A DNA stretch of 64,000 bases from Bacteroidaceae bacterium (GTDB lineage Bacteria; Bacteroidota; Bacteroidia; Bacteroidales; Bacteroidaceae): positions 22,407-86,406 of the forward strand of contig JAFXVN010000027.1 in assembly GCA_017524545.1 (NCBI GenBank). Reading direction: 5' to 3'. A program made the position numbers and the translations under genes. Under the pieces are notes generated by a model. The model did not search any database. It saw only the letters and a list, made by a program, of their open reading frames with translations, and had not been told where the DNA came from. Below are positions 1 through 64,000 of the stretch, one piece after another; the first letter of the stretch is position 1, and each line of letters opens with the position of its first letter.

Positions 1-1818
1 AAGAACCAGGGCGTGGTGGCGGTCTTTCAGAGAGAACGCTTCGACCAGTACAGCAACTTTGCCCGCATCGGCGAGGGCAGTTTGGGAGGCAAGGGACGCG
101 GCCTCGCCTTCATCGACCACCTATTGGGACGGCACACCGACCTCAACGAGCGGGAGGGCGTCACCGTCCGCATCCCCAAGACCGTCGTGCTCTGTACAGA
201 CATCTTCGACGAGTTCATGGACACCAACGACCTCTACCAGACGGCGCTCAGCAGCATCCCCGACGAAGAGATACTCCAGCACTTCCTTCGCGCCCGACTT
301 CCCATGCGGCTCGTCGGCGACATGGAAGCCTTCCTCGATGTCGTCGATGGCCCCATCGCAATCCGCTCCAGCAGCCTTCTCGAGGACTCGCACTACCAGC
401 CGTTCGCCGGTGTCTATAGCACCTACATGATTCCTGCGGCGCACGACCGCTACGAACGCCTCTCCATGCTCTCGGAAGCAATTAAGGCCGTCTATGCCAG
501 TGTCTTCTACCAGAGCAGCAAGGACTACATGACAGCCACCAGCAACGTCATCGACCAGGAGAAGATGGCCGTCATCCTGCAAGAGGTGGTGGGCGAGGAG
601 CACAACGGCAGGTTCTACCCCGTCATCAGCGGTGTGGCTCGCAGCATCAACTACTATCCCATCGGCGACGAGAAAGCCGAGGAGGGAACCGTCTCTTTGG
701 CAATGGGACTTGGCAAGTACATCGTCGATGGCGGCACGAGCCTTCGCGTCTGCCCCGCCCACCCGCATCAGGTCTTGCAGATGAGCGAGATGGAGATTGC
801 CCTTCGCGACACGCAGACGCACTTCCTGGCCTTGAGAGCCCAAAGCTCGGAGGAGGCCGGAAGCATGAGCGTCGATGATGGCTTCAACCTCATCAAAGTG
901 CCTGTTCGCGAAGCGGAGAAAGACGGTACCCTGCAATGGATATGCTCTACCTACGACCCCTTCGACCAATGCATCTACGACGGCTTCTACGAAGGACGTA
1001 ACCGCAAAATCATCTCCTTTGCCGGTGTCCTGCAGAACGACATCTTCCCCTTGGCAGAGCTGATGCGTAAAGCCCTGCAATACGGTCAGGACGAGATGAA
1101 GCGGCCTGTCGAGATAGAGTTTGCCGTCAATCTTCATGCCGACCGCACCGGCGAGTTCTGCCTCCTGCAGATACGTCCGATGGTCGATAACCGTATGGAG
1201 CTCGATGAAGACCTCACCGCTGTTCCCGACGAGGACTGCCTCTTGCGCTCGCACAGTGCCATCGGCCACGGCATCTACACCGACATCCAGGACATCGTCT
1301 ATGTCAAGACTGACGGCTACTCGCCCAGCAACAATCCAGCGATAGCCGAGGAGATAGAGCGCATCAACCGCACATTCCTGGAAGACCCCTCTAAATCTCC
1401 CCTTAAAGGGGAGACTTCCGGTGCAGCGTGCCCCCTCCCTTTAAGGGAGGGCTGGGGTGGGTCCTCTTATTTGCTCATCGGCCCCGGGCGATGGGGCAGC
1501 AGCGACCCCTGGCTGGGCATTCCCGTCAAGTGGCCGCAAATCAGTGCCGCGCAGGTCATCGTGGAGGCAGGACTCGACAGCTTCCAGGTTGACCCGAGCC
1601 AAGGCACCCACTTCTTCCAGAACCTCACCTCCCTTGGCGTCTGCTACCTGACCATCAACGCCTTCCGTGGCGACGGCATCTACCGACAGGAAGTCCTCGC
1701 AGGGCTGCCCGCCGTCCAGGAGACAGAGCACGTCCGCCACGTCCGCTTGCCCCAGCCCCTCACCATCAAAGTCGATGGCAGCAAGAAGGAAGCGGTGGTT
1801 TGTTCAATTCAAAATTGA
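1..1818 (+). CDS. PEP/pyruvate-binding domain protein (5'-partial)
   Basis: The frame is open from the first base, so the gene begins upstream and about 605 codons are visible. The 'GEGSLGGKGRGLAFI' and 'IRSSSLLEDSHYQPFAGVYSTY' stretches are those of the PEP synthase/PPDK N-terminal nucleotide-binding fold. 'IGPGRWGSSDPWLGIPVKW' is a signature of the large Bacteroidetes PEP/pyruvate-binding proteins, where a signalling domain usually precedes this part. Those family members go almost directly from the 'INRxFLE' helix to 'YxLIGPGRWG'. Here about 27 extra residues (from codon 462, 'DPSKSPLKGETS...GWGGS') are encoded by a palindromic repeat at 1384-1463. The last residues and the stop codon fall inside an AT-rich repeat (1803-1836). 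The substrate is unknown. Family assignment is firm, exact role is not. Confidence 0.8.
   Translation, partial: KNQGVVAVFQRERFDQYSNFARIGEGSLGGKGRGLAFIDHLLGRHTDLNEREGVTVRIPKTVVLCTDIFDEFMDTNDLYQTALSSIPDEEILQHFLRARLPMRLVGDMEAFLDVVDGPIAIRSSSLLEDSHYQPFAGVYSTYMIPAAHDRYERLSMLSEAIKAVYASVFYQSSKDYMTATSNVIDQEKMAVILQEVVGEEHNGRFYPVISGVARSINYYPIGDEKAEEGTVSLAMGLGKYIVDGGTSLRVCPAHPHQVLQMSEMEIALRDTQTHFLALRAQSSEEAGSMSVDDGFNLIKVPVREAEKDGTLQWICSTYDPFDQCIYDGFYEGRNRKIISFAGVLQNDIFPLAELMRKALQYGQDEMKRPVEIEFAVNLHADRTGEFCLLQIRPMVDNRMELDEDLTAVPDEDCLLRSHSAIGHGIYTDIQDIVYVKTDGYSPSNNPAIAEEIERINRTFLEDPSKSPLKGETSGAACPLPLREGWGGSSYLLIGPGRWGSSDPWLGIPVKWPQISAAQVIVEAGLDSFQVDPSQGTHFFQNLTSLGVCYLTINAFRGDGIYRQEVLAGLPAVQETEHVRHVRLPQPLTIKVDGSKKEAVVCSIQN
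1384..1463 (+). repeat. Composite palindromic element, in-frame insertion (copy a)
   Basis: It is bounded by GACCC and GGGTC. It contains two palindromic cores, CTCCCCTTAAAGGGGAG and CCCTCCCTTTAAGGGAGGG, in inverted order with GC-rich tails. The first 36 nt are identical to the coding-strand start of the copy in the MFS gene (59977-60053). It is read through in frame without a stop. Confidence 0.85.
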
Positions 1819-1836
1819 TAAATTCAAAATTCAAAG
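1803..1836. repeat. AT-rich heptamer array
   Basis: Near-heptamer units related to CAAAATT (one unit of 8). The array supplies the last codons and TGA stop of the upstream gene and ends just before the probable TTG start at 1840. Confidence 0.6.
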
Positions 1837-1839
1837 GCA

Positions 1840-2640
1840 TTGGAAGCGACCCAACAAATAATCCGGCAAGACGGCAATCTCTTTGCTGATGTCTGTACTA
1901 TTATTGAAGCAGGCAGAACAAAGGCTTACGCCTCTGTCAACGCCACAATGATAGAGACTTACTGGAACATTGGAAAGAGAATCGTGGAAGAAGAACAGCA
2001 AGGAAAAGAAAGAGCCAAGTATGGAGAACACGTGTTGGAGGGCTTGTCCTCTGAACTGACCACCAGATATGGCAAAGGGTTCTCAGCACGTTATCTTCGC
2101 TCGTTCCGTAAGTTCTATCTCATACTTCCCGACTATGAGATTTGGAAATCGCGATTTCCGAATCTGACGTGGACACATATTTTCTATTGTTTGAGAGCTG
2201 ACAGCGACGTTGCCACGCGATGGTATCTTGAAATGACCTCGCAGGAGATGTGGAGCGTGCGCACACTTAGCCGCAACATCGGTACGCAATACTTCGAGCG
2301 ACACTTCCGGCAACCGCAGCTTCCCATGAAAGAGGAACATCCCGACAAGTTGGAGATGCTCAAAAGTCCCATCATTGCCGAGTTCTTAGGATTCAAGCAA
2401 GACAACAGCTTTTCCGAGCAGGAATTTGAGACAGCCATCATCAACCACCTGCAAGATTTCATCATGGAGTTAGGACGCGGCTTTGCTTTCATGGCCCGTC
2501 AGCAACTCTTCCAAGCCAAGTACATGCCCTACCTGCCTACTGAAGAGGAGCTGCGACGCGAGATAGAGCAGCAAAAAGAGCTTTTCCTGCTGCAACAGAA
2601 GGAAGCAGCCGTGCAGGCTTCAATAACAGATAAACAATAA
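1840..2640 (+). CDS. YhcG/DUF1016-family protein with internal deletion of the nuclease core
   Basis: The 266-aa product carries the N-terminal DUF1016 (YhcG) helical domain: 'YWNIGKRIVEEEQQGKERAKYG', 'GFSARYLRSFRKFY', 'LTWTHIFYCLRADSD' and 'MWSVRTLSRNIG'. It then enters the C-terminal PD-(D/E)XK domain ('FLGFKQDNSFSEQEFETAIINHLQDFIMELGRGFAFMARQQ' begins it). Full-length relatives are about 340-370 aa and continue there with the catalytic strands ('DFYxDLLFYHR...LVxIELK'). Here the reading jumps directly to the family's last motif ('LFQAKYMPYLPTEEELRREI'). About 90-100 residues holding the active site therefore appear to be missing in frame. The start is a TTG right behind an AT-rich repeat, with no clear ribosome-binding site. 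The protein is probably catalytically dead and may retain only the N-terminal binding domain. Confidence 0.75.
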   Translation: MEATQQIIRQDGNLFADVCTIIEAGRTKAYASVNATMIETYWNIGKRIVEEEQQGKERAKYGEHVLEGLSSELTTRYGKGFSARYLRSFRKFYLILPDYEIWKSRFPNLTWTHIFYCLRADSDVATRWYLEMTSQEMWSVRTLSRNIGTQYFERHFRQPQLPMKEEHPDKLEMLKSPIIAEFLGFKQDNSFSEQEFETAIINHLQDFIMELGRGFAFMARQQLFQAKYMPYLPTEEELRREIEQQKELFLLQQKEAAVQASITDKQ

Positions 2641-2654
2641 CCTATAACCATTTC

Positions 2655-4058
2655 ATGGAATTCTTCAACACATTAAGCGACTGGCTTTGGACCTACGTCG
2701 TCATCACGATGCTTGTGGGTTGTGCCCTCTACTTCACCTGGAACTTGAAAGCGGTGCAGTTCATGATGCTACCCACGATGCTCAAGAACCTGTTCCGTCC
2801 AAGCGACCAACCCATAGAGAGCATCGGTAGGCACAAAATCTCCTCTTTCCAGGCCTTTGCCATCAGTCTAAGCAGCCGAGTCGGTACAGGAAACCTTGCG
2901 GGCGTGGCGAGCGCCATCTTCGTGGGAGGCCCCGGTGCTGTGTTCTGGATGTGGGTGATGGCTCTGCTTGGAGCTGCCACCGCCTTCATGGAAGCAACCC
3001 TTGCCCAGCTCTTCAAGCGTCACGGTAAGGACAGCTTCTATGGCGGGCCAGCCTACTACATGAAGTATGGCCTGAAGCAGCCCTGGATGGGCATTCTCTT
3101 CGCTTTCCTTATTATATATGGTTTCGGCCTTGCCAACCAGCTTGTGCAGAGCAACACCCTTTGCGACGCGCTCAGCAGCACCTTCCACATACCCATGCAT
3201 TATGTGGCTGGCGGACTGGCCCTGATGACGCTTGCCATCATCTTCGGCGGCATCCAGCGCATAGCCCGCTTCTGTGCGATGGTCGTGCCCTTCATGGCTT
3301 TCGGTTACATCCTGCTGGCGCTCTATATCCTCGTCGTGAACGTCACCCAGATTCCTACCATGCTGAGCCTCATCGTCCGTAGTGCCTTCGGGTGGGAGCA
3401 GGCTGCAGGCGGAGCTGTCGGAATCGCCATTATGCAGGGCGTGAAGCGCGGCCTGTTCTCGAACGAAGCAGGCGAGGGCAGTGCCCCTAATGCCGCTGCA
3501 ACAGCCACGATTGCCCATCCCGTCACCCAAGGACTTCTGCAGAGCCTCGGGGTTTTCACCGACACGCTCGTCATCTGCACCTGCACCGCCTTCATCATCC
3601 TGTTGAGCGGACTCTATGACCAGGGCACCGACGGCATCATCCTCACAGGCCATGCGATGGAGCACCATCTCGGAAGCTTCGGCGGCTGGTTCTTGATGGC
3701 GGCCATCTTCCTGTTTGCCTACTCCACCATCATTGCCAACTATTTCTATGGCGAGACTAACATCCGCTACATCACGGGCAAGTCCTGGGCGGTGACGCTG
3801 TTCCGCCTCCTGAGCGGCGTGATGGTGCTTTTAGGCGGCTTTATGACCTTACAGCAAGCTTGGGGCATCGTGGATCTTGCCATGGCACTGATGACCATCA
3901 CCAACCTCATCGCCGTTCTTCTGTTGAGCCGCTATGCTTTCCGCCTCCTGAAGGACTTCAAGGAGCAGAAGAAGCAGGGAAAAGAGCCTGTCTTCAACCC
4001 CGACCTCTTCCCCGAAGCAGACCTTGAAGGCTGGAGAGAGGCGCCGAAGAACAAATAA
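2655..4058 (+). CDS. AGCS-family sodium:alanine/glycine symporter
   Basis: A 467-aa integral membrane protein of the alanine or glycine:cation symporter (AGCS/AlsT) family, predicted to import small neutral amino acids with Na+. Recognisable stretches are 'SSFQAFAISLSSRVGTGNLAGVASAIFVGGPGAVFWMW', 'KDSFYGGPAYYMKYGL', 'RGLFSNEAGEGSAPNAAA' and 'LQSLGVFTDTLVICTCTAFIILLSG', in the family order. There are about ten to eleven hydrophobic segments. Length matches the family. It begins 14 nt after the DUF1016 gene, but the two functions give no reason to link them. Confidence 0.9.
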   Translation: MEFFNTLSDWLWTYVVITMLVGCALYFTWNLKAVQFMMLPTMLKNLFRPSDQPIESIGRHKISSFQAFAISLSSRVGTGNLAGVASAIFVGGPGAVFWMWVMALLGAATAFMEATLAQLFKRHGKDSFYGGPAYYMKYGLKQPWMGILFAFLIIYGFGLANQLVQSNTLCDALSSTFHIPMHYVAGGLALMTLAIIFGGIQRIARFCAMVVPFMAFGYILLALYILVVNVTQIPTMLSLIVRSAFGWEQAAGGAVGIAIMQGVKRGLFSNEAGEGSAPNAAATATIAHPVTQGLLQSLGVFTDTLVICTCTAFIILLSGLYDQGTDGIILTGHAMEHHLGSFGGWFLMAAIFLFAYSTIIANYFYGETNIRYITGKSWAVTLFRLLSGVMVLLGGFMTLQQAWGIVDLAMALMTITNLIAVLLLSRYAFRLLKDFKEQKKQGKEPVFNPDLFPEADLEGWREAPKNK

Positions 4059-4068
4059 TCCTGCTTTC

Positions 4069-4101
4069 TTGCGATGGATTCGCCTTTTTTTTGTAATTTT
4101 G
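4069..4101 (+). promoter_or_regulatory. Probable promoter of ftsY
   Basis: A -7 box TAATTTTG at 4094-4101 matches the Bacteroidetes TAnnTTTG consensus. A TTG at 4069-4071 lies at slightly long -33 spacing (22 nt). The ftsY ATG follows 27 nt downstream. Confidence 0.55.
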
Positions 4102-4128
4102 CACACGAAACAACTAAGCATATCAGAC

Positions 4129-5082
4129 ATGGGATTCTTTAATTTCTTTACCAAGGAGAAGAAGGAGACACTCGACCAAGGGCTCGAGAAGACGAAGCAG
4201 AGCTTCTTCGGGAAGCTGACGAGAGCCGTTGCCGGCAAATCGAAGGTGGACGATGAGGTGCTCGACAATCTGGAGGAAGTGCTTGTGACGAGCGATGTGG
4301 GTGTGGAGACGACACTCAACATCATCAAGCGCATAGAGGCGCGGGTGGCACGAGACAAGTATGTGACAACCAGCGAGCTCAACAACATCCTGCGCGACGA
4401 GATTGCAACGCTGCTTACAGAAAACAACACCGACGACACCGAGGGCTTCCAGATTCCCACGGACAAGCGGCCGTACGTCATCCTCGTGGTGGGTGTGAAC
4501 GGCGTTGGCAAGACAACAACCATCGGCAAACTCGCCTACCAGTTCAAGCAGGCAGGGCTGAAGGTCGTGCTTGGCGCGGCCGACACGTTCCGCGCTGCCG
4601 CTGTGGAGCAGATATGCATCTGGGGCGAGAGAATTGGGGTGCCTGTCGTGAAGCAGAAGATGGGTAGCGACCCGGCCAGCGTGGCTTTCGATACGCTGAA
4701 CAGCGCCATTGCCAACGGTGCGGACGTAGTGCTCATCGACACCGCCGGCCGCCTGCACAACAAGAAAGGTCTGATGGACGAGCTTTCAAAAATCAAGCGC
4801 GTGATGCAGAAGCTCATGCCCGATGCCCCGCACGACGTGATGCTGGTGCTGGACGGCAGTACCGGCCAGAACGCCTTCGAGCAGGCCAAGCAGTTCACTT
4901 CCGCAACCGAAGTCACCAGTATGGCAATCACGAAGCTCGACGGCAGTGCAAAGGGCGGCGTGGTGATTGGCATCAGCGACCAGTTCAAGATTCCTGTGCG
5001 CTACATCGGCCTGGGCGAACGCGCCGAAGACCTCCAGCCCTTCAACCGCAGGGAGTTCGTGGACTCGCTGTTCAAGAATTAA
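4129..5082 (+). CDS. ftsY: Signal recognition particle receptor FtsY
   Basis: The 317-aa SRP-receptor GTPase docks SRP-ribosome complexes at the membrane and SecYEG (secY is also in this window). The ATG at 4129 is chosen because it begins 'MGFFNFFTKEKKETLDQGLEKTK', a normal short-A-domain FtsY start, and lies behind a promoter; the upstream extension would run back over the previous gene's end. The helical N domain is followed by the G domain: P-loop 'GVNGVGKTTTIGKL' near residue 122, 'DTFRAAAVEQ', 'DTAGRLHNKKGLMDEL', 'TKLDGSAKGG' and the terminal 'YIGLGERAEDLQPF'. The charged A domain is very short, as usual in Bacteroidetes. Confidence 0.97.
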   Translation: MGFFNFFTKEKKETLDQGLEKTKQSFFGKLTRAVAGKSKVDDEVLDNLEEVLVTSDVGVETTLNIIKRIEARVARDKYVTTSELNNILRDEIATLLTENNTDDTEGFQIPTDKRPYVILVVGVNGVGKTTTIGKLAYQFKQAGLKVVLGAADTFRAAAVEQICIWGERIGVPVVKQKMGSDPASVAFDTLNSAIANGADVVLIDTAGRLHNKKGLMDELSKIKRVMQKLMPDAPHDVMLVLDGSTGQNAFEQAKQFTSATEVTSMAITKLDGSAKGGVVIGISDQFKIPVRYIGLGERAEDLQPFNRREFVDSLFKN

Positions 5083-5118
5083 AAGGTAAAAAAGTAAAAA
5101 GCTTGCTACCGCCTAAAC

Positions 5119-5150
5119 TTTTGAATTTATAAATTTTGAATTTTGAATTG
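5119..5150. repeat. AT-rich heptamer array at the rimO start
   Basis: Units of TTTTGAA and variants such as TTTATAA. The only plausible start codon of rimO, TTG at 5143, lies inside the last unit. Confidence 0.6.
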
Positions 5151-6450
5151 TCGTGGCACGATAGACCTCATCACCCTCGGTTGCAGCAAGAACCTTGTTG
5201 ACAGCGAGAAGCTCATCCGTCAGTTAGAGCTGAACGGCTATGAGGTGACGCACGATGCCGAGGAGCCTCAGGGTGAGATTGCTATTGTGAACACTTGCGG
5301 TTTCATCGGCGACGCGAAGGAGGAAAGCATCAACATGATTCTGGAGCTTGCGCGGCGCAAACAGCAGGGCAAGCTTCGGCAGCTTATCGTCATGGGCTGT
5401 CTCTCGCAACGCTATTTCGAGGAGCTGAAGGTGGAGCTGCCCGAAGTGGACCGCTTCTATGGCAAGTTCGATTGGGAACAGATTGTCGCCGACCTTGGGG
5501 GTGTCTATCGCAAGGAAGCCGCAAACGACCGCCGGCTCACGACACCCTCTCACTATGCCTATCTGAAGATAAGCGAGGGCTGCAACCGCCATTGTGCCTA
5601 TTGCGCCATCCCCATCATCACGGGCAGGCAGAAGAGCCGCAGCATCGAAGACATTGTGACAGAAGTGGAGAGCTTGGTGACAAAGGGTGTCAAGGAGTTT
5701 CAGGTCATTGCCCAGGAGCTGACGGGCTATGGCACCGACCTCTACGGCAGGCAGATGATAGCACCGCTCATCGACCGCATTGCCCAGGTGCCTGGTGTGG
5801 AATGGATAAGGCTTCACTATGCCTACCCGACAAACTTCCCGATGGAACTCTTGCAAGTGATGAGGCATCGCGACAATGTCTGCAAGTACCTCGACATTGC
5901 CTTGCAGCACATCAGCGACAATCAGCTCTCCGCCATGCGCCGACACATCACACGCCAGCAGACCTACGACCTCATCGAGACCATCCGTCGCGAAGTGTCT
6001 GGCATACACCTCCGCACTACGCTCATGGTGGGTTTCCCCGGTGAGACGGATGAGGACTTCCAGGAGTTGCTTGATTTCGTCCGATGGGCGAAGTTCGAGC
6101 GCATGGGAGCCTTTGCCTATAGCGAGGAAGAGGGGACATACGCAGCAGAACACTACACGGACGATGTTCCCGACGAGGTGAAGCAGGCACGTCTCAGCAA
6201 ACTCATGCGCGTGCAGCAGCAAATCAGTGCCGACGTGCAGGAGAGCAAGGTGGGGCAGGAGCTGCAGGTCATCATCGATCGCGAGGAAGGCGACTACTTC
6301 ATCGGCCGCACCGAATACGATTCGCCCGAAGTGGACCCCGAGGTGCTCATCAAGAAAAGCCCTTCCCCGAGGAGAGGGGAAAGCCTCCGTCCAGGCATGT
6401 TCGTGCGGACAACGATAGAAAGTGCCGACGACTTCGACCTCTATGGTTAA
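5143..6450 (+). CDS. rimO: Ribosomal protein S12 methylthiotransferase RimO
   Basis: The 435-aa radical-SAM enzyme adds a methylthio group to a conserved Asp of S12. It has the UPF0004 N-terminal domain ('IDLITLGCSKNLVDSEKL', 'INTCGFIGDAKEESI'-like stretch and 'VMGCLSQRY', giving three cluster-binding Cys), the radical-SAM motif 'CNRHCAYC' near residues 147-154, and a C-terminal TRAM domain ending 'SADDFDLYG'. The start is TTG in an AT-rich array; relatives start with ATG one or two codons earlier. A small palindrome (6358-6386) is read in frame as 'SPSPRRGES' inside the TRAM domain, where relatives have a shorter loop. The substrate protein S12 is encoded by rpsL at 21875. Confidence 0.95.
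   Translation: MNCRGTIDLITLGCSKNLVDSEKLIRQLELNGYEVTHDAEEPQGEIAIVNTCGFIGDAKEESINMILELARRKQQGKLRQLIVMGCLSQRYFEELKVELPEVDRFYGKFDWEQIVADLGGVYRKEAANDRRLTTPSHYAYLKISEGCNRHCAYCAIPIITGRQKSRSIEDIVTEVESLVTKGVKEFQVIAQELTGYGTDLYGRQMIAPLIDRIAQVPGVEWIRLHYAYPTNFPMELLQVMRHRDNVCKYLDIALQHISDNQLSAMRRHITRQQTYDLIETIRREVSGIHLRTTLMVGFPGETDEDFQELLDFVRWAKFERMGAFAYSEEEGTYAAEHYTDDVPDEVKQARLSKLMRVQQQISADVQESKVGQELQVIIDREEGDYFIGRTEYDSPEVDPEVLIKKSPSPRRGESLRPGMFVRTTIESADDFDLYG
6358..6386 (+). repeat. Short GC-run palindrome inside rimO (copy c)
   Basis: AGCCCTTCCCC and GGGGAAAGCCT form imperfect inverted arms around a short centre. It is read in frame in the TRAM domain. Composition and tail resemble the palindromes at 1384 and 45125. 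Confidence 0.55.
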
Positions 6451-6462
6451 ATGCCTAAATAA

Positions 6463-6501
6463 TAAATTGTAAATAGTAAATCGTCAAATAGTAAATGGTA
6501 A
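6463..6501. repeat. TAAATNG heptamer array
   Basis: Consecutive units TAAATTG, TAAATAG, TAAATCG, TCAAATAG and TAAATGG, ending 1 nt before the HU ATG at 6503. It forms the whole visible leader of that gene. Confidence 0.65.
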
Positions 6502-6502
6502 G

Positions 6503-6784
6503 ATGAATAGCAAAGAATTTATCTCCAGCTTGGCGAACCGCACGGGCAAGAGCAACAAGGAAGTGTCATCGCTGGTCAGTGCCACCGTCTCCGCCATTAT
6601 CAGTGAGCTTGCGGAAGAGAACTCGGTAGCCATTTCCGGCTTCGGCACCTTCGAGGTCAAGAAAAAGCTGGAGCGGGTGCTGGTCAATCCCATCACCAAG
6701 CAGCGTATGCTCGTCCCGCCAAAAATAGTCGTCAGCTTCAAACCCAATGCTTCGCTTAAAATGAAAATGAACAGTGAAAGGTGA
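6503..6784 (+). CDS. HU-family DNA-binding protein
   Basis: The 93-aa histone-like protein has the normal HU length. It has the helical dimerisation half ('LANRTGKSNKEVSSLVSATVSAIISELAEEN'), the 'GFGTFEVKKK' turn and the beta-arm region with 'NPITKQRMLVPP'. The arm ends 'VVSFKPNASLKMKMN', as in HU/IHF proteins. A role in DNA bending is inferred from the family. It is followed 148 nt later by a second HU-domain gene, with a long stem-loop in between, so the two may be co-transcribed with attenuation. Confidence 0.9.
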   Translation: MNSKEFISSLANRTGKSNKEVSSLVSATVSAIISELAEENSVAISGFGTFEVKKKLERVLVNPITKQRMLVPPKIVVSFKPNASLKMKMNSER

Positions 6785-6805
6785 TTACATTTAATTCTAT
6801 TTATG

Positions 6806-6885
6806 ACATCTAAAAACTCGAAATAAGCAAATAAACTATGCCCTTGATGACGAGAGGTATTCGAGTCTTTCGTGTTTTTAGATGT
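6806..6885 (+). other. Long imperfect stem-loop between the two HU genes
   Basis: ACATCTAAAAAC at 6806-6817 is perfectly complementary to 6874-6885. After one mismatch, CGAAA pairs with TTTCG at 6868-6872, giving an 18-position stem with one mismatch and a 44-nt loop. It lacks a terminal T-run, so a simple intrinsic terminator is not obvious. It could be an attenuator, an mRNA processing site or a small repeat element. Confidence 0.6.
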
Positions 6886-6932
6886 AATAAAAGATAATGT
6901 TGATGAATGTAGGTTTGTTATTTAAATGAAAG

Positions 6933-8024
6933 ATGGAAAATGAAAAGATAAATCTCCAGCAGCTTGCAAAGACATTGGCTCTGGAAAAGGGCATCTCGCA
7001 GAGGAAGGCAGAAACATTTCTCCGTGAGTTCTTCGATGCCATTGTTCAAAATGTGACCATCGACAAGCATGTCAAAGTCAAGGGACTTGGCACATTCAAG
7101 CTCATCGAGGTGCTCGACCGCGAGAGCGTCGATGTCACGACCGGCGAACGCATCGTTATCCCCGGACACTCGAAGCTCTCCTTCACGGCCGATGCTTCGC
7201 TCAAGGACATGGTCAACAAGCCCTTTGCCGACTTCCAAACCGTCATCATCAACGAAGGCACAGACCTAAAAGACATGGAAGGCATTCCTGAAGAGGTGGA
7301 GCCGGAGACAGAAGCGGAGGACTATCTGCCGGAAGAAGCCGCGAGCGATAAGCAGGAAGAGACCATAGAACCAGAGCCTGTGCCAAGTCCAGAGCCTGAA
7401 CCAGAACCGGCTCCTGCGCCTGAACTAGAGCCAGAACCAACTCCAGAGCCTGAATCTGAGCCGAATCCAGAGTCGGAGGTTGCGTCTATGCCTGAGCCGG
7501 ATGAAGAATCGGAGCTGATGCTCGAGGGTGCCGATGTGGAAGACGAGATAAGCCCGTTTGCTCCGGCAAAGGTGCGAGCCATGACCACAGCGGAGAAATG
7601 TGCGCTGACGCTGGGTGTTATCCTGCTTTGCGTGCTCAGTTATTTTGCCGGCTACTATCGTATGTTCGACTCATTGAAGATTGTGCCGCACAAGAAAGAA
7701 GCCCCCAAGAAATCTCCAGCTGAAACACTCGTTGCAAAGAAGGATACGGTGGCGGTTGTTGCTGTCCAGAAGAAGGACACGGTGGCTGTCTCTCCTTCGG
7801 AAGAGCCGAAGACGGCTTTTGACCCAAGCATAAAGTATCGGATAACGGGCACACGGGGGACGTATGTTATGAAGTCGGGCGACTACCTCGCCAAAATTGC
7901 TTTGGAGGAGTATGGCGACAAGGACTTCGCCCGTTATATCATCGCCCACAATAAGTTCCCTAACCCCGACAATGTGCCTGTAGGCCAGGAAGTCAAGCTG
8001 CCCGAACTCGAGGAGGTGAAGTAG
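6933..8024 (+). CDS. HU-domain / LysM membrane-anchored fusion protein
   Basis: The 363-aa protein has three parts. Residues 1-95 form an HU/IHF-like domain ('GISQRKAETFLREFFDAIVQNV', 'KGLGTFKLIEV', 'HSKLSFTADASLKDMVNKPF'). Residues about 110-205 are a Pro/Glu-rich acidic linker with many PEPEPE-like units. A single membrane segment follows ('CALTLGVILLCVLSYFAGYY', near residues 212-235). The C-terminus has a LysM-type module ('YVMKSGDYLAKIALEEYGDKDFARYIIAHN...VPVGQEVKLP'). By topology the HU part would be cytoplasmic and the LysM part periplasmic, so the protein could tether the nucleoid to the cell wall; this is inference. A possible -7 box TAGGTTTG lies at 6910-6917. Confidence 0.85.
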   Translation: MENEKINLQQLAKTLALEKGISQRKAETFLREFFDAIVQNVTIDKHVKVKGLGTFKLIEVLDRESVDVTTGERIVIPGHSKLSFTADASLKDMVNKPFADFQTVIINEGTDLKDMEGIPEEVEPETEAEDYLPEEAASDKQEETIEPEPVPSPEPEPEPAPAPELEPEPTPEPESEPNPESEVASMPEPDEESELMLEGADVEDEISPFAPAKVRAMTTAEKCALTLGVILLCVLSYFAGYYRMFDSLKIVPHKKEAPKKSPAETLVAKKDTVAVVAVQKKDTVAVSPSEEPKTAFDPSIKYRITGTRGTYVMKSGDYLAKIALEEYGDKDFARYIIAHNKFPNPDNVPVGQEVKLPELEEVK

Positions 8025-8042
8025 AAACGGCTCGTCCCTCTC

Positions 8043-9191
8043 TTATCGGGCGTACTCTGCCGTGCCTCCTCTTGTGCGCAGGCGGACAATGGCAATCGCC
8101 ATAGCCCCATATATCAAAGCCACAGTCGCCAGGCTTGGGTAAATGCCTGTCAATGTTGCATGGGGGATGTTGCCAACGGTTTCAATGATTCGCTGCTGCA
8201 GGGCCTCCGCATTGTTCAGTAGCCAGCCTGTTGGCGCAGAGGGCAGAAGCATGGCAGCAAGTGCCAGATAGATGATGAGCGTCGTCAGGGGAATAAGTAT
8301 GATGCTCAGCAAGGGGCCAAGCAGTGGCAGCTGGTGGAAGTAAAAGAGTGTGAGCGGCATTGTGCCAAGCGTCGCAACGCAGGAGACAGCGAACAGCCTT
8401 ACCGTCCAATGCAGGGTGGGGAACCTCTCGCTGACAGGTTCCCAAAGTGCCAGCAGAAAGAAGACAGCGGCAAAGGACAGTTGGAAACTGATGCTCAACA
8501 GGTCGTCGGGCTTTATCAGCAGAATAATAATGGCACTCAACGCCAGCGGATGCAGCGGGTCGGTGTCGTATTGCATCAGGGAGATAATGGTGAAAACAGA
8601 GAGCATCAAAGCGGCCCTCACCAACGAGACGGGCATTCCCGTCACCAAAGCATAGCCCCACAGACAGAGCAGAACGGGCGGCAGGGCGTGCCAACGCCAT
8701 TTGCCATGGCGTAGCCTGCCAACGAACAGGAGGTACAGAATCCCATATACGATGCCCAGATGCATACCGCTCAGTGCCAGCAAGTGGCTTGCTCCGACCT
8801 GTCGGTAAGCTTGTTTCGTCTCATGCTCTAAGCCGTCTTTCTTGCCCACCACTAAAGCCGAACATAGTGCCAGCGTGCGGGGCGCGACCCCCGACCTCTC
8901 CAACCTTGCCACTAAGGATGCTTGCACAGCCTTCGCCTTTTGTGCTATCGCGTTTTGTCCCGCAGCTTTGTGGTCGGGGAAGGGCGCAACGGCAGCCCTG
9001 CTGCATCCTAACAAGAACCACACCAAGAGCGTCAGGACATCGTGGAGGTGCCTGGTCTTTCTCGCCAGGGTACACGCCACGACAGCCACGACGAGCAGCG
9101 GCAAGTAATGGGGTAGGGGAAACAACAGCCCAACGCCAATGCCCGCCATCAGCAGTGCGGCGCACCAAAGCATCGGGTGTTGAATAATCAT
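8043..9191 (-). CDS. comEC: ComEC/Rec2-family protein (compact form)
   Basis: A 382-aa multi-spanning protein with the ComEC 'Competence' domain: 'QVGASHLLALSGMHLGIVYGILY', 'TGMPVSLVRAALMLSVF', 'ISFQLSFAAVFFLL' and 'PLLGPLLSIILIPLT'. ComEC forms the inner-membrane channel for single-stranded DNA uptake. Full-length relatives also carry an N-terminal OB-like domain and a C-terminal metallo-beta-lactamase domain. Here only a short N-terminal part is present and the beta-lactamase domain is absent. It is convergent with the HU-LysM gene, with an 18-nt gap. Confidence 0.85.
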   Translation of the reverse strand: MIIQHPMLWCAALLMAGIGVGLLFPLPHYLPLLVVAVVACTLARKTRHLHDVLTLLVWFLLGCSRAAVAPFPDHKAAGQNAIAQKAKAVQASLVARLERSGVAPRTLALCSALVVGKKDGLEHETKQAYRQVGASHLLALSGMHLGIVYGILYLLFVGRLRHGKWRWHALPPVLLCLWGYALVTGMPVSLVRAALMLSVFTIISLMQYDTDPLHPLALSAIIILLIKPDDLLSISFQLSFAAVFFLLALWEPVSERFPTLHWTVRLFAVSCVATLGTMPLTLFYFHQLPLLGPLLSIILIPLTTLIIYLALAAMLLPSAPTGWLLNNAEALQQRIIETVGNIPHATLTGIYPSLATVALIYGAMAIAIVRLRTRGGTAEYAR

Positions 9192-9222
9192 AGCGGAAGA
9201 ATCGTGTGTTGACTTTCTGCCA

Positions 9223-9230
9223 CAAAGTTA
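9223..9230 (-). promoter_or_regulatory. -7 promoter box of comEC
   Basis: The complement reads TAACTTTG, a TAnnTTTG match 32 nt upstream of the comEC start. No convincing -33 box was seen. Confidence 0.45.
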
Positions 9231-9438
9231 CGTTTTTTTCGCATACGACAGAAACATGTGGAGCAACTTTCTGGCCAGTCTGTTGAATTTGTGGTGAAAT
9301 GAGGCGTAAACCCATATCGGTGCATATGACTTTACACAAATTGTATCAAATTCATTCACCAATTATGATATCCGCAGCCCCGGAACACTATACGATACTA
9401 TTGCTGTCCGGTAAAACTTTTTGTATGACTCAATGTTT

Positions 9439-9503
9439 TTGTTTCGCACGCGGAAACACCTTGTTTCACGGGCGAAACAGTTTGTTTCTCCGAGCGAAAC
9501 AAA
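9439..9503. repeat. Three tandem GTTTC/GAAAC palindromes
   Basis: Three consecutive hairpin units of about 20 nt each pair a GTTTC half (9441, 9463, 9484) with a GAAAC half (9453, 9474, 9496) around 6-8 nt loops. They lie about 108-172 nt upstream of the esterase -33 box. Confidence 0.7.
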
Positions 9504-9610
9504 TCCGAGCGGCATGGCTCGTGATGTGCAAGTGCGGTGTCTGTGGTGGGACGAAATAGGAGTCGAACGATAGATAGTTTGTCCTATTTAGAAAGTTTGT
9601 TGGCAAATGT

Positions 9611-9642
9611 TTTGGTTCGTATCGTAATTTGATGTAAATTTG
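9611..9642 (+). promoter_or_regulatory. Promoter of secreted esterase gene
   Basis: TTTG at 9611-9614 and TAAATTTG at 9635-9642 are 20 nt apart, a close match to the Bacteroidetes -33/-7 consensus, 33 nt before the ATG. Confidence 0.7.
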
Positions 9643-9675
9643 TGCTAAAATCAAACAATTTAACTACAATATTCG

Positions 9676-10533
9676 ATGAGGAAGAAGATGATAAATGCGG
9701 CTTTGCTGCTTCTGGTTTGCCTGCCGATGATGGCGGGGAGCATCGTGACGGACACGGTGAAGAGTATAATCTTGGGCGCTGATGTGCCCTGCAATGTCTA
9801 TCTGCCTGATGGGTTCGACAAAAACGAGGGGCGCTATTACCCCGTCATCTACCTCCTCCACGGACTAAGCGACGACTATCGCGCTTGGCGGGACAGGGGG
9901 CAGATGCAGACGGTGGTCGATGAACTCATCGGCTCTGGCGAGTGTGTGCCGGTCGTCATCATCATGCCCAATGCGGGCGGCCCGGACACGCACAACACTT
10001 GGAACGGCTACTTCAACATGCCGGGCTGGAGCTACGAGGACTTCTTCTTCCAGGAGTTCCTGCCGACAGTCGAGAAGAAGTATCGTGCTGTCGGGGACAA
10101 AGAGCACAGGGCCGTGATGGGCCTCTCGATGGGTGGCGGCGGCAGCACGGTGTATTGCCAGAGGCATCCCGACATGTTCTCCTCGTGCTACGCCATGAGT
10201 CCGTGGCTTGACAACGGGGGCGACAACGTCGGTCCTGGCGGGAAGAAGGACAAGCGCTACTATGTCTGCGAGGCGGTGAAGGAGCACAGCGCCCTACGAT
10301 TCGTTGAGCAAGCCGATGATGCTACAAAACAGAAGTTGCGCACCGTGAAATGGTTCTTCGACTGTGGCGACGATGACTTTCTCTTTGACCAAAGTGTCCG
10401 CATACACCAACTCATGCGCTCCGCCCGCATCCACGACGAGTTGCGCATCCGCAACGGCGTGCACAACTGGGAGTACTGGCACACTGCCCTTCGCACCGCC
10501 CTGCCTTTCGCCTCGCGCAACTTCGGACGATAA
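9676..10533 (+). CDS. Secreted alpha/beta-hydrolase esterase (esterase D/CE1-like)
   Basis: The 285-aa protein has a signal peptide ('MRKKMINAALLLLVCLPMMAGS'). The hydrolase fold follows, with the oxyanion region 'YPVIYLLHGLSDDYRAW' and the nucleophile elbow 'GLSMGGGGS' near residues 152-160. The acid Asp is probably in 'FFDCGDDDFL' and the terminal catalytic His in 'NGVHNWEYWHTAL'. This architecture is typical of periplasmic esterases that remove acyl groups from glycans or act on small esters. It is convergent with an SGNH hydrolase gene and near a sialidase, which makes a glycan-deacylation role plausible but unproven. Confidence 0.85.
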   Translation: MRKKMINAALLLLVCLPMMAGSIVTDTVKSIILGADVPCNVYLPDGFDKNEGRYYPVIYLLHGLSDDYRAWRDRGQMQTVVDELIGSGECVPVVIIMPNAGGPDTHNTWNGYFNMPGWSYEDFFFQEFLPTVEKKYRAVGDKEHRAVMGLSMGGGGSTVYCQRHPDMFSSCYAMSPWLDNGGDNVGPGGKKDKRYYVCEAVKEHSALRFVEQADDATKQKLRTVKWFFDCGDDDFLFDQSVRIHQLMRSARIHDELRIRNGVHNWEYWHTALRTALPFASRNFGR

Positions 10534-10558
10534 AGGACAAACATAAACACTTATCTTA

Positions 10559-10641
10559 AACCACGAATTGCACGAATTACACGAATTATTCCACGCTGTC
10601 AAGGGCGTAGCCAATTCGTGTAATTCGTGCAATTCGTGGTT
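10559..10641. repeat. Inverted repeat with 29-bp arms made of 9-nt units (bidirectional terminator candidate)
   Basis: The left arm (10559-10587) and right arm (10613-10641) are perfect reverse complements around a 25-nt centre. Each arm is about three copies of CACGAATTR. It sits between two convergent genes. A related element with 29-bp arms lies at 50959-51046. Confidence 0.85.
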
Positions 10642-10649
10642 AAAAGATA

Positions 10650-12044
10650 TTATAGTTTCCTTAGTAGGAATCTGTGCTTGCGGGGCTTGTTGAGCTTGTA
10701 GATTTGTTCAACGAGGCAGTTCATCTCTTGCTGGTAGGCTTCGCGAACTTCGGGGCGAACCATCTGGTCGTATGTGCCGCGTTTGCTTGCAAGCCAGGCA
10801 TTGTCCTTGCAAAGCTCGCGGAATTTCTGCGCAGCGCGTTCGCTGTTGTCGTTGAGGAAGCCCGCCGGCATCATAAAGTCATAGTTGACCCATGCCCATT
10901 CGCGGAACCTGCGCTCCACCTCCCAGCGTGTCTCGTTCAAGGCCATCACAGCCAATGCCTGCTGGTACTGCGGCGTGTGGCGATAGACGGAGAGGTTGAT
11001 GCCACGCTGAAGTGTGGCGGCAGAGAGGGTGTCGATGACGATGCCGTCGATGGATAGCTCATGGTTGCCATGAAGTCCCTTGACGGTCAAATGCTCGTCG
11101 CTCAGGTCGTTGATGAACGAGGGGATGGTCTTCGTGACTTGTGCTGCGCTGCGGGAGAATCCCCAGCCGTGGGCGATGGTGTCGAGGGGGAAGGGCAGGG
11201 AGGCAGCGAGGCAGTCGAACTGGAACCCGTCGCTCGTCTGCTTCACCTTCGATATGCGACAGTTGCTGCTCTTCGTCACTTTGCCGCTCTTCGCGTCAAG
11301 CTCCATGTCGGCAACCTTCTTGCTCACCATGCCCTGCGCTTGCAGGAAGAGGTATGCCATGACCGCGTGGCCGTCGTTGTCCGGGTGGATGCGGTCGGTG
11401 CCAATGAGCGTGAAGGTCGGGTCGGTTTCTTGCTGCTTCATGTTCAATGCCACCATCGGCGCGTTGAAGTCGAGAAACTCCCAACCGTTCCTCACTGCCG
11501 TTTCCTTCTGCAGGGCAATGATGCGTTGCATGTTGTCGTTCTTGCGGACAAAGACATCATTGTTGAACGTCGAGGTCTGGTCGTAAGGCGACGTGCCAAT
11601 CATCACCGTGCGTATGCCCTTGAGACTCTTCAGTTTCTCCTCGCAGAGGGCGAACAGCTGCTTGGCTTCCTCGAACTTGCGACGGGCAAAGGCGGCAGAG
11701 TCGGCACCATTGTACTCATAGTAGCCGGTGTCGTTCATGCCGAAGGTGAAAGTGAGGACAGACGGGTTCTTCGAGAGCACATCGTCGTCAAAGCGAGCCA
11801 GTATCTCCTTTGCCGTATCGCCACCCACGCCGCAGTTTGCCATCCAGACGCGCATTGTGGGGAAGTGCGTCATGTAGTAGAGCCAGATGTAGCTGTGGTA
11901 GTGTCCGCCGTCGGTAATGCTGTTGCCGACAAACGTCACGCGGTCGTCCTTCCTGAAAGGAGCAATGCCCTGTGACTGCACAGGCGTGCAGACACAGGGC
12001 ATTAGGCTCAGGAAGAGTATCCTTATGAGACGATTACCATTCAT
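10650..12044 (-). CDS. Secreted SGNH/GDSL-family hydrolase
   Basis: The product is about 464 aa from the ATG at 12044 ('MNGNRLIRILFLSLMPCVCTPVQSQG' is a signal peptide); an in-frame ATG at 12065 is the alternative. The SGNH blocks are in order: 'VTFVGNSITDGG' (block I Ser), 'NCGVGGDTAKEIL' (block II Gly), 'FTFGMNDTGYY' (block III Asn) and 'GTDRIHPDNDGHAVMAY' (block V Asp/His). These enzymes deacetylate or deacylate glycans and lipids; the substrate is not readable. The start overlaps the end of the small upstream gene by 11 nt, suggesting translational coupling. The neighbouring sialidase hints at sialate or host-glycan deacetylation. Confidence 0.88.
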   Translation of the reverse strand: MNGNRLIRILFLSLMPCVCTPVQSQGIAPFRKDDRVTFVGNSITDGGHYHSYIWLYYMTHFPTMRVWMANCGVGGDTAKEILARFDDDVLSKNPSVLTFTFGMNDTGYYEYNGADSAAFARRKFEEAKQLFALCEEKLKSLKGIRTVMIGTSPYDQTSTFNNDVFVRKNDNMQRIIALQKETAVRNGWEFLDFNAPMVALNMKQQETDPTFTLIGTDRIHPDNDGHAVMAYLFLQAQGMVSKKVADMELDAKSGKVTKSSNCRISKVKQTSDGFQFDCLAASLPFPLDTIAHGWGFSRSAAQVTKTIPSFINDLSDEHLTVKGLHGNHELSIDGIVIDTLSAATLQRGINLSVYRHTPQYQQALAVMALNETRWEVERRFREWAWVNYDFMMPAGFLNDNSERAAQKFRELCKDNAWLASKRGTYDQMVRPEVREAYQQEMNCLVEQIYKLNKPRKHRFLLRKL

Positions 12045-12216
12045 TATCCCAAAGATTGACGTCACTTATTTGTGAATCGTAGTCTTTCACGAAGCCGATG
12101 TCAGCGTCATTGCTGACCTTGTCAAGTCCATTTACTATCACTGATGTAGCCATAACAGTCCTCCCTGAAATCTCACAGACAAATGCACTGGGGGAGATAT
12201 ATATACGTTTTTCCAT
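12034..12216 (-). CDS. Small conserved 'WDNEW' peptide
   Basis: The 60-aa protein begins 'MEKRIYISPSAFVCEISGRTVMATS', has an Asp-rich middle and ends 'DVNLWDNEW'. Short proteins with a 'Y..PS..V.E' start and an acidic W-D-x-E/D-W end are recurrent in Prevotella and Bacteroides genomes; this recollection is unverified here. No function is known to me. The hydrophobic Met/Val-rich centre followed by a charged aromatic tail could suit a processed peptide or a secretion tag. It overlaps the SGNH hydrolase start by 11 nt and lies downstream of the sialidase on the same strand. Confidence 0.65.
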   Translation of the reverse strand: MEKRIYISPSAFVCEISGRTVMATSVIVNGLDKVSNDADIGFVKDYDSQISDVNLWDNEW

Positions 12217-12283
12217 AACGATTAAGCTTTTTGTTGTTTGTTTGAAGATTAAGTTGTTATTGTGCCATAATGGAGTGAAAAGA

Positions 12284-15200
12284 CTATTTCAGTACTTTCT
12301 TTCCATTGATGATGTTGATGCCCTTGACAAACTTGCTCAGGCGCTGACCTGCGAGGTTATAGATGGCAGCCCCCTCTTCCGTCTCCCCGAGGGGAGAAAC
12401 GATGCCTGTTGCGTCATCGAAGTCGAACGTGAAGCCCTTGACACCGCTTGCTGCTGGAACTGAGAGATAGGCCTTGTTGGCTCCAAGAGTGATGGTGGTC
12501 GCACCATATTTGTCGAACTTGTAGAAGCCAATGTTGCCATTAACTGTGCCGAGGGAGTAGTTTGGCGTTTCGTCGCCAAGGTCAAGACTCATTGGCACCA
12601 AAGTACCCTTCAACAGGTTCTCGCTCTCGCTAATTACGGGAGTGAGTCCATCCGTCATATTCAAGATGGTACTTGCATCCGCATCCTCATTGACGAGCAC
12701 CACAGCTGTGTTGGCAGGAATCTCCGTACCCTCGCTGCCCGTAGCAGTCAGCTGAGCCGCTCCGTTGTTGGTTGTTTCAATGTAGTAAGCCTTCGTCTCG
12801 CCAGTTGTTGTCACGTCGAACGGCAAGTATAGAGTAGCATAGCTGGCACCTCCAACAGCATTGAGTGCGAAAGGCTTGGCAAGGGTAATCGTGAAGTTGG
12901 TGATGGCAAACCAATTGCTCTGCGATGCGCCATAGAATGTGAAGGTCGTTGATGATGCATTCACATCGGTGACGTTGATATTCGTCGGTGTCGTAGTGGA
13001 AGTGATGTCTCCAGTAGTTGTACCGTCGGCTGCAGTGATGCGGTATGTGCCGCCCGTATATACAGCACCGCCTATCGTGTAACTCGAAATGACATAACCT
13101 GAAGGTGCGGTGATGGTGTAGGTGTCCGTAGCACCATTGGCACTGGGTCTTATTGTCATGACGCGGGTTCCGAGCACGGTTGCCTTGTCGAAGCCGTAGC
13201 CACTTTCGGTAGAAACCGTCAGCCCTGCCATGCCTGATGATGCGTTGGACGTCCAAGTGCGTGCCCAATGTCCAGAGCCTGTGCCTGAGAAGGCACCGTA
13301 AGAGTCGCAACCGGTGCTGGTTTGATAAACGGTGTTCTTAACAACATTCGTCTTCAGGTATTCGGGCACATTGTATTCTTCCAGAGCAGGAATGAGGCTG
13401 ACGAGCTGGTCGCGGGTAATCTCGATGAAGTTCAATGGATAGTGGTTGTAGTCGGTATAGCCGCCTGCGCTGTTGAGGCTCTGGTCCTCGAAGAAGAGGT
13501 ACAGGCTACCGTTGGCCGGGTTCTTGTCCATCGTCACATAGCGTGTGCCCTTGGTCTGCACGTTCAGGAACTCTGTCCAGTTCACGCCCTTGTCGGTACT
13601 GTAGAAGAGCTTGAAGTTGACATGGTTGCCAGTCGTGATGGAGTGGATGATGACGTCGGTCTTGCCTTCTGTCGTCTCTCGCTGGTAATAGTAGATGTCC
13701 TGGTTGTTCTGATGGGTCTGAGAGAGCTGGCTGTTATCCCATTGCGTGCCAAAGTTGAAGCTGAGCGTCTTGCCGTCGTTGTTCTTTGTATAGGTGGCGG
13801 TGTTGAAGCGGCGTGGATTTTGCTTGCGGATGGAGCCGAAGAGCGAACCATCGTTCATCTGGATGATCTTGGCTTCATCGCCTCCCTGAACCATGGGAGT
13901 CTCGCTGAAGTACCACGACTCGCCACCATCTCTTGAGTAGAAGATGTAGTCTTGTGAATCGCCTGTGTGCTCTGTTGCACTGGTCATCGTCTGTGCCGGG
14001 ATGAGGTACATCAGAATGTCATCCTCGGGGATATAGAGACCGCGGCCGGAAGTCACGAAGTAGTCATAGAGACCAAAGCCTGCTTCACCAACGGTGGAGA
14101 CGTTCTTGATAGCACCGCTCCTGTAGAGGTCAATTGGCGGGTTGCCTTCGCCACTGCTCCAGGTCACACCATTGTCGGTGCTGACAGACATGCACATACC
14201 TTTCTGACCTTTGAAGTAACCTTCGTTGCCAGCGGCAAAGAGGCAGTAGAGCTTGCCGTCCTTACCCTTGACGAGGCTGGGGTCGCCGAAGCCGCAACGA
14301 CTATCTTCGCCGCCATTGGCTGTGGTATTCTCGCCCTTAGCGATAACGAGGGGAGCACTCCAAGTCTTACCGCCATCGGTAGAACGACGAACGACAATAT
14401 CGATGACGTGGCTGTTGCCTATATCGTCATACCTGTCATAGCGTTTGTCGGCGGCTACGACGATGCTGCCGTCCTCAGCCACTATCATGGCCGGAATACG
14501 ATAGACGCGGCTGCCATTGTCGCGAGGCAGGAAGGGATAGCTGCGTACATTGAAGACCATAGCGCCACGGTCGGCAGGGTCGCCAACAGAGGTCAGGTCG
14601 AGGTTCTGTGCCGTCTGGCCTTCCACCTGATAGGCGATGCCTGTCACGGCTGCATCGAGGACTGCACCGAGAGTGGCTGTACTGCTCACCGTAGCACCAA
14701 TCCAATAGTAGTGTGTGCTGGCAGTGAGGTTGCCGATGTTGAAGGTAGCAGTGGAGCCGGAGATGGATGCCGTGGCGACCTCCGTCTTCGTGGGAGCACC
14801 GTCGCCTGTGGAATAGATTTCAGGTGAGTCGTTGTTTGCTTCGTAGATCTTCAAGGTGGAGATGTTGGCCTCCGAGCCGTCCTTGAGGCTGACGGTAAGC
14901 GTCGTGTTCGTAGCAGCCTTGAAGGGCTTGGCTGTGACGCGAAGCAGCATTACCTCACTGTCGCGACCTGCTGTCTGCCAGCCTTGCTCCACGATAACGC
15001 CGTCTTCCACAATCGCGAGGTTGGGATCGTAAGCAAAGGTGACGGTATGTGCTGAGGCATCCACGGTCACATCGGTTGCTCCGTCCAAGTTGAAGTCTGT
15101 GCTTTCAGGAGTCACACCGGTGGGCAGGAAGAAGAAACCGTTCTTGTAAACAGCCGTCAGACCACTGACGTCGCTGCGAGAGCAGGTAATCTGTGCAGAT

Positions 15201-17428
15201 TCAGGAGCATTGTCGCAAAGGACTTGCCAAGCCGTAAGCCCAGCAGCCGTGAGGTCGATGGGGTAGATGCTCCATGTAGTGCGATATGAAGCTGTCTCAC
15301 CTATGAAGAAGTTGCCATTGCTCACGTATGGGTCGGCATATATTCCGTTGGATTTGATATAGTTTCCGTTATCATAACCAGGAACAACAGCTACAGGTTC
15401 ACTGGAAGGTGTGGGGAAGACGTTGCTTCTATTTATGAGGTATTGGCCGTTTGTCATTTGCCAATTATAGTCGCTCCCGTTCTTTACAAAACGCGTAAAG
15501 AATGTTGCGTCACTGATAGCAGGCTGCACATCGACGCCACCTGTAAAGGTGAGCGGATAATTGGCCTGATTAGTGGGACCGGGATAGATGTAGCGGCCAG
15601 GAGAGGCGGTGGCAGTGCTGTTGCTGGTGGTCTTGATGCTAATCACATACCATCCGTTGTCTGCTGTGACGGCTCCTGTCAAGGCTGTCTGGTTCTTCAC
15701 AAGTTTGGCAACGGCATCGTTGGCGGCTGTGCTGGCATCTCCATCAACTTTCGTAATGGTGAAGTTGCCGCCTGCATCGTTGTAGTTGATGATGGGACCT
15801 GTGTAGCTATTGCTGACGGCCATGTAGGCAGCGTTGGTGCCACTGACAGGAGTAGAAGCCATTTTGATTTTCTTCGTGCCGTCACCTTGGGCTTCAAAGA
15901 TAACCGCTACAGCATCGTCACTGAAGACCCAAGAGTTGCTTGCACTCTGTGCAATGCCGGTGGGAATAGCGAACTTGCCAGCACCTATATTATAAAGGTA
16001 GAATTGACCTGTTGTTTCTGTAGGAATAATGACCCACTGGCTGTTGGCATTGCTGGCATTAAATGTACCGCTCTTACCGCTTGACCAAACATACTTTGGA
16101 TTTTCGGGGTTGTAGATGAGCGCACCACGATTGCTATTCGTGTTGTTGATGGTATAGACTTTATGTATGTCTATGTATGTTACCTTGATGGTATGGCTTG
16201 TTGCGTCCACCTCAATGTCTGGAGAGAATCCCCAACGAGTTGGAGCAGAGAAATTACTGGCAGATGGTGTTACGCCGTTATCAAAGAAAAGAGTACCACC
16301 ATTGTATACGCTCGTAAGGCCATAGATATTGCTTCCCGTGTAGGTTACTTGAGCATTTTCTTCACCGTCAAATTCAACAGACCATGGTTGAAGACCATAT
16401 AAAGAAAAATCTACGGAATAGAATTGAGCCACAGGGAATTTATTTAGGGCAGTTTGACCAATATACGGTGTAGCATCTTTACCACAGGGAATAAGACTAT
16501 ACCGATCTTCTGTATATCCAGATGTTACCACAGAATAATTAGGCGTGCCTGAACTCCTATATATAATGTAGTTCTTCTCTGCTTTTGAATTGCTTGCTGC
16601 TCCTGTTTGTCTTACATAATGTCCATTTGCACTACGCAGATAACCGTCAACACCTCTTCCACTCTCACTTCCTTCCTTTTCAAAATAAACTAACGAAAGA
16701 GCTATTCCATCTGTTCCTGTGGGAACATCGTCAAGGTACAGCGAGTAGTTGTTGCTGTTAACAGTTACGTCTTGTGCATAATTCTTTACATATTTCCCAT
16801 TGACATCGGCATTCGTATAGTTGGTATTGGTATCGTCATTGATATCAATCCATTTAATTAAATACCATCCTGATACAATACTGACAGGACTTGTAAGACC
16901 TTTCTCCGTAGGTCCAACTTCGAAAATCTTAACTTGTTTAGTGCTTCCGTCACCTGTGCCATAACCATGCAACTTGTTGCTGCTGCGATCAAGGCCACGA
17001 ACAGTATTATTTGCGTCAGGAGCAGAAGGATAAGCTATACCATTAGAGAAGTTTAATGACCATGCACCGGCAGATGCTTCGTCTGCGACAGAAGCGATTG
17101 CTTGGTCATAAACAGGAACTCCCCAGAAGTGATTGGTGTAGTAGTTCTTAATTTTCCACGTGCCATCGCCATTGCTGATGAGATAATAAACGCTACTTTC
17201 GTTACAAGCATTGCTCATTGGAATGTCGTAGTTGGCGCCGTTATCATTAATAAAAGGAAGGGTACCGGTTCCAGCTGCTTGGCTTTGTAAAACATACGCT
17301 TTGCCGCTGACGATGTTACTGGCATCTGTCACTTGGCTACCCACAGTTACTGCTACCTGAGCGTTCAACTGTGTCACTGCTCCTACTGCCAGCAGGAGCA
17401 AGGCTGTTAGTTTTTGTTTGAGGTTCAT
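12284..17428 (-). CDS. Large secreted sialidase (GH33, BNR repeats)
   Basis: A protein of about 1714 aa, starting at the ATG at 17428 because it gives a clean signal peptide ('MNLKQKLTALLLLAVGAVTQLNAQ'); the frame stays open upstream only through a decayed remnant. Residues about 30-950 form a long N-terminal region with an internal duplication ('AQVTYTGSNIYGLTSVY...FFDNGVTP' near residue 350, 'AQITCSRSDVSGLTAVY...FFLPTGVTP' near 740). The catalytic propeller starts near 965 with 'YRIPAM'. Four Asp-boxes follow: STDGGKTW, STDNGVTW, SRDGGESW and STDKGVNW. The end has beta-rich domains and an 'IYNLAGQR...GINIINGKKVLK' tail typical of exported Prevotella proteins. It probably releases terminal sialic acid from host glycans. 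Confidence 0.9.
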   Translation of the reverse strand: MNLKQKLTALLLLAVGAVTQLNAQVAVTVGSQVTDASNIVSGKAYVLQSQAAGTGTLPFINDNGANYDIPMSNACNESSVYYLISNGDGTWKIKNYYTNHFWGVPVYDQAIASVADEASAGAWSLNFSNGIAYPSAPDANNTVRGLDRSSNKLHGYGTGDGSTKQVKIFEVGPTEKGLTSPVSIVSGWYLIKWIDINDDTNTNYTNADVNGKYVKNYAQDVTVNSNNYSLYLDDVPTGTDGIALSLVYFEKEGSESGRGVDGYLRSANGHYVRQTGAASNSKAEKNYIIYRSSGTPNYSVVTSGYTEDRYSLIPCGKDATPYIGQTALNKFPVAQFYSVDFSLYGLQPWSVEFDGEENAQVTYTGSNIYGLTSVYNGGTLFFDNGVTPSASNFSAPTRWGFSPDIEVDATSHTIKVTYIDIHKVYTINNTNSNRGALIYNPENPKYVWSSGKSGTFNASNANSQWVIIPTETTGQFYLYNIGAGKFAIPTGIAQSASNSWVFSDDAVAVIFEAQGDGTKKIKMASTPVSGTNAAYMAVSNSYTGPIINYNDAGGNFTITKVDGDASTAANDAVAKLVKNQTALTGAVTADNGWYVISIKTTSNSTATASPGRYIYPGPTNQANYPLTFTGGVDVQPAISDATFFTRFVKNGSDYNWQMTNGQYLINRSNVFPTPSSEPVAVVPGYDNGNYIKSNGIYADPYVSNGNFFIGETASYRTTWSIYPIDLTAAGLTAWQVLCDNAPESAQITCSRSDVSGLTAVYKNGFFFLPTGVTPESTDFNLDGATDVTVDASAHTVTFAYDPNLAIVEDGVIVEQGWQTAGRDSEVMLLRVTAKPFKAATNTTLTVSLKDGSEANISTLKIYEANNDSPEIYSTGDGAPTKTEVATASISGSTATFNIGNLTASTHYYWIGATVSSTATLGAVLDAAVTGIAYQVEGQTAQNLDLTSVGDPADRGAMVFNVRSYPFLPRDNGSRVYRIPAMIVAEDGSIVVAADKRYDRYDDIGNSHVIDIVVRRSTDGGKTWSAPLVIAKGENTTANGGEDSRCGFGDPSLVKGKDGKLYCLFAAGNEGYFKGQKGMCMSVSTDNGVTWSSGEGNPPIDLYRSGAIKNVSTVGEAGFGLYDYFVTSGRGLYIPEDDILMYLIPAQTMTSATEHTGDSQDYIFYSRDGGESWYFSETPMVQGGDEAKIIQMNDGSLFGSIRKQNPRRFNTATYTKNNDGKTLSFNFGTQWDNSQLSQTHQNNQDIYYYQRETTEGKTDVIIHSITTGNHVNFKLFYSTDKGVNWTEFLNVQTKGTRYVTMDKNPANGSLYLFFEDQSLNSAGGYTDYNHYPLNFIEITRDQLVSLIPALEEYNVPEYLKTNVVKNTVYQTSTGCDSYGAFSGTGSGHWARTWTSNASSGMAGLTVSTESGYGFDKATVLGTRVMTIRPSANGATDTYTITAPSGYVISSYTIGGAVYTGGTYRITAADGTTTGDITSTTTPTNINVTDVNASSTTFTFYGASQSNWFAITNFTITLAKPFALNAVGGASYATLYLPFDVTTTGETKAYYIETTNNGAAQLTATGSEGTEIPANTAVVLVNEDADASTILNMTDGLTPVISESENLLKGTLVPMSLDLGDETPNYSLGTVNGNIGFYKFDKYGATTITLGANKAYLSVPAASGVKGFTFDFDDATGIVSPLGETEEGAAIYNLAGQRLSKFVKGINIINGKKVLK

Positions 17429-17437
17429 AGTGTTTAG

Positions 17438-17530
17438 TTTTATTTGATGAATACTTTCTTTCCGCTGATGTCGCGGAGTCCCATTTATCATTTGGCCAGC
17501 AAGGTTGTAAATAGAACTTTTGTACGCAAA
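17438..17530 (-). pseudogene. Frameshifted remnant of a C-terminal export tail
   Basis: On the minus strand this region reads 'SSIYNLAGQMING', then, after a one-base frame change, 'GLRDISGKKVFIK' and a stop. This matches the C-terminal tail of the sialidase and other exported proteins ('IYNLAGQR...NGKKVLK'). No catalytic part is attached. It ends a few bases before the sialidase ATG. It is best read as the decayed 3' end of a lost gene. Confidence 0.7.
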
Positions 17531-17626
17531 GTTTAGAAAAAAGATTGACTTATGCAAGTTTTACCGCATAAGATAATCTCAAATCGGAGATTATTGACAA
17601 TTATTGTGCATCTTTGAACACTGGAC

Positions 17627-17644
17627 CAACGCAACACACAGAAC
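17627..17644. repeat. Half-copy of the RAYT-associated palindrome (3' flank)
   Basis: CAACGCAACA followed by CACAGAAC matches one arm and tail of the palindromes at 18232 and 18701. It lies just beyond the stop codon of the transposase-like gene. Confidence 0.55.
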
Positions 17645-17646
17645 CT

Positions 17647-18672
17647 CTACCTCCCTTCGCAGAGCCTGCGGGCGATGTCGTTCAGAGCCAAGCATTGGCC
17701 GCGGCGGATAGTGAGTTGTTCGTTGTGGTGCTCCCACGGAGCAAGGATGAGGAGCTGTCCTCTGGCGCAGGCCTCCATGCGGCTGCCGCCGGGTTTGGCA
17801 AGGTCGGTGAAGCCGTTCTCCTGCAGGTAAACAAGCGGAAGGCCAGCGTCGAAGGCAGCCCGCATGACAGCTTTCTCGCCGGGCGAGATGGCTGGCGAGA
17901 CGAGCACAGCACCCTGCCTTGCAGCGGAGAGGCACTCCTGCACCTTGGCCGCTATCTCCTTTTCGGTGAGGCTGCGCGAGCATTGCACTTGCAAGCGGAA
18001 GGGGCGGTCGAGCAGGAAGCGGTTGCCGATGGCTGAAAAGGTGAAGCCTGCTGCCTGGACGTTGCGCTGCACGCGAAACAGGTCGGGATGCTCGCGTTTC
18101 ATCAAGAGGCGGCGTGGGTTGTCGGTGAGATAGTGCAGCCATGTGTCGAGCTGCCCACTGCGGAGCAGGAGCTTGTCGTTGTAGCCTCGGGCAAAGAGCA
18201 AGCCGTGGCTGCGGTCTTCACCGCTGCGGTCTTGTTTTGTTTGTTGCGTTGGCAACGCAACATACGGAACCAGCTCCCGATAGTGCCGGTTGCAGCTTTG
18301 CTTGAAGCCGCGAAGCGCCATGCCGAGGGGCTTTTCCATCTTTTCCCTCACAAAGAGGATGCCGTGCAAGTGGTCGGGCATCATCTGAAGGGCAATGACT
18401 TCTATCTCAGGATGGTGGAGCGATGTCGCCCACCATTCGTCGGCCACTCGTTGCCCCAGCTCCGAAAGCACGATGTGCGGCTCCTGTGGGCTGCCTTCCT
18501 GTGCCTCGCTTCTGCCCACGACTTGTCCAAAGAGCGGACGGCGGCCCTCGGTCACCATCGTAATCATGTATATCTGGCGGCCTGTGTAGTCGTGCCCCAC
18601 GCAACGGCGAAGCATGGAGGGCTTCTTCTCGCCAGCAAAGGCTCTCTGGGCCTCGAAGGTTTCTTGGGTCAT
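17647..18672 (-). CDS. REP-associated tyrosine transposase-like protein (RAYT, IS200-like)
   Basis: About 341 aa from the ATG at 18672. The frame extends upstream to 18771, but that part is translated from the flanking repeat. The IS200/Y1-type domain covers the N-terminal half: 'YTGRQIYMITMVTEGRRPLFG' and the histidine pair in 'MMPDHLHGILFV' (HUH-like, here H-L-H). Then come 'GMALRGFKQSCNRHYREL' and 'GLLFARGYNDKLLL...LDTWLHYLTDNPRRLL'. A C-terminal part ('AVLVSPAISPGEKAVMRAAFDAGLPLVYL') resembles a Rossmann-like nucleotide-binding fold; that is tentative. A palindrome (18232-18270) lies inside the gene and is read in frame as 'VPYVALPTQQTKQD'. Such proteins process REP palindromes. No IS ends or target duplication were seen. 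Confidence 0.8.
   Translation of the reverse strand: MTQETFEAQRAFAGEKKPSMLRRCVGHDYTGRQIYMITMVTEGRRPLFGQVVGRSEAQEGSPQEPHIVLSELGQRVADEWWATSLHHPEIEVIALQMMPDHLHGILFVREKMEKPLGMALRGFKQSCNRHYRELVPYVALPTQQTKQDRSGEDRSHGLLFARGYNDKLLLRSGQLDTWLHYLTDNPRRLLMKREHPDLFRVQRNVQAAGFTFSAIGNRFLLDRPFRLQVQCSRSLTEKEIAAKVQECLSAARQGAVLVSPAISPGEKAVMRAAFDAGLPLVYLQENGFTDLAKPGGSRMEACARGQLLILAPWEHHNEQLTIRRGQCLALNDIARRLCEGR
18232..18270. repeat. RAYT-associated palindrome inside the RAYT gene
   Basis: TGTTGCGTTG (18242-18251) and CAACGCAACA (18253-18262) form a perfect 10-bp stem around one base. They are flanked by TTGTTTTG on one side and TACGGAAC on the other. The same core and tails occur at 18701-18765. Confidence 0.8.
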
Positions 18673-18700
18673 GTTTGTTGTGGCTTTTGGGTGCAAGTAG

Positions 18701-18765
18701 GCTTGTTTTGTGTGTTGCGTTGGCTTGTTTTGTGTGTTGCGTTGCCAACGCAACATACGGAACTG
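18701..18765. repeat. RAYT-associated palindrome with tandem 22-bp repeat (5' flank)
   Basis: Two exact 22-bp direct copies (18701-18722 and 18723-18744), each ending TGTTGCGTTG, are followed by CAACGCAACA and TACGGAAC. The second copy and this tail form the same 10-bp-stem palindrome (18735-18755) as the one within the gene. Confidence 0.8.
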
Positions 18766-18770
18766 CTGCA

Positions 18771-18778
18771 AAGATACA
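18771..18778 (-). promoter_or_regulatory. Possible -7 box upstream of the RAYT gene
   Basis: The complement reads TATCTTTG, a TAnnTTTG match. Transcription from here would run through the 5' palindrome before reaching the ATG at 18672. Confidence 0.4.
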
Positions 18779-18819
18779 ACTTTTTCGACAAAGGCGGGGC
18801 ATAAACGAAAAGAAAAGCG

Positions 18820-18827
18820 TACCTTTG
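18820..18827 (+). promoter_or_regulatory. -7 promoter box of the CatA-like gene
   Basis: TACCTTTG, 28 nt before the ATG at 18856. No clear -33 box was seen. Confidence 0.5.
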
Positions 18828-18855
18828 CAGATTATTAAAGGAAAGCAACGAAGCA

Positions 18856-19479
18856 ATGAAACAGGAAATCAATCCAAGAGAGACGAGCCGCGCCTATGCC
18901 TTCGAGATGTGGATGAAAGCGCCGATGCCGATGGTGACGTTCTTCAAGACGCTCGATGTGACGCGGCTTGTAAGGATGAGCAAACGGCGGGGACTGAAGT
19001 TTAACATGCTGATGTGCTGGTGTATAGGCAAGGCAGCGAGCGGCATAAAAGAGTTTTATCTGCTGCCAGAGGGTGACAAGTTGATGCGGTTCGATAGCCT
19101 CGCTGTGAATACCATTGTGGCCAATCGGGAGGGTGAGGTCAGTTCGTGCGACATCCCTTTCAGCGAAGATTTGTCCCTTTTCAATGAACAATACCTGACG
19201 CTCACAAGGCAAGTGGCTGAGACGTGCAAGAATTACGACTTGCCCGACTCGATGGTCATCGGCACCTCTGCTTTGGCGCGATACGACATCGACGGCGCAG
19301 TGGGCATGTACAGCGGCATCTTCAACAATCCTTTCCTCATTTGGGGCAAGTACAAACGCCGTTTCTTCAAGACAACCCTCACGGTCTCCTTCCAGTTCCA
19401 CCACACGCAAATGGACGGCGTTCAAGCCGCCTGCTTCCTCGACGAACTGCAAAGAACCATCACTTCGCTTAGGCAGTGA
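18856..19479 (+). CDS. CatA-like (chloramphenicol acetyltransferase family) acyltransferase
   Basis: The 207-aa protein has the length and layout of the trimeric CAT fold. It opens 'RAYAFEMWMKAPMPMVTFFKTLDVT' and ends with the catalytic motif 'FQFHHTQMDGVQAACFL' (HHxxxDG, near residues 181-188). CAT enzymes transfer acetyl from acetyl-CoA to hydroxyls. Chromosomal homologues in Bacteroidia are common and most are not proven resistance genes, so resistance should not be assumed. The gene is single, with its own -7 box and hairpins at its 3' end. Confidence 0.85.
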   Translation: MKQEINPRETSRAYAFEMWMKAPMPMVTFFKTLDVTRLVRMSKRRGLKFNMLMCWCIGKAASGIKEFYLLPEGDKLMRFDSLAVNTIVANREGEVSSCDIPFSEDLSLFNEQYLTLTRQVAETCKNYDLPDSMVIGTSALARYDIDGAVGMYSGIFNNPFLIWGKYKRRFFKTTLTVSFQFHHTQMDGVQAACFLDELQRTITSLRQ

Positions 19480-19521
19480 AGTGATGAAACCAGGCACGCT
19501 TAATTGTCCAACTAAGCGTGC
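19470..19521 (+). terminator. Hairpins at the 3' end of the CatA-like gene
   Basis: CACTTC/GAAGTG brackets the stop codon (19470-19492). It is followed by a 9-bp perfect stem GCACGCTTA/TAAGCGTGC (19494-19502 and 19513-19521). A following T-run is weak, so termination is likely but not certain. Confidence 0.5.
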
Positions 19522-19545
19522 ATAGTTTGCCAACTAGGTTAGCCT
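19490..19545. repeat. CCAGGCACG-family palindrome
   Basis: It starts CCAGGCACGCTTAATT and includes a TAGTTTGCCAACTA stretch. The same words recur in the element at 46335-46427 between other genes. Confidence 0.65.
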
Positions 19546-19568
19546 AATTTATTTTTGTGGCGTTTCGC

Positions 19569-19599
19569 TTGCCAGAGTGTGACCTTTTTCGTATATTTG
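19569..19599 (+). promoter_or_regulatory. Promoter of dsbD
   Basis: TTG at 19569-19571 and TATATTTG at 19592-19599 are 20 nt apart, followed by the ATG at 19614. The untranslated leader is very short. Confidence 0.65.
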
Positions 19600-19613
19600 C
19601 ACCCTGAAACAAG

Positions 19614-21665
19614 ATGAACAACAAGATGAAGCGTTTCACATTATTCCTTACATTATATATATGTATAGGGGCTGCAGCTATGGCGCAGTTCCACAACCCT
19701 GTCAACATCAAAGCCTCGCAGAAGAAGGTCTCGGAAGATGTCTTGGAGATTGTCTTCCAGGGCTCTGTCGATGAGGGCTGGCACGTCTATGGGCCGGACA
19801 TTGCCGATGGCGGGCCGACCCGTGCCGAGCTGACTTTAGAGAAGCAAAAGGGTGTGAAGCCCGACGGCAAGCTCCGCGCAACAGGCAAGGTGCAGAGGGC
19901 GATGGACGATATGTTCGAGATGGAGGTCAGCTTCATGGAGGGCACGGCTTCCTTCTCCCAGCGCTTCATCATTACGGAGCCGGAGTACGAAGTGGCCGGC
20001 TACTTGACCTACGGTGCCTGCAACGACGAGAACTGCATCCCGCCGACAAATGTGGAGTTCAGCTTTACAGGTGAAGGAAAACCAAAAACTGCAGAAACTA
20101 AGAAGATAATCGATGAAGCAAAGGCGGAAGAGCCTGCCGTTGTGGAGGATACAACCAAGGCAGGAGAGCCAGCAGAAGAGGCTGTTTCACTCGAAGAGGA
20201 TATTGATCTTTGGACTCCAGTCGTGGACGAACTCAAGGCTTTCGAGACTGGAACGCAAACTACGGACAGGAATCTGTGGGGTGTTTTCCTGCTTGGCATC
20301 CTTGGCGGTCTCATCGCTCTGCTCACTCCTTGCGTCTGGCCCATCATTCCAATGACGGTCAGCTTCTTCCTGAAACGTGCCGAGGACAAGCGGAAGGGCA
20401 TCCGCGATGCCATCACCTACGGCATCAGTATCGTTGTCATCTATGTCCTGTTGGGCTTGCTCGTGACGCTCATCTTCGGCGCCAGTGCTCTGAATGCCCT
20501 TAGCACGAACGCCATCTTCAACATCTTCTTCTTCCTGATGCTCCTCGTCTTCGGTGCAAGTTTCCTCGGAGGCTTTGAGATAACGCTCCCCAGCAGCTGG
20601 ACGAATGCAGTTGATAGCAAGTCGAATAGCACAACAGGCCTGTTGAGCATCTTCCTCATGGCATTCACCCTGAGCCTTGTCAGCTTCTCGTGCACAGGCC
20701 CCATCATCGGTTTCCTGCTCGTTGAGGTCAGCACGACAGGCTCACTTCTTGCTCCCACCATCGGGATGCTGGGCTTTGCGTTGGCACTCGCTCTGCCTTT
20801 CACGCTCTTTGCCATGTTCCCTGCCTGGCTTAAGAGTATGCCCAAGAGCGGCAACTGGATGAACTGCATCAAGGTTTGTCTCGGCCTTTTGGAGATTGCC
20901 TTTGCTTTGAAGTTCTTCAGCGTGGCCGACCTCGCCTACGGCTGGCACCTGATGGACAGGGAGGTGTTCCTCAGTCTGTGGATTGTCATCTTTGCCATGA
21001 TGGGAGCTTATCTCGTTGGTTGGATTCGCTTCCCCCACGACGAGGACGAGTACGACGAGATGGGCGAGGTCGTCCAGCGTCCGCGTACCAGCGTGACGCG
21101 CTTCTTCCTGGCACTCGCCGCCTTTGCCTTCGCCATCTATATGGTGCCAGGTCTCTGGGGCGCACCCTGTAAGGCTGTCAGTGCCTTTGCACCCCCAATG
21201 CAGACACAGGACTTCCGTCTGGGAGAGGAAAGTGTAGAGGCGCACTTCAACGACTACGACGAAGGGATGCAATATGCTGCGGCTCACAAGATGCCGGTTA
21301 TGATTGATTTCACTGGCTACGGCTGCGTTAACTGCCGCAAGATGGAAGCTGCCGTCTGGACAGACCCCCAGGTGGCTGGCCTGATGAAGGAGAAATATGT
21401 CCTCATCACCCTTTATGTCGATGAGAAAACGCCTCTTCCAGAGAAGCTGACCGTCAAGGAAAACGGCGCAGATGTGACACTTCGCACCGTAGGCGACCGC
21501 TGGAGTTATCTTCAGCGCAGCAAGTTCGGAGCCAATGCCCAGCCGTTCTATGTCCTCCTCGACAACGAAGGACACCCCCTCACAGGCTCTTATTCCTACA
21601 ACGAGGATATTCCCGCCTACCGCAGTTTCCTTGAGAGAGGAATGCGGCAGTACAATGACAGATAA
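19614..21665 (+). CDS. dsbD: Thiol:disulfide interchange protein DsbD
   Basis: The 683-aa protein carries electrons across the inner membrane to periplasmic thiol proteins. A signal peptide ('LFLTLYICIGAAAMAQ') leads into a periplasmic DsbD-alpha-like domain ('VDEGWHVYGPDIADGGPTRAEL'). After an acidic linker comes the multi-spanning CcdA-like core, with its two Cys in 'GLIALLTPCVWPIIPMT' and 'SFSCTGPIIGFLL'. The C-terminal thioredoxin-like domain has 'DFTGYGCVNCRKME' (CxxC near residue 570). Length fits the Bacteroidetes family. An alternative start four codons on (19626) would not change the signal peptide. Single gene with its own promoter and terminator. Confidence 0.95.
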   Translation: MNNKMKRFTLFLTLYICIGAAAMAQFHNPVNIKASQKKVSEDVLEIVFQGSVDEGWHVYGPDIADGGPTRAELTLEKQKGVKPDGKLRATGKVQRAMDDMFEMEVSFMEGTASFSQRFIITEPEYEVAGYLTYGACNDENCIPPTNVEFSFTGEGKPKTAETKKIIDEAKAEEPAVVEDTTKAGEPAEEAVSLEEDIDLWTPVVDELKAFETGTQTTDRNLWGVFLLGILGGLIALLTPCVWPIIPMTVSFFLKRAEDKRKGIRDAITYGISIVVIYVLLGLLVTLIFGASALNALSTNAIFNIFFFLMLLVFGASFLGGFEITLPSSWTNAVDSKSNSTTGLLSIFLMAFTLSLVSFSCTGPIIGFLLVEVSTTGSLLAPTIGMLGFALALALPFTLFAMFPAWLKSMPKSGNWMNCIKVCLGLLEIAFALKFFSVADLAYGWHLMDREVFLSLWIVIFAMMGAYLVGWIRFPHDEDEYDEMGEVVQRPRTSVTRFFLALAAFAFAIYMVPGLWGAPCKAVSAFAPPMQTQDFRLGEESVEAHFNDYDEGMQYAAAHKMPVMIDFTGYGCVNCRKMEAAVWTDPQVAGLMKEKYVLITLYVDEKTPLPEKLTVKENGADVTLRTVGDRWSYLQRSKFGANAQPFYVLLDNEGHPLTGSYSYNEDIPAYRSFLERGMRQYNDR

Positions 21666-21675
21666 GACGCATAAA

Positions 21676-21699
21676 ATGCCTCAAACAGGCATCTTTTCT
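21676..21699 (+). terminator. Intrinsic terminator after dsbD
   Basis: ATGCCT/AGGCAT form a 6-bp stem with a 5-nt loop, followed by a T-rich stretch (CTTTTCTGTT). Confidence 0.65.
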
Positions 21700-21762
21700 G
21701 TTAAATTATCTTAAAACACCTCTATTCTCCTCCTTTTTTGCGGTCTAATCGGGGAAGGTGCA

Positions 21763-21792
21763 TTGCCATTCCAATAAAAAGTCGTACCTTTG
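21763..21792 (+). promoter_or_regulatory. Promoter of the ribosomal-protein supercluster
   Basis: TTG at 21763-21765 and TACCTTTG at 21785-21792 are 19 nt apart, a close match to the Bacteroidetes housekeeping consensus. The roughly 75-nt AT-rich leader contains a small AGGC/GCCT hairpin near 21803-21817. No other clear promoter was seen before 39846, so long-range co-transcription is likely. Confidence 0.75.
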
Positions 21793-21874
21793 CAACCCGA
21801 ATAGGCAGAATGCGCCTGTTTTACAACATATCAGACTATAACACATAATATATAATAATAAAAACAACAAAACA

Positions 21875-22258
21875 ATGCCTACAATTCAACAACTGGTAAG
21901 AAAAGGCCGTACGGTGTTGGAAGACAAGAGCAAAAGCCCCGCTCTGGACAACTGTCCGCAGAGGCGCGGTGTCTGTGTTCGTGTCTATACCACAACACCC
22001 AAGAAGCCTAATTCCGCGATGCGTAAGGTCGCTCGCGTGCGTTTAACAAATTCAAAGGAAGTGAACAGCTACATTCCCGGAGAGGGACACAACCTGCAGG
22101 AGCACAGCATCGTGCTGGTTCGTGGCGGTCGTGTGAAGGACCTTCCCGGTGTACGTTATCACATCGTTCGCGGTACGCTTGATACCGCTGGCGTGGCAAA
22201 CCGCACTCAGCGCCGTTCCAAGTATGGTGCAAAGCGCCCCAAAGCTGCAAAGAAGTAA
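21875..22258 (+). CDS. rpsL: 30S ribosomal protein S12
   Basis: 127 aa. S12 lies at the decoding centre. The diagnostic loops '[18 protein letters not shown]' and '[14 protein letters not shown]' hold the lysines and proline at which streptomycin resistance mutations usually arise; all are wild type here. The Asp in 'VKDLPG' is the RimO target, and rimO lies at 5143. First gene of the fused str-S10-spc-alpha cluster. Confidence 0.98.
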
Positions 22259-22362
22259 TTAACCAATCACGTTTTGGCTTGTAATGAAGGTTGAGTAAAT
22301 GCCTCGGAGGAGGCGTTGAAGAACTCGAAGAAGCAACCCTGAACAAAAAACAAACAAAACAA

Positions 22363-22839
22363 ATGCGTAAAGCAAAACCAAAAAAGAGAATCATCCTTCC
22401 TGATCCCGTGTTCGGCGACGTGAAGGTGTCCAAGTTCGTCAACCACTTGATGTATGACGGCAAAAAGAGCATTTCTTACGAGATTTTCTACAATGCTCTT
22501 GAGATTGTAAAAAACAAGATGGCCAATGAGGAGAAGGATTCCCTCACCATTTGGAAGGAAGCCCTCGACAAGATTACTCCTCAGGTGGAGGTGAAGAGCC
22601 GCCGTATCGGTGGTGCCACATTCCAGGTTCCTACAGAAATTCGTCCAGACCGCAAGGAGAGCATCTGCATGAAGAACATGATTCAGTATGCTCGCAAGCG
22701 CGGCGGCAAGACCATGGCCGACAAGCTGGCTGCCGAAATCATGGACGCATACAATGAGCAGGGCGGCGCATTCAAGCGCAAGGAAGACATGCACCGCATG
22801 GCCGAGGCTAACCGCGCATTCGCTCACTTCCGTTTCTAA
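22363..22839 (+). CDS. rpsG: 30S ribosomal protein S7
   Basis: 158 aa from the ATG at 22363 ('[27 protein letters not shown]'); the frame is open 72 nt further upstream, but that extension lacks family similarity. '[19 protein letters not shown]' and the C-terminal '[13 protein letters not shown]' are typical. S7 nucleates the 30S head. It follows rpsL after 104 nt. Confidence 0.97.
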
Positions 22840-22880
22840 TATCCCTTTAACCATTACAAACGATTAAACTCTTATTAGAG

Positions 22881-24998
22881 ATGGCAAAGCAAGATTTACA
22901 TTTGACGCGCAACTTCGGAATCATGGCTCATATCGATGCCGGCAAGACAACGACCTCCGAGCGTATCCTCTTCTACACCGGTAAAACTCATAAAATCGGT
23001 GAGGTGCACGAAGGCGGTGCCACAATGGACTGGATGGAGCAGGAGCAGGAGCGTGGCATAACCATCACTTCTGCAGCTACAACAGCCTATTGGAACTACG
23101 ACGGCAAGAAGTACAAGTTCAACCTAATTGACACTCCAGGACATGTGGATTTCACAGCTGAAGTGGAGCGTTCTTTGCGTGTGTTGGACGGTGCCGTTGC
23201 CACCTATTGTGCAGTGGGTGGCGTGGAGCCTCAGTCCGAGACCGTATGGCGTCAGGCGGACAAGTACAATGTACCCCGTATGGGCTATGTCAACAAGATG
23301 GACCGCTCTGGAGCTGATTTCTTCGAGGTTGTTCGCCAGATGAGGGATGTCCTGGGTGCCAACCCTGTCGTTCTCGCAGTGCCTATCGGCGCTGAGGAGA
23401 ACTTCAAGGGCATCGTTGACCTGCTTAGGATGAAGGCCATCCTGTGGCACGACGAGACGATGGGTGCCGAGTACGATATCGAGGACATTCCTGCTGGCAT
23501 GAAGGATGAGTGCGACGAATGGCGTGCCAAACTCGTTGAGGCAGCAGCCGAACAGGATGAGGCACTTATGGAGAAGTATTTTGAGGATCCCGATTCTGTA
23601 ACCACAGAAGAAATCATCGCTGCTATCCGTAAGGGTACTCTCGCCCTGAACATCGTGCCCATGACCTGCGGTTCTTCTTTCAAGAACAAGGGCGTACAGA
23701 CATTGCTTGACTACGTCTGCATGTTCCTCCCCTCTCCCTTGGACACTCCCGCTATTGAGGGCGTTAACCCAGAGACAGGCGAGACAGAGACCCGCAAGCC
23801 AGATGAGGATGAGAAGACAGCAGCACTTGCTTTCAAGATTGCCACCGACCCGTATGTTGGCCGTTTGACTTTCTTCCGCGTTTATAGTGGTAAGGTTGAA
23901 GCCGGTTCGTACATCTATAATGTTCGTTCTGGCAAGAAGGAGCGCGTGAGCCGTCTGTTCCAGATGCATTCCAATCACCAGAATCCCGTTGACTGCATCA
24001 GTGCCGGTGACATCGGTGCCGGTGTAGGCTTCAAGGACATTCACACAGGTGATACCCTCACAGAGGAGGATGCACCCCTCACGCTCGAATCTATGGACTT
24101 CCCCGATCCCGTTATTGGTATCGCCGTTGAGCCCAAGACACAGAAGGACCTCGACAAGCTCAGCAACGGACTTGCCAAGCTTGCAGAGGAGGATCCCACC
24201 TTCACCGTTCGCACTGACGAGCAGAGTGGCCAGACCGTCATCAGCGGTATGGGCGAGCTTCACCTCGACATCATCATCGACCGTCTGAAGAGAGAGTTCA
24301 AGGTTGAATGTAATCAGGGCAAGCCCCAGGTTAACTACAAAGAGGCTATCACGACGACAGTCAACCACCGCGAAGTCTATAAGAAGCAGTCTGGTGGTCG
24401 CGGTAAGTTCGCCGACATTATCGTCAATGTGGGCCCTGTCGATCCCGACTTCACTCAGGGTGGTCTGCAGTTCATCAACAGCGTGACTGGTGGTAACATT
24501 CCTAAGGAGTTCATCCCCAGCGTTCAGAAGGGCTTCGAGGCTGCCATGAAGAATGGTGTGCTCGGTGGCTTCCCCATGGACAGCCTGAAGGTTGAGCTTG
24601 TGGATGGTAGCTTCCACCCCGTTGACTCCGACCAGCTCTCGTTCGAGCTTGCCGCTCAGATGGCTTACAAGGCCTGCTGCGCTAAGGCTAAGCCCGTGCT
24701 CATGGAGCCCATCATGAAACTTGAAGTGGTAACACCCGAGGAGAATATGGGCGACGTGATTGGCGACCTCAACAAGCGTCGCGGTCAGGTGGAGGGTATG
24801 GATTCCACCCGCACAGGTGCCCGCCTGGTGAAGGCTATGGTTCCCCTGGCAGAGATGTTCGGCTATGTCACCGCTCTGCGTACCATCACCTCTGGTCGTG
24901 CTACCAGCTCCATGACCTACGACCACCACGCTCCCGTGAGCGCAGGTATCGCCAAGAGTGTTCTCGAAGAAATGGGAGGTCGCGTAGATTTGGTATAA
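22881..24998 (+). CDS. fusA: Elongation factor G
   Basis: The 705-aa translocase GTPase has all G motifs: '[10 protein letters not shown]' (G1), '[14 protein letters not shown]' (G2), 'DTPGHVDF' (G3) and '[10 protein letters not shown]' (G4). Domains II-V follow, ending '[18 protein letters not shown]'. It sits 41 nt after rpsG. As in other Bacteroidetes, tuf does not follow; the next gene is rpsJ. Confidence 0.98.
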
Positions 24999-25046
24999 AC
25001 AAGTGTTGCCGCTGAGCAAATGACTCTTCAGCGGCAACCAAAAAAA

Positions 25047-25084
25047 CAAATAGCAAATAGTAAATCGTTAAATCGTAAATTACA
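25047..25084. repeat. Heptamer array before rpsJ
   Basis: Units CAAATAG, CAAATAG, TAAATCG, TTAAATCG and TAAATTA fill most of the fusA-rpsJ gap and end a few bases before the rpsJ ATG. Confidence 0.65.
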
Positions 25085-25087
25085 AAG

Positions 25088-25393
25088 ATGAGTCCAAAGA
25101 TTAGAATCAAACTGAAGTCTTACGACCACAATCTGGTTGACAAATCCGCAGAGAGGATTGTTAAGACTGTAAAGGAAACAGGTGCTGTAGTAAGCGGTCC
25201 CATTCCCCTGCCCACACGCAAGAGAATCTTCACCGTCAACCGCTCCACATTCGTCAACAAGAAGAGCCGTGAGCAGTTCGAGCTGAACAGCTACAAGCGC
25301 CTCGTTGACATCCACAGCTCCAGCGAAAAGACTATCGACGCCCTCATGAAGCTCGAACTTCCCAGCGGCGTAGAGGTGGAGATTAAGGTGTAA
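25088..25393 (+). CDS. rpsJ: 30S ribosomal protein S10
   Basis: 101 aa. '[22 protein letters not shown]' and '[29 protein letters not shown]' are conserved S10 stretches; the protein is at the 30S head and is the NusE partner of antitermination. Start ATG at 25088 follows an AT-rich array rather than a Shine-Dalgarno. Confidence 0.98.
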
Positions 25394-25438
25394 TACACAT
25401 TATTTATTTTATACATTATTTAATTTATAACAACAGAA

Positions 25439-26056
25439 ATGCCAGGATTATTAGGAAAGAAAATCGGAATGACTTCCGTTTTCAGTGCCGAGGGTAAGAA
25501 TGTACCATGCACTGTTATCGAATTGGGTCCTTGTGTTGTTACTCAGATTAAAAGCGTAGAGAAGGATGGCTACAACGCTGTCCAGCTCGGTTTTGAAGAT
25601 GCCAAGGAGAAGAACACCACTGCTCCTATGATGGGCCACTTCAAGAAGGCAGGAGTAACTCCCAAGAGACACTTGGCCGAGTTCACAGGTTTCGAGCAGG
25701 AACTGAATCTGGGTGATACCATCACCGTTGACCTGTTCGCAAACAGCACATTCGTTGATGTAATCGCAACCTCTAAGGGTCGTGGTTTTCAGGGCGTAGT
25801 TAAGCGTCATGGTTTCGGCGGTGTAGGCCAGACTACTCACGGTCAGGACGACCGTCTTCGCAAGCCAGGTTCTATCGGTGCCTGCTCATATCCCGCAAAG
25901 GTTTTCAAGGGTATGCGCATGGGTGGTCAGATGGGATGTGATCGTGTGACTACACACAACCTGCAAGTGTTAAAGGTAATTCCCGAACACAACCTCCTTC
26001 TCATCAAGGGTAGTGTTCCCGGATACAAAGGTTCAATCGTAAGCGTTTTGAAGTAA
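25439..26056 (+). CDS. rplC: 50S ribosomal protein L3
   Basis: 205 aa. Opens '[20 protein letters not shown]' and has the long extension reaching the peptidyl-transferase centre ('[13 protein letters not shown]', '[12 protein letters not shown]', 'GMRMGGQMG'). Its stop overlaps the rplD start in a TAATG arrangement, which implies coupled translation. Confidence 0.98.
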
Positions 26057-26685
26057 TGGAAGTAAGTGTATTAAATATCAAAGGTCAGGAGACAGGACGC
26101 AAGGTCGCTCTCAACGATGCCATTTACGCTATTGAGCCCAACGACCACGCCATTTACCTCGACGTGAAGCTCATCATGGCCAACCAGCGCCAGGGCACAG
26201 CTAAGTCTAAGGAAAGAAGTGAAGTCAGCGGCTCAACCCGCAAGCTCGGCCGTCAGAAAGGCGGTGGCGGTGCTCGTCGCGGTGATATCAACTCTCCCGT
26301 TCTCGTAGGCGGTGGCCGTGTGTTTGGTCCCAAGCCCCGCGACTACGGTTTCAAACTCAACAAGAAGGTTCGTCAGCTCGCTCGTAAGTCATCCCTCGCA
26401 TACAAGGTTCAGGAGAATGCCCTGATGGTAGTTGAGGACTTCACTTTCGACGCTCCTAAGACGAAAGCAATGGTTGAAATCTTAAATAATCTTAAAGTTT
26501 CGGACAAGAAAGCCCTTTTTGTCATGCCAGGTGCAGATAAAGTCGTATATTTGTCCGCTCGTAACATCGAACGCGTTCAGGTTATGCCTGCAAATGCACT
26601 CAACACATACAAAGTTTTGAATGCAGATGTAATGGTTGTGACTGAAAGTGCTCTCGCTGTCATCGATGAAAACTTAACCAAATAA
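26056..26685 (+). CDS. rplD: 50S ribosomal protein L4
   Basis: 209 aa. '[19 protein letters not shown]' and '[19 protein letters not shown]' form the extended tunnel loop of L4. In several bacteria L4 autoregulates the S10 operon; no leader of that type is recognisable before rpsJ. Overlaps rplC by one base. Confidence 0.97.
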
Positions 26686-26701
26686 GTAGTCGGAACAGAA
26701 T

Positions 26702-26992
26702 ATGGGATATATCGTTAAACCTCTGGTCACTGAGAAGATGACCAGCATCACAGAGAAGCAGAACAAGTTCGGCTTCATTGTTCGTCCCGAAGCTAACAAG
26801 ATCGAGATTAAGAAGGAAGTGGAAGCACTGTATAACGTCACCGTTACAGCAGTGAACACTTGTGTCTATGGCGGCAAGAGCAAGAACCGCTACACACGCT
26901 CCGGTCTCATCAAGGGACGCACCAACGCCTTCAAGAAGGCAATCGTAACCCTCAAGGAAGGCGACGTAATTGATTTTTATAGCAACATTTAA
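26702..26992 (+). CDS. rplW: 50S ribosomal protein L23
   Basis: 96 aa. Opens 'MGYIVKPLVTEKMTSITEKQNKFGF', the usual L23 start, with 'KKEVEALYNVTVTAVNT'. L23 lies at the tunnel exit and is the docking site for SRP and trigger factor. Confidence 0.97.
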   Translation: MGYIVKPLVTEKMTSITEKQNKFGFIVRPEANKIEIKKEVEALYNVTVTAVNTCVYGGKSKNRYTRSGLIKGRTNAFKKAIVTLKEGDVIDFYSNI

Positions 26993-26998
26993 TAGAAG

Positions 26999-27823
26999 AT
27001 GGCAGTACGTAAATTCAAGCCCACAACACCGGGCCAAAGACACAAGATTATAGGTACCTTCGAGGAAATTACTGCATCGGTACCTGAGAAGTCTCTCGTT
27101 TGCGGTAAGCGTTCTACTGGCGGTCGTAACAACACCGGCAAGATGACAATGCGCTATATCGGTGGAGGTCACAAGCAGAAGTTCCGCTTCATTGACTTCC
27201 GACGTGAGAAAGATGGTGTTCCCGCCGTCGTTAAGACAATTGAGTACGATCCCAACCGTTCGGCACGTATCGCACTCCTTTTCTACGCCGATGGTGAAAA
27301 GCGTTATATTATTGCTCCCAACGGACTGAAGGTGGGCGCTACTGTGATGAGCGGCGCCGAAGCAGCTCCCGAAGTCGGAAATGCACTGCCCCTGCAGAAC
27401 ATTCCTGTCGGTACTGTAATCCACAACATTGAGCTTCGTCCCGGTCAGGGCGCTTTGCTCGTTCGCTCCGCTGGCAACTTTGCTCAGCTGACTTCACGTG
27501 AAGGTCGTTATTGCGTTATCAAGCTTCCTTCTGGAGAAACCCGTCAGGTTCTCTCTGCTTGCAAGGCAACCGTCGGCAGCGTTGGTAATTCCGACCACGC
27601 TCTGGAAAGCTCTGGCAAGGCAGGACGTTCTCGCTGGATGGGCCGTCGCCCCCACAACCGTGGCGTTGTCATGAATCCCCACGACCATCCTATGGGTGGT
27701 GGTGAAGGTCGCCAGTCTGGTGGTCATCCTCGTTCACGTAAGGGTCTGTATGCTAAGGGACTCAAGACTCGTGCTCCCAAGAAGCAGTCCAACAAGTATA
27801 TTATTGAGAGATGTAATAAGTAA
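26999..27823 (+). CDS. rplB: 50S ribosomal protein L2
   Basis: 274 aa. '[25 protein letters not shown]', '[14 protein letters not shown]' and the C-terminal '[22 protein letters not shown]' are L2 signatures. L2 supports subunit association and the peptidyl-transferase centre. Starts 6 nt after rplW. Confidence 0.98.
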
Positions 27824-27848
27824 ACAAAAAGTTAGCTAGAATAAAACT

Positions 27849-28118
27849 ATGAGTCGTTCATTAAAGAAAGGTCCGTATATCGAAGTCAGCCTCGAAAAGA
27901 AAATCGTCGCCATGAATGAAAGCGGAAAGAAGAACGTGGTCAAGACCTGGTCTCGCGCTTCTATGATTTCTCCTGATTTCGTTGGTCATACAGTGGCCGT
28001 TCACAACGGAAATAAGTTTATTCCTGTTTACGTTACAGAGAATATGGTTGGACATAAGCTGGGAGAGTTCGCCCCTACCCGCAAGTTCGGTGGCCATGCT
28101 GGTAACAAGAAGAAGTAA
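27849..28118 (+). CDS. rpsS: 30S ribosomal protein S19
   Basis: 89 aa. '[19 protein letters not shown]' and '[38 protein letters not shown]' are diagnostic; S19 sits at the 30S head with S13, encoded further along the cluster. Confidence 0.98.
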
Positions 28119-28157
28119 GCAGGTAATTAATCGTTAATTATATATAGTAATAATATA

Positions 28158-28556
28158 ATGGGAAAAAGAAAGAAATTAGCTGCTGAAGCAAGAAAGGAAG
28201 CTCGCAAAGCGCAAAGTTTCGCAAAGCTGAGGAATGTGCCTTCTTCTCCCCGCAAGATGAGATATGTGGTTGATTTGGTTCGCGGTATGGAGGTAAATAG
28301 AGCACTGGGCACTCTGAAGTTCTGCGTAAAGGCAGCAAGTGCAGACGTTGAGAAAGTACTTCGCTCAGCCATTGCCAACTGGGAACAGAAGAATGAGCGC
28401 AAAGCCGAAGAAGGCGAGCTCTATATCTCTAAGATTTTCGTGGATGAGGGTGCTACCCTCAAGCGTATGAGACCCGCTCCTCAGGGTCGTGGCTATAGAA
28501 TCCGCAAGCGTTCTAACCACATCACGTTGTTCGTTGATACTAAGAATAAAGATTAA
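28158..28556 (+). CDS. rplV: 50S ribosomal protein L22
   Basis: 132 aa, with '[23 protein letters not shown]' and the beta-hairpin '[28 protein letters not shown]' that lines the exit tunnel and is where macrolide-resistance changes occur. No such change is evident. Confidence 0.97.
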
Positions 28557-28564
28557 GGAAAAGT

Positions 28565-29293
28565 ATGGGACAGAAAGTTAATCCTATAAGCAACCGCCTC
28601 GGTATTATCCGTGGTTGGGACTCAAATTGGTACGGAGGAAAGGATTTCGGAGAGTCTATCCTTGAGGATAGCAAAATCCGCAAGTACCTTGACGCTCGTC
28701 TCGGTGACGCCAGCATTTCTCGCATTGTCATCGAACGTACCCTCAAGATGGTGACTATCACTGTTTGCACTGCTCGTCCTGGTCTTATCATCGGTAAGGG
28801 CGGAGAAAAGGTTGACACCCTCAAGGAGGAGCTGAAGAAGCTCACTCAGAAGGATGTGCAGATTAACATCTACGAGGTGAAGAAGCCTGAACTCGACGCA
28901 GTTATCGTTGCCAATAACATCGCTCGCCAGGTGGAAGGCAAGATTGCTTACCGTCGTGCTATCAAGATGGCTATCCAGAACACAATGCGTGCTGGTGCAG
29001 AAGGTATTAAGGTGCTGATTTCCGGTCGTCTCAACGGAGCAGAAATTGCCCGTTCCGAGATGTTCAAGGAGGGACGTACTCCTCTGCACACACTGCGTGC
29101 TGATATTGACTACTGCCAGTCTGAGGCTCTGACAAAGGTTGGTCTGCTCGGTATCAAGGTGTGGATTTGCCGTGGTGAGGTATATGGCAAGAAGGATCTC
29201 GCTCCTAACTTCACACAGCAGAAGGACAATGGCCGCAATTTCGGCGGTGGCGACAGAAAGAACTTCCGTCGCAAGAAGAACAATAATCGCTAA
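28565..29293 (+). CDS. rpsC: 30S ribosomal protein S3
   Basis: 242 aa. '[25 protein letters not shown]' opens the protein, a KH domain carries '[19 protein letters not shown]', and the C-terminal domain '[26 protein letters not shown]' is canonical. The tail is basic and Asn-rich. Confidence 0.98.
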
Positions 29294-29305
29294 AATTAGA
29301 TTATC

Positions 29306-29731
29306 ATGTTACAACCTAAAAGAACCAAATATAGAAGACCGCAAAAAGGTCGTTGCAAAGGCAACGCCATGCGTGGCAACCAATTGGCATTCGGCTCCTT
29401 TGGTATCAAGTCTCTTGAGACACATTGGATTACCGCCCGCCAGATTGAGGCAGCCCGTGTCGCTATGACACGTTACATGCAGCGTGAGGGACAGAGCTGG
29501 ATTCGTATCTTCCCCGATAAGCCAATCACTAAGAAGCCTGCTGATGTCCGCATGGGTAAGGGTAAGGGTGATCCCGTAGGCTACGTGTTCCCCATCACTC
29601 CCGGTCGCATCATTTTCGAGATTGAAGGCGTTTCATACGAAATTGCCAAGGAAGCACTTCGTCTGGCTTCTCAGAAGTTGCCAGTTGTGACGAAGTTCAT
29701 TGTTAGACGTGATTACGACAAAAACGCATAA
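29306..29731 (+). CDS. rplP: 50S ribosomal protein L16
   Basis: 141 aa. '[25 protein letters not shown]', '[48 protein letters not shown]' are L16 signatures. Contacts the A-site tRNA region. Stops 2 nt before rpmC. Confidence 0.98.
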
Positions 29732-29733
29732 TT

Positions 29734-29928
29734 ATGAAGATTGCAGAAATAAAGGAGATGACTACTGCCGATTTGGCAGAGCGCATACAGACGGAGCAGG
29801 CCAACTACAAGCAGATGCTCCTGAACCATGCAGTATCACCCTTGGCTAACAGTGCACAGATTAAGGCTGCGCGTCGTGACATAGCACGCCTCAAGACCGT
29901 GCTTCGCCAAAGAGAGTTGAACAAATAA
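29734..29928 (+). CDS. rpmC: 50S ribosomal protein L29
   Basis: 64 aa, entirely helical: '[28 protein letters not shown]' and '[16 protein letters not shown]' match L29, which binds near the tunnel exit beside L23. Confidence 0.96.
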
Positions 29929-29941
29929 AATGGTCTTAAAC

Positions 29942-30199
29942 ATGGAACCAAGAAATTTAAGAAAGACGAGAACAGGTGTTGTCGTAAGCGACAAGATGGA
30001 TAAGACCATTGTTGTAGCTGCAAAGTTTAAGGAGAAGCACCCCATCTATGGCAAGTTCGTTTCCAAGACGAAGAAGTATCATGCTCATGATGAGAAGAAC
30101 GACTGCCACAAGGGTGACACCGTCCTGATTATGGAAACCCGTCCCTTGAGCAAAACCAAGAGATGGAGAGTAGTAGAAATCGTAGAAAGAGCTAAGTAA
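29942..30199 (+). CDS. rpsQ: 30S ribosomal protein S17
   Basis: 85 aa from the ATG at 29942 ('[25 protein letters not shown]'), which matches the normal S17 start; an in-frame ATG at 29930, two bases after rpmC, would add four residues. '[34 protein letters not shown]' is diagnostic. Confidence 0.95.
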
Positions 30200-30201
30200 T
30201 T

Positions 30202-30567
30202 ATGATACAAACAGAATCTAGATTAGTAGTAGCAGATAATAGCGGCGCAAAGGAAGCTATGTGCATCCGCGTGTTGGGTGGTACCCGCCGTCGCTATGCA
30301 TCTGTCGGTGATGTGATTGTTGTATCTGTGAAGAGCGCTATCCCCACCAGTGAAGTTAAGAAGGGTACAGTGTCTAAGGCCTTGATTGTACGTACTAAGA
30401 AGGAAGTCCGTCGTGCTGACGGCTCCTACATTCGTTTTGATGATAACGCTTGCGTTCTTCTGAACAATGCGGGCGAACTGCGTGGTAGTCGTATTTTCGG
30501 TCCTGTCGCTCGTGAGTTGCGTGCCGCCAACATGAAGGTGGTTTCACTGGCACCCGAAGTTCTTTAA
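30202..30567 (+). CDS. rplN: 50S ribosomal protein L14
   Basis: 121 aa. '[27 protein letters not shown]' and '[13 protein letters not shown]' are L14 hallmarks. Located at the subunit interface and bound by silencing factor RsfS. Starts 2 nt after rpsQ. Confidence 0.98.
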
Positions 30568-30586
30568 TCAATTAAAGATTTCAGAA

Positions 30587-30868
30587 ATGAATAGTTTACA
30601 CATTAAGAAAGGCGATGAGGTTTACGTGAACTCTGGTAACAACAAGGGCCAGACAGGTAAGGTGTTACAGGTTCTCGTTAAGGAAAAGCGCGCCATCGTT
30701 GAAGGTGTTAATAAGGTGAAGAAGAGCCAGAAGCCCAGTGCGAAGTATCCTCAGGGTGGAATCATTGAGATGGAGGCTCCCATTCAAGTTTCTAAGCTCA
30801 ATCCCATTGTGGAAGGCAAGATTGTCCGTTCCAATGGTAAGGCTAGAAAAGTAACTGTAAAAAAATAG
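30587..30868 (+). CDS. rplX: 50S ribosomal protein L24
   Basis: 93 aa. '[26 protein letters not shown]' is the KOW motif and '[25 protein letters not shown]' follows. It is about a dozen residues shorter than typical Bacteroidetes L24: the segment after 'LNPI' with the 'RVGRRK'-type stretch is missing, but the C-terminus is intact. Confidence 0.95.
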
Positions 30869-30880
30869 GAGAAGTAAATA

Positions 30881-31438
30881 ATGGCAAATACTGCAAGCCT
30901 TAAGAAAGAATATGCCGAGCGCATTGCTCCTGCACTGATGAAGCAGTTCAACTACTCTTCACCGATGCAGATTCCCGTTTTGAAGAAGATTGTCATCAAT
31001 CAGGGCTTGGGAATGGCAACTGCAGACAAGAAGATTATCGACGTTGCTATCAACGAGCTTACTGCCATCACAGGTCAAAAGGCCGTTGCTACGGTTTCCA
31101 AGAAGGACGTCGCTAACTTCAAGTTGCGTAAGAAGATGCCTATCGGTGTCATGGTAACATTGCGTCGCGAGAGAATGTACGAGTTCCTTGAGAAGCTCGT
31201 GCGCGTCGCACTGCCCCGTATCCGTGACTTCAAGGGTATTGAGAGCAAGTTGGATGGCCGTGGTAACTATACCCTTGGTATTCAGGAGCAGATTATCTTC
31301 CCCGAAATCAACATCGATACCATCGACCGCATCCTCGGTATGAACATCACGTTTGTTACCACAGCAAAGACAGATGAAGAGGGATACGCCCTGCTCAAAG
31401 AGTTTGGTCTTCCCTTCAAGAACGCTAAAAACGACTAA
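30881..31438 (+). CDS. rplE: 50S ribosomal protein L5
   Basis: 185 aa. '[20 protein letters not shown]', '[22 protein letters not shown]' and '[10 protein letters not shown]' are diagnostic. L5 binds 5S rRNA and the P-site tRNA. Confidence 0.98.
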
Positions 31439-31443
31439 ACAAT

Positions 31444-31743
31444 ATGGCAAAAGAATCAATGAAGGCCCGCGAGGTCAAGAGAGCTAAACTCGTGGCTAAG
31501 TATGCTGAAAAGCGTGCTGCGTTGAAGAAGATTGTTAATAGTGGCGACCCCGTGGAGGCATACGAAGCAGCACAGAAGCTGCAGGCAATCCCCCGCAATG
31601 CCAATCCTATCCGTCTTCACAATCGTTGCAAAATCACCGGTCGTCCCAAGGGTTATATCCGCCTGTTCGGTCTTTCACGTATTCAGTTCCGTGAAATGGC
31701 GTCAAGCGGTCTCATCCCTGGCGTGAAGAAAGCCAGCTGGTAA
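31444..31743 (+). CDS. rpsN: 30S ribosomal protein S14, zinc-independent form
   Basis: 99 aa. '[27 protein letters not shown]' is the S14 core. There is one Cys only; the paired CxxC zinc knuckles of the short form are absent, so this is the long zinc-free type. Confidence 0.97.
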
Positions 31744-31796
31744 GAGTTATTTTTAATATTGTCGGGAGAGTCCCGATCAATTAAATTCTAAATTAT

Positions 31797-32192
31797 ATGA
31801 CAGATCCAATTGCAGACTATTTGACAAGATTGCGCAATGCAATTCAGGCCAAACACAGAGTTGTGGAGGTGCCTGCGTCAAACCTTAAGAAAGAGATCAC
31901 AAAGATTCTCTTCGAGAAGGGCTACATCCTGAACTACAAGTTCGTAGAGGATGGCCCTCAGGGTACAATCAAGATTGCCTTGAAGTATGATGCCGTCAAC
32001 AAGGTGAATGCTATCAAGAAGCTAATCAGAATATCCACGCCCGGTATGCGTAAGTACACCGGTTACAAGGATATGCCGAGAGTTATCAACGGACTGGGTA
32101 TCGCTATCCTTTCCACATCCAAGGGTGTAATGACGAACAAAGAGGCTGCCGACCTCAAGATTGGCGGCGAGGTTCTTTGCTACGTTTACTAA
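31797..32192 (+). CDS. rpsH: 30S ribosomal protein S8
   Basis: 131 aa. 'MTDPIADYLTRLRNAIQAKHRVVEVPASNLKKEI' and the C-terminal 'GLGIAILSTSKGVMTNKEAADLKIGGEVLCYVY' are S8 signatures. In other bacteria S8 is the spc-operon repressor. Confidence 0.98.
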   Translation: MTDPIADYLTRLRNAIQAKHRVVEVPASNLKKEITKILFEKGYILNYKFVEDGPQGTIKIALKYDAVNKVNAIKKLIRISTPGMRKYTGYKDMPRVINGLGIAILSTSKGVMTNKEAADLKIGGEVLCYVY

Positions 32193-32194
32193 TT

Positions 32195-32204
32195 GAAGGA
32201 GGAA
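32195..32204 (+). promoter_or_regulatory. Strong Shine-Dalgarno before rplF
   Basis: GAAGGAGGAA lies just ahead of the ATG at 32211. It is a near-perfect anti-SD match, unusual here where most genes rely on AT-rich leaders, and it supports the 32211 start over an in-frame ATG at 32193. Confidence 0.7.
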
Positions 32205-32210
32205 TACATT

Positions 32211-32783
32211 ATGTCAAGAATTGGTAAATTGCCCATAAGCATTCCTGCTGGAGTGACTGTTACAGTCAGTGACGACAACAAAGTCACCGTAAAAGGCCCC
32301 AAGGGTGAAATGTCTCAGGTTGTTAACCCCGCTATCAAGGTTAACATCGCTGATGCAGAAGTGACGTTTGAGATTGTAGAAGAAAACGACACCGTCGAGA
32401 AGAAGCAGAAACAGGCTTTCCATGGCCTCTACCGTGCTCTTGTCAACAACATGGTCGTTGGTGTTTCCGAAGGCTACAAGAAGCAGCTTGAGCTTGTAGG
32501 TGTAGGTTATCGTGTCTCTAACCAGGGTAACCTCTTAGAGTTCGCTTTGGGCTACACTCATCCCATTCTCCTTCAGCTTCCCTCTGAAATCAAGGTTGAG
32601 ACAAAGTCTGAAAGAAACCAGAATCCTCAGATTATTCTGGAGTCTTGCGACAAGCAGCTTCTCGGTCAGGTGTGTGCTAAGATTCGCTCTTTCCGTAAGC
32701 CAGAGCCTTACAAGGGCAAAGGTATTCTGTTCCTGGGTGAGCAGATTCGCAGAAAGTCCGGTAAGTCGGCTGGTGCCAAGTAA
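32211..32783 (+). CDS. rplF: 50S ribosomal protein L6
   Basis: 190 aa from the ATG at 32211 ('MSRIGKLPISIPAGVTVTV'), chosen for the Shine-Dalgarno and family start. 'VKGPKGEMSQ', 'GVGYRVSNQGNLLEFALGYTHPI' and 'RKPEPYKGKGILFLGEQIRRKSGKSAG' are typical. L6 lies near the GTPase-associated centre. Confidence 0.97.
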   Translation: MSRIGKLPISIPAGVTVTVSDDNKVTVKGPKGEMSQVVNPAIKVNIADAEVTFEIVEENDTVEKKQKQAFHGLYRALVNNMVVGVSEGYKKQLELVGVGYRVSNQGNLLEFALGYTHPILLQLPSEIKVETKSERNQNPQIILESCDKQLLGQVCAKIRSFRKPEPYKGKGILFLGEQIRRKSGKSAGAK

Positions 32784-32802
32784 CATCTAAAACTGTAAGA
32801 TT

Positions 32803-33144
32803 ATGACAACTAAATTAGAAAGACGAATCAAGATTAAGTACAGAGTTCGCAATAAGATTTCTGGTACTACAGAACGTCCCCGTATGTCTGTCTTCAGAAG
32901 CAACAAGCAGATATATGTTCAGATAATCAACGATATGACGGGTACCACTCTGGTCAGCGCATCTTCCCTCGGTATGGAGACATGCCCTAAGAAGGAGCAG
33001 GCTGCCAAAGTTGGTGAACTGGCTGCCAAGAAAGCTCTCGAGGCAGGCATCACTTCGGTTGTTTTCGACCGTAATGGTTATCTCTATCATGGCAGAGTGA
33101 AGGAAGTTGCTGATGCAGCACGTAACGGTGGACTTAAATTCTAA
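32803..33144 (+). CDS. rplR: 50S ribosomal protein L18
   Basis: 113 aa. '[37 protein letters not shown]' and '[28 protein letters not shown]' match L18, a 5S rRNA binder. Confidence 0.97.
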
Positions 33145-33150
33145 TGAATT

Positions 33151-33660
33151 ATGGCAAATAAAGTTAAGATAAGCAGCGAAATGGAGCTGAAGGACAGGCT
33201 TGTAGCAATCAACCGTGTAACCAAGGTTACGAAGGGTGGTCGCACATTCACCTTCGCCGCTATTGTTGTTGTTGGTAACGAAAATGGTATCATCGGCTGG
33301 GGCCTGGGTAAGGCTGGTGAAGTCACCGCCGCTATTGCAAAGGGCGTTGAGTCAGCCAAGAAGAATCTGGTGCGTGTTCCCGTTTGGAACGGTACTGTTC
33401 CCCATGAGGCCGCTGCAAAGTTTGGTGGTGCCAATGTGCTCATCATGCCTGCCTCTACAGGTACAGGTGTTGTGGCCGGCGGTGCTATGCGTGCTGTCCT
33501 CGACAGCGTGGGCATTAAGGACTGCTTGGCTAAGTCCAAGGGTTCTTCCAACCCCCACAACTTGGTTAAGGCAACCATTGCCGCTCTTTCTGAGATGCGC
33601 GATGCAAGAACCGTAGCTGCCAACCGTGGTATCAGTGTAGAAAAAGTATTTAGAGGATAA
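33151..33660 (+). CDS. rpsE: 30S ribosomal protein S5
   Basis: 169 aa. '[32 protein letters not shown]' and '[27 protein letters not shown]' are S5 signatures. Takes part in decoding fidelity. Confidence 0.98.
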
Positions 33661-33671
33661 GGAGGTAAAGT

Positions 33672-33848
33672 ATGGCAACTATCAAAGTACAGCAAGTAAG
33701 AAGCCGCATTCATGCTCCCCGCACTCAGAAGGCCACTTTGGACACTCTGGGTCTGAGAAAGATGAATCATATTGTTGAGATTGAAGACAATGCCTCTAAC
33801 CGTGGCTTGATTAACGCAGTCCATCATTTGGTAAAGGTGGTAGGCTGA
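33672..33848 (+). CDS. rpmD: 50S ribosomal protein L30
   Basis: 58 aa. 'MATIKVQQVRSRIHAPRTQK', then 'TLDTLGLRKMNH' and a C-terminal 'INAVHHLVKVVG' match the small L30. The gene sits in its canonical place between rpsE and rplO, with a strong Shine-Dalgarno (AAGGAGG, near 33659-33665) 6 nt ahead of the ATG. Confidence 0.96.
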   Translation: MATIKVQQVRSRIHAPRTQKATLDTLGLRKMNHIVEIEDNASNRGLINAVHHLVKVVG

Positions 33849-33880
33849 TAGTATTATGAACAATTAACGTCGATTATATT

Positions 33881-34327
33881 ATGAAATTGAATAATTTGAA
33901 ACCTGCTGCCGGATCTACTCATAGTCGTAGAAGACTTGGTCGTGGTCCCGGTTCTGGCTTGGGTGGTACTTCTACTCGTGGTCACAAGGGTGCCAAGGCA
34001 CGTTCCGGTTACAAGAAGAAAGTCGGTTTCGAAGGTGGTCAGATGCCTTTGCAGCGTCGTCTGCCCAAATTCGGCTTCAAGAATATCAACCGTGTAGAGT
34101 ATCAGGTGGTCAATCTTTCTTCAATTCAGAAGCTCGCAGAGAAGAAGAATTTGGAGAAGATTACCATTGAGGACATGGTTGTCGCAGGATTGGTTTCCGC
34201 AAAGGGACTTGTTAAGGTTCTTGGCAATGGAACTCTGACCGCAAAGGTTGAGGTTGTCGCCAATGCCTTCTCAAAGACTGCTGAAGAGGCTATCCAGAAT
34301 GTAGGTGGTACTGCAACTAAACTTTAA
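33881..34327 (+). CDS. rplO: 50S ribosomal protein L15
   Basis: 148 aa. 'MKLNNLKPAAGSTHSRRRLGRGPGSGLGGTSTRGHKG' and 'FEGGQMPLQRRLPKFGFKN' are L15 hallmarks. Ends 5 nt before secY. Confidence 0.98.
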   Translation: MKLNNLKPAAGSTHSRRRLGRGPGSGLGGTSTRGHKGAKARSGYKKKVGFEGGQMPLQRRLPKFGFKNINRVEYQVVNLSSIQKLAEKKNLEKITIEDMVVAGLVSAKGLVKVLGNGTLTAKVEVVANAFSKTAEEAIQNVGGTATKL

Positions 34328-34332
34328 TTCTG

Positions 34333-35685
34333 ATGAAGAAGTTTATTGAAACATTGAAGAACATCTGGCATGTTGAGGATCTGCGAACCAGAATCCTCAT
34401 CACGCTGGCATTTGCTGCGATGTATCGTTTCGGGTCATTCATTGTCCTGCCTGGTATTAACCCAGAGGCATTGACTGCTTTGAAGGAACAGACCAACACC
34501 GGTCTCATGTCTCTGTTGAACATGTTCTCCGGTGGTGCTTTCTCCAATGCATCCATCTTTGCTCTGGGTATCATGCCTTACATCTCGGCATCTATCGTCA
34601 TCCAGCTTTTCGCTTTCGTCGTGCCATATTTCCAGAAGATGCAGCGCGAAGGTGAAAGCGGACGCCGCAAGATGAATCAGTACACACGTTATCTGACCAT
34701 GCTGATTCTGCTCGTACAGGCTCCGTCGTATCTGATCAACCTGAGGGTGCAGGCACAGGGTGCGTTGAATCCTGCCATTGACTGGACGCTGTTTATCGTG
34801 GCGAGCACAATCATCCTCGCTGCTGGCAGCATGTTCATTCTCTGGATTGGTGAGCGCATCACCGACAAGGGTATTGGTAATGGCGTGTCACTCATCATTA
34901 TGCTGGGTATCATTGCCCGTCTGCCTCAGGCTTTCGGTCAGGAGTTCGTCTCTCGCATGAACAATGCATTGGGTGGTGGCTTGATAATGTTCATTATTGA
35001 GTTTATGCTACTCTTTGCTGTAGTCCTCGCAGCTATTAGGTTCGTGCAGGGTGTTCGCAAGGTGCCCGTACAGTATGCTAAGAGAATGGTGGCTGGACAG
35101 CAGGTTGGTGGTGTTCGTCAGTACATTCCACTGAAGGTTTTTGCTGCCAATGTGATGCCTATCATTTTCGCACAGGCTATCATGTTTATTCCCATCACTC
35201 TGCTTGGTCTCGTTGCCGACGGTGGGCAGGCTGCTTCGCCAGTACTCATGGCATTGTCTGACCACACCAGTTTGGCATACAACATTGTCTTTGCTCTGCT
35301 GATTATTGCCTTCACATATTTCTATACAGCCATTACCCTGAATCCTGTTCAGATGGCTGAGGATATGAAGCGCAACAACGGTTTCATTCCTGGCATTCGT
35401 CCTGGCAAGGAAACTGCTGAGTTCATTGACAGGATAATGGATCGCATCACTCTGCCTGGCTCTATAATCTTGGCAATTATTGCCTGTATGCCAGCCTTCG
35501 CAGGTCTGCTCAATGTGAAGCCCGAGTTCGCTCAGTTCTTTGGCGGCACATCTCTGCTCATCCTCGTTGGTGTGGTTCTCGACACGCTCCAGCAGATTGA
35601 GAGCCATCTGCTCATGAGGCACTATGATGGCTTGTTGAGTTCCGGCCGCATACATGGCCGCTCTGGTATATCTTCACGTTATTAA
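34333..35685 (+). CDS. secY: Protein translocase subunit SecY
   Basis: The 450-aa channel subunit of SecYEG has ten membrane segments. 'LRTRILITLAFAAMYRFGSFIVLPGI' opens it; plug and pore motifs follow, with 'GIMPYISASIVIQL', 'GIGNGVSLIIMLGIIARLP', 'VPVQYAKRMV', 'NVMPIIFAQAIMFIP' and 'GGTSLLILVGVVLDTLQQIESHLLMRHYDGLL'. It lies between rplO and map; adk, which follows secY in many bacteria, is absent. Confidence 0.98.
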   Translation: MKKFIETLKNIWHVEDLRTRILITLAFAAMYRFGSFIVLPGINPEALTALKEQTNTGLMSLLNMFSGGAFSNASIFALGIMPYISASIVIQLFAFVVPYFQKMQREGESGRRKMNQYTRYLTMLILLVQAPSYLINLRVQAQGALNPAIDWTLFIVASTIILAAGSMFILWIGERITDKGIGNGVSLIIMLGIIARLPQAFGQEFVSRMNNALGGGLIMFIIEFMLLFAVVLAAIRFVQGVRKVPVQYAKRMVAGQQVGGVRQYIPLKVFAANVMPIIFAQAIMFIPITLLGLVADGGQAASPVLMALSDHTSLAYNIVFALLIIAFTYFYTAITLNPVQMAEDMKRNNGFIPGIRPGKETAEFIDRIMDRITLPGSIILAIIACMPAFAGLLNVKPEFAQFFGGTSLLILVGVVLDTLQQIESHLLMRHYDGLLSSGRIHGRSGISSRY

Positions 35686-35702
35686 GAAATAGTCACCAGC
35701 GG

Positions 35703-36488
35703 ATGATTTTTCTTAAGACAGAAGACGAGATAGAATTAATGCGAGCTGCCAACCAGCTTGTTGCCAAGACACTGGCCGAAGTGGGGAAATATGTCAGGCC
35801 AGGTGTCACGACAAAGGAGTTGGATAGGGTAGCGGATGAATACATACGCGACAATGGTGGGGTGCCAACCTTCAAGGATTTCCCCAATCCCTGTGGGGGC
35901 ACACCATTCCCAGCGTCGATTTGCACCTCGGTCAATGACGTAGTGGTGCATGGTGTCCCCAATGACACGCCGTTAGCGGACGGAGATATCGTGTCGGTGG
36001 ACTGTGGAGTGCTTCTGAATGGTTTCAACGGCGATTCTTGCTACACGTTCCGTGTCGGTGAGGTTTCGGATGAAGTTGCTCAGTTGCTCGATGTCACGAA
36101 AAAAGCCCTCTATGAGGGTATTGCCAGTGCCCAGCAGGGCAAGCGCATCGGCGACATCAGTTCTGCGGTACAGACACTCTGCGAGTCTCATGGCTACGGA
36201 GTTGTTCGCGAGTTCGTCGGTCATGGCATAGGACGCAAGATGCATGAGGATCCTCAGGTACCCAACTATGGGAGAAAGGGAAACGGCCCGATGATAAAGA
36301 GCGGCCTCTGCATTGCGATTGAGCCTATGATAACGATGGGAAGTCCGAAAGTCTATATGACGGAGGACAACTGGACTATCAGGACACGCGACGGCAAACC
36401 GTCGGCTCACTTCGAGCATACGATTGCGGTACATAAAGGTAAAGTGGAGATTCTTTCTTCCTTCGAAGATATAGAAAAGGCAAATTAA
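35703..36488 (+). CDS. map: Methionine aminopeptidase, type I
   Basis: The 261-aa metallopeptidase removes N-terminal Met from nascent proteins. The five metal ligands are in place: two Asp in 'VSVDCGVLLNGFNGDSCYTF', His in 'VGHGIGRKMHEDPQVP', Glu in 'AIEPMITMG' and Glu in 'FEHTIAV'. No N-terminal zinc-finger extension. It sits between secY and infA, as in many spc operons. Confidence 0.97.
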   Translation: MIFLKTEDEIELMRAANQLVAKTLAEVGKYVRPGVTTKELDRVADEYIRDNGGVPTFKDFPNPCGGTPFPASICTSVNDVVVHGVPNDTPLADGDIVSVDCGVLLNGFNGDSCYTFRVGEVSDEVAQLLDVTKKALYEGIASAQQGKRIGDISSAVQTLCESHGYGVVREFVGHGIGRKMHEDPQVPNYGRKGNGPMIKSGLCIAIEPMITMGSPKVYMTEDNWTIRTRDGKPSAHFEHTIAVHKGKVEILSSFEDIEKAN

Positions 36489-36494
36489 ACGAAT

Positions 36495-36713
36495 ATGGCA
36501 AAACAAGCTGTTATAGAACAAGACGGTGTAATTGTGGAGTCGCTTTCAAATGCGATGTTCCGTGTTGAGCTTGAGATTGGTCAGAAGATTATCTGCAACA
36601 TCTCCGGCAAGATGAGGATGCATTACATCAAGATACTTCCAGGCGACAAGGTCAAGGTAGAGATGAGTCCGTATGACCTGACGAAGGGACGTATCGTATT
36701 CAGATATAAATAA
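36495..36713 (+). CDS. infA: Translation initiation factor IF-1
   Basis: 72 aa, the standard length. '[25 protein letters not shown]' and '[35 protein letters not shown]' form the OB-fold factor. Confidence 0.98.
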
Positions 36714-36723
36714 AAACATCAAT

Positions 36724-36840
36724 ATGAAAACAAGAGCTTCTTTGAAAAAACGCACTCCTGACTGCAAGATTGTACGTCGCAAGGGTCGTTTGTATGTTAT
36801 TAACAAGAAAAACCCCAAGTACAAGATGCGCCAGGGTTAG
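36724..36840 (+). CDS. rpmJ: 50S ribosomal protein L36, zinc-free type
   Basis: 38 aa. '[21 protein letters not shown]' and '[12 protein letters not shown]' are L36. The zinc-binding CxxC...C..H set of the common form is reduced to a single Cys, so this is the zinc-independent variant. In its usual place between infA and rpsM. Confidence 0.96.
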
Positions 36841-36869
36841 TATTATTGCAAACAAGAAAAGTATAGTAT

Positions 36870-37250
36870 ATGGCAATTAGAATTGTTGGTGTAGATTTGC
36901 CTCAGAACAAGCGAGGCGAAATCGCTTTGACCTATATATTCGGTATAGGTCGCAGTAGCTCTGCCAAGATCCTGGAAAAGGCTGGCGTAGATAAGGACAA
37001 GAAGGTTACCGACTGGACCGACGACGAGGCAGGCAAGATTCGTGAGATTATCGGTGCCGAGTATAAGGTAGAGGGTGACCTCCGCTCTGAGATTACGATG
37101 AACATCAAGCGTCTGATGGATATCGGCTGTTATCGTGGAGTTCGTCATCGTAATGGTCTTCCTGTGCGTGGTCAGAGCACAAAGAATAATGCCCGCACAC
37201 GTAAGGGTAAGAAGAAGACTGTTGCAAACAAGAAAAAGGCCACTAAGTAA
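36870..37250 (+). CDS. rpsM: 30S ribosomal protein S13
   Basis: 126 aa. '[34 protein letters not shown]', '[33 protein letters not shown]' are diagnostic. The basic tail contacts tRNA. First gene of the alpha segment. Confidence 0.98.
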
Positions 37251-37282
37251 TTGAAAGTTGACAATTGAAAATTGAAATTTGA
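37251..37282. repeat. TTGAAAN heptamer array inside the ribosomal cluster
   Basis: Units TTGAAAG, TTGACAA, TTGAAAA and TTGAAAT start right after the rpsM stop and end 1-2 nt before the rpsK ATG. The whole intergenic space is this array. Confidence 0.75.
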
Positions 37283-37283
37283 T

Positions 37284-37673
37284 ATGGCAAAGAAAACAGT
37301 TGCTACAAAGAAGAGAGTGGTGAAGGTTGACGCTATGGGTCAGCTCCACGTACACAGCTCGTTCAACAATATCATTGTCTCTTTGGCCAACAGCGAGGGT
37401 CAGGTCATTTCCTGGTCTTCTGCCGGAAAGATGGGTTTCCGTGGTTCAAAGAAGAACACTCCCTATGCTGCCCAGATGGCTGCTCAGGACTGTGCAAAGA
37501 CTGCATTCGACCTGGGTCTTCGCAAGGTGAAGGCATACGTCAAGGGTCCAGGCAATGGTCGTGAGTCTGCAATTCGCACCGTTCATGGCGCAGGTATCGA
37601 GGTCGTCGAGATTGTCGATGTTACTCCGCTTCCTCACAATGGATGTCGTCCTCCGAAGAGAAGAAGAGTTTAA
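37284..37673 (+). CDS. rpsK: 30S ribosomal protein S11
   Basis: 129 aa from the ATG at 37284 ('[23 protein letters not shown]'). '[41 protein letters not shown]' and '[17 protein letters not shown]' are S11 signatures. A start at 37272 would only add repeat-encoded residues. Confidence 0.97.
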
Positions 37674-37680
37674 TAATGAG

Positions 37681-37720
37681 CGTTATGTCGTAATAACGTT
37701 ATATCGTAATAACGAAATAT
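37681..37720. repeat. 8-nt-period array before rpsD
   Basis: CGTTATGT, CGTAATAA, CGTTATAT, CGTAATAA and CGAAATAT follow each other exactly, ending 12 nt before rpsD. A related 8-nt array lies at 61785-61820. Confidence 0.65.
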
Positions 37721-37731
37721 ATTTATAGATT

Positions 37732-38337
37732 ATGGCAAGATATACAGGACCTAAGTCAAGGATTGACCGTCGCTTCGGCGAGGCTATCCTGGGTAATCCC
37801 AAAATACAGGCTAAGCGCAACTTCCCTCCCGGCCAGCATGGTAACAACCGCCGTCGCAAGACTTCCGAGTACGGCATCATGCTTGCAGAGAAGCAGAAGG
37901 CCAAATATACCTATGGCGTGCTGGAGAAGCAGTTCCGCAACATGTTCGAGAAGGCTGCACGCACCAGCGGCATCACAGGTGAGATTCTCCTTCAGAACCT
38001 GGAGAGCCGCCTCGACAATATCGTTTATCGTCTGGGCATCGCTCCTACTCGTCGTGCTGCCCGCCAGCTTGTCAACCACAAGCACATCGTGGTAGATGGT
38101 CAGGTAGTGGGTATCCCTTCTTATAGCGTTAAGCCCGGTCAATTGGTAGGTGTACGTGAGCGCAGCAAGAGCCTCGAAGTTATCCAGAATGCTTTGGCAG
38201 GCTTCAACCACTCCAAGTATCCTTGGATTGAATGGGATGAGAATCAGAAGGCAGGCAAGTATCTCCACAAGCCCGACCGTGCTGACATTCCCGAGACCAT
38301 TAAGGAACAATTGATCGTTGAGTTGTACTCTAAATAA
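37732..38337 (+). CDS. rpsD: 30S ribosomal protein S4, zinc-free
   Basis: 201 aa. '[21 protein letters not shown]' and 'NFPPGQHG' at the N-terminus lack the Cys cluster of zinc-binding S4. The S4 domain has '[37 protein letters not shown]'. S4 is the alpha-operon regulator in other bacteria. Confidence 0.97.
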
Positions 38338-38346
38338 AATATAAGA

Positions 38347-39339
38347 ATGGCGATATTAGCATTTCAAAAACCCGATAAGGTTATAATGTTGGAGGCGGAT
38401 GACAAGTACGGTAAGTTCGAGTTCCGCCCCTTGGAAGGTGGTTTCGGTACTACCATTGGTAATGCTTTGCGCCGTATCCTTCTCTCCTCTCTTGATGGCT
38501 TTGCTATCAACACCGTATCTATTTCAGGCGTTGAGCATGAGTTTGCCACCGTGCCTGGAGTCAAGGAAGATGTTACCAACATTATTTTGAACCTGAAGCA
38601 GGTAAGATTCAAGCAGGTTGTAGAAGACTTTGAAACGGAGAAAGTTTCTATTACAGTTGAGAACGCCACAGAGCTTAAGGCCGGCGACTTCAACAAGCAG
38701 CTCGTAGGCTTCGAAGTCCTGAACCCCGAACTGGTTATCTGCCACTTGGATGCCAAGGCATCCTTGCGCATTGAAATCAGCATCAACAAGGGTAGGGGCT
38801 ATGTTCCCGCCGACGAGAACCGTCCCTTCTGCACCGATGTGAATGTTATCCCCATCGATTCAATCTACACACCTATCAGGAATGTCAAGTACGCAGTAGA
38901 GAACTTCCGCGTAGAAGGTAAGACCGACTATGAGAAGCTCGTGCTTGAGATTACCACTGATGGTTCCATTCACCCGAAGGAAGCGCTCAAGGAAGCTGCC
39001 CGCATCCTCATCCACCACTTCATGCTGTTCAGCGACGAGAAGATTACGCTCGAGAACAGCGACATGGAGGTGAACGAGGAGTTCGACGAGGAGGTTCTGC
39101 ACATGCGCCAGCTCCTGAAGACCAAGCTGGTTGATATGGACTTGTCAGTACGTGCCCTGAACTGCCTCAAGGCTGCCGATGTTGACACCTTGGGCGACCT
39201 CGTACAGTACAACAAGACCGACCTGCTCAAGTTTAGGAACTTCGGCAAGAAATCGCTCACGGAGCTTGATGATTTGCTCGAGAGTCTGAATCTGTCGTTT
39301 GGAACTGATATTTCTAAGTATAAATTAGATAAAGAATAA
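38347..39339 (+). CDS. rpoA: RNA polymerase alpha subunit
   Basis: 330 aa. The N-terminal assembly domain has '[41 protein letters not shown]', and the C-terminal domain for DNA and activators has '[41 protein letters not shown]'. It starts 9 nt after rpsD, as in other alpha operons. Confidence 0.98.
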
Positions 39340-39345
39340 AAAGTC

Positions 39346-39846
39346 ATGAGACATAATAAGAAATTCAATCATCTGGGTCGTACTGCATCCCACAGGGCAG
39401 CTATGTTGAGCAACATGGCCATCTCCCTGATCATGCACAAAAGAATCACTACGACCCTCGCCAAGGCAAAGGCCTTGAAGAAGTATGTAGAGCCCCTCAT
39501 CACCAAGTCGAAGGAGGACACTACCAATTCGCGTCGCGTTGTGTTCAGCTACCTGCAGGACAAGCACGCCATCACGGAACTGTTCACTGTAATCTCACAG
39601 AAGGTTGCCGACCGTCCCGGTGGTTACACCCGTATCATCAAGACAGGTTTCCGTGCTAGCGATGCCGCTCCCATGTGTTTCATCGAACTCGTTGATTTCG
39701 ACGAGAACATGGCAAAGACAGCTAAGAAGGCAAAGCGCACACGCCGTTCTTCAAAGAAGGCATCTGCTCCCGCAGCAGAAGCAGCCGAGGCATCCGCAGC
39801 AGACGCCGCAGAGAGTGCAGCACCTGCCAAAGAAGCTCAGGAATAA
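39346..39846 (+). CDS. rplQ: 50S ribosomal protein L17 with Ala-rich tail
   Basis: 166 aa. The first 120 residues are normal L17 ('[24 protein letters not shown]', '[20 protein letters not shown]', '[10 protein letters not shown]'). A 45-residue Lys- then Ala/Glu-rich tail ('[18 protein letters not shown]' end) follows, as in several Bacteroidetes. Last gene of the cluster. Confidence 0.97.
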
Positions 39847-39878
39847 TTCTAAATTGCAATAATCATAATCGTTAGTAG

Positions 39879-39914
39879 AACCGCTTCGTCCGTGAAGGAT
39901 GGGGCGGTTTTTTT
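39879..39914 (+). terminator. Intrinsic terminator of the ribosomal supercluster
   Basis: AACCGC (39879-39884) pairs with GCGGTT (39904-39909), with a secondary TCC/GGA stem inside, followed by a run of seven T. Confidence 0.85.
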
Positions 39915-40168
39915 GTTTATGTCTCACAAATCAAAAGAGGTGGATGAGGCATGGAGGCGCTAACACATGCAAGCTCTGGCAGCTCTGAGGTGACTTTCCT
40001 TCGGAAATATGAAGAAAAACATATTTTCCCTTTGTTTTTCGCTTACTTATTCGTATCTTTGCCAACAAATTTGCAATTAAGCGACTACTCGTAATTGTCT
40101 TTTGACAATGAACACCGTTATGACGGATGATGCAGACAATGGAACTGTTACTTAAAAGAAAAGATACA
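39915..40168. other. Intergenic region before GH92
   Basis: 254 bp between the ribosomal terminator and the mannosidase start. It contains the promoter at 40031-40061 and a small AAATATG/CATATTT hairpin near 40003-40024. No coding sequence is supported. Confidence 0.5.
40031..40061 (+). promoter_or_regulatory. Promoter of the mannosidase operon
   Basis: TTTG at 40031-40034 and TATCTTTG at 40054-40061 are 19 nt apart. The leader to the ATG at 40169 is about 100 nt, longer than for most genes here. Confidence 0.7.
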
Positions 40169-42334
40169 ATGAAAAGTAAATTCCTTCTTCTCGGCCTTTT
40201 GTTCGCTGCTACGGCGCAGGCCGAAAATCTGGCAAAGTATGTGAACCCCGTAATTGGCACGGGCGACCACGGGCATGTCTTCGTGGGTGCCAGTGTGCCT
40301 TTTGGCATGGTGAATGCCGGCCCCACGCAGATTGAGACCGGTTGGGACTGGTGCTCGGGCTACCACGAGAGCGGCAAGAAAATTATCGGCTTTGCCCAGA
40401 TGCACCTCAGCGGCACTGGTTGCGGCGACTTGGGCGACATCGGCCTGATGCCTGCATACGGTGATTTGGAGCTTACGCGCGAGGGCATCGCCAGCGAGTA
40501 CAGCCACGAGTCGGAGGTCATCGTGCCAGGCTACTACCGCGTCCTGCTGGACCGCTTCGGCATCATGGCCGAGGTGACAGCTACGGAGCGCACAGCCCTC
40601 TACCGCTTCGGCTTCCCCAAGGGCAGCAACAATGCCCGCATCATCATCGACTTGGAGAACACCATCGGCGACCAGGCACGCGACACGCGCGTTGTGCCTC
40701 TCGACGACTACACGCTGGTTGGCTATCGCCGCAGCCACGGCTGGGCCAACGACCAGATTGTGTATTTCTGCATGAAGTTCAGCAAGCCCATGCATTACTG
40801 GCTGAGCGAAGGCCTCAATGCCAAGTACGGTCAGGCCACTTTCGAGGTTGACCCGGGCGACCAGGTGATGGTGAAGGTGGCACTCTCGCCCACCAGCGAG
40901 GCCAATGCCATGCTCAACCTGAATGCCGAGCTGGGCAATGGATGGGACTTCGATGCCGTGGCCGATGCCGCTTCCGAGGCTTGGAACCAGCAGCTCTCGC
41001 GCATCCAAGCAACCTTCCGCACCGAGCGCGAGCGCACCATCTTCTATACCGCCATGTACCACTACATGGTGGCTCCCCAACTGTGGAGCGATGTGACGGG
41101 CGACTACATGGGTGCCGACTTCAAGGTGCACCGTGGCGCGGACTATAACACGCTCACCACATGGAGCCTCTGGGACACCTACCGTGCCGCTCATCCTCTG
41201 GCCACCATCATCATGCCCGACCGTATGCGCGACTATGCCAAGACGATGCTTGCCATCTACCGCGAATGGGGCGAGCTGCCCGTATGGCATCTTGTGAGCA
41301 ACGACACCTACTGCATGGTGGGTGAGCCCGCCGTGCCTGTTCTGGCAGACATCATCCTGAAGGGTGAGGCCGCAGACATCGACATCGACGAGGCTTACGA
41401 GGCCGTCTGTGCCAGCATGTTGCCTACAGAATTTGCCAAAACACGCCGTGTGCCTCTGCGCGGCAAGGACTATCTGGCAGAGCTTGGCTACCTGCCCTAC
41501 GACGGCCGCGAGAGCGAGGTTGTGGGCAAGAGCATGGAGTACTACATTGCTGCCTGGGCAGCCGCACAGTTGGCAGGCCGCCTCGGTCACAAGGAGGACA
41601 GCGTCCGCTTCTACGAGGTGAGCATGAACTACAAGAGGCTCTACGACCATCGCGTCAACGTGATGCGTGCTCTCGATATGAAGGGCGAGTTCCGTCCCTT
41701 GCCTGAGAACTTCAATCCCAACCGCCAGACGCGCGACTACACCGAGGGCAACCCTTGGCAGTACACCTTCCTTGTGCCCCACGACGTGAAGGGCTTGGCA
41801 GAGGTGATGGGCGGCGACAAGGCTTTGGACAAGCGCCTCGACGACCTGCTGGCAGCCAGCAGCGACCTGGGCGAGGGTGCAGCTCCCGACATCTCTGGCC
41901 TCATCGGTCAATATGCCCACGGCAACGAACCCAGCCACCACATCCTCTACATGTATAACTATGTAGGTCAGCCCCGCAAGGCGCAGAAGTGGATTCGCCA
42001 GGTGATGGACGAGCTCTACACCGACCAGCCCGCCGGGCTCTGCGGCAACGAGGATGTCGGCCAGATGTCCGCCTGGTACATCCTCTCCGCCCTCGGCTTC
42101 TATCAAGTGGAGCCTTGTGGTGGCGTCTATCAGTTAGGGTCGCCCATCGTTGAGGAGGCCGTCATCCCCGTTCGCGACGGCAAGACCTTCACCATCCGCA
42201 CCCACGGCGGCAGCGACAAGGCCATCTATGTGAAGAAGTATGTGTTGAACGGCCAGCAGCTGAAAGGCACCACCATCACCCACGAGCAAATCATGGCAGG
42301 GGGAACGCTGGATGTCTATATGACTGCCAAGTAA
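40169..42334 (+). CDS. GH92 alpha-mannosidase, secreted
   Basis: 721 aa from the ATG at 40169, which gives a signal peptide ('MKSKFLLLGLLFAATAQAEN'). GH92 enzymes are calcium-dependent inverting exo-alpha-mannosidases, mostly alpha-1,2. 'VNPVIGTGDHGHVFVGASVPFGMVNAGP', 'GFAQMHLSGTGCGDLGDI', 'LWDTYRAAHPL' and the C-terminal 'LCGNEDVGQMSAWYILSALGFYQVEP' are family signatures, with the catalytic acids expected in the last block. It is 36 nt from a GH125 gene. Together they can strip alpha-1,2 and then alpha-1,6 mannose from high-mannose N-glycans or yeast mannan. The upstream frame to 40127 is rejected as leader. Confidence 0.95.
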   Translation: MKSKFLLLGLLFAATAQAENLAKYVNPVIGTGDHGHVFVGASVPFGMVNAGPTQIETGWDWCSGYHESGKKIIGFAQMHLSGTGCGDLGDIGLMPAYGDLELTREGIASEYSHESEVIVPGYYRVLLDRFGIMAEVTATERTALYRFGFPKGSNNARIIIDLENTIGDQARDTRVVPLDDYTLVGYRRSHGWANDQIVYFCMKFSKPMHYWLSEGLNAKYGQATFEVDPGDQVMVKVALSPTSEANAMLNLNAELGNGWDFDAVADAASEAWNQQLSRIQATFRTERERTIFYTAMYHYMVAPQLWSDVTGDYMGADFKVHRGADYNTLTTWSLWDTYRAAHPLATIIMPDRMRDYAKTMLAIYREWGELPVWHLVSNDTYCMVGEPAVPVLADIILKGEAADIDIDEAYEAVCASMLPTEFAKTRRVPLRGKDYLAELGYLPYDGRESEVVGKSMEYYIAAWAAAQLAGRLGHKEDSVRFYEVSMNYKRLYDHRVNVMRALDMKGEFRPLPENFNPNRQTRDYTEGNPWQYTFLVPHDVKGLAEVMGGDKALDKRLDDLLAASSDLGEGAAPDISGLIGQYAHGNEPSHHILYMYNYVGQPRKAQKWIRQVMDELYTDQPAGLCGNEDVGQMSAWYILSALGFYQVEPCGGVYQLGSPIVEEAVIPVRDGKTFTIRTHGGSDKAIYVKKYVLNGQQLKGTTITHEQIMAGGTLDVYMTAK

Positions 42335-42338
42335 TCAG

Positions 42339-42369
42339 AGTATTCAGAATAATCAGAGTAATCAGACAA
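42339..42369. repeat. ATCAGAGTA-type direct repeats
   Basis: Four units of 8-9 nt (ATCAGAGT, ATTCAGAAT, AATCAGAGT, AATCAGAC) fill the GH92-GH125 gap and end before the GH125 ATG. Confidence 0.6.
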
Positions 42370-42370
42370 T

Positions 42371-43798
42371 ATGAAAAAGCTAATCATTTCCCTCCTTTTG
42401 GCTGTCCCTGCAAGTGCGGTGGCAGCACCTTTCATTCCCGAGCCTGCCAAGAAGCAGGAGGTGGCAGCACAGAGCACCATCAAGGACCTGCGTCCTGAAC
42501 CAGAGAAGCGTCTCTTCCGCAGCGAAGCCATCGAGAAGCAGATTCTCGACCTCAAGCAGAAGCTGACGGCCATCAACCCCAAGCTCTATTGGATGTTCGT
42601 CAACTGCTTCCCCAACACCCTCGACACGACCGTCTGGTACAGCAACGAGAGTGGTGACGATGACACTTTCGTCATCACCGGCGACATCGAAGCCATGTGG
42701 TTGCGCGACAGTGCCGCACAGGTGTGGCCCTACCTGCGCTATGTGAACCAGGACGAACCTTTGCGCCACCTCATCCGTGGGGTCATCCGTCGGCAGCTTG
42801 CCTGCATCCTCATCGACCCGTATGCCAACGCTTTCAACATCAAGGCCATAGAGAACGGTCACTGGATGACAGACAATACCAAGATGAAGAAGGAGCTGCA
42901 CGAGCGCAAGTACGAGATTGACTCGCTCTGCTATCCCCTGCGCCTTGCCTATGCCTACTGGCAGATGACGGGCGACACCAGCATCTTCGACGAGAAGTGG
43001 ATTCAGGCTATCCGCGAGATACTGCACGTCTTCCAAGACCAGCAGAACTGGAACGGCCCCATCACCAACTACCGCTTCACCCGCAAGACTGAGGCATTGC
43101 ACGACACACGCTCCAACCGGGGCTACGGCCATCCCGGCAAGCCCTGCGGACTGATTGCCAGTGCCTTCCGTCCCAGCGACGACAGCACCATCTTCCCTTA
43201 CCTCGTGCCCAGCAACTTCTTTGCAGTAAGCGTGCTGCGCAAGGCTGCCATCATCCTGAACGATGTGAACAAGGAGTACGGTTTGGCAAGTGACTGCCGC
43301 CGCATGGCAACCCAGGTGGAAGAGGCTCTGGAGAAGTATGCTGTCGTGGAGCATCCCAAGTACGGCAAGATTTATGCCTTCGAGGTGGACGGCTATGGAA
43401 GTGCTCTTCTGATGGACGACAGCAACGCGCCCAGCCTGCTCTGCCTGCCCTACCTGACCGACGTCGCCATCGACGATTCCATCTATCAGAACACGCGCCG
43501 CTTCGTCTGGAGCGAGGACAACCCCTACTTCTTCAAGGGTAAGGCTGGCGAAGGCATCGGCGGCCCCCACTGCGGCCTGAACAAGCCTTGGCCCATGAGC
43601 CTTGTGATGAAAGCCTTCACCACTAACGACCGTGCCGAGAAGGAATGGTGCGTAGAGCAAATCCTCAAGACCGACGGCGACACAGGCTTCATGCACGAGT
43701 CCTTTAACAAGGATGACGCAAAGGACTTCACACGCAGCTGGTTTGCTTGGGCCAACACCCTGTTTGGTGAACTCATTGTAGATATGTATGCAGAATAA
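42371..43798 (+). CDS. GH125 exo-alpha-1,6-mannosidase
   Basis: The 475-aa secreted protein has a signal peptide ('MKKLIISLLLAVPASAVAA'). Family hallmarks of GH125 (formerly DUF1237) are 'FVITGDIEAMWLRDSAAQVWPYL', 'DPYANAFN', 'CYPLRLAYAYWQMTGD', 'GLIASAFRPSDDSTIFPYLVPSNFFA' and 'GIGGPHCGLNKPWPMSLVMKAFTT'. These are metal-independent inverting enzymes that remove alpha-1,6 mannose; the acids are expected in 'GDIEAMWLRD' and in the C-terminal half. It overlaps the next gene by 11 nt. Confidence 0.95.
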   Translation: MKKLIISLLLAVPASAVAAPFIPEPAKKQEVAAQSTIKDLRPEPEKRLFRSEAIEKQILDLKQKLTAINPKLYWMFVNCFPNTLDTTVWYSNESGDDDTFVITGDIEAMWLRDSAAQVWPYLRYVNQDEPLRHLIRGVIRRQLACILIDPYANAFNIKAIENGHWMTDNTKMKKELHERKYEIDSLCYPLRLAYAYWQMTGDTSIFDEKWIQAIREILHVFQDQQNWNGPITNYRFTRKTEALHDTRSNRGYGHPGKPCGLIASAFRPSDDSTIFPYLVPSNFFAVSVLRKAAIILNDVNKEYGLASDCRRMATQVEEALEKYAVVEHPKYGKIYAFEVDGYGSALLMDDSNAPSLLCLPYLTDVAIDDSIYQNTRRFVWSEDNPYFFKGKAGEGIGGPHCGLNKPWPMSLVMKAFTTNDRAEKEWCVEQILKTDGDTGFMHESFNKDDAKDFTRSWFAWANTLFGELIVDMYAE

Positions 43799-46316
43799 GA
43801 AACGGACGATATTGCAGGGAGCCCTCATAGTGGGGCTCTTTGCTTTTATGGCTGCCTGCACTGGCAGCCAGACGAAGGAGGAGCGTGCAGCACTGGATTT
43901 CCTCTACGAGAACATGCCGCTGCCCGACAGTGTGGATTACCCGCGCGAGTTCTGGGAGGCTAACGTCGCCGTCACGGTGCGTGCGCGGCACGAGATGCCT
44001 TGGGGCGAGAAGGTGCCGGGCAGGGAGTGGCGGCACTTCGTGCTGCCGCTGCGCGTCAACAACGAAGACCTCGACTCCTTCCGCATCGTCTATTACGACG
44101 AACTGAAGGAGCGCGTCAAAGACAAGTCGATGTACAATGCCGTGCTCGAGGTGAACCACTGGTGCCACGAGCATGTCTGCTACCAGCCCAGCGACAGCCG
44201 CACCTCTTCGCCCATGAACACGCTGCGCTCCGCCATCGGTCGCTGCGGCGAGGAGAGCACCCTCACGGTCTCTGCCCTCCGCGCCGTCGGCATTCCTGCC
44301 CGACAGGTCTATACGCCGCGCTGGGCGCATACCGACGACAACCATGCCTGGGTGGAAGCCTGGGTGGATGGCAAGTGGTACTTCCTCGGGGCCTGCGAGC
44401 CGGAGCCGGTGCTGAACCTCGGCTGGTTCAACGAGTCGGCCACCCGAGCCATGCTCATGCACACAAAGGTCTTCGGCGACTATTGCGGGCCGGAGGAAGT
44501 GGTGAACAAGACGGCTTGCTACACGGAGATAAACGTCACGAAGAACTATGCCGACGTTGCCACCGTCATCGTGACGGTGCTCGACCAGGACAGCCTGCCC
44601 GTCGGGGGAGCAACGGTCGATTACCGCCTCTACAACTACGCCGAGTTCTACCCCCTCGCTTCCAAGCAGAGTGATGACAAGGGGCAGTCCTCCCTGACAT
44701 GCGGCAAGGGCGACCTCGTCATTTGGGCAAGCAAGGACGGCAAGTTCGGCTTCAAGAAGGTGAGCGTCGGCAAGAATTCCCTTGCCTCTGTCGTTCTCGA
44801 CAAGGACAGCACCTTTACCGGCTCCTTCGAGCTTGACCTGATGCCGCCGGTAGCTAAGGACAACAAGCCTGTGCCTACAACCGAGGCCGTGCGAGCCAAC
44901 CGCAAGCGACTTGCCAGCGAGGACAGCATTCGCATCGCCTATATGAAGCAGGCCTTCTGCCCAGACGCGGAGCCCGACAGCCCCGAGGCGTTGGCACGCG
45001 CCAACTGGCAGACCATCCAGACTTTCAAGCAGATTTGTCCGGACAAAAAGCTGGCCGACGATATCCTCGCCACGCTCTCGAAGAAGGACTATAGGGATGT
45101 GACGCTGGAGGTATTGCTTGATGTAGCCTCCCCCGTCCCCTCCGAAGGAGGGGGGGACGGCAGCGGCTTGGCTCCCTCTCCTTTGGAGAGGGATGGGGAG
45201 AGGCTTCTCTCCCCGCGCGTTGCCAACGAGCGCTTGACACCTTGTCGCGGTGTGCTCCGAGAGTACTTCAAGGGCATGACTGCCGAGGAACTGCAGCAGT
45301 GGGTGGCGGACAGCATTACGGTAGATGATACGCGCAACCCGCAGCACCTCTGCATGAGTCCGCTTGGGGTGCTCCGGCACAGGACGTGCGATGCCCACAG
45401 CCGCGACATCTTCCTTGTCTCAGCGGCCCGCAGCATAGGCATCCCCGCCCGCATCGACGAGGTGACGGGCAAAGTGATAGCCTCCCCCAACCTGCACCCT
45501 GCCCTCACAGGAGGGGAGAACAACTGCGACTTGACCCCCTCTCCTTTGGAGGGGGATGGGGTGAGGCTCCGCCTCTCTTATTCCGACCAGAAGTTCAAGG
45601 AGAACCCCACCTACTATTCGCACTTCACCCTGTCGCGCATCGATGGCGGACGGCCGCAGTTGCAGGAGTTCCCGGAAGGCACTACCTGGAAAGAAACCTT
45701 TGCCGACGGCGTGCAGGTCGATGCCGGACAGTACATGCTCCTGAGCGGCACACGTCTGGCAAATGGCGGTGTGTGGGCGAACCTGGAGATTTTTGGGGTT
45801 GGTGCACAGCAGCAACAGACGGAACAGTTGCACCTGCGTGCCAACGAAGACCGCCTGCATGTCATCGGCAACTTCGACTGCGAGCTGGGCTTCACAAATG
45901 CAAGGGGCGTTCACAAGCCCATACTGGAAACCACAGGCCGAGGCTTCTACATGATAGCCCTCATACGCAGTGGTCACGAGCCAAGCGCACACCTCCTGCA
46001 CGACATGGAGGCCGTCAACATACACATCTCCCAGTGGTCGCAATGCTACCTCATGCTCTTCCCGAGCCAGGAGGATTATGACAACTTCGACCGCAAGGAG
46101 TACGACGACCTGCCCAGCAACGTCCTCTTCGGCGTTGCCGACAAGCAGACCATCGAGGCCATGCACATTCCGGAGCTTACGCGAGGCAATGAAGAGCTGC
46201 CCATCCTCATGCTGTGCGACACCTTCAACCGCGTCGTGTGGTTCCGCCAAGGCTACAACATCGGGCTGGCAGACCAGCTGATGGATGCCTTGAGGCAGAT
46301 TATCTTGGGAGAATAG
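43788..46316 (+). CDS. Transglutaminase-core lipoprotein with in-frame palindrome insertions
   Basis: The 842-aa protein has a lipoprotein signal ('IVGLFAFMAACTGS', lipobox MAAC). A transglutaminase-like domain follows: 'IGRCGEESTLTVSALRAVGIPARQVY' (Cys near residue 153) and 'TDDNHAWVEAWVDGKWYFLGACEPEP' (His and Asp). A carboxypeptidase-regulatory-like beta domain follows ('VLDQDSLPVGGATVDYRLYN'), then a second, weaker transglutaminase-like half ('SRDIFLVSAARSIGIPARIDEVTGKV'). Such proteins act as peptidases or peptide cross-linkers, often beside glycoside hydrolases. Two palindromic elements (45125-45207, 45479-45571) are translated in frame. Start overlaps GH125 by 11 nt, so the three genes form one operon, and it may help open glycoproteins for the mannosidases. 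Confidence 0.85.
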   Translation: MQNKKRTILQGALIVGLFAFMAACTGSQTKEERAALDFLYENMPLPDSVDYPREFWEANVAVTVRARHEMPWGEKVPGREWRHFVLPLRVNNEDLDSFRIVYYDELKERVKDKSMYNAVLEVNHWCHEHVCYQPSDSRTSSPMNTLRSAIGRCGEESTLTVSALRAVGIPARQVYTPRWAHTDDNHAWVEAWVDGKWYFLGACEPEPVLNLGWFNESATRAMLMHTKVFGDYCGPEEVVNKTACYTEINVTKNYADVATVIVTVLDQDSLPVGGATVDYRLYNYAEFYPLASKQSDDKGQSSLTCGKGDLVIWASKDGKFGFKKVSVGKNSLASVVLDKDSTFTGSFELDLMPPVAKDNKPVPTTEAVRANRKRLASEDSIRIAYMKQAFCPDAEPDSPEALARANWQTIQTFKQICPDKKLADDILATLSKKDYRDVTLEVLLDVASPVPSEGGGDGSGLAPSPLERDGERLLSPRVANERLTPCRGVLREYFKGMTAEELQQWVADSITVDDTRNPQHLCMSPLGVLRHRTCDAHSRDIFLVSAARSIGIPARIDEVTGKVIASPNLHPALTGGENNCDLTPSPLEGDGVRLRLSYSDQKFKENPTYYSHFTLSRIDGGRPQLQEFPEGTTWKETFADGVQVDAGQYMLLSGTRLANGGVWANLEIFGVGAQQQQTEQLHLRANEDRLHVIGNFDCELGFTNARGVHKPILETTGRGFYMIALIRSGHEPSAHLLHDMEAVNIHISQWSQCYLMLFPSQEDYDNFDRKEYDDLPSNVLFGVADKQTIEAMHIPELTRGNEELPILMLCDTFNRVVWFRQGYNIGLADQLMDALRQIILGE
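45125..45207 (+). repeat. Composite GC-run palindrome inside the transglutaminase gene (copy d)
   Basis: Two inverted halves: a CCCCTCCGAAGGAGGGG core (left) and a CCCTCTCCTTTGGAGAGGG core (right), each with an 'AGCCTCCCC'-type tail. Encodes 'SPVPSEGGGDGSGLAPSPLE' and continues in frame. Confidence 0.75.
45479..45571 (+). repeat. Second composite palindrome in the same gene (copy e)
   Basis: Begins with AGCCTCCCCCAACC and ends with CCCCCTCTCCTTTGGAGGGGG plus a GATGGGGTGAGGCTCC tail. The left half is degraded. In frame: 'SPNLHPALTGGENNCDLTPS' and 'PLEGDG'. Confidence 0.65.
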
Positions 46317-46334
46317 CTTTGATGCATTATAAAA

Positions 46335-46427
46335 CCAGGCACGCCTAATCCGACAATTAGACGTGCCTGGTTTGCTATTTAGACGTGCCTAATCGGGCAA
46401 TTAGGCGTGCTTAGTTTGGCAACTACC
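46335..46427. repeat. CCAGGCACG-family palindromes between convergent genes
   Basis: A 15-bp stem with one mismatch pairs CCAGGCACGCCTAAT with ATTAGACGTGCCTGG (46335-46370). It is followed by a GCCTAAT/ATTAGGC palindrome and TAGTTTGGCAACTA. The same words occur at 19490. The position between the transglutaminase gene (plus) and the flippase (minus) suits a bidirectional terminator. Confidence 0.7.
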
Positions 46428-47855
46428 TTAGGCCTGTTGTGTTTTCCTCAGTTCCTTCTTGTAAATAAGAGCTGCAAAGGCGAGGATGAGCACCGAGCTG
46501 GTGCCGACGTATTGCCACTCGGGCCACTCCGACGGAATGAGCGTCATGACGTAATAGAACGCGGCTGCGATGATGGTGTAGAACGCTATCGAGCGAAGCG
46601 GGTAGGGGATGGGATAGAGCCGCTGCCCGACGAAATAGCTCAGGAGCATTGCCGTGCCGTAGCCTGCCACACCGCCCCAGGCGCAAGCCATATAGCTGTA
46701 GTGTGGAATGCCCCACAGGTTGACGGCAAAGAGCATGACGCATCCCGCCAGAGAGAACAGCGCGCCGTAGATGGTCTTGTCAATCAGCTTGTACCAGAAG
46801 GAGAGGTTGAAGTAGATGCCCATCATAATCTCTGCCACCATCACAATGGGTATGACGCGCAATCCTTCCCAATAGTCGGCTCCAATCATGTGGCGAATGA
46901 CAGGCAGCCAGCCCATCACGCCGAGGAATGCCAGAAGGGTGAAGATGATGAAATACTTCATCCCGAGGGCATAGTACTCGTTCTTGTCGGCATCTTTCGA
47001 CTTGGCAAAGACGATGGGTTCGTAGGCATATCGGAAAGCCTGGGTTATCATCGCCATAATCATCGCCACTTTGACGCAGCTGCCATAAACGCCCAGCTCG
47101 ACGTTCGCCTGCGCCTCGTCGGGATAGACCTTCGGGAAGAGTATCTTGTCGGCCACTTGATTGAGGATGCCTGTCACGCCCAGCACGAGTATCGGCCACG
47201 AGTAGGAGAGCATCCTTCGAAGCAGTTTCCCGTCGAAGTGCCAATGAATCTTTATCAGGTCGGGAATGAAGAAGAAGGTGATGAAGCCTGTGCAGAGCAG
47301 GTTAATGAAAAAGACATAGAAGACACTTGTCTTGCCGAGAAGGACGAAGTAGATGAGGTTGAGGGCGATGTTGAGGAAGATGAAGAGCATCTTCAGCGAC
47401 ATGAAACGTATGGGACGATGCTGGAAACGCAGGTAGCAGAAAGGCAGTGCCTGCAGGGCATCCAATGCAACCACGGAAGCCATCATCAGCAGGTAATCGG
47501 GGTGTTCGGCATAGCCGAGATAGCCGGATATGGGTGTGATGAAGCCGAAGACAAGCAGGATGAAGATGGCCGTGAGGCTGCCCACCATGGCAAAGCCGGT
47601 GGAGAAGACGGTGTCGGGACATTCGCGCTCGTCATTGGCGAAGCGGAAGAGCGTCGTCTCCATGCCGAAGGTCAGGATGACGAAGAACAAAGCGGTGTAC
47701 GCATACATGTTCGTGCTCACACCATAGTCGCCCGAAGCCTTGGGCATGTAGTGCGTGTAGAGCGGCACGAGCAAGTAGTTGAGGAAGCGCCCGACGATGC
47801 TCGACAGTCCGTAGATGACGGTATCCTTTGCCAGAGCACTTAATTTAGAGTTCAT
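46428..47855 (-). CDS. Polysaccharide/lipopolysaccharide flippase (Wzx/MOP family)
   Basis: A 475-aa membrane protein with about 12-14 hydrophobic segments. 'LAKDTVIYGLSSIVGRFLNYLLVPLYTHYMPKASGDYGV' is the typical start of Bacteroidetes O-antigen/polysaccharide exporters of the MOP superfamily. Such proteins flip lipid-linked sugars across the inner membrane. No glycosyltransferases are adjacent; rfbA, 2.2 kb away, is the only other surface-sugar gene. The ATG lies inside a GTTCATA heptamer array. A -7 box is at 47888-47895. Confidence 0.85.
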   Translation of the reverse strand: MNSKLSALAKDTVIYGLSSIVGRFLNYLLVPLYTHYMPKASGDYGVSTNMYAYTALFFVILTFGMETTLFRFANDERECPDTVFSTGFAMVGSLTAIFILLVFGFITPISGYLGYAEHPDYLLMMASVVALDALQALPFCYLRFQHRPIRFMSLKMLFIFLNIALNLIYFVLLGKTSVFYVFFINLLCTGFITFFFIPDLIKIHWHFDGKLLRRMLSYSWPILVLGVTGILNQVADKILFPKVYPDEAQANVELGVYGSCVKVAMIMAMITQAFRYAYEPIVFAKSKDADKNEYYALGMKYFIIFTLLAFLGVMGWLPVIRHMIGADYWEGLRVIPIVMVAEIMMGIYFNLSFWYKLIDKTIYGALFSLAGCVMLFAVNLWGIPHYSYMACAWGGVAGYGTAMLLSYFVGQRLYPIPYPLRSIAFYTIIAAAFYYVMTLIPSEWPEWQYVGTSSVLILAFAALIYKKELRKTQQA

Positions 47856-47878
47856 AATTCATAGTTGTTAGTTTACCG
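47849..47878. repeat. GTTCATA heptamer array supplying the flippase start
   Basis: Units GTTCATA, ATTCATA, GTTGTTA and GTTTACC. The complement of the first unit, TATGAAC, contains the flippase ATG. Confidence 0.6.
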
Positions 47879-47887
47879 TTAAGGCTA

Positions 47888-47895
47888 CAAAGGTA
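47888..47895 (-). promoter_or_regulatory. -7 promoter box of the flippase gene
   Basis: The complement reads TACCTTTG, 33 nt upstream of the ATG. Confidence 0.5.
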
Positions 47896-47903
47896 CGAAT
47901 TTT

Positions 47904-47937
47904 AGTTCATAGTTTATAGTTCATAGCTCAGAATTAT
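47904..47937. repeat. AGTTCAT heptamer array
   Basis: AGTTCAT, AGTTTAT, AGTTCAT, AGCTCAG and AATTATG lie between the divergent flippase and xth promoters. Confidence 0.6.
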
Positions 47938-47957
47938 GGACTTCTCAACATTTTTCG

Positions 47958-47965
47958 TATCTTTG
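47958..47965 (+). promoter_or_regulatory. -7 promoter box of xth
   Basis: TATCTTTG, 35 nt before the ATG at 48001; no clear -33 box. A heptamer array (47973-48001) of TAAATCG-type units fills the leader. Confidence 0.5.
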
Positions 47966-47972
47966 CACACAG

Positions 47973-48001
47973 AAATCGTTAAATCCTTAAATCGTAAATA
48001 A
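47973..48001. repeat. AAATCGT heptamer array before xth
   Basis: AAATCGT, TAAATCC, TTAAATCG and TAAATAA lead directly into the ATG at 48001. Confidence 0.6.
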
Positions 48002-48753
48002 TGCGGTATGTTAGTTGGAATGTCAACGGCTTGCGGGCTGTTGTAGGGAAGAACTTCAAGGAAGTGTTTGCCCAGTTGGACGCAGACTTCTTCTGCCTGC
48101 AGGAAACGAAGATGCAGGCAGGGCAGCTTGATTTGGAGTTCCCCGGCTATACGTCCTATTGGAACTATGCAGAGAAGAAGGGCTATTCGGGCACTGCCGT
48201 CTTCACCCGCCAGACACCTCTGGCCGTGACATACGGCATGGGCATCGAGGAGCACGACAGCGAGGGGCGTGTCGTTACCCTTGAGATGGAAGACCACTAT
48301 CTGGTCTGTGTCTATACGCCCAACAGTCAGGACGGCCTGCGCCGCCTCGACTATCGGATGCAATGGGAAGATGCCTTCCGCAGCTATCTCCTTGCGCTCG
48401 ATGGGAAGAAACCCGTCATCGTGTGCGGCGACATGAATGTGGCGCATCAGGAAATCGACCTGAAGAACCCGAAGACGAACCATCAGAACGCGGGCTTTAC
48501 AGACGAAGAGCGGGAGAAGATGACCGTGCTGCTGGGCAGCGGCTTCACCGACACCTTCCGCCAACTCCACCCCGATGCCACAGACCGCTACAGCTGGTGG
48601 AGCTACCGCTTCCGTGCGAGGGAGAAGAATGTAGGGTGGCGCATCGACTATTTCCTCGTGTCAAACCGGCTTGCTTCCCGTGTGAAGACGGCCGACATCT
48701 GTAGTGACATCATGGGCAGCGACCATTGTCCTGTGCTGTTGGAACTTGAATAG
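48001..48753 (+). CDS. xth: Exodeoxyribonuclease III / AP endonuclease
   Basis: The 250-aa protein belongs to the EEP family. The active-site motifs are complete: 'WNVNGLRA', 'FFCLQETKMQ' (metal Glu), 'GDMNVAHQEIDLKNP' (Asp/Asn), 'WWSYRFRAREKNVGWRIDYFLVS' and 'GSDHCPVLLEL' (Asp-His). It repairs abasic sites and has 3'-exonuclease activity. It starts immediately after an AT-rich array. Confidence 0.95.
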   Translation: MRYVSWNVNGLRAVVGKNFKEVFAQLDADFFCLQETKMQAGQLDLEFPGYTSYWNYAEKKGYSGTAVFTRQTPLAVTYGMGIEEHDSEGRVVTLEMEDHYLVCVYTPNSQDGLRRLDYRMQWEDAFRSYLLALDGKKPVIVCGDMNVAHQEIDLKNPKTNHQNAGFTDEEREKMTVLLGSGFTDTFRQLHPDATDRYSWWSYRFRAREKNVGWRIDYFLVSNRLASRVKTADICSDIMGSDHCPVLLELE

Positions 48754-48765
48754 ACAGTCGTCCTT

Positions 48766-49656
48766 ATGAACAAGCCTTGGGGAATGACAGCAGGCGGCTT
48801 CGTCTGCTGCGGTTTGGTGGCAGGAGGCCTGCTGTTGCAGACGGTAGCAGGCCCTGTCCGCTGGGGCATGATGGCCTGGCCTGTCAATGCCGTTGTGCTG
48901 GCGGTGCTGTTGCTCGGCATCGTGTTGATGCACCTGTGCCGGAGGCGTGTCTATGTATTCCGCTGGATGGCAACGCTACAAGCCGGCATACCAGCTATGG
49001 TGGCGTGCGTCATGGCCACCATGCTCATGGGGGTGACGCGCCAGGTGCCAGCCGGACACGTGCCGACAGACCCCATCGGCATCACCGACATGCTCACCTT
49101 CTGGCCTTTCGTCCTCTTGTATGTGTGGTTATGTGTGCTTCTCGGCATGGTCTGCATGACGCGGCTGCAACATCCGACGTGGCGCAGCCTGCCCTTCCTT
49201 CTCAACCATCTGGGGCTGTTCCTCGCCCTCGTGGCAGGCACGCTCGGCAATGCTGATATGCAACGCCTGTTTATGACAACGCAGGAGGGCAGGACAGAAT
49301 GGCGTGCCGTCGATGCCCAGCACCGGGTGCACCAGCTTCCCATTGCCATCGAACTCCACGACTTCGCCATCGAGGAACAGCCGAAGTTCAGCTTCTTGTC
49401 CGACGTGACGGTCTATACCAAGAGCGGCATCACGGTACGCGACACCATCCGCGTCAACAAACCCCTCTCCGTCCGGGGATGGAAGATTTACCAGTACAGC
49501 TACGACGAAGCAAAGGGCGGCATGAGCGACATCAGCATCTTCGAGCTGGTGCGCGACCCGTGGCTGCCTTTCGTCTATATAGGCATCTACATGATGCTGG
49601 CAGGTGCCGTCTGCCTCTTCCTGCAACCCTCTTCGGTCAGACATTTTCGCCCATAA
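48766..49656 (+). CDS. ResB-like cytochrome c biogenesis protein
   Basis: The 296-aa protein has four N-proximal hydrophobic segments, then a soluble beta-rich part ('LPIAIELHDFAIEEQPKFSFLSDVTVYTKSG', 'IRVNKPLSVRGWKIYQYSYD'), and a last membrane segment. This is the ResB (CcsB) architecture of system II cytochrome c maturation, in shortened form. The usual partner, a CcsA-type heme handling protein, is not next to it. It starts 12 nt after xth. Confidence in family is moderate to good; function in this cell depends on finding the partner. Confidence 0.72.
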   Translation: MNKPWGMTAGGFVCCGLVAGGLLLQTVAGPVRWGMMAWPVNAVVLAVLLLGIVLMHLCRRRVYVFRWMATLQAGIPAMVACVMATMLMGVTRQVPAGHVPTDPIGITDMLTFWPFVLLYVWLCVLLGMVCMTRLQHPTWRSLPFLLNHLGLFLALVAGTLGNADMQRLFMTTQEGRTEWRAVDAQHRVHQLPIAIELHDFAIEEQPKFSFLSDVTVYTKSGITVRDTIRVNKPLSVRGWKIYQYSYDEAKGGMSDISIFELVRDPWLPFVYIGIYMMLAGAVCLFLQPSSVRHFRP

Positions 49657-49657
49657 A

Positions 49658-49689
49658 TTTGGCAGTGTCGGCAAATCTTGTTATCTTTG
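49658..49689 (+). promoter_or_regulatory. Promoter of the Dabb gene
   Basis: TTTG at 49658-49661 and TATCTTTG at 49682-49689, 20 nt apart, an excellent match. ATG at 49722. Confidence 0.75.
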
Positions 49690-49721
49690 TAGCACCAAAC
49701 ACACATTAGATATAATATATT

Positions 49722-50030
49722 ATGGTAAAACACATCATATTGTGGCGGCTGCGGGAAGACCTCTCTGCCGCAGAGAAAGAGAGCGTGAAGCAGGGCATCA
49801 AGGCAGGTCTGGAGGGACTGGCAGGCCGCATCCCCGGTCTGATTGACATCACTGTCAATGTGGATGGACGCTTGGATTCGTCGAACGCCGATGTCATGCT
49901 CGACAGCACCTTCACCGACGAGGCTGCGCTCAAGGCATACGCCGTGCATCCCGAACATGTGACTGTGGCAGACGGGAAAGTGCGGCCATATACAAGCCAG
50001 CGCACATGCCTCGATTATGAAGTCAAATAA
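49722..50030 (+). CDS. Dabb (stress-responsive alpha/beta barrel) protein
   Basis: 102 aa. 'MVKHIILWRLREDLSAAEKESVKQGIKAGLEGLAGRIPGL' and 'LDSTFTDEAALKAYAVHPEHVTVADGKVRPYTSQRTCLDYEV' match the Dabb dimeric ferredoxin-like fold. Substrate unknown. Family members range from plant stress proteins to small enzymes. It has its own good promoter and precedes rfbA by 19 nt, so it may share its transcript. Confidence 0.85.
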   Translation: MVKHIILWRLREDLSAAEKESVKQGIKAGLEGLAGRIPGLIDITVNVDGRLDSSNADVMLDSTFTDEAALKAYAVHPEHVTVADGKVRPYTSQRTCLDYEVK

Positions 50031-50049
50031 CGACAAAAAATAAAGAACC

Positions 50050-50958
50050 ATGAAAGGAATTGTTCTTGCCGGCGGCTCTGGCACCCGGCTTTATCCCATC
50101 ACGAAGGGTATCAGCAAGCAGCTCATGCCCATCTACGACAAACCGATGATTTACTATCCCATCAGCGTGCTCATGCTGGCGGGCATCCGCGAAATCCTTA
50201 TCATCTCCACGCCCTTCGACCTGCCTGGTTTCAAGCGTTTGCTGGGCGACGGCAGCGACTATGGCGTGCGCTTCTCGTATGCCGAGCAACCTTCGCCCGA
50301 CGGGTTGGCACAGGCCTTCACCATCGGTGCAGACTTCATAGGCGACGACTGCGCCTGCCTTGTCCTTGGCGACAACATCTTCCAGGGCAATGGTTTCAGT
50401 GCCATGCTCCGCGAAGCTGTGCGCACGGCAGAGGAGGATAAGAAGGCCACCGTCTTCGGCTACTGGGTGAACGACCCCGAACGCTACGGCGTGGCTGAGT
50501 TCGACAAGCAGGGCAACTGCCTCTCTATCGAGGAGAAACCCGCACAGCCCAAGAGCAACTATGCTGTGGTCGGCCTCTACTTCTATCCCAACAAGGTGGT
50601 CGATGTGGCTCGCAACATCAAGCCAAGCGCCCGAGGCGAGTATGAGATAACGACCGTCAACCAGAAGTTCTTGGAGGATGGCGAACTGAAGGTGCAGACG
50701 CTGGGACGCGGCTTTGCATGGCTCGACACAGGCACACACGACTCGCTCTCCGAGGCTTCCACCTACATTGAGGTGCTGGAGAAGCGTCAGGGTCTCAAAG
50801 TGGGCTGCTTAGAGGGCATTGCCTACAGAAAAGGATGGATAGACGAGGAACGGATGCGCCAGTTGGCACAGCCCATGCTCAAGAACCAATACGGTCAGTA
50901 CCTGCTCAAGGTCATCGAGGACGTGAAGCGCTTCGGCTCTTCCAGCGATGACTTCTAA
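50050..50958 (+). CDS. rfbA: Glucose-1-phosphate thymidylyltransferase
   Basis: The 302-aa enzyme makes dTDP-glucose, the first step to dTDP-rhamnose and other deoxysugars of surface polysaccharide. '[35 protein letters not shown]' is the nucleotide-binding signature and '[16 protein letters not shown]', '[15 protein letters not shown]' are catalytic-domain motifs. The rfbB, rfbC and rfbD genes are not in the window, so it is a solitary copy. Confidence 0.96.
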
Positions 50959-51046
50959 AACAACGGATTTCACGGATTACACGGATTTAAGTGCTGTTGA
51001 TAATCAGCAAATAATATAATCCGTGTAATCCGTGAAATCCGTTGTT
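50959..51046. repeat. Inverted repeat with 29-bp arms (second copy)
   Basis: Arms 50959-50987 and 51018-51046 are perfect reverse complements, made of about three units of ACGGATTWC around a 30-nt centre. Compared with the 10559 element, arm length is equal (29) and 24 of 29 positions agree. It too lies between convergent genes. Confidence 0.85.
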
Positions 51047-51090
51047 GTTATTTATGACACAGCCTCTTCGGTTGTGTATAAGCCTATTCT

Positions 51091-52335
51091 TTAGCCTTGC
51101 TTGATGTTAGCTTGCACCGTGGCGTTGGAAGACTTGGTGTATGTGCCATGAATCCTGATGCCGCGTGAACCGCTGCCGGTGTTGGCTACGCGCACGGTGC
51201 CGGCATTGATGGTCAGGTTGCCGTCCACCTTAATGCCCATGCAACGTGACTCGTCCTCGGTTTCTTCATCTTCGTAGATGCCGCCTGTGGCACGAATTTG
51301 TATGAGGGTGGTGTTGTCGTCTTCGTTGATAAGCATGTTGCCGGAGACGGAGATGCCTTTGCTGCCGTTGCCGCTGGCCAGAATGTTAAAGGTTCCGCCG
51401 CTGATGGTCATGTTGCCGGGAACTTTGATGCCCTTGACGTCGTTGCTGGCAGCGACAATGCCGATGGTACCGCCTTTGATGAACATCTGCCCGTTCTCTT
51501 CCTTGTTGGGGTCTGGCGTGACATCGTCACTGAGCGTCACCTTTTCCACTTGCAAGCCGTCGCCGCCCTGTCCGCTGAGTCGCAGCTCGCCGCCGCTCAT
51601 AAGGAAGTACTGGCCGACGTGCATGGCATCCGATACGGCTTTCTCGACGATGATGAGACCTGTGCTCTTCTTCAGCTGCATGTACTCCTTGGTGGCGATG
51701 CCGTGCTTGGCGTTGCCCCAGACGGTGAGTGTGCCGCTGCCTTCCACTTCGAGGTGTCCTTTGCAGTAGAGGGCTGCCTTCTGACTGCCACCTGCTGCAT
51801 CGGCAAGGAAGTTCTCTGTGCCGGAGTTGAGAATCAGGCTGACACGCTTACCGCACTGGATGTCGATGGCTGCACCGCGATTGCTCGTCAGGTTGAGGCC
51901 GTTCAGGTAGAATTTGCACTTGAGCGGGCCGTCGTAGGTCAGCGACCCCTGTGTGCTCGTACCCTGCAGTACGAACTCCAGCTCGTTCTTCGTGTTGGTG
52001 CTGAGGATGTTGACGTGTGCGCCGTCGATTGACACCTCGACGTTCGGCGCATGTCCCAAATCGACCGTTGCTGTGTTGTCTGCGAAGGTGACATAGACGG
52101 TGTGCACCACCGTGATGCTATCTACGGAACTGGTGTCGAACGTCTTGTCCCCCACAGTGAAGGTCGAGCCTCCGTCAGAGAACGGCACGTCCGTGGTGGT
52201 CAAGCGCGTATCATTGCCTGCCTGCCAGATGCGTATCTGCTCCTGTGCGTGGAGGACGATGCCGAACATAAAGAGCAACAATCCACCTATGAGCCTCCCC
52301 CCGAAGAGGAAAGCCTTGCGATTAGTGTTATCCAT
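51091..52335 (-). CDS. Cthe_2159-like carbohydrate-binding beta-helix protein (DUF4353-type)
   Basis: The 414-aa protein has a signal peptide ('LIGGLLLFMFGIVLHAQE'). Repeated short beta units with 'GGTIGIVAASNDVKGIKVPGNMTISGGTFNILASGNGSKGISVSGNMLI' follow the beta-helix pattern of the Cthe_2159-like secreted proteins that bind acidic polysaccharide and calcium. 'SDAMHVGQYFLMSGGELRLSGQGGDGLQVEKVTL' lies in the same fold. It is the last gene of an operon with VTC polymerase, DUF4956, DUF2490 and a small secreted protein, an association seen in other genomes (from memory). Confidence 0.78.
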   Translation of the reverse strand: MDNTNRKAFLFGGRLIGGLLLFMFGIVLHAQEQIRIWQAGNDTRLTTTDVPFSDGGSTFTVGDKTFDTSSVDSITVVHTVYVTFADNTATVDLGHAPNVEVSIDGAHVNILSTNTKNELEFVLQGTSTQGSLTYDGPLKCKFYLNGLNLTSNRGAAIDIQCGKRVSLILNSGTENFLADAAGGSQKAALYCKGHLEVEGSGTLTVWGNAKHGIATKEYMQLKKSTGLIIVEKAVSDAMHVGQYFLMSGGELRLSGQGGDGLQVEKVTLSDDVTPDPNKEENGQMFIKGGTIGIVAASNDVKGIKVPGNMTISGGTFNILASGNGSKGISVSGNMLINEDDNTTLIQIRATGGIYEDEETEDESRCMGIKVDGNLTINAGTVRVANTGSGSRGIRIHGTYTKSSNATVQANIKQG

Positions 52336-52368
52336 ATTCTTCTTTATAAAATTGTTTATGCGTGGTGT

Positions 52369-52404
52369 GACCCACCTTTTCGTGGGGTATGGGGGAGGGG
52401 GTTA
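52369..52404. repeat. GC-run palindrome with tail (copy i)
   Basis: GACCCACCTTTTCGTGGGG followed by TATGGGGGAGGGGG, the same core-plus-tail build as the other copies. It abuts the stop codon of the 52402-52860 gene. Confidence 0.55.
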
Positions 52405-52860
52405 TTTCCTAACCTTGATGACTTTGTCGCCCATGCGCACGATATAGACACCGGCGGGCAGGTTGCCAAGACTGATGTTGGCACCTTCCTTGACGTTGGC
52501 AATGTTGACCAGAGCACCGCCTGTATTGTAGATGCGCAGCAGACCGTCGCCCTTGATGGCAAGCGTGCCGTCTTTGTAGGTAACACCCTTTGCCTCCTCG
52601 GGCAGGGCTTCGATGGCTGTTGCCGTCTCGGTGAAGGTCATCTTGTCCATGATGGAGATGGGGAACTTGAAGTTGCCATCGGTGGTGGCTACTACGACAA
52701 AGCCCTCTTCGAAGGTAATCTTCTGCACGGTGGGCAGAGAGATGCTCTCTTCCGAGTTGTTGCCGTAGCTGACGGTGAGGTACTTGTACTCATACTCGTC
52801 AGCCATCATGTTTGCGCTGACCATGAGCAGCATTGCTGCCAGAATGTTCTTTGTTTTCAT
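52402..52860 (-). CDS. Small secreted protein with export-type C-terminal domain
   Basis: The 152-aa protein has a signal peptide ('MKTKNILAAMLLMVSANMMAD') and ends in a domain of the C-terminal sorting type ('LLRIYNTGGALVNIANVKEGANISLGNLPAGVYIVRMGDKVIKVRK' region). The middle has no recognised catalytic motif. It lies 66 nt upstream of the beta-helix gene and 28 nt downstream of the DUF2490 barrel, on the same strand. Likely exported by the same route as its partner; whether this organism has a type IX system cannot be judged here. Confidence 0.65.
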   Translation of the reverse strand: MKTKNILAAMLLMVSANMMADEYEYKYLTVSYGNNSEESISLPTVQKITFEEGFVVVATTDGNFKFPISIMDKMTFTETATAIEALPEEAKGVTYKDGTLAIKGDGLLRIYNTGGALVNIANVKEGANISLGNLPAGVYIVRMGDKVIKVRK

Positions 52861-52888
52861 ACTATAATATATTTAATGTGTTGTTTGC

Positions 52889-53986
52889 TCAGAAACTGTA
52901 TTTGTAGCCAAAGTTGATGGCGTGTGTCCTGGTGTGCAGACGTACGACCTCGTTGTCCTCTATGTCGTACATGTCGAAGGTAAGCAGGTATGCCAGGGAT
53001 ATGGTGTTGTGCTTGCGGAACTTGTAGCTGAAGCCTGCCGCCGTGCGTATCTTCTGGAGCAGCATGTGGTCGCCTCTCCTGACGCTGTTGTGGAATTCTG
53101 CCGAGATGAAGGGCGAAAAAGGGCAGCGCTTCTTGTCGTATTCGAGTTTGATGCGCGAGCGCAGCACTTGGTCGGTGTAGGCAGGCTTGACGGTTTGCTC
53201 CCATTCTTCTGTCGAACCCGTCTGGTTGACGACTCTTGTTACTGTCGGCTCAAACGCAGAGGAGCCACCAGAATCTCCTGAGTCTCCCGAGTCCCCCGAA
53301 TCGTCAGAGTCTCCCCAATCACCCCAGTCTCCCCAGTCCCAGGGGTTGTCGGAGCCTCCGCTGGAACTACCACTGTCATCTCCAGTGTCTCCACCAGTGT
53401 CTCCGCTGTCGGTAGCTCCGCCCCAATCCCAGTTCTCTTCCATTTCATAGACATCGCGATACTTGTATTGGGAGATAGTTCTTGCCTTGGCGTAGGTTAT
53501 CTGATAGCGTTCTCTCAGGGAAATCTTGAGCCATTTCCATAACTTGATGCTTCCTGTGGCCTCCACACTGAAGCGGTGGCGCGGAAACCAGTACTCGGGC
53601 GTGTGGTTGTAGCCCACTTTCCATTTCTCGGGATAGTATTCCAGATTGTCGGGGTCTTGAAGATGTTCCTCTAAAAGCCCTATCTCCGCAATCTTTTCTT
53701 CCAGATTGTTCTTGACCTTGTACTTGTCCGGGCGGTAGGAGTAGAGGAAGTCGTAGCCAATGCCAAGCTTGAGCCATTTCCAGGGCTTGTAACTTGTACT
53801 GAGTCCTGCGGAAAAGCGTGACTTGTTCTGCGCACGGTACTCCAAGTCCAGTCCGACATCCCAATTTCGGGTGATGGCTTTCTCCACCCCAATCTCGGAC
53901 CAGATGCCCAGCTCGTCGTTCTCCTGTGCCATTAGTGGAGCGACACAGATGAGCGATAAAGCAAGGAGAAATTTACGCAGGTTCAT
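52889..53986 (-). CDS. DUF2490-type outer-membrane beta-barrel protein
   Basis: The 365-aa protein has a signal peptide ('MNLRKFLLALSLICVAPLMAQ'), then alternating amphipathic strands typical of DUF2490: 'IWSEIGVEKAITRNWDVGLDLEYR', 'RFSAGLSTSYKPWKWLKLGIGYDFLYSYRP', 'KISLRERYQITY', 'VLRSRIKLEYDKKR', 'FSPFISAEFHNSV' and a terminal 'INFGYKYSF' ending in Phe. Between strands, residues about 190-245 form a Gly/Asp/Ser/Trp-rich loop with DWGDWGD units, encoded by a 9-nt minisatellite. It overlaps the DUF4956 gene by 4 nt (ATGA), so the two are translationally coupled. Confidence 0.75.
   Translation of the reverse strand: MNLRKFLLALSLICVAPLMAQENDELGIWSEIGVEKAITRNWDVGLDLEYRAQNKSRFSAGLSTSYKPWKWLKLGIGYDFLYSYRPDKYKVKNNLEEKIAEIGLLEEHLQDPDNLEYYPEKWKVGYNHTPEYWFPRHRFSVEATGSIKLWKWLKISLRERYQITYAKARTISQYKYRDVYEMEENWDWGGATDSGDTGGDTGDDSGSSSGGSDNPWDWGDWGDWGDSDDSGDSGDSGDSGGSSAFEPTVTRVVNQTGSTEEWEQTVKPAYTDQVLRSRIKLEYDKKRCPFSPFISAEFHNSVRRGDHMLLQKIRTAAGFSYKFRKHNTISLAYLLTFDMYDIEDNEVVRLHTRTHAINFGYKYSF
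53270..53345. repeat. Coding 9-nt minisatellite in the DUF2490 gene
   Basis: Successive 9-nt units such as GAGTCTCCC, GAGTCCCCC, CAGTCTCCC and CAATCACCC encode Gly-Asp-Ser and Gly-Asp-Trp triplets in a predicted barrel loop. Confidence 0.65.
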
Positions 53987-54696
53987 ATGCGAGGCATTTT
54001 GGTCATTTCTTCTATACTGTTTCCACGGTCCTTGGGTTCATCATAGAAGATGCGGATGAGGCACGCATCCTTGAGGAAATCGACGAGACCTATTTCTATG
54101 CGCTGTATCTTCAGGCCAGTGCGCTTTTCAAGGTCGGCTATCAGCTCTTCGCGTTTGTCGGGAGCGATGAGGGCGACGTTGTCGTACTTGATATACTTGC
54201 TGCAACTTGTACTGACCAGCTTGCTGCTCTCGAATATCCAGGCCATTCCCACGAAGACCAGGTTGACGAAGACAATGGTGACAAGTCCGAAACCGTCCCA
54301 ATAGTCTGCCTTGGGATGATACTCAGCGCGGCTGAGGGCATTCACGACGCTCACGGCAATGAGCATGAAGAGGTACGTCATTTCGCGGATGGGCACAGCC
54401 TCTGTGCGGAAGCGCATGATGCCGAAGATGGCGAAGAGACCCATTGCGGCACCGAGGTTCATACCGTCGCCTTCCATCAGGCTTACCAGCAGGAAGATGC
54501 TCATGGACATCAGGATGAAGATGAACATATAGTCGCGGCGGCGGCTATGGGGGTAGTAGAAGCAGCGTGCTATGAGCGTCACCACAATCAGGTTGATGAC
54601 GAAGCGCATTACCAGTGAAATGAAGTGCTGGGGGTCGAGAAGCGTCAAGCCTATTATGTTACCCAGCTGGTAGTTAATGTCGTTTAAGAAATCCAT
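53983..54696 (-). CDS. DUF4956 membrane protein
   Basis: A 237-aa integral protein with about five membrane segments in the first 160 residues ('FISLVMRFVINLIVVTLIARCFYYPHSRRRDYMFIFILMSMSIFLLVSLMEGDGMNLGAAMGLFAIFGIMRFRTEAVPIREMTYLFM'), then a soluble domain ('KREELIADLEKRTGLKIQRIEIGLVDFLKDACLIRIFYDEP'). This is the DUF4956 arrangement. Genes of the family lie next to VTC-type polyphosphate polymerases, as here (37 nt). A role in exporting or holding the polymer is plausible but unproven. Confidence 0.85.
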   Translation of the reverse strand: MDFLNDINYQLGNIIGLTLLDPQHFISLVMRFVINLIVVTLIARCFYYPHSRRRDYMFIFILMSMSIFLLVSLMEGDGMNLGAAMGLFAIFGIMRFRTEAVPIREMTYLFMLIAVSVVNALSRAEYHPKADYWDGFGLVTIVFVNLVFVGMAWIFESSKLVSTSCSKYIKYDNVALIAPDKREELIADLEKRTGLKIQRIEIGLVDFLKDACLIRIFYDEPKDRGNSIEEMTKMPRI

Positions 54697-54733
54697 TATA
54701 ATAATTGTTGTTGCTAATTAGTTGCGTGTTTCG

Positions 54734-55513
54734 TTAAATTGCTTGGAGCTTCTGCCCTGCCAGTTTTCCCAACATAATCATGCGCATGTTGAAGCGGTTG
54801 TGCTTCAATCCCTTGTTGGTCATCACCGAACCGATGCAGTATTTGCTGAAGCCGCAGGGCTTGATGCGCAGCTGGCGGAGGATGTCGAGGACAGGGCTGA
54901 AGACATTGCCGTCGCGTTTGAGCTCGATGATGACGAGTGGCCCCACGTTGGCATCTTTTCCTGTTTCCATGTTATGGAATTGCACATCGTAGTCGATGGT
55001 CAGGCGTTCCGTCTTCCCGTAGTTGACGAGTGTGATGCGGTGGAACTGGTTGCGCACCGTCGGGTGTATGTCTGCCAGGCTGAGGTGTACGCGCTCCTGG
55101 AGGAACTCTTCGTTGCCGTTCTCGCCTGTTATCTGCTGGCCGGGTACCTGCACACGCTTCTTTTTCGTGCGCCCGTGGTTGTTCTTGGTTTTTATCTCTA
55201 AGAAGGTGTCGTCGCTGTCCATGTAGGTTCTGACGCGCACCTTCTGCCTCGGAGCGCGTCCGTTGTGGTGCTCCAGATAGAACTTATGGGCATCGGTGTC
55301 CCAGTAGGTTGTCATGTAGTTGGCAATCTTGCTGCCATTGTGGAATTGCGCATAGTATTTGCCTTGCGCCAGCTCCAGCAGCCGTGCCAGGTTTTCCTTG
55401 TTCGTCACGAACTTTGTGTCCGTGCGGTTCATCAGGCGAATCTCCTTCATCTCATCCAGCGTGATGGGCTTCAGATTTGTCAGCAATTCGTCGATTCGGG
55501 CATCAATTTCCAT
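54734..55513 (-). CDS. VTC-type polyphosphate polymerase-like protein
   Basis: The 259-aa protein is homologous to the catalytic core of yeast VTC4, a tunnel-type (TTM/CYTH-like) polyphosphate polymerase that uses ATP. Conserved tunnel residues are visible: Lys34 in 'NRTDTKFVTN', basic residues in 'QKVRVRTY', 'TFLEIKTKNNHGRTKKKR', 'RLTIDYDVQF', acid 'VIIELKRDG' and the terminal 'FSKYCIGSV'. The N-terminal SPX domain of eukaryotic VTC is absent, as usual in bacteria. First gene of the five-gene minus-strand operon; a -7 box lies upstream. Confidence 0.85.
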   Translation of the reverse strand: MEIDARIDELLTNLKPITLDEMKEIRLMNRTDTKFVTNKENLARLLELAQGKYYAQFHNGSKIANYMTTYWDTDAHKFYLEHHNGRAPRQKVRVRTYMDSDDTFLEIKTKNNHGRTKKKRVQVPGQQITGENGNEEFLQERVHLSLADIHPTVRNQFHRITLVNYGKTERLTIDYDVQFHNMETGKDANVGPLVIIELKRDGNVFSPVLDILRQLRIKPCGFSKYCIGSVMTNKGLKHNRFNMRMIMLGKLAGQKLQAI

Positions 55514-55534
55514 TCTTTTCTATGTTCTGCGCGA

Positions 55535-55542
55535 CAAATATA
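55535..55542 (-). promoter_or_regulatory. -7 promoter box of the VTC/DUF4956 operon
   Basis: The complement reads TATATTTG, 22 nt before the VTC ATG. An upstream TTTG lies only 12 nt away, so the -33 box is uncertain. Confidence 0.5.
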
Positions 55543-55572
55543 GGCATTTTTGTGCAAATAACGGCGCGTAGC

Positions 55573-55604
55573 TTTGTTTTTTTAACAAAAAACCTATACT
55601 TTTG
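55573..55604 (+). promoter_or_regulatory. Promoter of frr
   Basis: TTTG at 55573-55576 and TACTTTTG at 55597-55604, 20 nt apart; the frr ATG follows at 55656. Divergent from the VTC operon. Confidence 0.7.
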
Positions 55605-55655
55605 CTTTGGCAACGCCAATAAAGACAGATTATAAACCCCAAAATACAACAAAGT

Positions 55656-56216
55656 ATGATAGACGTAAAAGAAACCCTTGGCAATGCCGAGGAGAAAATG
55701 GAAGAAGCGGTGATGTATCTGGAGGAGACTCTGGCACACATCCGCGCCGGTAAGGCTAATGTGAAGATTCTCGATGGCATCCGTGTTGACAGCTATGGCA
55801 GCCTGGTGCCCTTGAACCAGGTGGCAGCAGTCATTGCCCCCGACCCGCGCACCATCACCATCAAGCCGTGGGACAAGAGCATGTTCCGTCCCATCGAGAA
55901 GGCCATCATGGACAGCAATGTGGGCATCACGCCCGAGAACAATGGCGAGATTATCCGCCTGGGCATCCCTCCCTTGACCGAGGAGCGCCGTAAGCAGCTT
56001 GCCAAGCAGTGCGGCAAGGAGGGCGAACAGGCCAAGATGAGCATCCGCAACACGCGCCGCGAGACGATAGAGAAGCTCAAGAAGAGTGTCAAGGACGGTC
56101 TTTCTGAGGACCGCGAAAAGGATGCCGAGGGCGACATGCAGAAGATGCACGACAAGTACATCAAGAAGGTGGATGAACTGCTTGCAGCCAAGGAGAAGGA
56201 GATAATGACCGTCTAA
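55656..56216 (+). CDS. frr: Ribosome recycling factor
   Basis: 186 aa, the standard length. '[44 protein letters not shown]', '[37 protein letters not shown]' and the C-terminal coiled coil are family signatures. Splits the post-termination complex with EF-G (fusA here). Its stop is directly followed by the rsgA ATG. Confidence 0.98.
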
Positions 56217-57143
56217 ATGATTGGCACAATCATTCGGAACACAGGCAGCTGGTACACCGTTAGGACAGACGATGGCCAGCTGTTTGAGTGTAAGGTGAAG
56301 GGTACGTTTCGCCTCAGAGGAATCCGTAGTACGAACCCTGTGGCAGTGGGCGATGTGGTGACCATCGTGCCTGGTGCAGATGGACAGACGGCTCTCATTG
56401 AAGACATCGAAGACCGCCGCAACTACATCATCAGGAAAGCCTCTAATCTCTCGAAGCAGAGCCACATCATCGCTGCCAACGTCGATATGGCGGCACTCGT
56501 GGCGACCATTGCGCATCCCGAGACGAGTACAACCTTCATCGACCGCTTCCTGGCAAGTGCCGAGGCTTACCGCGTGCCTGTACTGATTGTCTTCAACAAG
56601 ACAGACCTCTACAAAGAGGCAGAGCGGAAACAGCTCGATGACGTTCTGACGTTATACCGTAATATCGGATATACCTGCCTTGCCTGTTCTGCCGAGAATG
56701 GCGATGGCATCAGTGAACTAAGGACGGCACTTCAGGGCAAGACGACGCTTCTCAGCGGCAACAGCGGTGTGGGCAAAAGCACGTTGCTCAACCTGCTTGT
56801 TCCCGATGCCGATGCCAAGACAGCGGAAATCAGCGTGGTGCACGATGTGGGTATGCACACCACGACTTTCTCGCAGATGTTCTTCCTGCCGGAAGGCGGG
56901 ACCCTCATCGATACGCCGGGCATCAAAGGCTTCGGCACATTCGACATGGAACGCGAAGAGGTGTCGCACTACTTCCGCGAGATATTCAGCACGTCCGATG
57001 GCTGCCGCTTCGGTAACTGCACCCATACGCACGAACCCGGCTGTGCCGTGCTGCAGGCTGTTGCTGAAGGGCGTATTGCAGAGAGCAGATACACAAGCTA
57101 TCTGTCGATGCTTGAAGACAAGGATGAAGATAAGTATAGATAA
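56217..57143 (+). CDS. rsgA: Small ribosomal subunit biogenesis GTPase RsgA
   Basis: 308 aa. N-terminal OB domain ('[27 protein letters not shown]'), then a circularly permuted GTPase with G4 'VFNKTDLY', G5-like 'ACSAENGDG', G1 '[13 protein letters not shown]' and G3 'DTPGIKGFG'. The C-terminal zinc domain is '[16 protein letters not shown]'. It helps late 30S maturation. The gene abuts frr without a gap, pointing to coupled translation and a shared role in ribosome turnover. Confidence 0.97.
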
Positions 57144-57145
57144 CA

Positions 57146-57261
57146 GCCTCCCCCTGCCCCTCCAAAGGAGGGGTGAAACGCACGAAATACATGATATGAA
57201 GAAATATGAAACAGGAAGTGAGTCTCTGTTCACCCCTCCTTTGGAGAGGGTGGGGGAGACT
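57146..57261. repeat. Inverted pair of GC-run palindromes around the argB start (copy f)
   Basis: Left unit 57146-57178 (core CCCCTCCAAAGGAGGGG) and right unit 57228-57261 (core CCCCTCCTTTGGAGAGGG) are near reverse complements of one another, separated by about 50 nt holding the argB ATG. Confidence 0.75.
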
Positions 57262-58056
57262 TCTCTTAATATAATTAAGGTAGGCGGCGGTGTGGTGGAG
57301 AATCCTGCCTCGCTGGCGTCGCTGCTCGACCAGTTTGCTGCATTGGAGGGCCGCAAATTGTTGGTGCATGGCGGCGGACGCTTGGCAACGGCGATGGCGA
57401 CGAGCCTCGGCATAGAGAGCCGAATGGTGGGTGGCCGGCGCATCACAGACGATAAGATGCTCGAGGTGGTGACGATGGTCTATGGCGGCCTTGTCAACAA
57501 ACGCATCGTGGCAGGCTTGCAGGCCAAGGGCGTGAGAGCCATTGGCCTGACGGGTGTCGATGGCGATGTCATCCGTAGCCATAAGCGGCCGCCCAAGCGC
57601 ATCATGATGGACGACGGTACGGAGCAGATGGTGGATTTCGGCTTTGTGGGCGATGTTGATAAGGTCGATGCCCAGCTGCTGGCTTCACTCATCGAGGGCG
57701 GCACGGTGCCTGTAGTGGCTCCGCTCACCCACGATGGCGAGGGGAACATCCTCAACACCAATGCCGACACCATTGCTGCATCTGTGGCCTGTGCTCTCGC
57801 AGATTACTATGATGTCACCCTGACTTTCTGCTTTGAGAAGGCCGGTGTGCTTCGCGATGCCAACGATGACAGCAGTGTCATCCCCCTTATTGACGAGGTG
57901 CTGGCAGACAAGCTTATCAGCGAAGGCATCATTGCCGGCGGCATGATACCCAAGATAGAGAATGCCCTCGATGCCATTCATAAAGGCGTGCGGCAAGTGG
58001 TCATCACGCACTCCGAGAACATCGACGGCTCGAGGGGAAGCATAATTAAGGAATGA
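57196..58056 (+). CDS. argB: N-acetylglutamate kinase
   Basis: 286 aa from the ATG at 57196; an in-frame TTG at 57241 is possible. The kinase core starts at 'LNIIKVGGGVVENP', with 'LLVHGGGRLATAMATSLGI', 'VYGGLVNKRIVAGLQAKGV', 'ALTGVDGDVIR'-like stretch and 'INTNADTIAASVA'-type site ('ILNTNADTIAASVA'). It phosphorylates N-acetylglutamate in arginine synthesis. The first about 23 residues, including 'TPPLERVGET', are encoded by a repeat that seems to have replaced the original start. It follows rsgA after 52 nt but is not functionally linked. Confidence 0.92.
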   Translation: MKKYETGSESLFTPPLERVGETSLNIIKVGGGVVENPASLASLLDQFAALEGRKLLVHGGGRLATAMATSLGIESRMVGGRRITDDKMLEVVTMVYGGLVNKRIVAGLQAKGVRAIGLTGVDGDVIRSHKRPPKRIMMDDGTEQMVDFGFVGDVDKVDAQLLASLIEGGTVPVVAPLTHDGEGNILNTNADTIAASVACALADYYDVTLTFCFEKAGVLRDANDDSSVIPLIDEVLADKLISEGIIAGGMIPKIENALDAIHKGVRQVVITHSENIDGSRGSIIKE

Positions 58057-58171
58057 AAGAATGAAAAAGAAGGGAGAAAAGAATAAAAGGATAAACTTGT
58101 CATCATTTAGTTGTCGGACTGTTTGCCCCTCATTCTTTTATTTTTTCATTTTTTCATTCTTTCCTGTAACT
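58038..58171. other. Gap between argB and the sigma factor
   Basis: GAATGAAAGAATGAAAAAG at 58052 is echoed in inverted form (TTTTTTCATTTTTTCATTC) near 58141-58161, giving a loose inverted repeat that could act as a weak terminator. No gene is present. Confidence 0.45.
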
Positions 58172-58205
58172 TTTTCCTTCCTGAATCGTCTTCCTTAGTA
58201 GAGAG

Positions 58206-58703
58206 ATGGAAAATATCAGCTTCCGAACCGCCGTTTTGCCGCTGGGCGACAGGCTTTTCCGCCTTGCTCTGCGCATCACGATGAACAGGGCAGAGGCCGA
58301 GGATGTGGTGCAGGACACACTGCTGAAAGTGTGGGAGCAGCGCAGCCAGTGGGAGCAGATTAACAATCTCGAGGCGTTCGCATTGACTATCTGCCGCAAC
58401 CGTGCCCTTGATGTCATCAAACGGGCAGGTCGCAATACGGCATCGCTCGACAAGGTTGATAATGGTCAATGGTCAATGGTCAACGGTCAATCAACTTTGG
58501 AGGCCCGCGAACAAATCTCTCTCGTCCGCCGTCTCATGGACGGCCTACCCGAAGTGCAGCGCACCATCATGCAGCTGCGCGACATCGAGGGCATGACCTA
58601 TCAGGAGATAGCACAACTGCTGGACATCAGCGAAACGCAGGTAAAGGTCTATCTGCATCGGGCAAGAACAAAGATTAGAAAGGGATTAGAGATTAGGGAT
58701 TAG
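58206..58703 (+). CDS. ECF-type RNA polymerase sigma factor
   Basis: 165 aa. Region 2: 'DRLFRLALRITMNRAEAEDVVQDTLLKVWEQR' and 'NNLEAFALTICRNRALDVIKR'. Region 4: 'QRTIMQLRDIEGMTYQEIAQLLDISETQVKVYLHRARTKIRK'. Between them the linker carries 'VDNGQWSMVNGQS', translated from a heptamer array (58455-58495). The C-terminal codons and stop lie in a second array of GATTAGA units (58673-58704). It is followed by a probable anti-sigma gene. Targets are not visible. Confidence 0.9.
   Translation: MENISFRTAVLPLGDRLFRLALRITMNRAEAEDVVQDTLLKVWEQRSQWEQINNLEAFALTICRNRALDVIKRAGRNTASLDKVDNGQWSMVNGQSTLEAREQISLVRRLMDGLPEVQRTIMQLRDIEGMTYQEIAQLLDISETQVKVYLHRARTKIRKGLEIRD
58455..58495 (+). repeat. ATGGTCA heptamer array inside the sigma-factor gene
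   Basis: ATGGTCA three times and ACGGTCA once, flanked by GTTGAT and ATCAAC. In frame, in the sigma2-sigma4 linker. Confidence 0.8.
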
Positions 58704-58704
58704 A
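58673..58704 (+). repeat. GATTAGA heptamer array at the sigma-factor stop
   Basis: GATTAGA at 58673, 58684 and 58698 and GATTAGG at 58691. The TAG stop (58701-58703) is part of the last unit. Confidence 0.7.
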
Positions 58705-58733
58705 GAATAATTCTTCATTCTTAATTATAGAAT

Positions 58734-59249
58734 ATGGACTATAAGTACATAGAACAGCTGTTGGAGCGTTACTGGGAATGCCAGACGACACGCGAAGAGG
58801 AGGCCATCCTCCGCACTTTCTTCCGTCAGGAGGATGTGCCTGCAAGCCTGCTTCCCTACCGCCAGCTCTTCATCGAAGAAGATATAATGGCAGGCGAGCA
58901 TCTCAGCAAGGACTTCCAGGACAAGATGCTTAGCATGGTCGGCGAAGAAGCCTCCCTCCTCGGGGGGAGGTTGGAGGGGGGCTGCTGCAAAGCTCGCCGC
59001 CTGACGGTCGTTCGCCGCTTGCGTCCCTTCTACAGAGCCGCAGGTCTCGTGGCCATCCTCTTGACAATCGGCAATGCGGCTCATCAGAGCTTCACCGAAG
59101 ACGCGCAGCAGGCAATAGACAACGGACAACCGTCAATGGTCAATGGTCAATGGTCAATGGTCAACGATTCGGTAACAACCCAGCCGGAACAACAATCTGC
59201 CGAGCTTACCACACCAACCATCGACACACTCAATGCACTCACAAGATAA
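58734..59249 (+). CDS. Probable anti-sigma-type membrane protein carrying two repeat insertions
   Basis: The 171-aa protein starts 'MDYKYIEQLLERYWECQTTREEEAILRTFFRQEDVPASLLPYRQLF', a stretch I associate with small Bacteroidetes proteins encoded next to ECF sigma factors. A single membrane segment lies near residues 100-116 ('AAGLVAILLTIGNAA'). A GC-run palindrome is translated as 'SLLGGRLEGG' before it, and a heptamer array as 'DNGQPSMVNGQWSMVN' after it. Position 30 nt downstream of the sigma gene suggests it regulates that sigma. Function is inferred only from context. Confidence 0.65.
   Translation: MDYKYIEQLLERYWECQTTREEEAILRTFFRQEDVPASLLPYRQLFIEEDIMAGEHLSKDFQDKMLSMVGEEASLLGGRLEGGCCKARRLTVVRRLRPFYRAAGLVAILLTIGNAAHQSFTEDAQQAIDNGQPSMVNGQWSMVNDSVTTQPEQQSAELTTPTIDTLNALTR
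58948..58983 (+). repeat. GC-run palindrome in the anti-sigma-type gene (copy g)
   Basis: AAGCCTCCCTCCTCGGGGGG followed by AGGTTGGAGGGGGGCT, one core with tail, in frame. Confidence 0.6.
59115..59163 (+). repeat. Seven-unit heptamer array in the anti-sigma-type gene
   Basis: ATAGACA, ACGGACA, ACCGTCA, then ATGGTCA four times, without gaps (49 nt). In the same frame as the array in the sigma gene, giving '(V/I)DNGQ...SMVNGQ'. Confidence 0.85.
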
Positions 59250-59342
59250 TCAACATGCTTTTCAATACATCATTTGCTTATTAAAACAATCAATTGTGCG
59301 AAAGAGCACAGCTTTTCTCTTAAAACAATTACTAACGACAGG

Positions 59343-59376
59343 AAAGGGACAGCCGCGAGGTTGTCCCTTTTCCTTT
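59343..59376. terminator. Intrinsic terminator between convergent genes
   Basis: AAAGGGACA (59343-59351) and TGTCCCTTT (59362-59370) form a 9-bp perfect stem with a 10-nt loop, followed by TTCCTTTAT on the plus strand. Confidence 0.75.
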
Positions 59377-59422
59377 ATCTCAACAAAGATATACTGCCGT
59401 GTTGAGCGACTCTGTTGTATCT

Positions 59423-60607
59423 TTACGCCTTCTTACCCTTGAGCCAGAAGCCGAGCAGGTAGAGGATGCCGACGGTCATAACGAGGACGGCGCCGACCTG
59501 ACCCATTGCGTCGCTGGCAAAGCCCATGAGGAGCGGGAAGATGGTGCCGCCGAAGATGCCCATGATGAGGAGTCCGCTGACTTCGTTCTTCTTCTCTGGG
59601 ACAGCTTGCATGGCTCTCGCAAAGACGATGCTGAAAGGATTGCCGTTGCCGTAGCCCATCAGTGCCACGCTTGCATAAATGACAGCAGTACTTTCGCCAA
59701 AGATGAGGCCGAAGACGGCTGCCACCATCATCAATACACTCACGAGTAGGAAAGTCCAGTCCTTCAAGTAGCTCATGATGAAGCTGCCGCTAAAGCTGCC
59801 CGCTGCCTTGGCTATAAAGTAGATAGTGCAGACAATGGCGGCATCATCAAGCAACATGCCCGTGCGCTCCATCAGAATCTTTGGAGCCGTGACGCTTGTC
59901 CCCACATCAATGCCGACGTGGCAGATGATGGCGAGGAAGCAGAAGAGAATGAAAGGGTTGCCCAGCAAAGAGAAAGACCCTACCCAACCTCCCCTTAAAG
60001 GGGAGGAGCCTGTGCAGGAAGTCTCCCCTTTAAGGGGAGATTTAGAGGGGTCTTTGATTTTCGTTCCGAAGAGCAGCAGCGTTGCCAACACGCCCACACC
60101 TAAATAAATAGGATAGAGCACGCGCCAGCCAAGCCCGAAGGCATTTGCGGTCGCGCCCCAAGAGGCGATGATGGGGGCAAGGAACGATGCAATGCTCTTG
60201 ATGAACTGCCCGAAGGTCAGGGTGCTGGCAGATGCTCCGCCTTTCATCACACTATCGACCAGCGGATTGAGCGAGGTCTGCATGATGGCGTTGCCTATTC
60301 CCAAGAGGGAGAAGGACAGGAGCAACAAGGTGAAGTCGAGGGTGAACATTGGCACCACCATTGCTGCCAGCGTCATCACAAGGCTCAGGAGTACTGTGTT
60401 CTTGCGGCCAATCTTGTTCATCAGCAAGCTTGTAGGAATGCTGAAGATGAGGAACCACAGGAACACAAGCGAGGGAAGAGTGTTCGCCATCGAGTCGCTC
60501 AACCCTAAATCTTTTTGTACATAGTTGCTTGCTATGCCCACCATATCGACAAAACCCATCGCGAAGAAGCATAGCATGACGGGAACGAGCTTTTTATTAA
60601 AGTTCAT
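59423..60607 (-). CDS. Sugar MFS transporter (FucP-like) with in-frame palindrome insertion
   Basis: A 394-aa protein with twelve predicted membrane segments. 'MLCFFAMGFVDMVGIASNYVQKDLGLSD', 'PTSLLMNKIGRKNTVLLSL', 'GIGNAIMQTSLNPLVDSV' and 'FIKSIASFLAPIIASWG' match the glucose/galactose/fucose branch. A 26-residue insert ('DPSKSPLKGETS...GWVGS', near residues 186-211) sits in the central loop between segments 6 and 7, encoded by the repeat at 59977-60053. It is last in the isomerase-ROK-MFS operon. The ATG is part of a GTTCATA heptamer array. Confidence 0.87.
   Translation of the reverse strand: MNFNKKLVPVMLCFFAMGFVDMVGIASNYVQKDLGLSDSMANTLPSLVFLWFLIFSIPTSLLMNKIGRKNTVLLSLVMTLAAMVVPMFTLDFTLLLLSFSLLGIGNAIMQTSLNPLVDSVMKGGASASTLTFGQFIKSIASFLAPIIASWGATANAFGLGWRVLYPIYLGVGVLATLLLFGTKIKDPSKSPLKGETSCTGSSPLRGGWVGSFSLLGNPFILFCFLAIICHVGIDVGTSVTAPKILMERTGMLLDDAAIVCTIYFIAKAAGSFSGSFIMSYLKDWTFLLVSVLMMVAAVFGLIFGESTAVIYASVALMGYGNGNPFSIVFARAMQAVPEKKNEVSGLLIMGIFGGTIFPLLMGFASDAMGQVGAVLVMTVGILYLLGFWLKGKKA
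59977..60053 (-). repeat. Composite palindromic element, in-frame insertion (copy b)
   Basis: Bounded by GACCC and GGGTC (extended AAAGACCC/GGGTCTTT). Cores CTCCCCTTAAAGGGGAG and CTCCCCTTTAAGGGGAG. On the coding strand the first 36 nt are identical to copy a at 1384 and are read in the same frame. Confidence 0.85.
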
Positions 60608-60637
60608 AGTTCATAGTTTAGAGTTCATAGTTATTGG
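60602..60637. repeat. GTTCATA heptamer array at the MFS start
   Basis: GTTCATA, GTTCATA, GTTTAGA, GTTCATA and GTTATTG. The MFS ATG (60605-60607, minus) is inside the first unit. Confidence 0.7.
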
Positions 60638-60638
60638 C

Positions 60639-60670
60639 ACTCCCCCAAAGGGGGAGCGGGGAGGGGCTTC
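60639..60670. repeat. GC-run palindrome with tail (copy h)
   Basis: CTCCCCCAAAGGGGGAG followed by CGGGGAGGGGCTTC, ending at the stop codon of the ROK gene. Confidence 0.65.
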
Positions 60671-61764
60671 TATTTCTTCAACTGGTTCAGTGCGAAGTTA
60701 TAGGCACCGAGGTTGATGGCTTTGCTGGCTCCGAGTTCGGAGATGCAGACGGCTATCTTGCGCTGGGCTTGGTAGAGCACCTTCTTGTCGGTATGAGGTA
60801 CATTGACATAGACATCCTTGTCCTCGAGGAAGGCGGCACGCTGCTCTTTGTCCTCGAAGTTATAGACTTCCGACTGGAGCGTGGGGAGCAGATTGCCCGT
60901 GAAGGTTCCTGCGGGACGGGCGAACTCTTCCATCATGCCGGGCAGAATCCACTTGGAGTTATAAGACAGACCGCCGCCGATGACTACGATGCCGTCCACG
61001 ATGTTGAGCACATTCACAAGGGCGGCTGCCGTGACCTGACCAAGCTGGCGGAAGCTTTCCTGAGCGGCCTTCATGTTACCCGGACGGGTGCCGTTGGCAA
61101 TGTCGCCGATGTCCTTCGGCGTGAGGTCGCCAACCGGCTCGTGCGACATCTCGGTATACACTCTGCGGACGGCACGGATGCTGACGCTCTCCTCGGCAAT
61201 CACGAAGGGGTACATGCCATTGCGCATACACCAAACATCGCCGCCACAGCCGTTGTCGCCCGTCAGCAGCACCTTGTCTATAACCACACCACAGCCGAAG
61301 CCCGTACCCAGTGTGATGCCTACCATATTCTTATAGCGACGCTTGCAGCCAGCCTCCTCCAGCGCTTTGTTGACGCGCGGCAGCGCACCGGCCAGCGCCT
61401 CGCCGTAGGCAAAGAGATTGCCGTCGTTGTTCACATACACAGGAATCTTGAAGACGCTCTCCAAGTAGGGGCCGAGAGCCACACCGCCACGGAAGGACGG
61501 GAAGTTGGGCAGGTCGCCAATCACGCCGCGCTCGTAGTCGGCGGGGCCAGGGAAGGCAAAACTGATGGCTACAGGCTCTGTGTCGAGCATTTCTTTCACG
61601 GTGGTGAAGCCCTGCACGAGGGTTGCCAGACAGCCCTCTGTGTCGGTGGTTACGGCCTTCAGACGCACAGGTTCTACGATTTCCTCGTTGTCGCAAATAG
61701 CGGAGAACACAAAGTTTGTGCCGCCAGCATCGAGGGTCAGCACGATTTTCTTGTCTTTACTCAT
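60670..61764 (-). CDS. ROK-family sugar kinase
   Basis: 364 aa. 'VLTLDAGGTNFVFSAICDNEE' is the ATP-binding start, 'AISFAFPGPADYERGVIGDLPNFPSFRGG' and 'PVYVNNDGNLFAYGEA' hold substrate and catalytic Asp residues, and 'GITLGTGFGCGVVID' is the second phosphate motif. ROK kinases phosphorylate glucose, mannose, fructose or N-acetyl sugars. Gene order with an isomerase-like gene (99 nt upstream) and a sugar transporter (62 nt downstream) suggests hexose uptake, with mannose or glucose the likeliest substrate. Confidence 0.9.
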   Translation of the reverse strand: MSKDKKIVLTLDAGGTNFVFSAICDNEEIVEPVRLKAVTTDTEGCLATLVQGFTTVKEMLDTEPVAISFAFPGPADYERGVIGDLPNFPSFRGGVALGPYLESVFKIPVYVNNDGNLFAYGEALAGALPRVNKALEEAGCKRRYKNMVGITLGTGFGCGVVIDKVLLTGDNGCGGDVWCMRNGMYPFVIAEESVSIRAVRRVYTEMSHEPVGDLTPKDIGDIANGTRPGNMKAAQESFRQLGQVTAAALVNVLNIVDGIVVIGGGLSYNSKWILPGMMEEFARPAGTFTGNLLPTLQSEVYNFEDKEQRAAFLEDKDVYVNVPHTDKKVLYQAQRKIAVCISELGASKAINLGAYNFALNQLKK

Positions 61765-61784
61765 AATGTTAGATTTATTGGTTT

Positions 61785-61820
61785 CGATATTACGTTATGT
61801 CGTTATGACGTTATTACGAA
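61785..61820. repeat. 8-nt-period array upstream of the ROK gene
   Basis: CGATATTA, CGTTATGT, CGTTATGA, CGTTATTA and CGAA follow one another, as in the rpsK-rpsD gap. Confidence 0.6.
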
Positions 61821-61839
61821 GTTCTTGGCGATAGCAAAT

Positions 61840-61875
61840 TTTTCACTTTTCACTATTCACTTTTCACTTCCTCAC
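61840..61875. repeat. TTTTCAC heptamer array containing the isomerase stop
   Basis: TTTTCAC, TTTTCAC, TATTCAC, TTTTCAC and a last variant. The minus-strand stop codon (61864-61866) falls within it. Confidence 0.65.
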
Positions 61876-63600
61876 CGAGGCCTTTATTGTCATGCATTCT
61901 CCGTACAAAGGTTTGATGGTGTATCTGCCGATGCAGGCGGGGATGATGAAGGTCTCGGCATAGTGCACCTCGAAGGGTTCGAACTTGCTTTCGGGACTTT
62001 CGATGAGGGCTGCTTCGCCGTCAACGAGGTTGAGGACGTTCACGCCGCCGTCGGTGTTATGCTCGACGGGACGGCTGAAGGTGTGGCGGTGCGTCTCTAT
62101 GAACTCGTTGGGATGCAGGCCTGTCCGTTCTTCCTTGATGCCGTTCTCGTCGCTCAGCACCTCGAAGTGGTTGGCGATTTCCTGCTTCACGAAGGGCGTG
62201 GTGCGCTCCCATTGGATGACGTGCTTGCCGCGTTCTACGTTGATGGGACGCGGTTTGCCGTCCAGTCCGAGCCGTGCCCAGTCCCACAGCTTGAAGGTGA
62301 AGATGCTGGGTGTTGAACTGATTTCGAGCACCATGCTGTCGTGACCGGAGCAATGGATGGTGCCGGCGGGGATGAGGTAGTGGTCGTGCTTCTTGGCAGG
62401 GAGCTTGTTGACGTACTTCTCTGCATCGAACAGAATTTCGCCTCTTTGAGCCGCCCGCAGGTCCTCAATCATTTCTGTCGGATTGATGCCTTCTTTCAGG
62501 CCGAGATAAACCACGGCATTCGGGGCTGCATCGAGCAGATAGTAGCTCTCGTCCTGCGTGTAGGGCAGGCCGAACTCCTTCTGTGCGAACTCGTTAGTAG
62601 GGTGGACTTGCAGACTGAGGTTGCCGCCGCCCATTGTGTCGAGGAAGTCGAAGCGGATGGGAAAACTCTTGCCGAAACGCGCCCAGACCTGCTGACCGAG
62701 CAGCTCGCGGCTGTGAGCTAGGACGACATCCTGCGAAGGCAGTTCGAAAAGCGTGCCGTCGGCTTCCAGGTAGAGGCTGTTCTCTTCCGGCACGCAATCG
62801 AAGCACCAGCCATAGTTGACTTCTTCGCGAGGCAAGTCGCAGACCTCCTTCATCCACTGACCGCCCCAAGGCGCAGGGTCGAAGAATGGCACCACTCGGA
62901 AAGGCTTGTGAGCCGTCCGTTCCAGTCCCTGCCGCATCTGTGCATCGGTAATCATCTTGGACTCCTGGCGGCAGTTCGAGTCAATCCAGAACTGTATGCA
63001 GCCGCTCTGCATCAGCTCGTCCTTGTAGCGGTCGATGATGTTCCAGTCGTTGAAATAGCCTCTTTTGTATTGCACCGAAGGGCTGTCCTCGTGATTGTCA
63101 ATGCCCAGCGCCTTCACCTCATGGCGGCGGAATCGCTGCTGAATCTCCCAACGGGCCATGTCCCCGTAGGCAACGGGGACAATTGATAATTGACAATTGA
63201 TAATTGATATTTGCTGGGCAACAAACGCTGCGCCCGTGCCGATAATGATGCAGGGGTTTTCATTATCAATTATCAATTGTCCATTATCAATTTGAAAATA
63301 TTCGTGTAAACGAATGTTCGACATGTAACCGAAAAGCACGTCGTCGGTCATAAAGCGTTCCGTCAGCTGGCGGATTTCCTCTTCGGGGCGCATCAGGGAG
63401 CGTGTGTCGATAATCTTGCGGCCCGTTTTGGCGAAGGCGGCGATGAAGTCCTCCTCGTAAGTGCCTGGGTATAGGTCGATGGCCCAGACGGGTTCGTCCG
63501 CCCAAGCCTCGGAAAGTGTCTTGACGATGCTATCCCAACCTTTAATTACCTTGCCCTCGATGTGTGTTGAGGGCTGCTTGTCATAATTGCTCTTTCTCAT
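61864..63600 (-). CDS. Class I mannose-6-phosphate isomerase-like protein with N-terminal domain
   Basis: 578 aa. The C-terminal about 340 residues are a type I phosphomannose isomerase cupin: 'FPIRFDFLDTMGGGNLSLQVHPTNEFAQKEFG' (Gln/His zinc ligands), 'DHYLIPAGTIHCSG' (His) and 'FIIPACIGRYTIKPLYG'. The N-terminal about 200 residues ('WAIDLYPGTYEEDFIAAFAKTGRKIIDTRSLM', 'CIIIGTGAAFVA') form a nucleotide-binding-like extension seen in Bacteroidetes relatives. Two inverted heptamer arrays are translated on either side of 'CIIIGTGAAFVA' ('QIDNGQLIIDNE' and 'ISIINCQLSIV'). It likely interconverts mannose-6-P and fructose-6-P. First gene of a three-gene operon. Confidence 0.85.
   Translation of the reverse strand: MRKSNYDKQPSTHIEGKVIKGWDSIVKTLSEAWADEPVWAIDLYPGTYEEDFIAAFAKTGRKIIDTRSLMRPEEEIRQLTERFMTDDVLFGYMSNIRLHEYFQIDNGQLIIDNENPCIIIGTGAAFVAQQISIINCQLSIVPVAYGDMARWEIQQRFRRHEVKALGIDNHEDSPSVQYKRGYFNDWNIIDRYKDELMQSGCIQFWIDSNCRQESKMITDAQMRQGLERTAHKPFRVVPFFDPAPWGGQWMKEVCDLPREEVNYGWCFDCVPEENSLYLEADGTLFELPSQDVVLAHSRELLGQQVWARFGKSFPIRFDFLDTMGGGNLSLQVHPTNEFAQKEFGLPYTQDESYYLLDAAPNAVVYLGLKEGINPTEMIEDLRAAQRGEILFDAEKYVNKLPAKKHDHYLIPAGTIHCSGHDSMVLEISSTPSIFTFKLWDWARLGLDGKPRPINVERGKHVIQWERTTPFVKQEIANHFEVLSDENGIKEERTGLHPNEFIETHRHTFSRPVEHNTDGGVNVLNLVDGEAALIESPESKFEPFEVHYAETFIIPACIGRYTIKPLYGECMTIKASVRK
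63181..63208 (-). repeat. AATTGAT heptamer array in the isomerase gene (first)
   Basis: AATTGAT, AATTGAC, AATTGAT, AATTGAT; in frame, on the C-terminal side of the 'CIIIGTGAAFVA' core. Confidence 0.8.
63261..63295 (-). repeat. AATTATC heptamer array in the isomerase gene (second, inverted)
   Basis: CATTATC, AATTATC, AATTGTC, CATTATC, AATTTGA; the inverted counterpart of the array at 63181, on the N-terminal side of the same core. Confidence 0.8.
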
Positions 63601-63620
63601 AAATTATGATATTTCCTTTG

Positions 63621-63651
63621 CAAAGATACAATATATAATTCAAAAAGCAAA
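63621..63651 (-). promoter_or_regulatory. Promoter of the isomerase-ROK-MFS operon
   Basis: On the minus strand TTTG (63651-63648) and TATCTTTG (63628-63621) are 19 nt apart, 20 nt before the ATG at 63600. Confidence 0.7.
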
Positions 63652-63669
63652 ATCATTGTGGATAAAAAG

Positions 63670-63707
63670 CAATTTTGACGTGTTATATTGTCAATTTTGA
63701 CGTGTTA
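63670..63707. promoter_or_regulatory. Tandem 16-bp direct repeats, operator-like
   Basis: CAATTTTGACGTGTTA occurs exactly at 63670-63685 and 63692-63707, a 22-bp period (two helical turns). A degenerate inverted copy (CGTCAAATTATTG) starts near 63726. They lie just upstream of the isomerase -33 box, a usual place for an activator site. Confidence 0.6.
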
Positions 63708-63966
63708 AGTTAGGCAACATAACTCGTCAAATTATTGCTATTCTTGAAAAAAATAATGATTTTTTTGTATTATTTTCACTTATTCGTACCTATGCAGCCC
63801 CAAATTATATTAAATACATTACATTAGTTAGTCCAAAGTTTTATTTTATGGCAAAAAGATTTTCCTGACTTCATCACTTTCTGTGCCACAAAATGGCATC
63901 CATTGTTTTACAGGTGTTTAGACAAGTTTTCCGGGTGTCTTTGGGTGTCGCAAGGTAAAAAATGTG

Positions 63967-63974
63967 TACCTTTG
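63967..63974 (+). promoter_or_regulatory. -7 promoter box near the window end
   Basis: TACCTTTG; a TTTG lies 23 nt upstream (63940-63943). Expected transcription start is close to 63980. Confidence 0.5.
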
Positions 63975-63978
63975 CACC

Positions 63979-64000
63979 ATGTATCCACGTAAGAAACCCA
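63979..64000 (+). CDS. Possible start of a truncated CDS
   Basis: ATG at 63979 opens 'MYPRKKP' and runs off the window. It lies only 5 nt beyond a good -7 box, so the transcript would be leaderless or the real start is further on. Too short to identify. Confidence 0.35.

Follow-up and report, generated by a model that had tools for sequence, protein, structure and literature searches.

Palindromic elements resembling REP dimers lie mostly in frame within conserved genes of uncultured Bacteroidales

We have studied a family of short palindromic elements, here called F1, that lie within protein-coding genes of uncultured Bacteroidales. The reading we favor, with a probability of roughly 0.8, is that these are dimers of REP-like hairpins that have spread in one genus of the order, where they persist mainly in frame in permissive loops. 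Coding palindromic repeats are known mainly from Rickettsia and Wolbachia, and their range would thereby be extended from intracellular alphaproteobacteria to gut Bacteroidales. Intragenic REP dimers and the Rickettsia palindromic elements (RPEs) are already known; what is notable here is the scale, the host group and the frame-locked design of the dimers.

Two F1 composites are present in the window, the stretch of 64,000 nucleotides that was analyzed. The first (1384..1463, + strand; 76.9 and 79.2 bits on the two strands) comprises an arm of type A, a linker and an inverted arm of type B. Its 5′ arm (1384..1414, +) has a GACC tag and a palindrome around CTCCCCTTAAAGGGGAG, and its 3′ arm (1433..1463, −) has the palindrome CCCTCCCTTTAAGGGAGGG and a GGTC end, an assignment whose basis includes C54:23839-23857. 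The host gene (13-1818, open at the start of the window) encodes a PEP/pyruvate-binding protein with the domain PF01326 (PPDK_N), and the insert is in frame. The second composite (59976..60052, − strand) comprises arm A, a linker and an inverted arm D, and lies in frame in the gene of an MFS transporter (59423-60607, −; PF07690, MFS_1). The preliminary description of this DNA had located the first element exactly and the second one base away, at 59977-60053. Direct reading of the sequences bears out its statement that the two elements are identical over their first 36 nt, in coding orientation and in one common reading frame. The insert peptides, DPSKSPLKGETSGAACPLPLREGWGGS (27 residues, PPDK_N gene) and DPSKSPLKGETSCTGSSPLRGGWVGS (26 residues, MFS gene), both follow the pattern DPSKSPLKGETS..PLR.GW.GS that it had proposed. 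As it had also claimed, neither insert introduces a stop, the hosts remaining open over 605 codons (PPDK_N, cut by the start of the window) and 395 codons (MFS).

F1 is a dispersed family. A search of the genome to which the window belongs (3.6 Mb in 85 contigs) with a 35-nt core, allowing up to three mismatches, gave 25 matches against none for the reversed control, ruling out chance as the origin of the shared sequence. Two palindromes were also sought with at most two mismatches: in this genome CTCCCCTTWAAGGGGAG gave 54 matches and CCCTCCCTTWAAGGGAGGG gave 98 (controls 0 and 1). Two exact arm patterns had no match in viral contigs. A composite consists of two hairpin arms, inverted relative to each other, with outer ends GACC...GGTC and a variable linker between them; we have named the arm types A to E. 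Element length is mostly 66-99 nt, with 8-9 nt separating tag and stem. The stem was tested as 7 pairs with a 5-nt loop, and 8 pairs with a 3-nt loop are possible. All of 43 aligned copies carry GACC and GGTC at their ends, the search pattern having demanded G[AG]CC and GG[TC]C, and standard pairs occupy 99.2% of the cells in the two 7-bp stems and four outer pairs. The matched base changes in the stems are partly due to the arm subfamilies. A purine precedes 99% of 260 element ends, which either belongs to the element or reflects a target preference. In some F1 arms (L056, L060, L067 and L073) the sequence continues as a shared AATTGCCC...GCAATTGGGGAGCG...GGAGGCCCGAAGGGTTT segment, which looks like another repeat nested in the arm.

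The placement of these elements was examined by a census based on patterns, a covariance model built from the 43 copies, and selected stretches of the genome. At least 81 distinct elements were found (149 rows); scoring covered 150 of the 1312 initial candidates, so this number is a floor, biased to short spacers, and the census overlooked intergenic copies (118-140 nt) that came to light afterwards. Each element was assigned a frame class from the codon scores of its 180-nt flanks (trained on the genes of the window) and the presence of a spanning open frame. By this rule 63 of the 81 are strictly in frame within genes, one of them doubtful (C22:49476, with a stop one codon upstream). Of the remaining 18, 12 are spanned by an open frame (200 codons or more in all, 20 or more to either side of the element), many of them close to the end of a gene; the other 6 have no such frame. 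When the same elements were inserted at random and judged by the same rule, 226/1500 were strictly in frame; random positions without insertion fell in a gene interior in 824/1500 cases. The in-frame placement within genes is thus well above random. Purging of frame-breaking copies alone predicts 226/(226+676), or about 25%, strictly in frame, so that part of the genic excess is unaccounted for, and bias in the census may be a partial cause. Among 48 weaker matches outside the 81 (22 bits or more, in 477 kb of loci from the same genome plus the window; those below 22 bits were left unclassed), 27 are strictly in frame, 16 are other and 5 have no spanning frame.

The length of the elements is likewise constrained. 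A pattern search blind to frame, with the end requirement given above, found 46 composites in 438,357 bases of the genome, with lengths modulo 3 of zero in 31, two in 14 and one in a single case. We examined length and orientation in 112 distinct in-frame combinations of site and arm pair, taken from this genome and its relatives. The length modulo 3 is fixed for each of the commoner arm pairs: it is zero for B-C (37/37), A-C (16/16), C-E (18/18) and C-D (9/9), and two for 10/12 of the A-B pairs, the rarer pairs being mixed. Orientation is also preferred, the C arm coming first in 40/43 pairs with A, D or E and in 26/37 pairs with B; A-B pairs have no bias (7 to 5). Among GACC composites, a length of 3n was found for 97/123 inside long frames versus 8/20 elsewhere (p 0.0007), and several copies outside long frames have stops in their spacers. 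On average 2.2 of the 6 frames are open per element in the 112 combinations. Palindromes of pyrimidines followed by purines around TTTAA leave two of three frames open and encode loop-like residues, and are thus easily tolerated. The idea that the repeat is constrained to stay translatable, put forward from two copies, is therefore upheld by the frame excess, the fixed lengths and the orientation bias, and the genic copies tabulated here do show a bias in frame and orientation.

The same arms are shared by 72 host frames. Sixty of these host proteins were scanned with NCBIfam, and 42 match at 1e-25 or better while 18 do not. The hosts of strictly in-frame elements include LigA, LeuRS, AlaRS, UvrA, MreC, PurB, MetH and QueA (the last two with two elements each), together with FolC, IspH, Asd, AroE, SufS, ThrC, RlmD, RsmE and PrmA; RadA, TilS, PyrC and RicT contain in-frame copies that fall short of the strict criterion. 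The surface position of the inserts was judged by alignment to solved homologs. For PurB the insert corresponds to a clean gap in the solved structure, those of IspH and UvrA fall in gaps or between aligned blocks, and those of LigA and LeuRS lengthen short loops; the AlaRS alignment stops short of the insert. In UvrA the F1 element sits immediately ahead of STIFIFDEPTTGLH, which we take to be the Walker B region.

The occupied sites were compared with those of orthologous proteins. At the MFS site, one of 29 orthologs (L250) has the element, while the loop is 18 residues long in 12 and 14 residues in 11; single palindromic arms occur in four (L259, L261, L262 and L263), and the site is also occupied in the relatives G345 and G354. 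At the PPDK_N site the element peptide is found in none of 29 orthologs, 14 of which have 3-6 residues there (the others 1 to 40); other types of palindrome are present in five (L280-L283 and L287), and another F1 element lies near this site in G354. These lengths bear on the proposal that a short loop of the host had been replaced. The F1 element of UvrA is missing at 21/21 orthologous loci, 20 having 4 residues in its place and one having 9. We also surveyed five loops, three in UvrA and two in LigA, that were picked independently of the element scores in the relatives; the survey revealed short loops, other palindromic families, AT-rich simple repeats and degenerate copies. The one readable loop whose length is not a multiple of three (41 nt) belongs to G310, in which the LigA gene is split. 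The simple AT-rich or tandem repeats that fill these UvrA and LigA loops in relatives (L426, L441, L443, L445, L447, L448, L455 and L458) include AATTCAAAATTC, GAGTTAAGAGTGAAG, AACAATGTTCAATGTTC and GGAGCAAGGAGCAAGG, and are in frame.

Some elements occupying the same site have a common origin. There are 28 same-site groups, two of them within one genome, and rates were computed on the 27 same-site pairs that passed the flank filters. Linker identity is 0.913 for same-site copies (17 pairs) against 0.635 for different sites (312 pairs); same-site linkers are far more alike, and hence the copies descend from one insertion. The same element is present in 28 same-site pairs, and six have different arm pairs, reflecting either exchange or re-insertion. 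Thirteen pairs with diverged flanks, partly dependent in that two triples are included, have identities of 842/858 in the arms, 127/150 in the linkers and 769/1300 at third codon positions of the flanks. The arm identity points to constraint or homogenization, a suggestion qualified by the use of the best-scoring copies in the relatives and by the existence of degenerate copies.

Among 101 genomes in the genus, including that of the window, 28 contain the core pattern, with no control match among the matches listed. A 17-mer is present in 5 of 301 genomes of the family (again including our own), four of the five in the genus, and one family genome that lacks the 17-mer has a control match. Eight element-rich relatives contain at least 119 distinct elements among their best-scoring ones; 101 of these 119 have a length of zero modulo 3 and 18 a length of two, with no case of one. 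The frame was assessed for 93 of the 119: strict in-frame placement holds for 74 and fails for 16, and 3 have no spanning frame. The same pattern of frame and length is found in eight other species of the genus. For the C-arm pattern, at least 80 named loci are labeled Prevotellaceae, Bacteroidaceae, Bacteroidales or Prevotella; all are from uncultured bins among the matches listed, and the animal, where named among them, is a ruminant. UBA4336 is placed in Prevotellaceae in the NCBI taxonomy.

Might the hairpin instead be kept as a signal in DNA or RNA, for protein binding, mRNA processing, uptake or segregation, with the proteins merely accommodating it in frame? Some proteomes accommodate DNA uptake sequences in this way. 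The near identity of the arms in the 13 partly dependent pairs, set against their flanks, is what such a signal would give, and RNA folding of both window elements is strong (z −3.3 and −5.5). Nevertheless we consider this unlikely. The conserved copies in the relatives are the best-scoring ones, and the degenerate copies in UvrA and LigA weaken the case for DNA-level conservation of the arms; moreover the core pattern occurs in little more than a quarter of the genomes of the genus, and the window has no Rfam match at the gathering score.

Two further explanations have been rejected. That the peptides are ancestral or slippage-derived loops, and no inserted element, draws on the variable loop length at these sites in many species, and is very improbable given that the same arms recur in 72 host frames. 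Nor are element and peptide confined to homologous proteins, as seen from the 25 core matches and from the two unrelated hosts in the window. Since most orthologs lack the peptide at both window sites, or contain other repeats in the same loop, with a single element among the MFS orthologs, none among those of PPDK_N and the G354 element lying nearby, the loop is not ancestral. An artefact of metagenome assembly seems less probable still. Uncultured bins are, by title, the source of the named C-arm loci among the matches listed, the copies at C61:67 and C68:67 look like one duplicated contig end, and two pairs in G166 (C40 and C58) resemble duplicated contig ends; against this, copies at the same site are found repeatedly in genomes of separate records, within genes that are otherwise conserved.

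If F1 elements are indeed REP-like dimers, they would have spread by copying of a DNA element, perhaps with a single-strand (Y1/HUH) transposase acting in trans, the mechanism proposed for GTAG REPs. Frame-breaking copies would be lost through selection, the surviving inserts would be translated as flexible hydrophilic loops rich in P, S, K, G and E, and the old host loop might be trimmed later. There are four matches to Y1_Tnp in the genome, three of them above the cut-off, in frames of 335-408 codons. Arms flank none of these matches; an element is found some 440 nt upstream of one, and two are close to contig ends. No clean target duplication was seen at the orthologous sites, where the loops of the relatives are too diverged to define one. 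In the earlier proposal of a mobile repeat under selection for translatability, the second part is well founded in frame, length and orientation, while mobility is suggested by the dispersal only.

The resemblance to the protein-coding palindromic elements of Rickettsia, noted at the outset, holds for the family as a whole, with in-frame sites in conserved genes here and in the eight other species. Like RPEs and the Wolbachia palindromic elements (WPEs), which lie in frame inside conserved genes (available part of PMC4224334), F1 elements are palindromic repeats in frame within conserved genes (63/81 strict, hosts identified by NCBIfam). As with RPE-4, RPE-6 and RPE-7 (available part of PMC3767692), different elements occur at one site in orthologs. 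In contrast to RPEs, whose length is given as 105-146 bp in the part of PMC2229807 available to us, F1 elements are mostly 66-99 bp, have two separate arms and belong to another phylum. The best reading is that they work like RPEs and probably form a separate family, different in architecture, length and phylum.

F1 also resembles the GTAG and CGTC REPs. According to the available part of PMC3733652, REP dimers encode 20-30 residues inside genes of O. terrae, R. conorii, Thauera and other bacteria, with UvrA, DNA ligase and tRNA synthetases among the hosts; F1 shares the short hairpins, the inverted dimers, the coding length and similar hosts. REPs are mostly intergenic, whereas F1 lies mostly in genes, has the outer tags GACC/GGTC with 8-9 nt from tag to stem, and is fixed in length modulo 3. 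All 43 aligned copies have GACC/GGTC where RAYT-associated REPs have GTAG, and none of the four Y1_Tnp matches is an arm-flanked RAYT gene. CGTC REPs have CGTC (or the variants TGTC or CCTC) where F1 has GGTC; they form head-to-head dimers with a stem of 8-9 bp and a loop of 4-5 nt, compared with 7 tested pairs and a 5-nt loop in the inverted dimers of F1. Both lack a linked transposase, and CGTC REPs are reported from Bacteroidetes in the same part of PMC3733652. MITEs (ERIC, RU and the Coxiella QMITE) are, in the partial accounts available, also small non-autonomous repeats able to fuse in frame with genes; no terminal inverted repeat with a clean target duplication was recognized in F1. Our literature search, largely without subscription papers, found no account for Prevotellaceae or Bacteroidales, in keeping with the earlier impression that such elements are new for this group; the available part of PMC3733652 places intragenic REP dimers in other bacteria, and further background is given in the accessible parts of PMC10969869 and PMC6006769.

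A broader proposal is tentative, and we would sooner doubt it than adopt it: a gut Bacteroidales genus may remodel its core proteome with interchangeable coding hairpins, arm pairs or whole families being swapped at the same loops in sister species, the arms held at the DNA level while linkers drift, with frame deciding which dimers persist. If this were true, a REP system would have protein loops as its principal habitat, and not as an accident. Copy number and sister species suffice to test the entry, change and exit of repeats in essential proteins; UvrA, LigA, MetH and QueA, with at least two elements each, offer comparisons for the origin of new loops, the cost of mRNA hairpins and REP-like mobility. 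In annotation, such inserts may wrongly be called as domain features or attributed to misassembly.

Three further palindromic families behave like F1, lying in frame in genes: F2 (GCCTC...GAGGC), F3 (GCCCCC...GGGGGC) and F4 (C-rich, with a CGAGG loop). UvrA carries F1, F3 and F4. F2 occurs once in LigA and twice in the transglutaminase-like gene of the window (43788-46316), as an in-frame composite at 45126..45204 (+, 34.3 bits; peptide ASPVPSEGGGDGSGLAPSPLERDGERL) and a second at 45480..45567 (+, 24.4 bits; peptide ASPNLHPALTGGENNCDLTPSPLEGDGVRL). What appears to be the same site as the latter holds F1 in G166 and G304, as matched by eye (ARIDEVTGKV... / IPARIDEVTGKV...). A candidate F2-like arm pair with a longer spacer lies at 57145..57261 (no strand assigned; 19 bits, E 0.0024), at the likely start of an AA_kinase gene, and a single F3-like palindromic arm, CTCCCCCAAAGGGGGAGCGGGGAGGGGC, gives a weak match at 60588-60668, upstream of and outside the MFS gene.

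The window contains other repeats. A dispersed repeat with AGGCACGC(C/T)TAAT units, unrelated in sequence to the arms, is found at 19484-19548, 46329-46393 and 46373-46437. A direct repeat of 40 nt with a TTGCGTTGGCAACGCAA palindrome, 95% identical between its copies, occurs at 18231-18270 and 18724-18763, and short tandem GAACCAGAGCCT-like units at 7368-7487 would be Glu-Pro rich if read in one frame.
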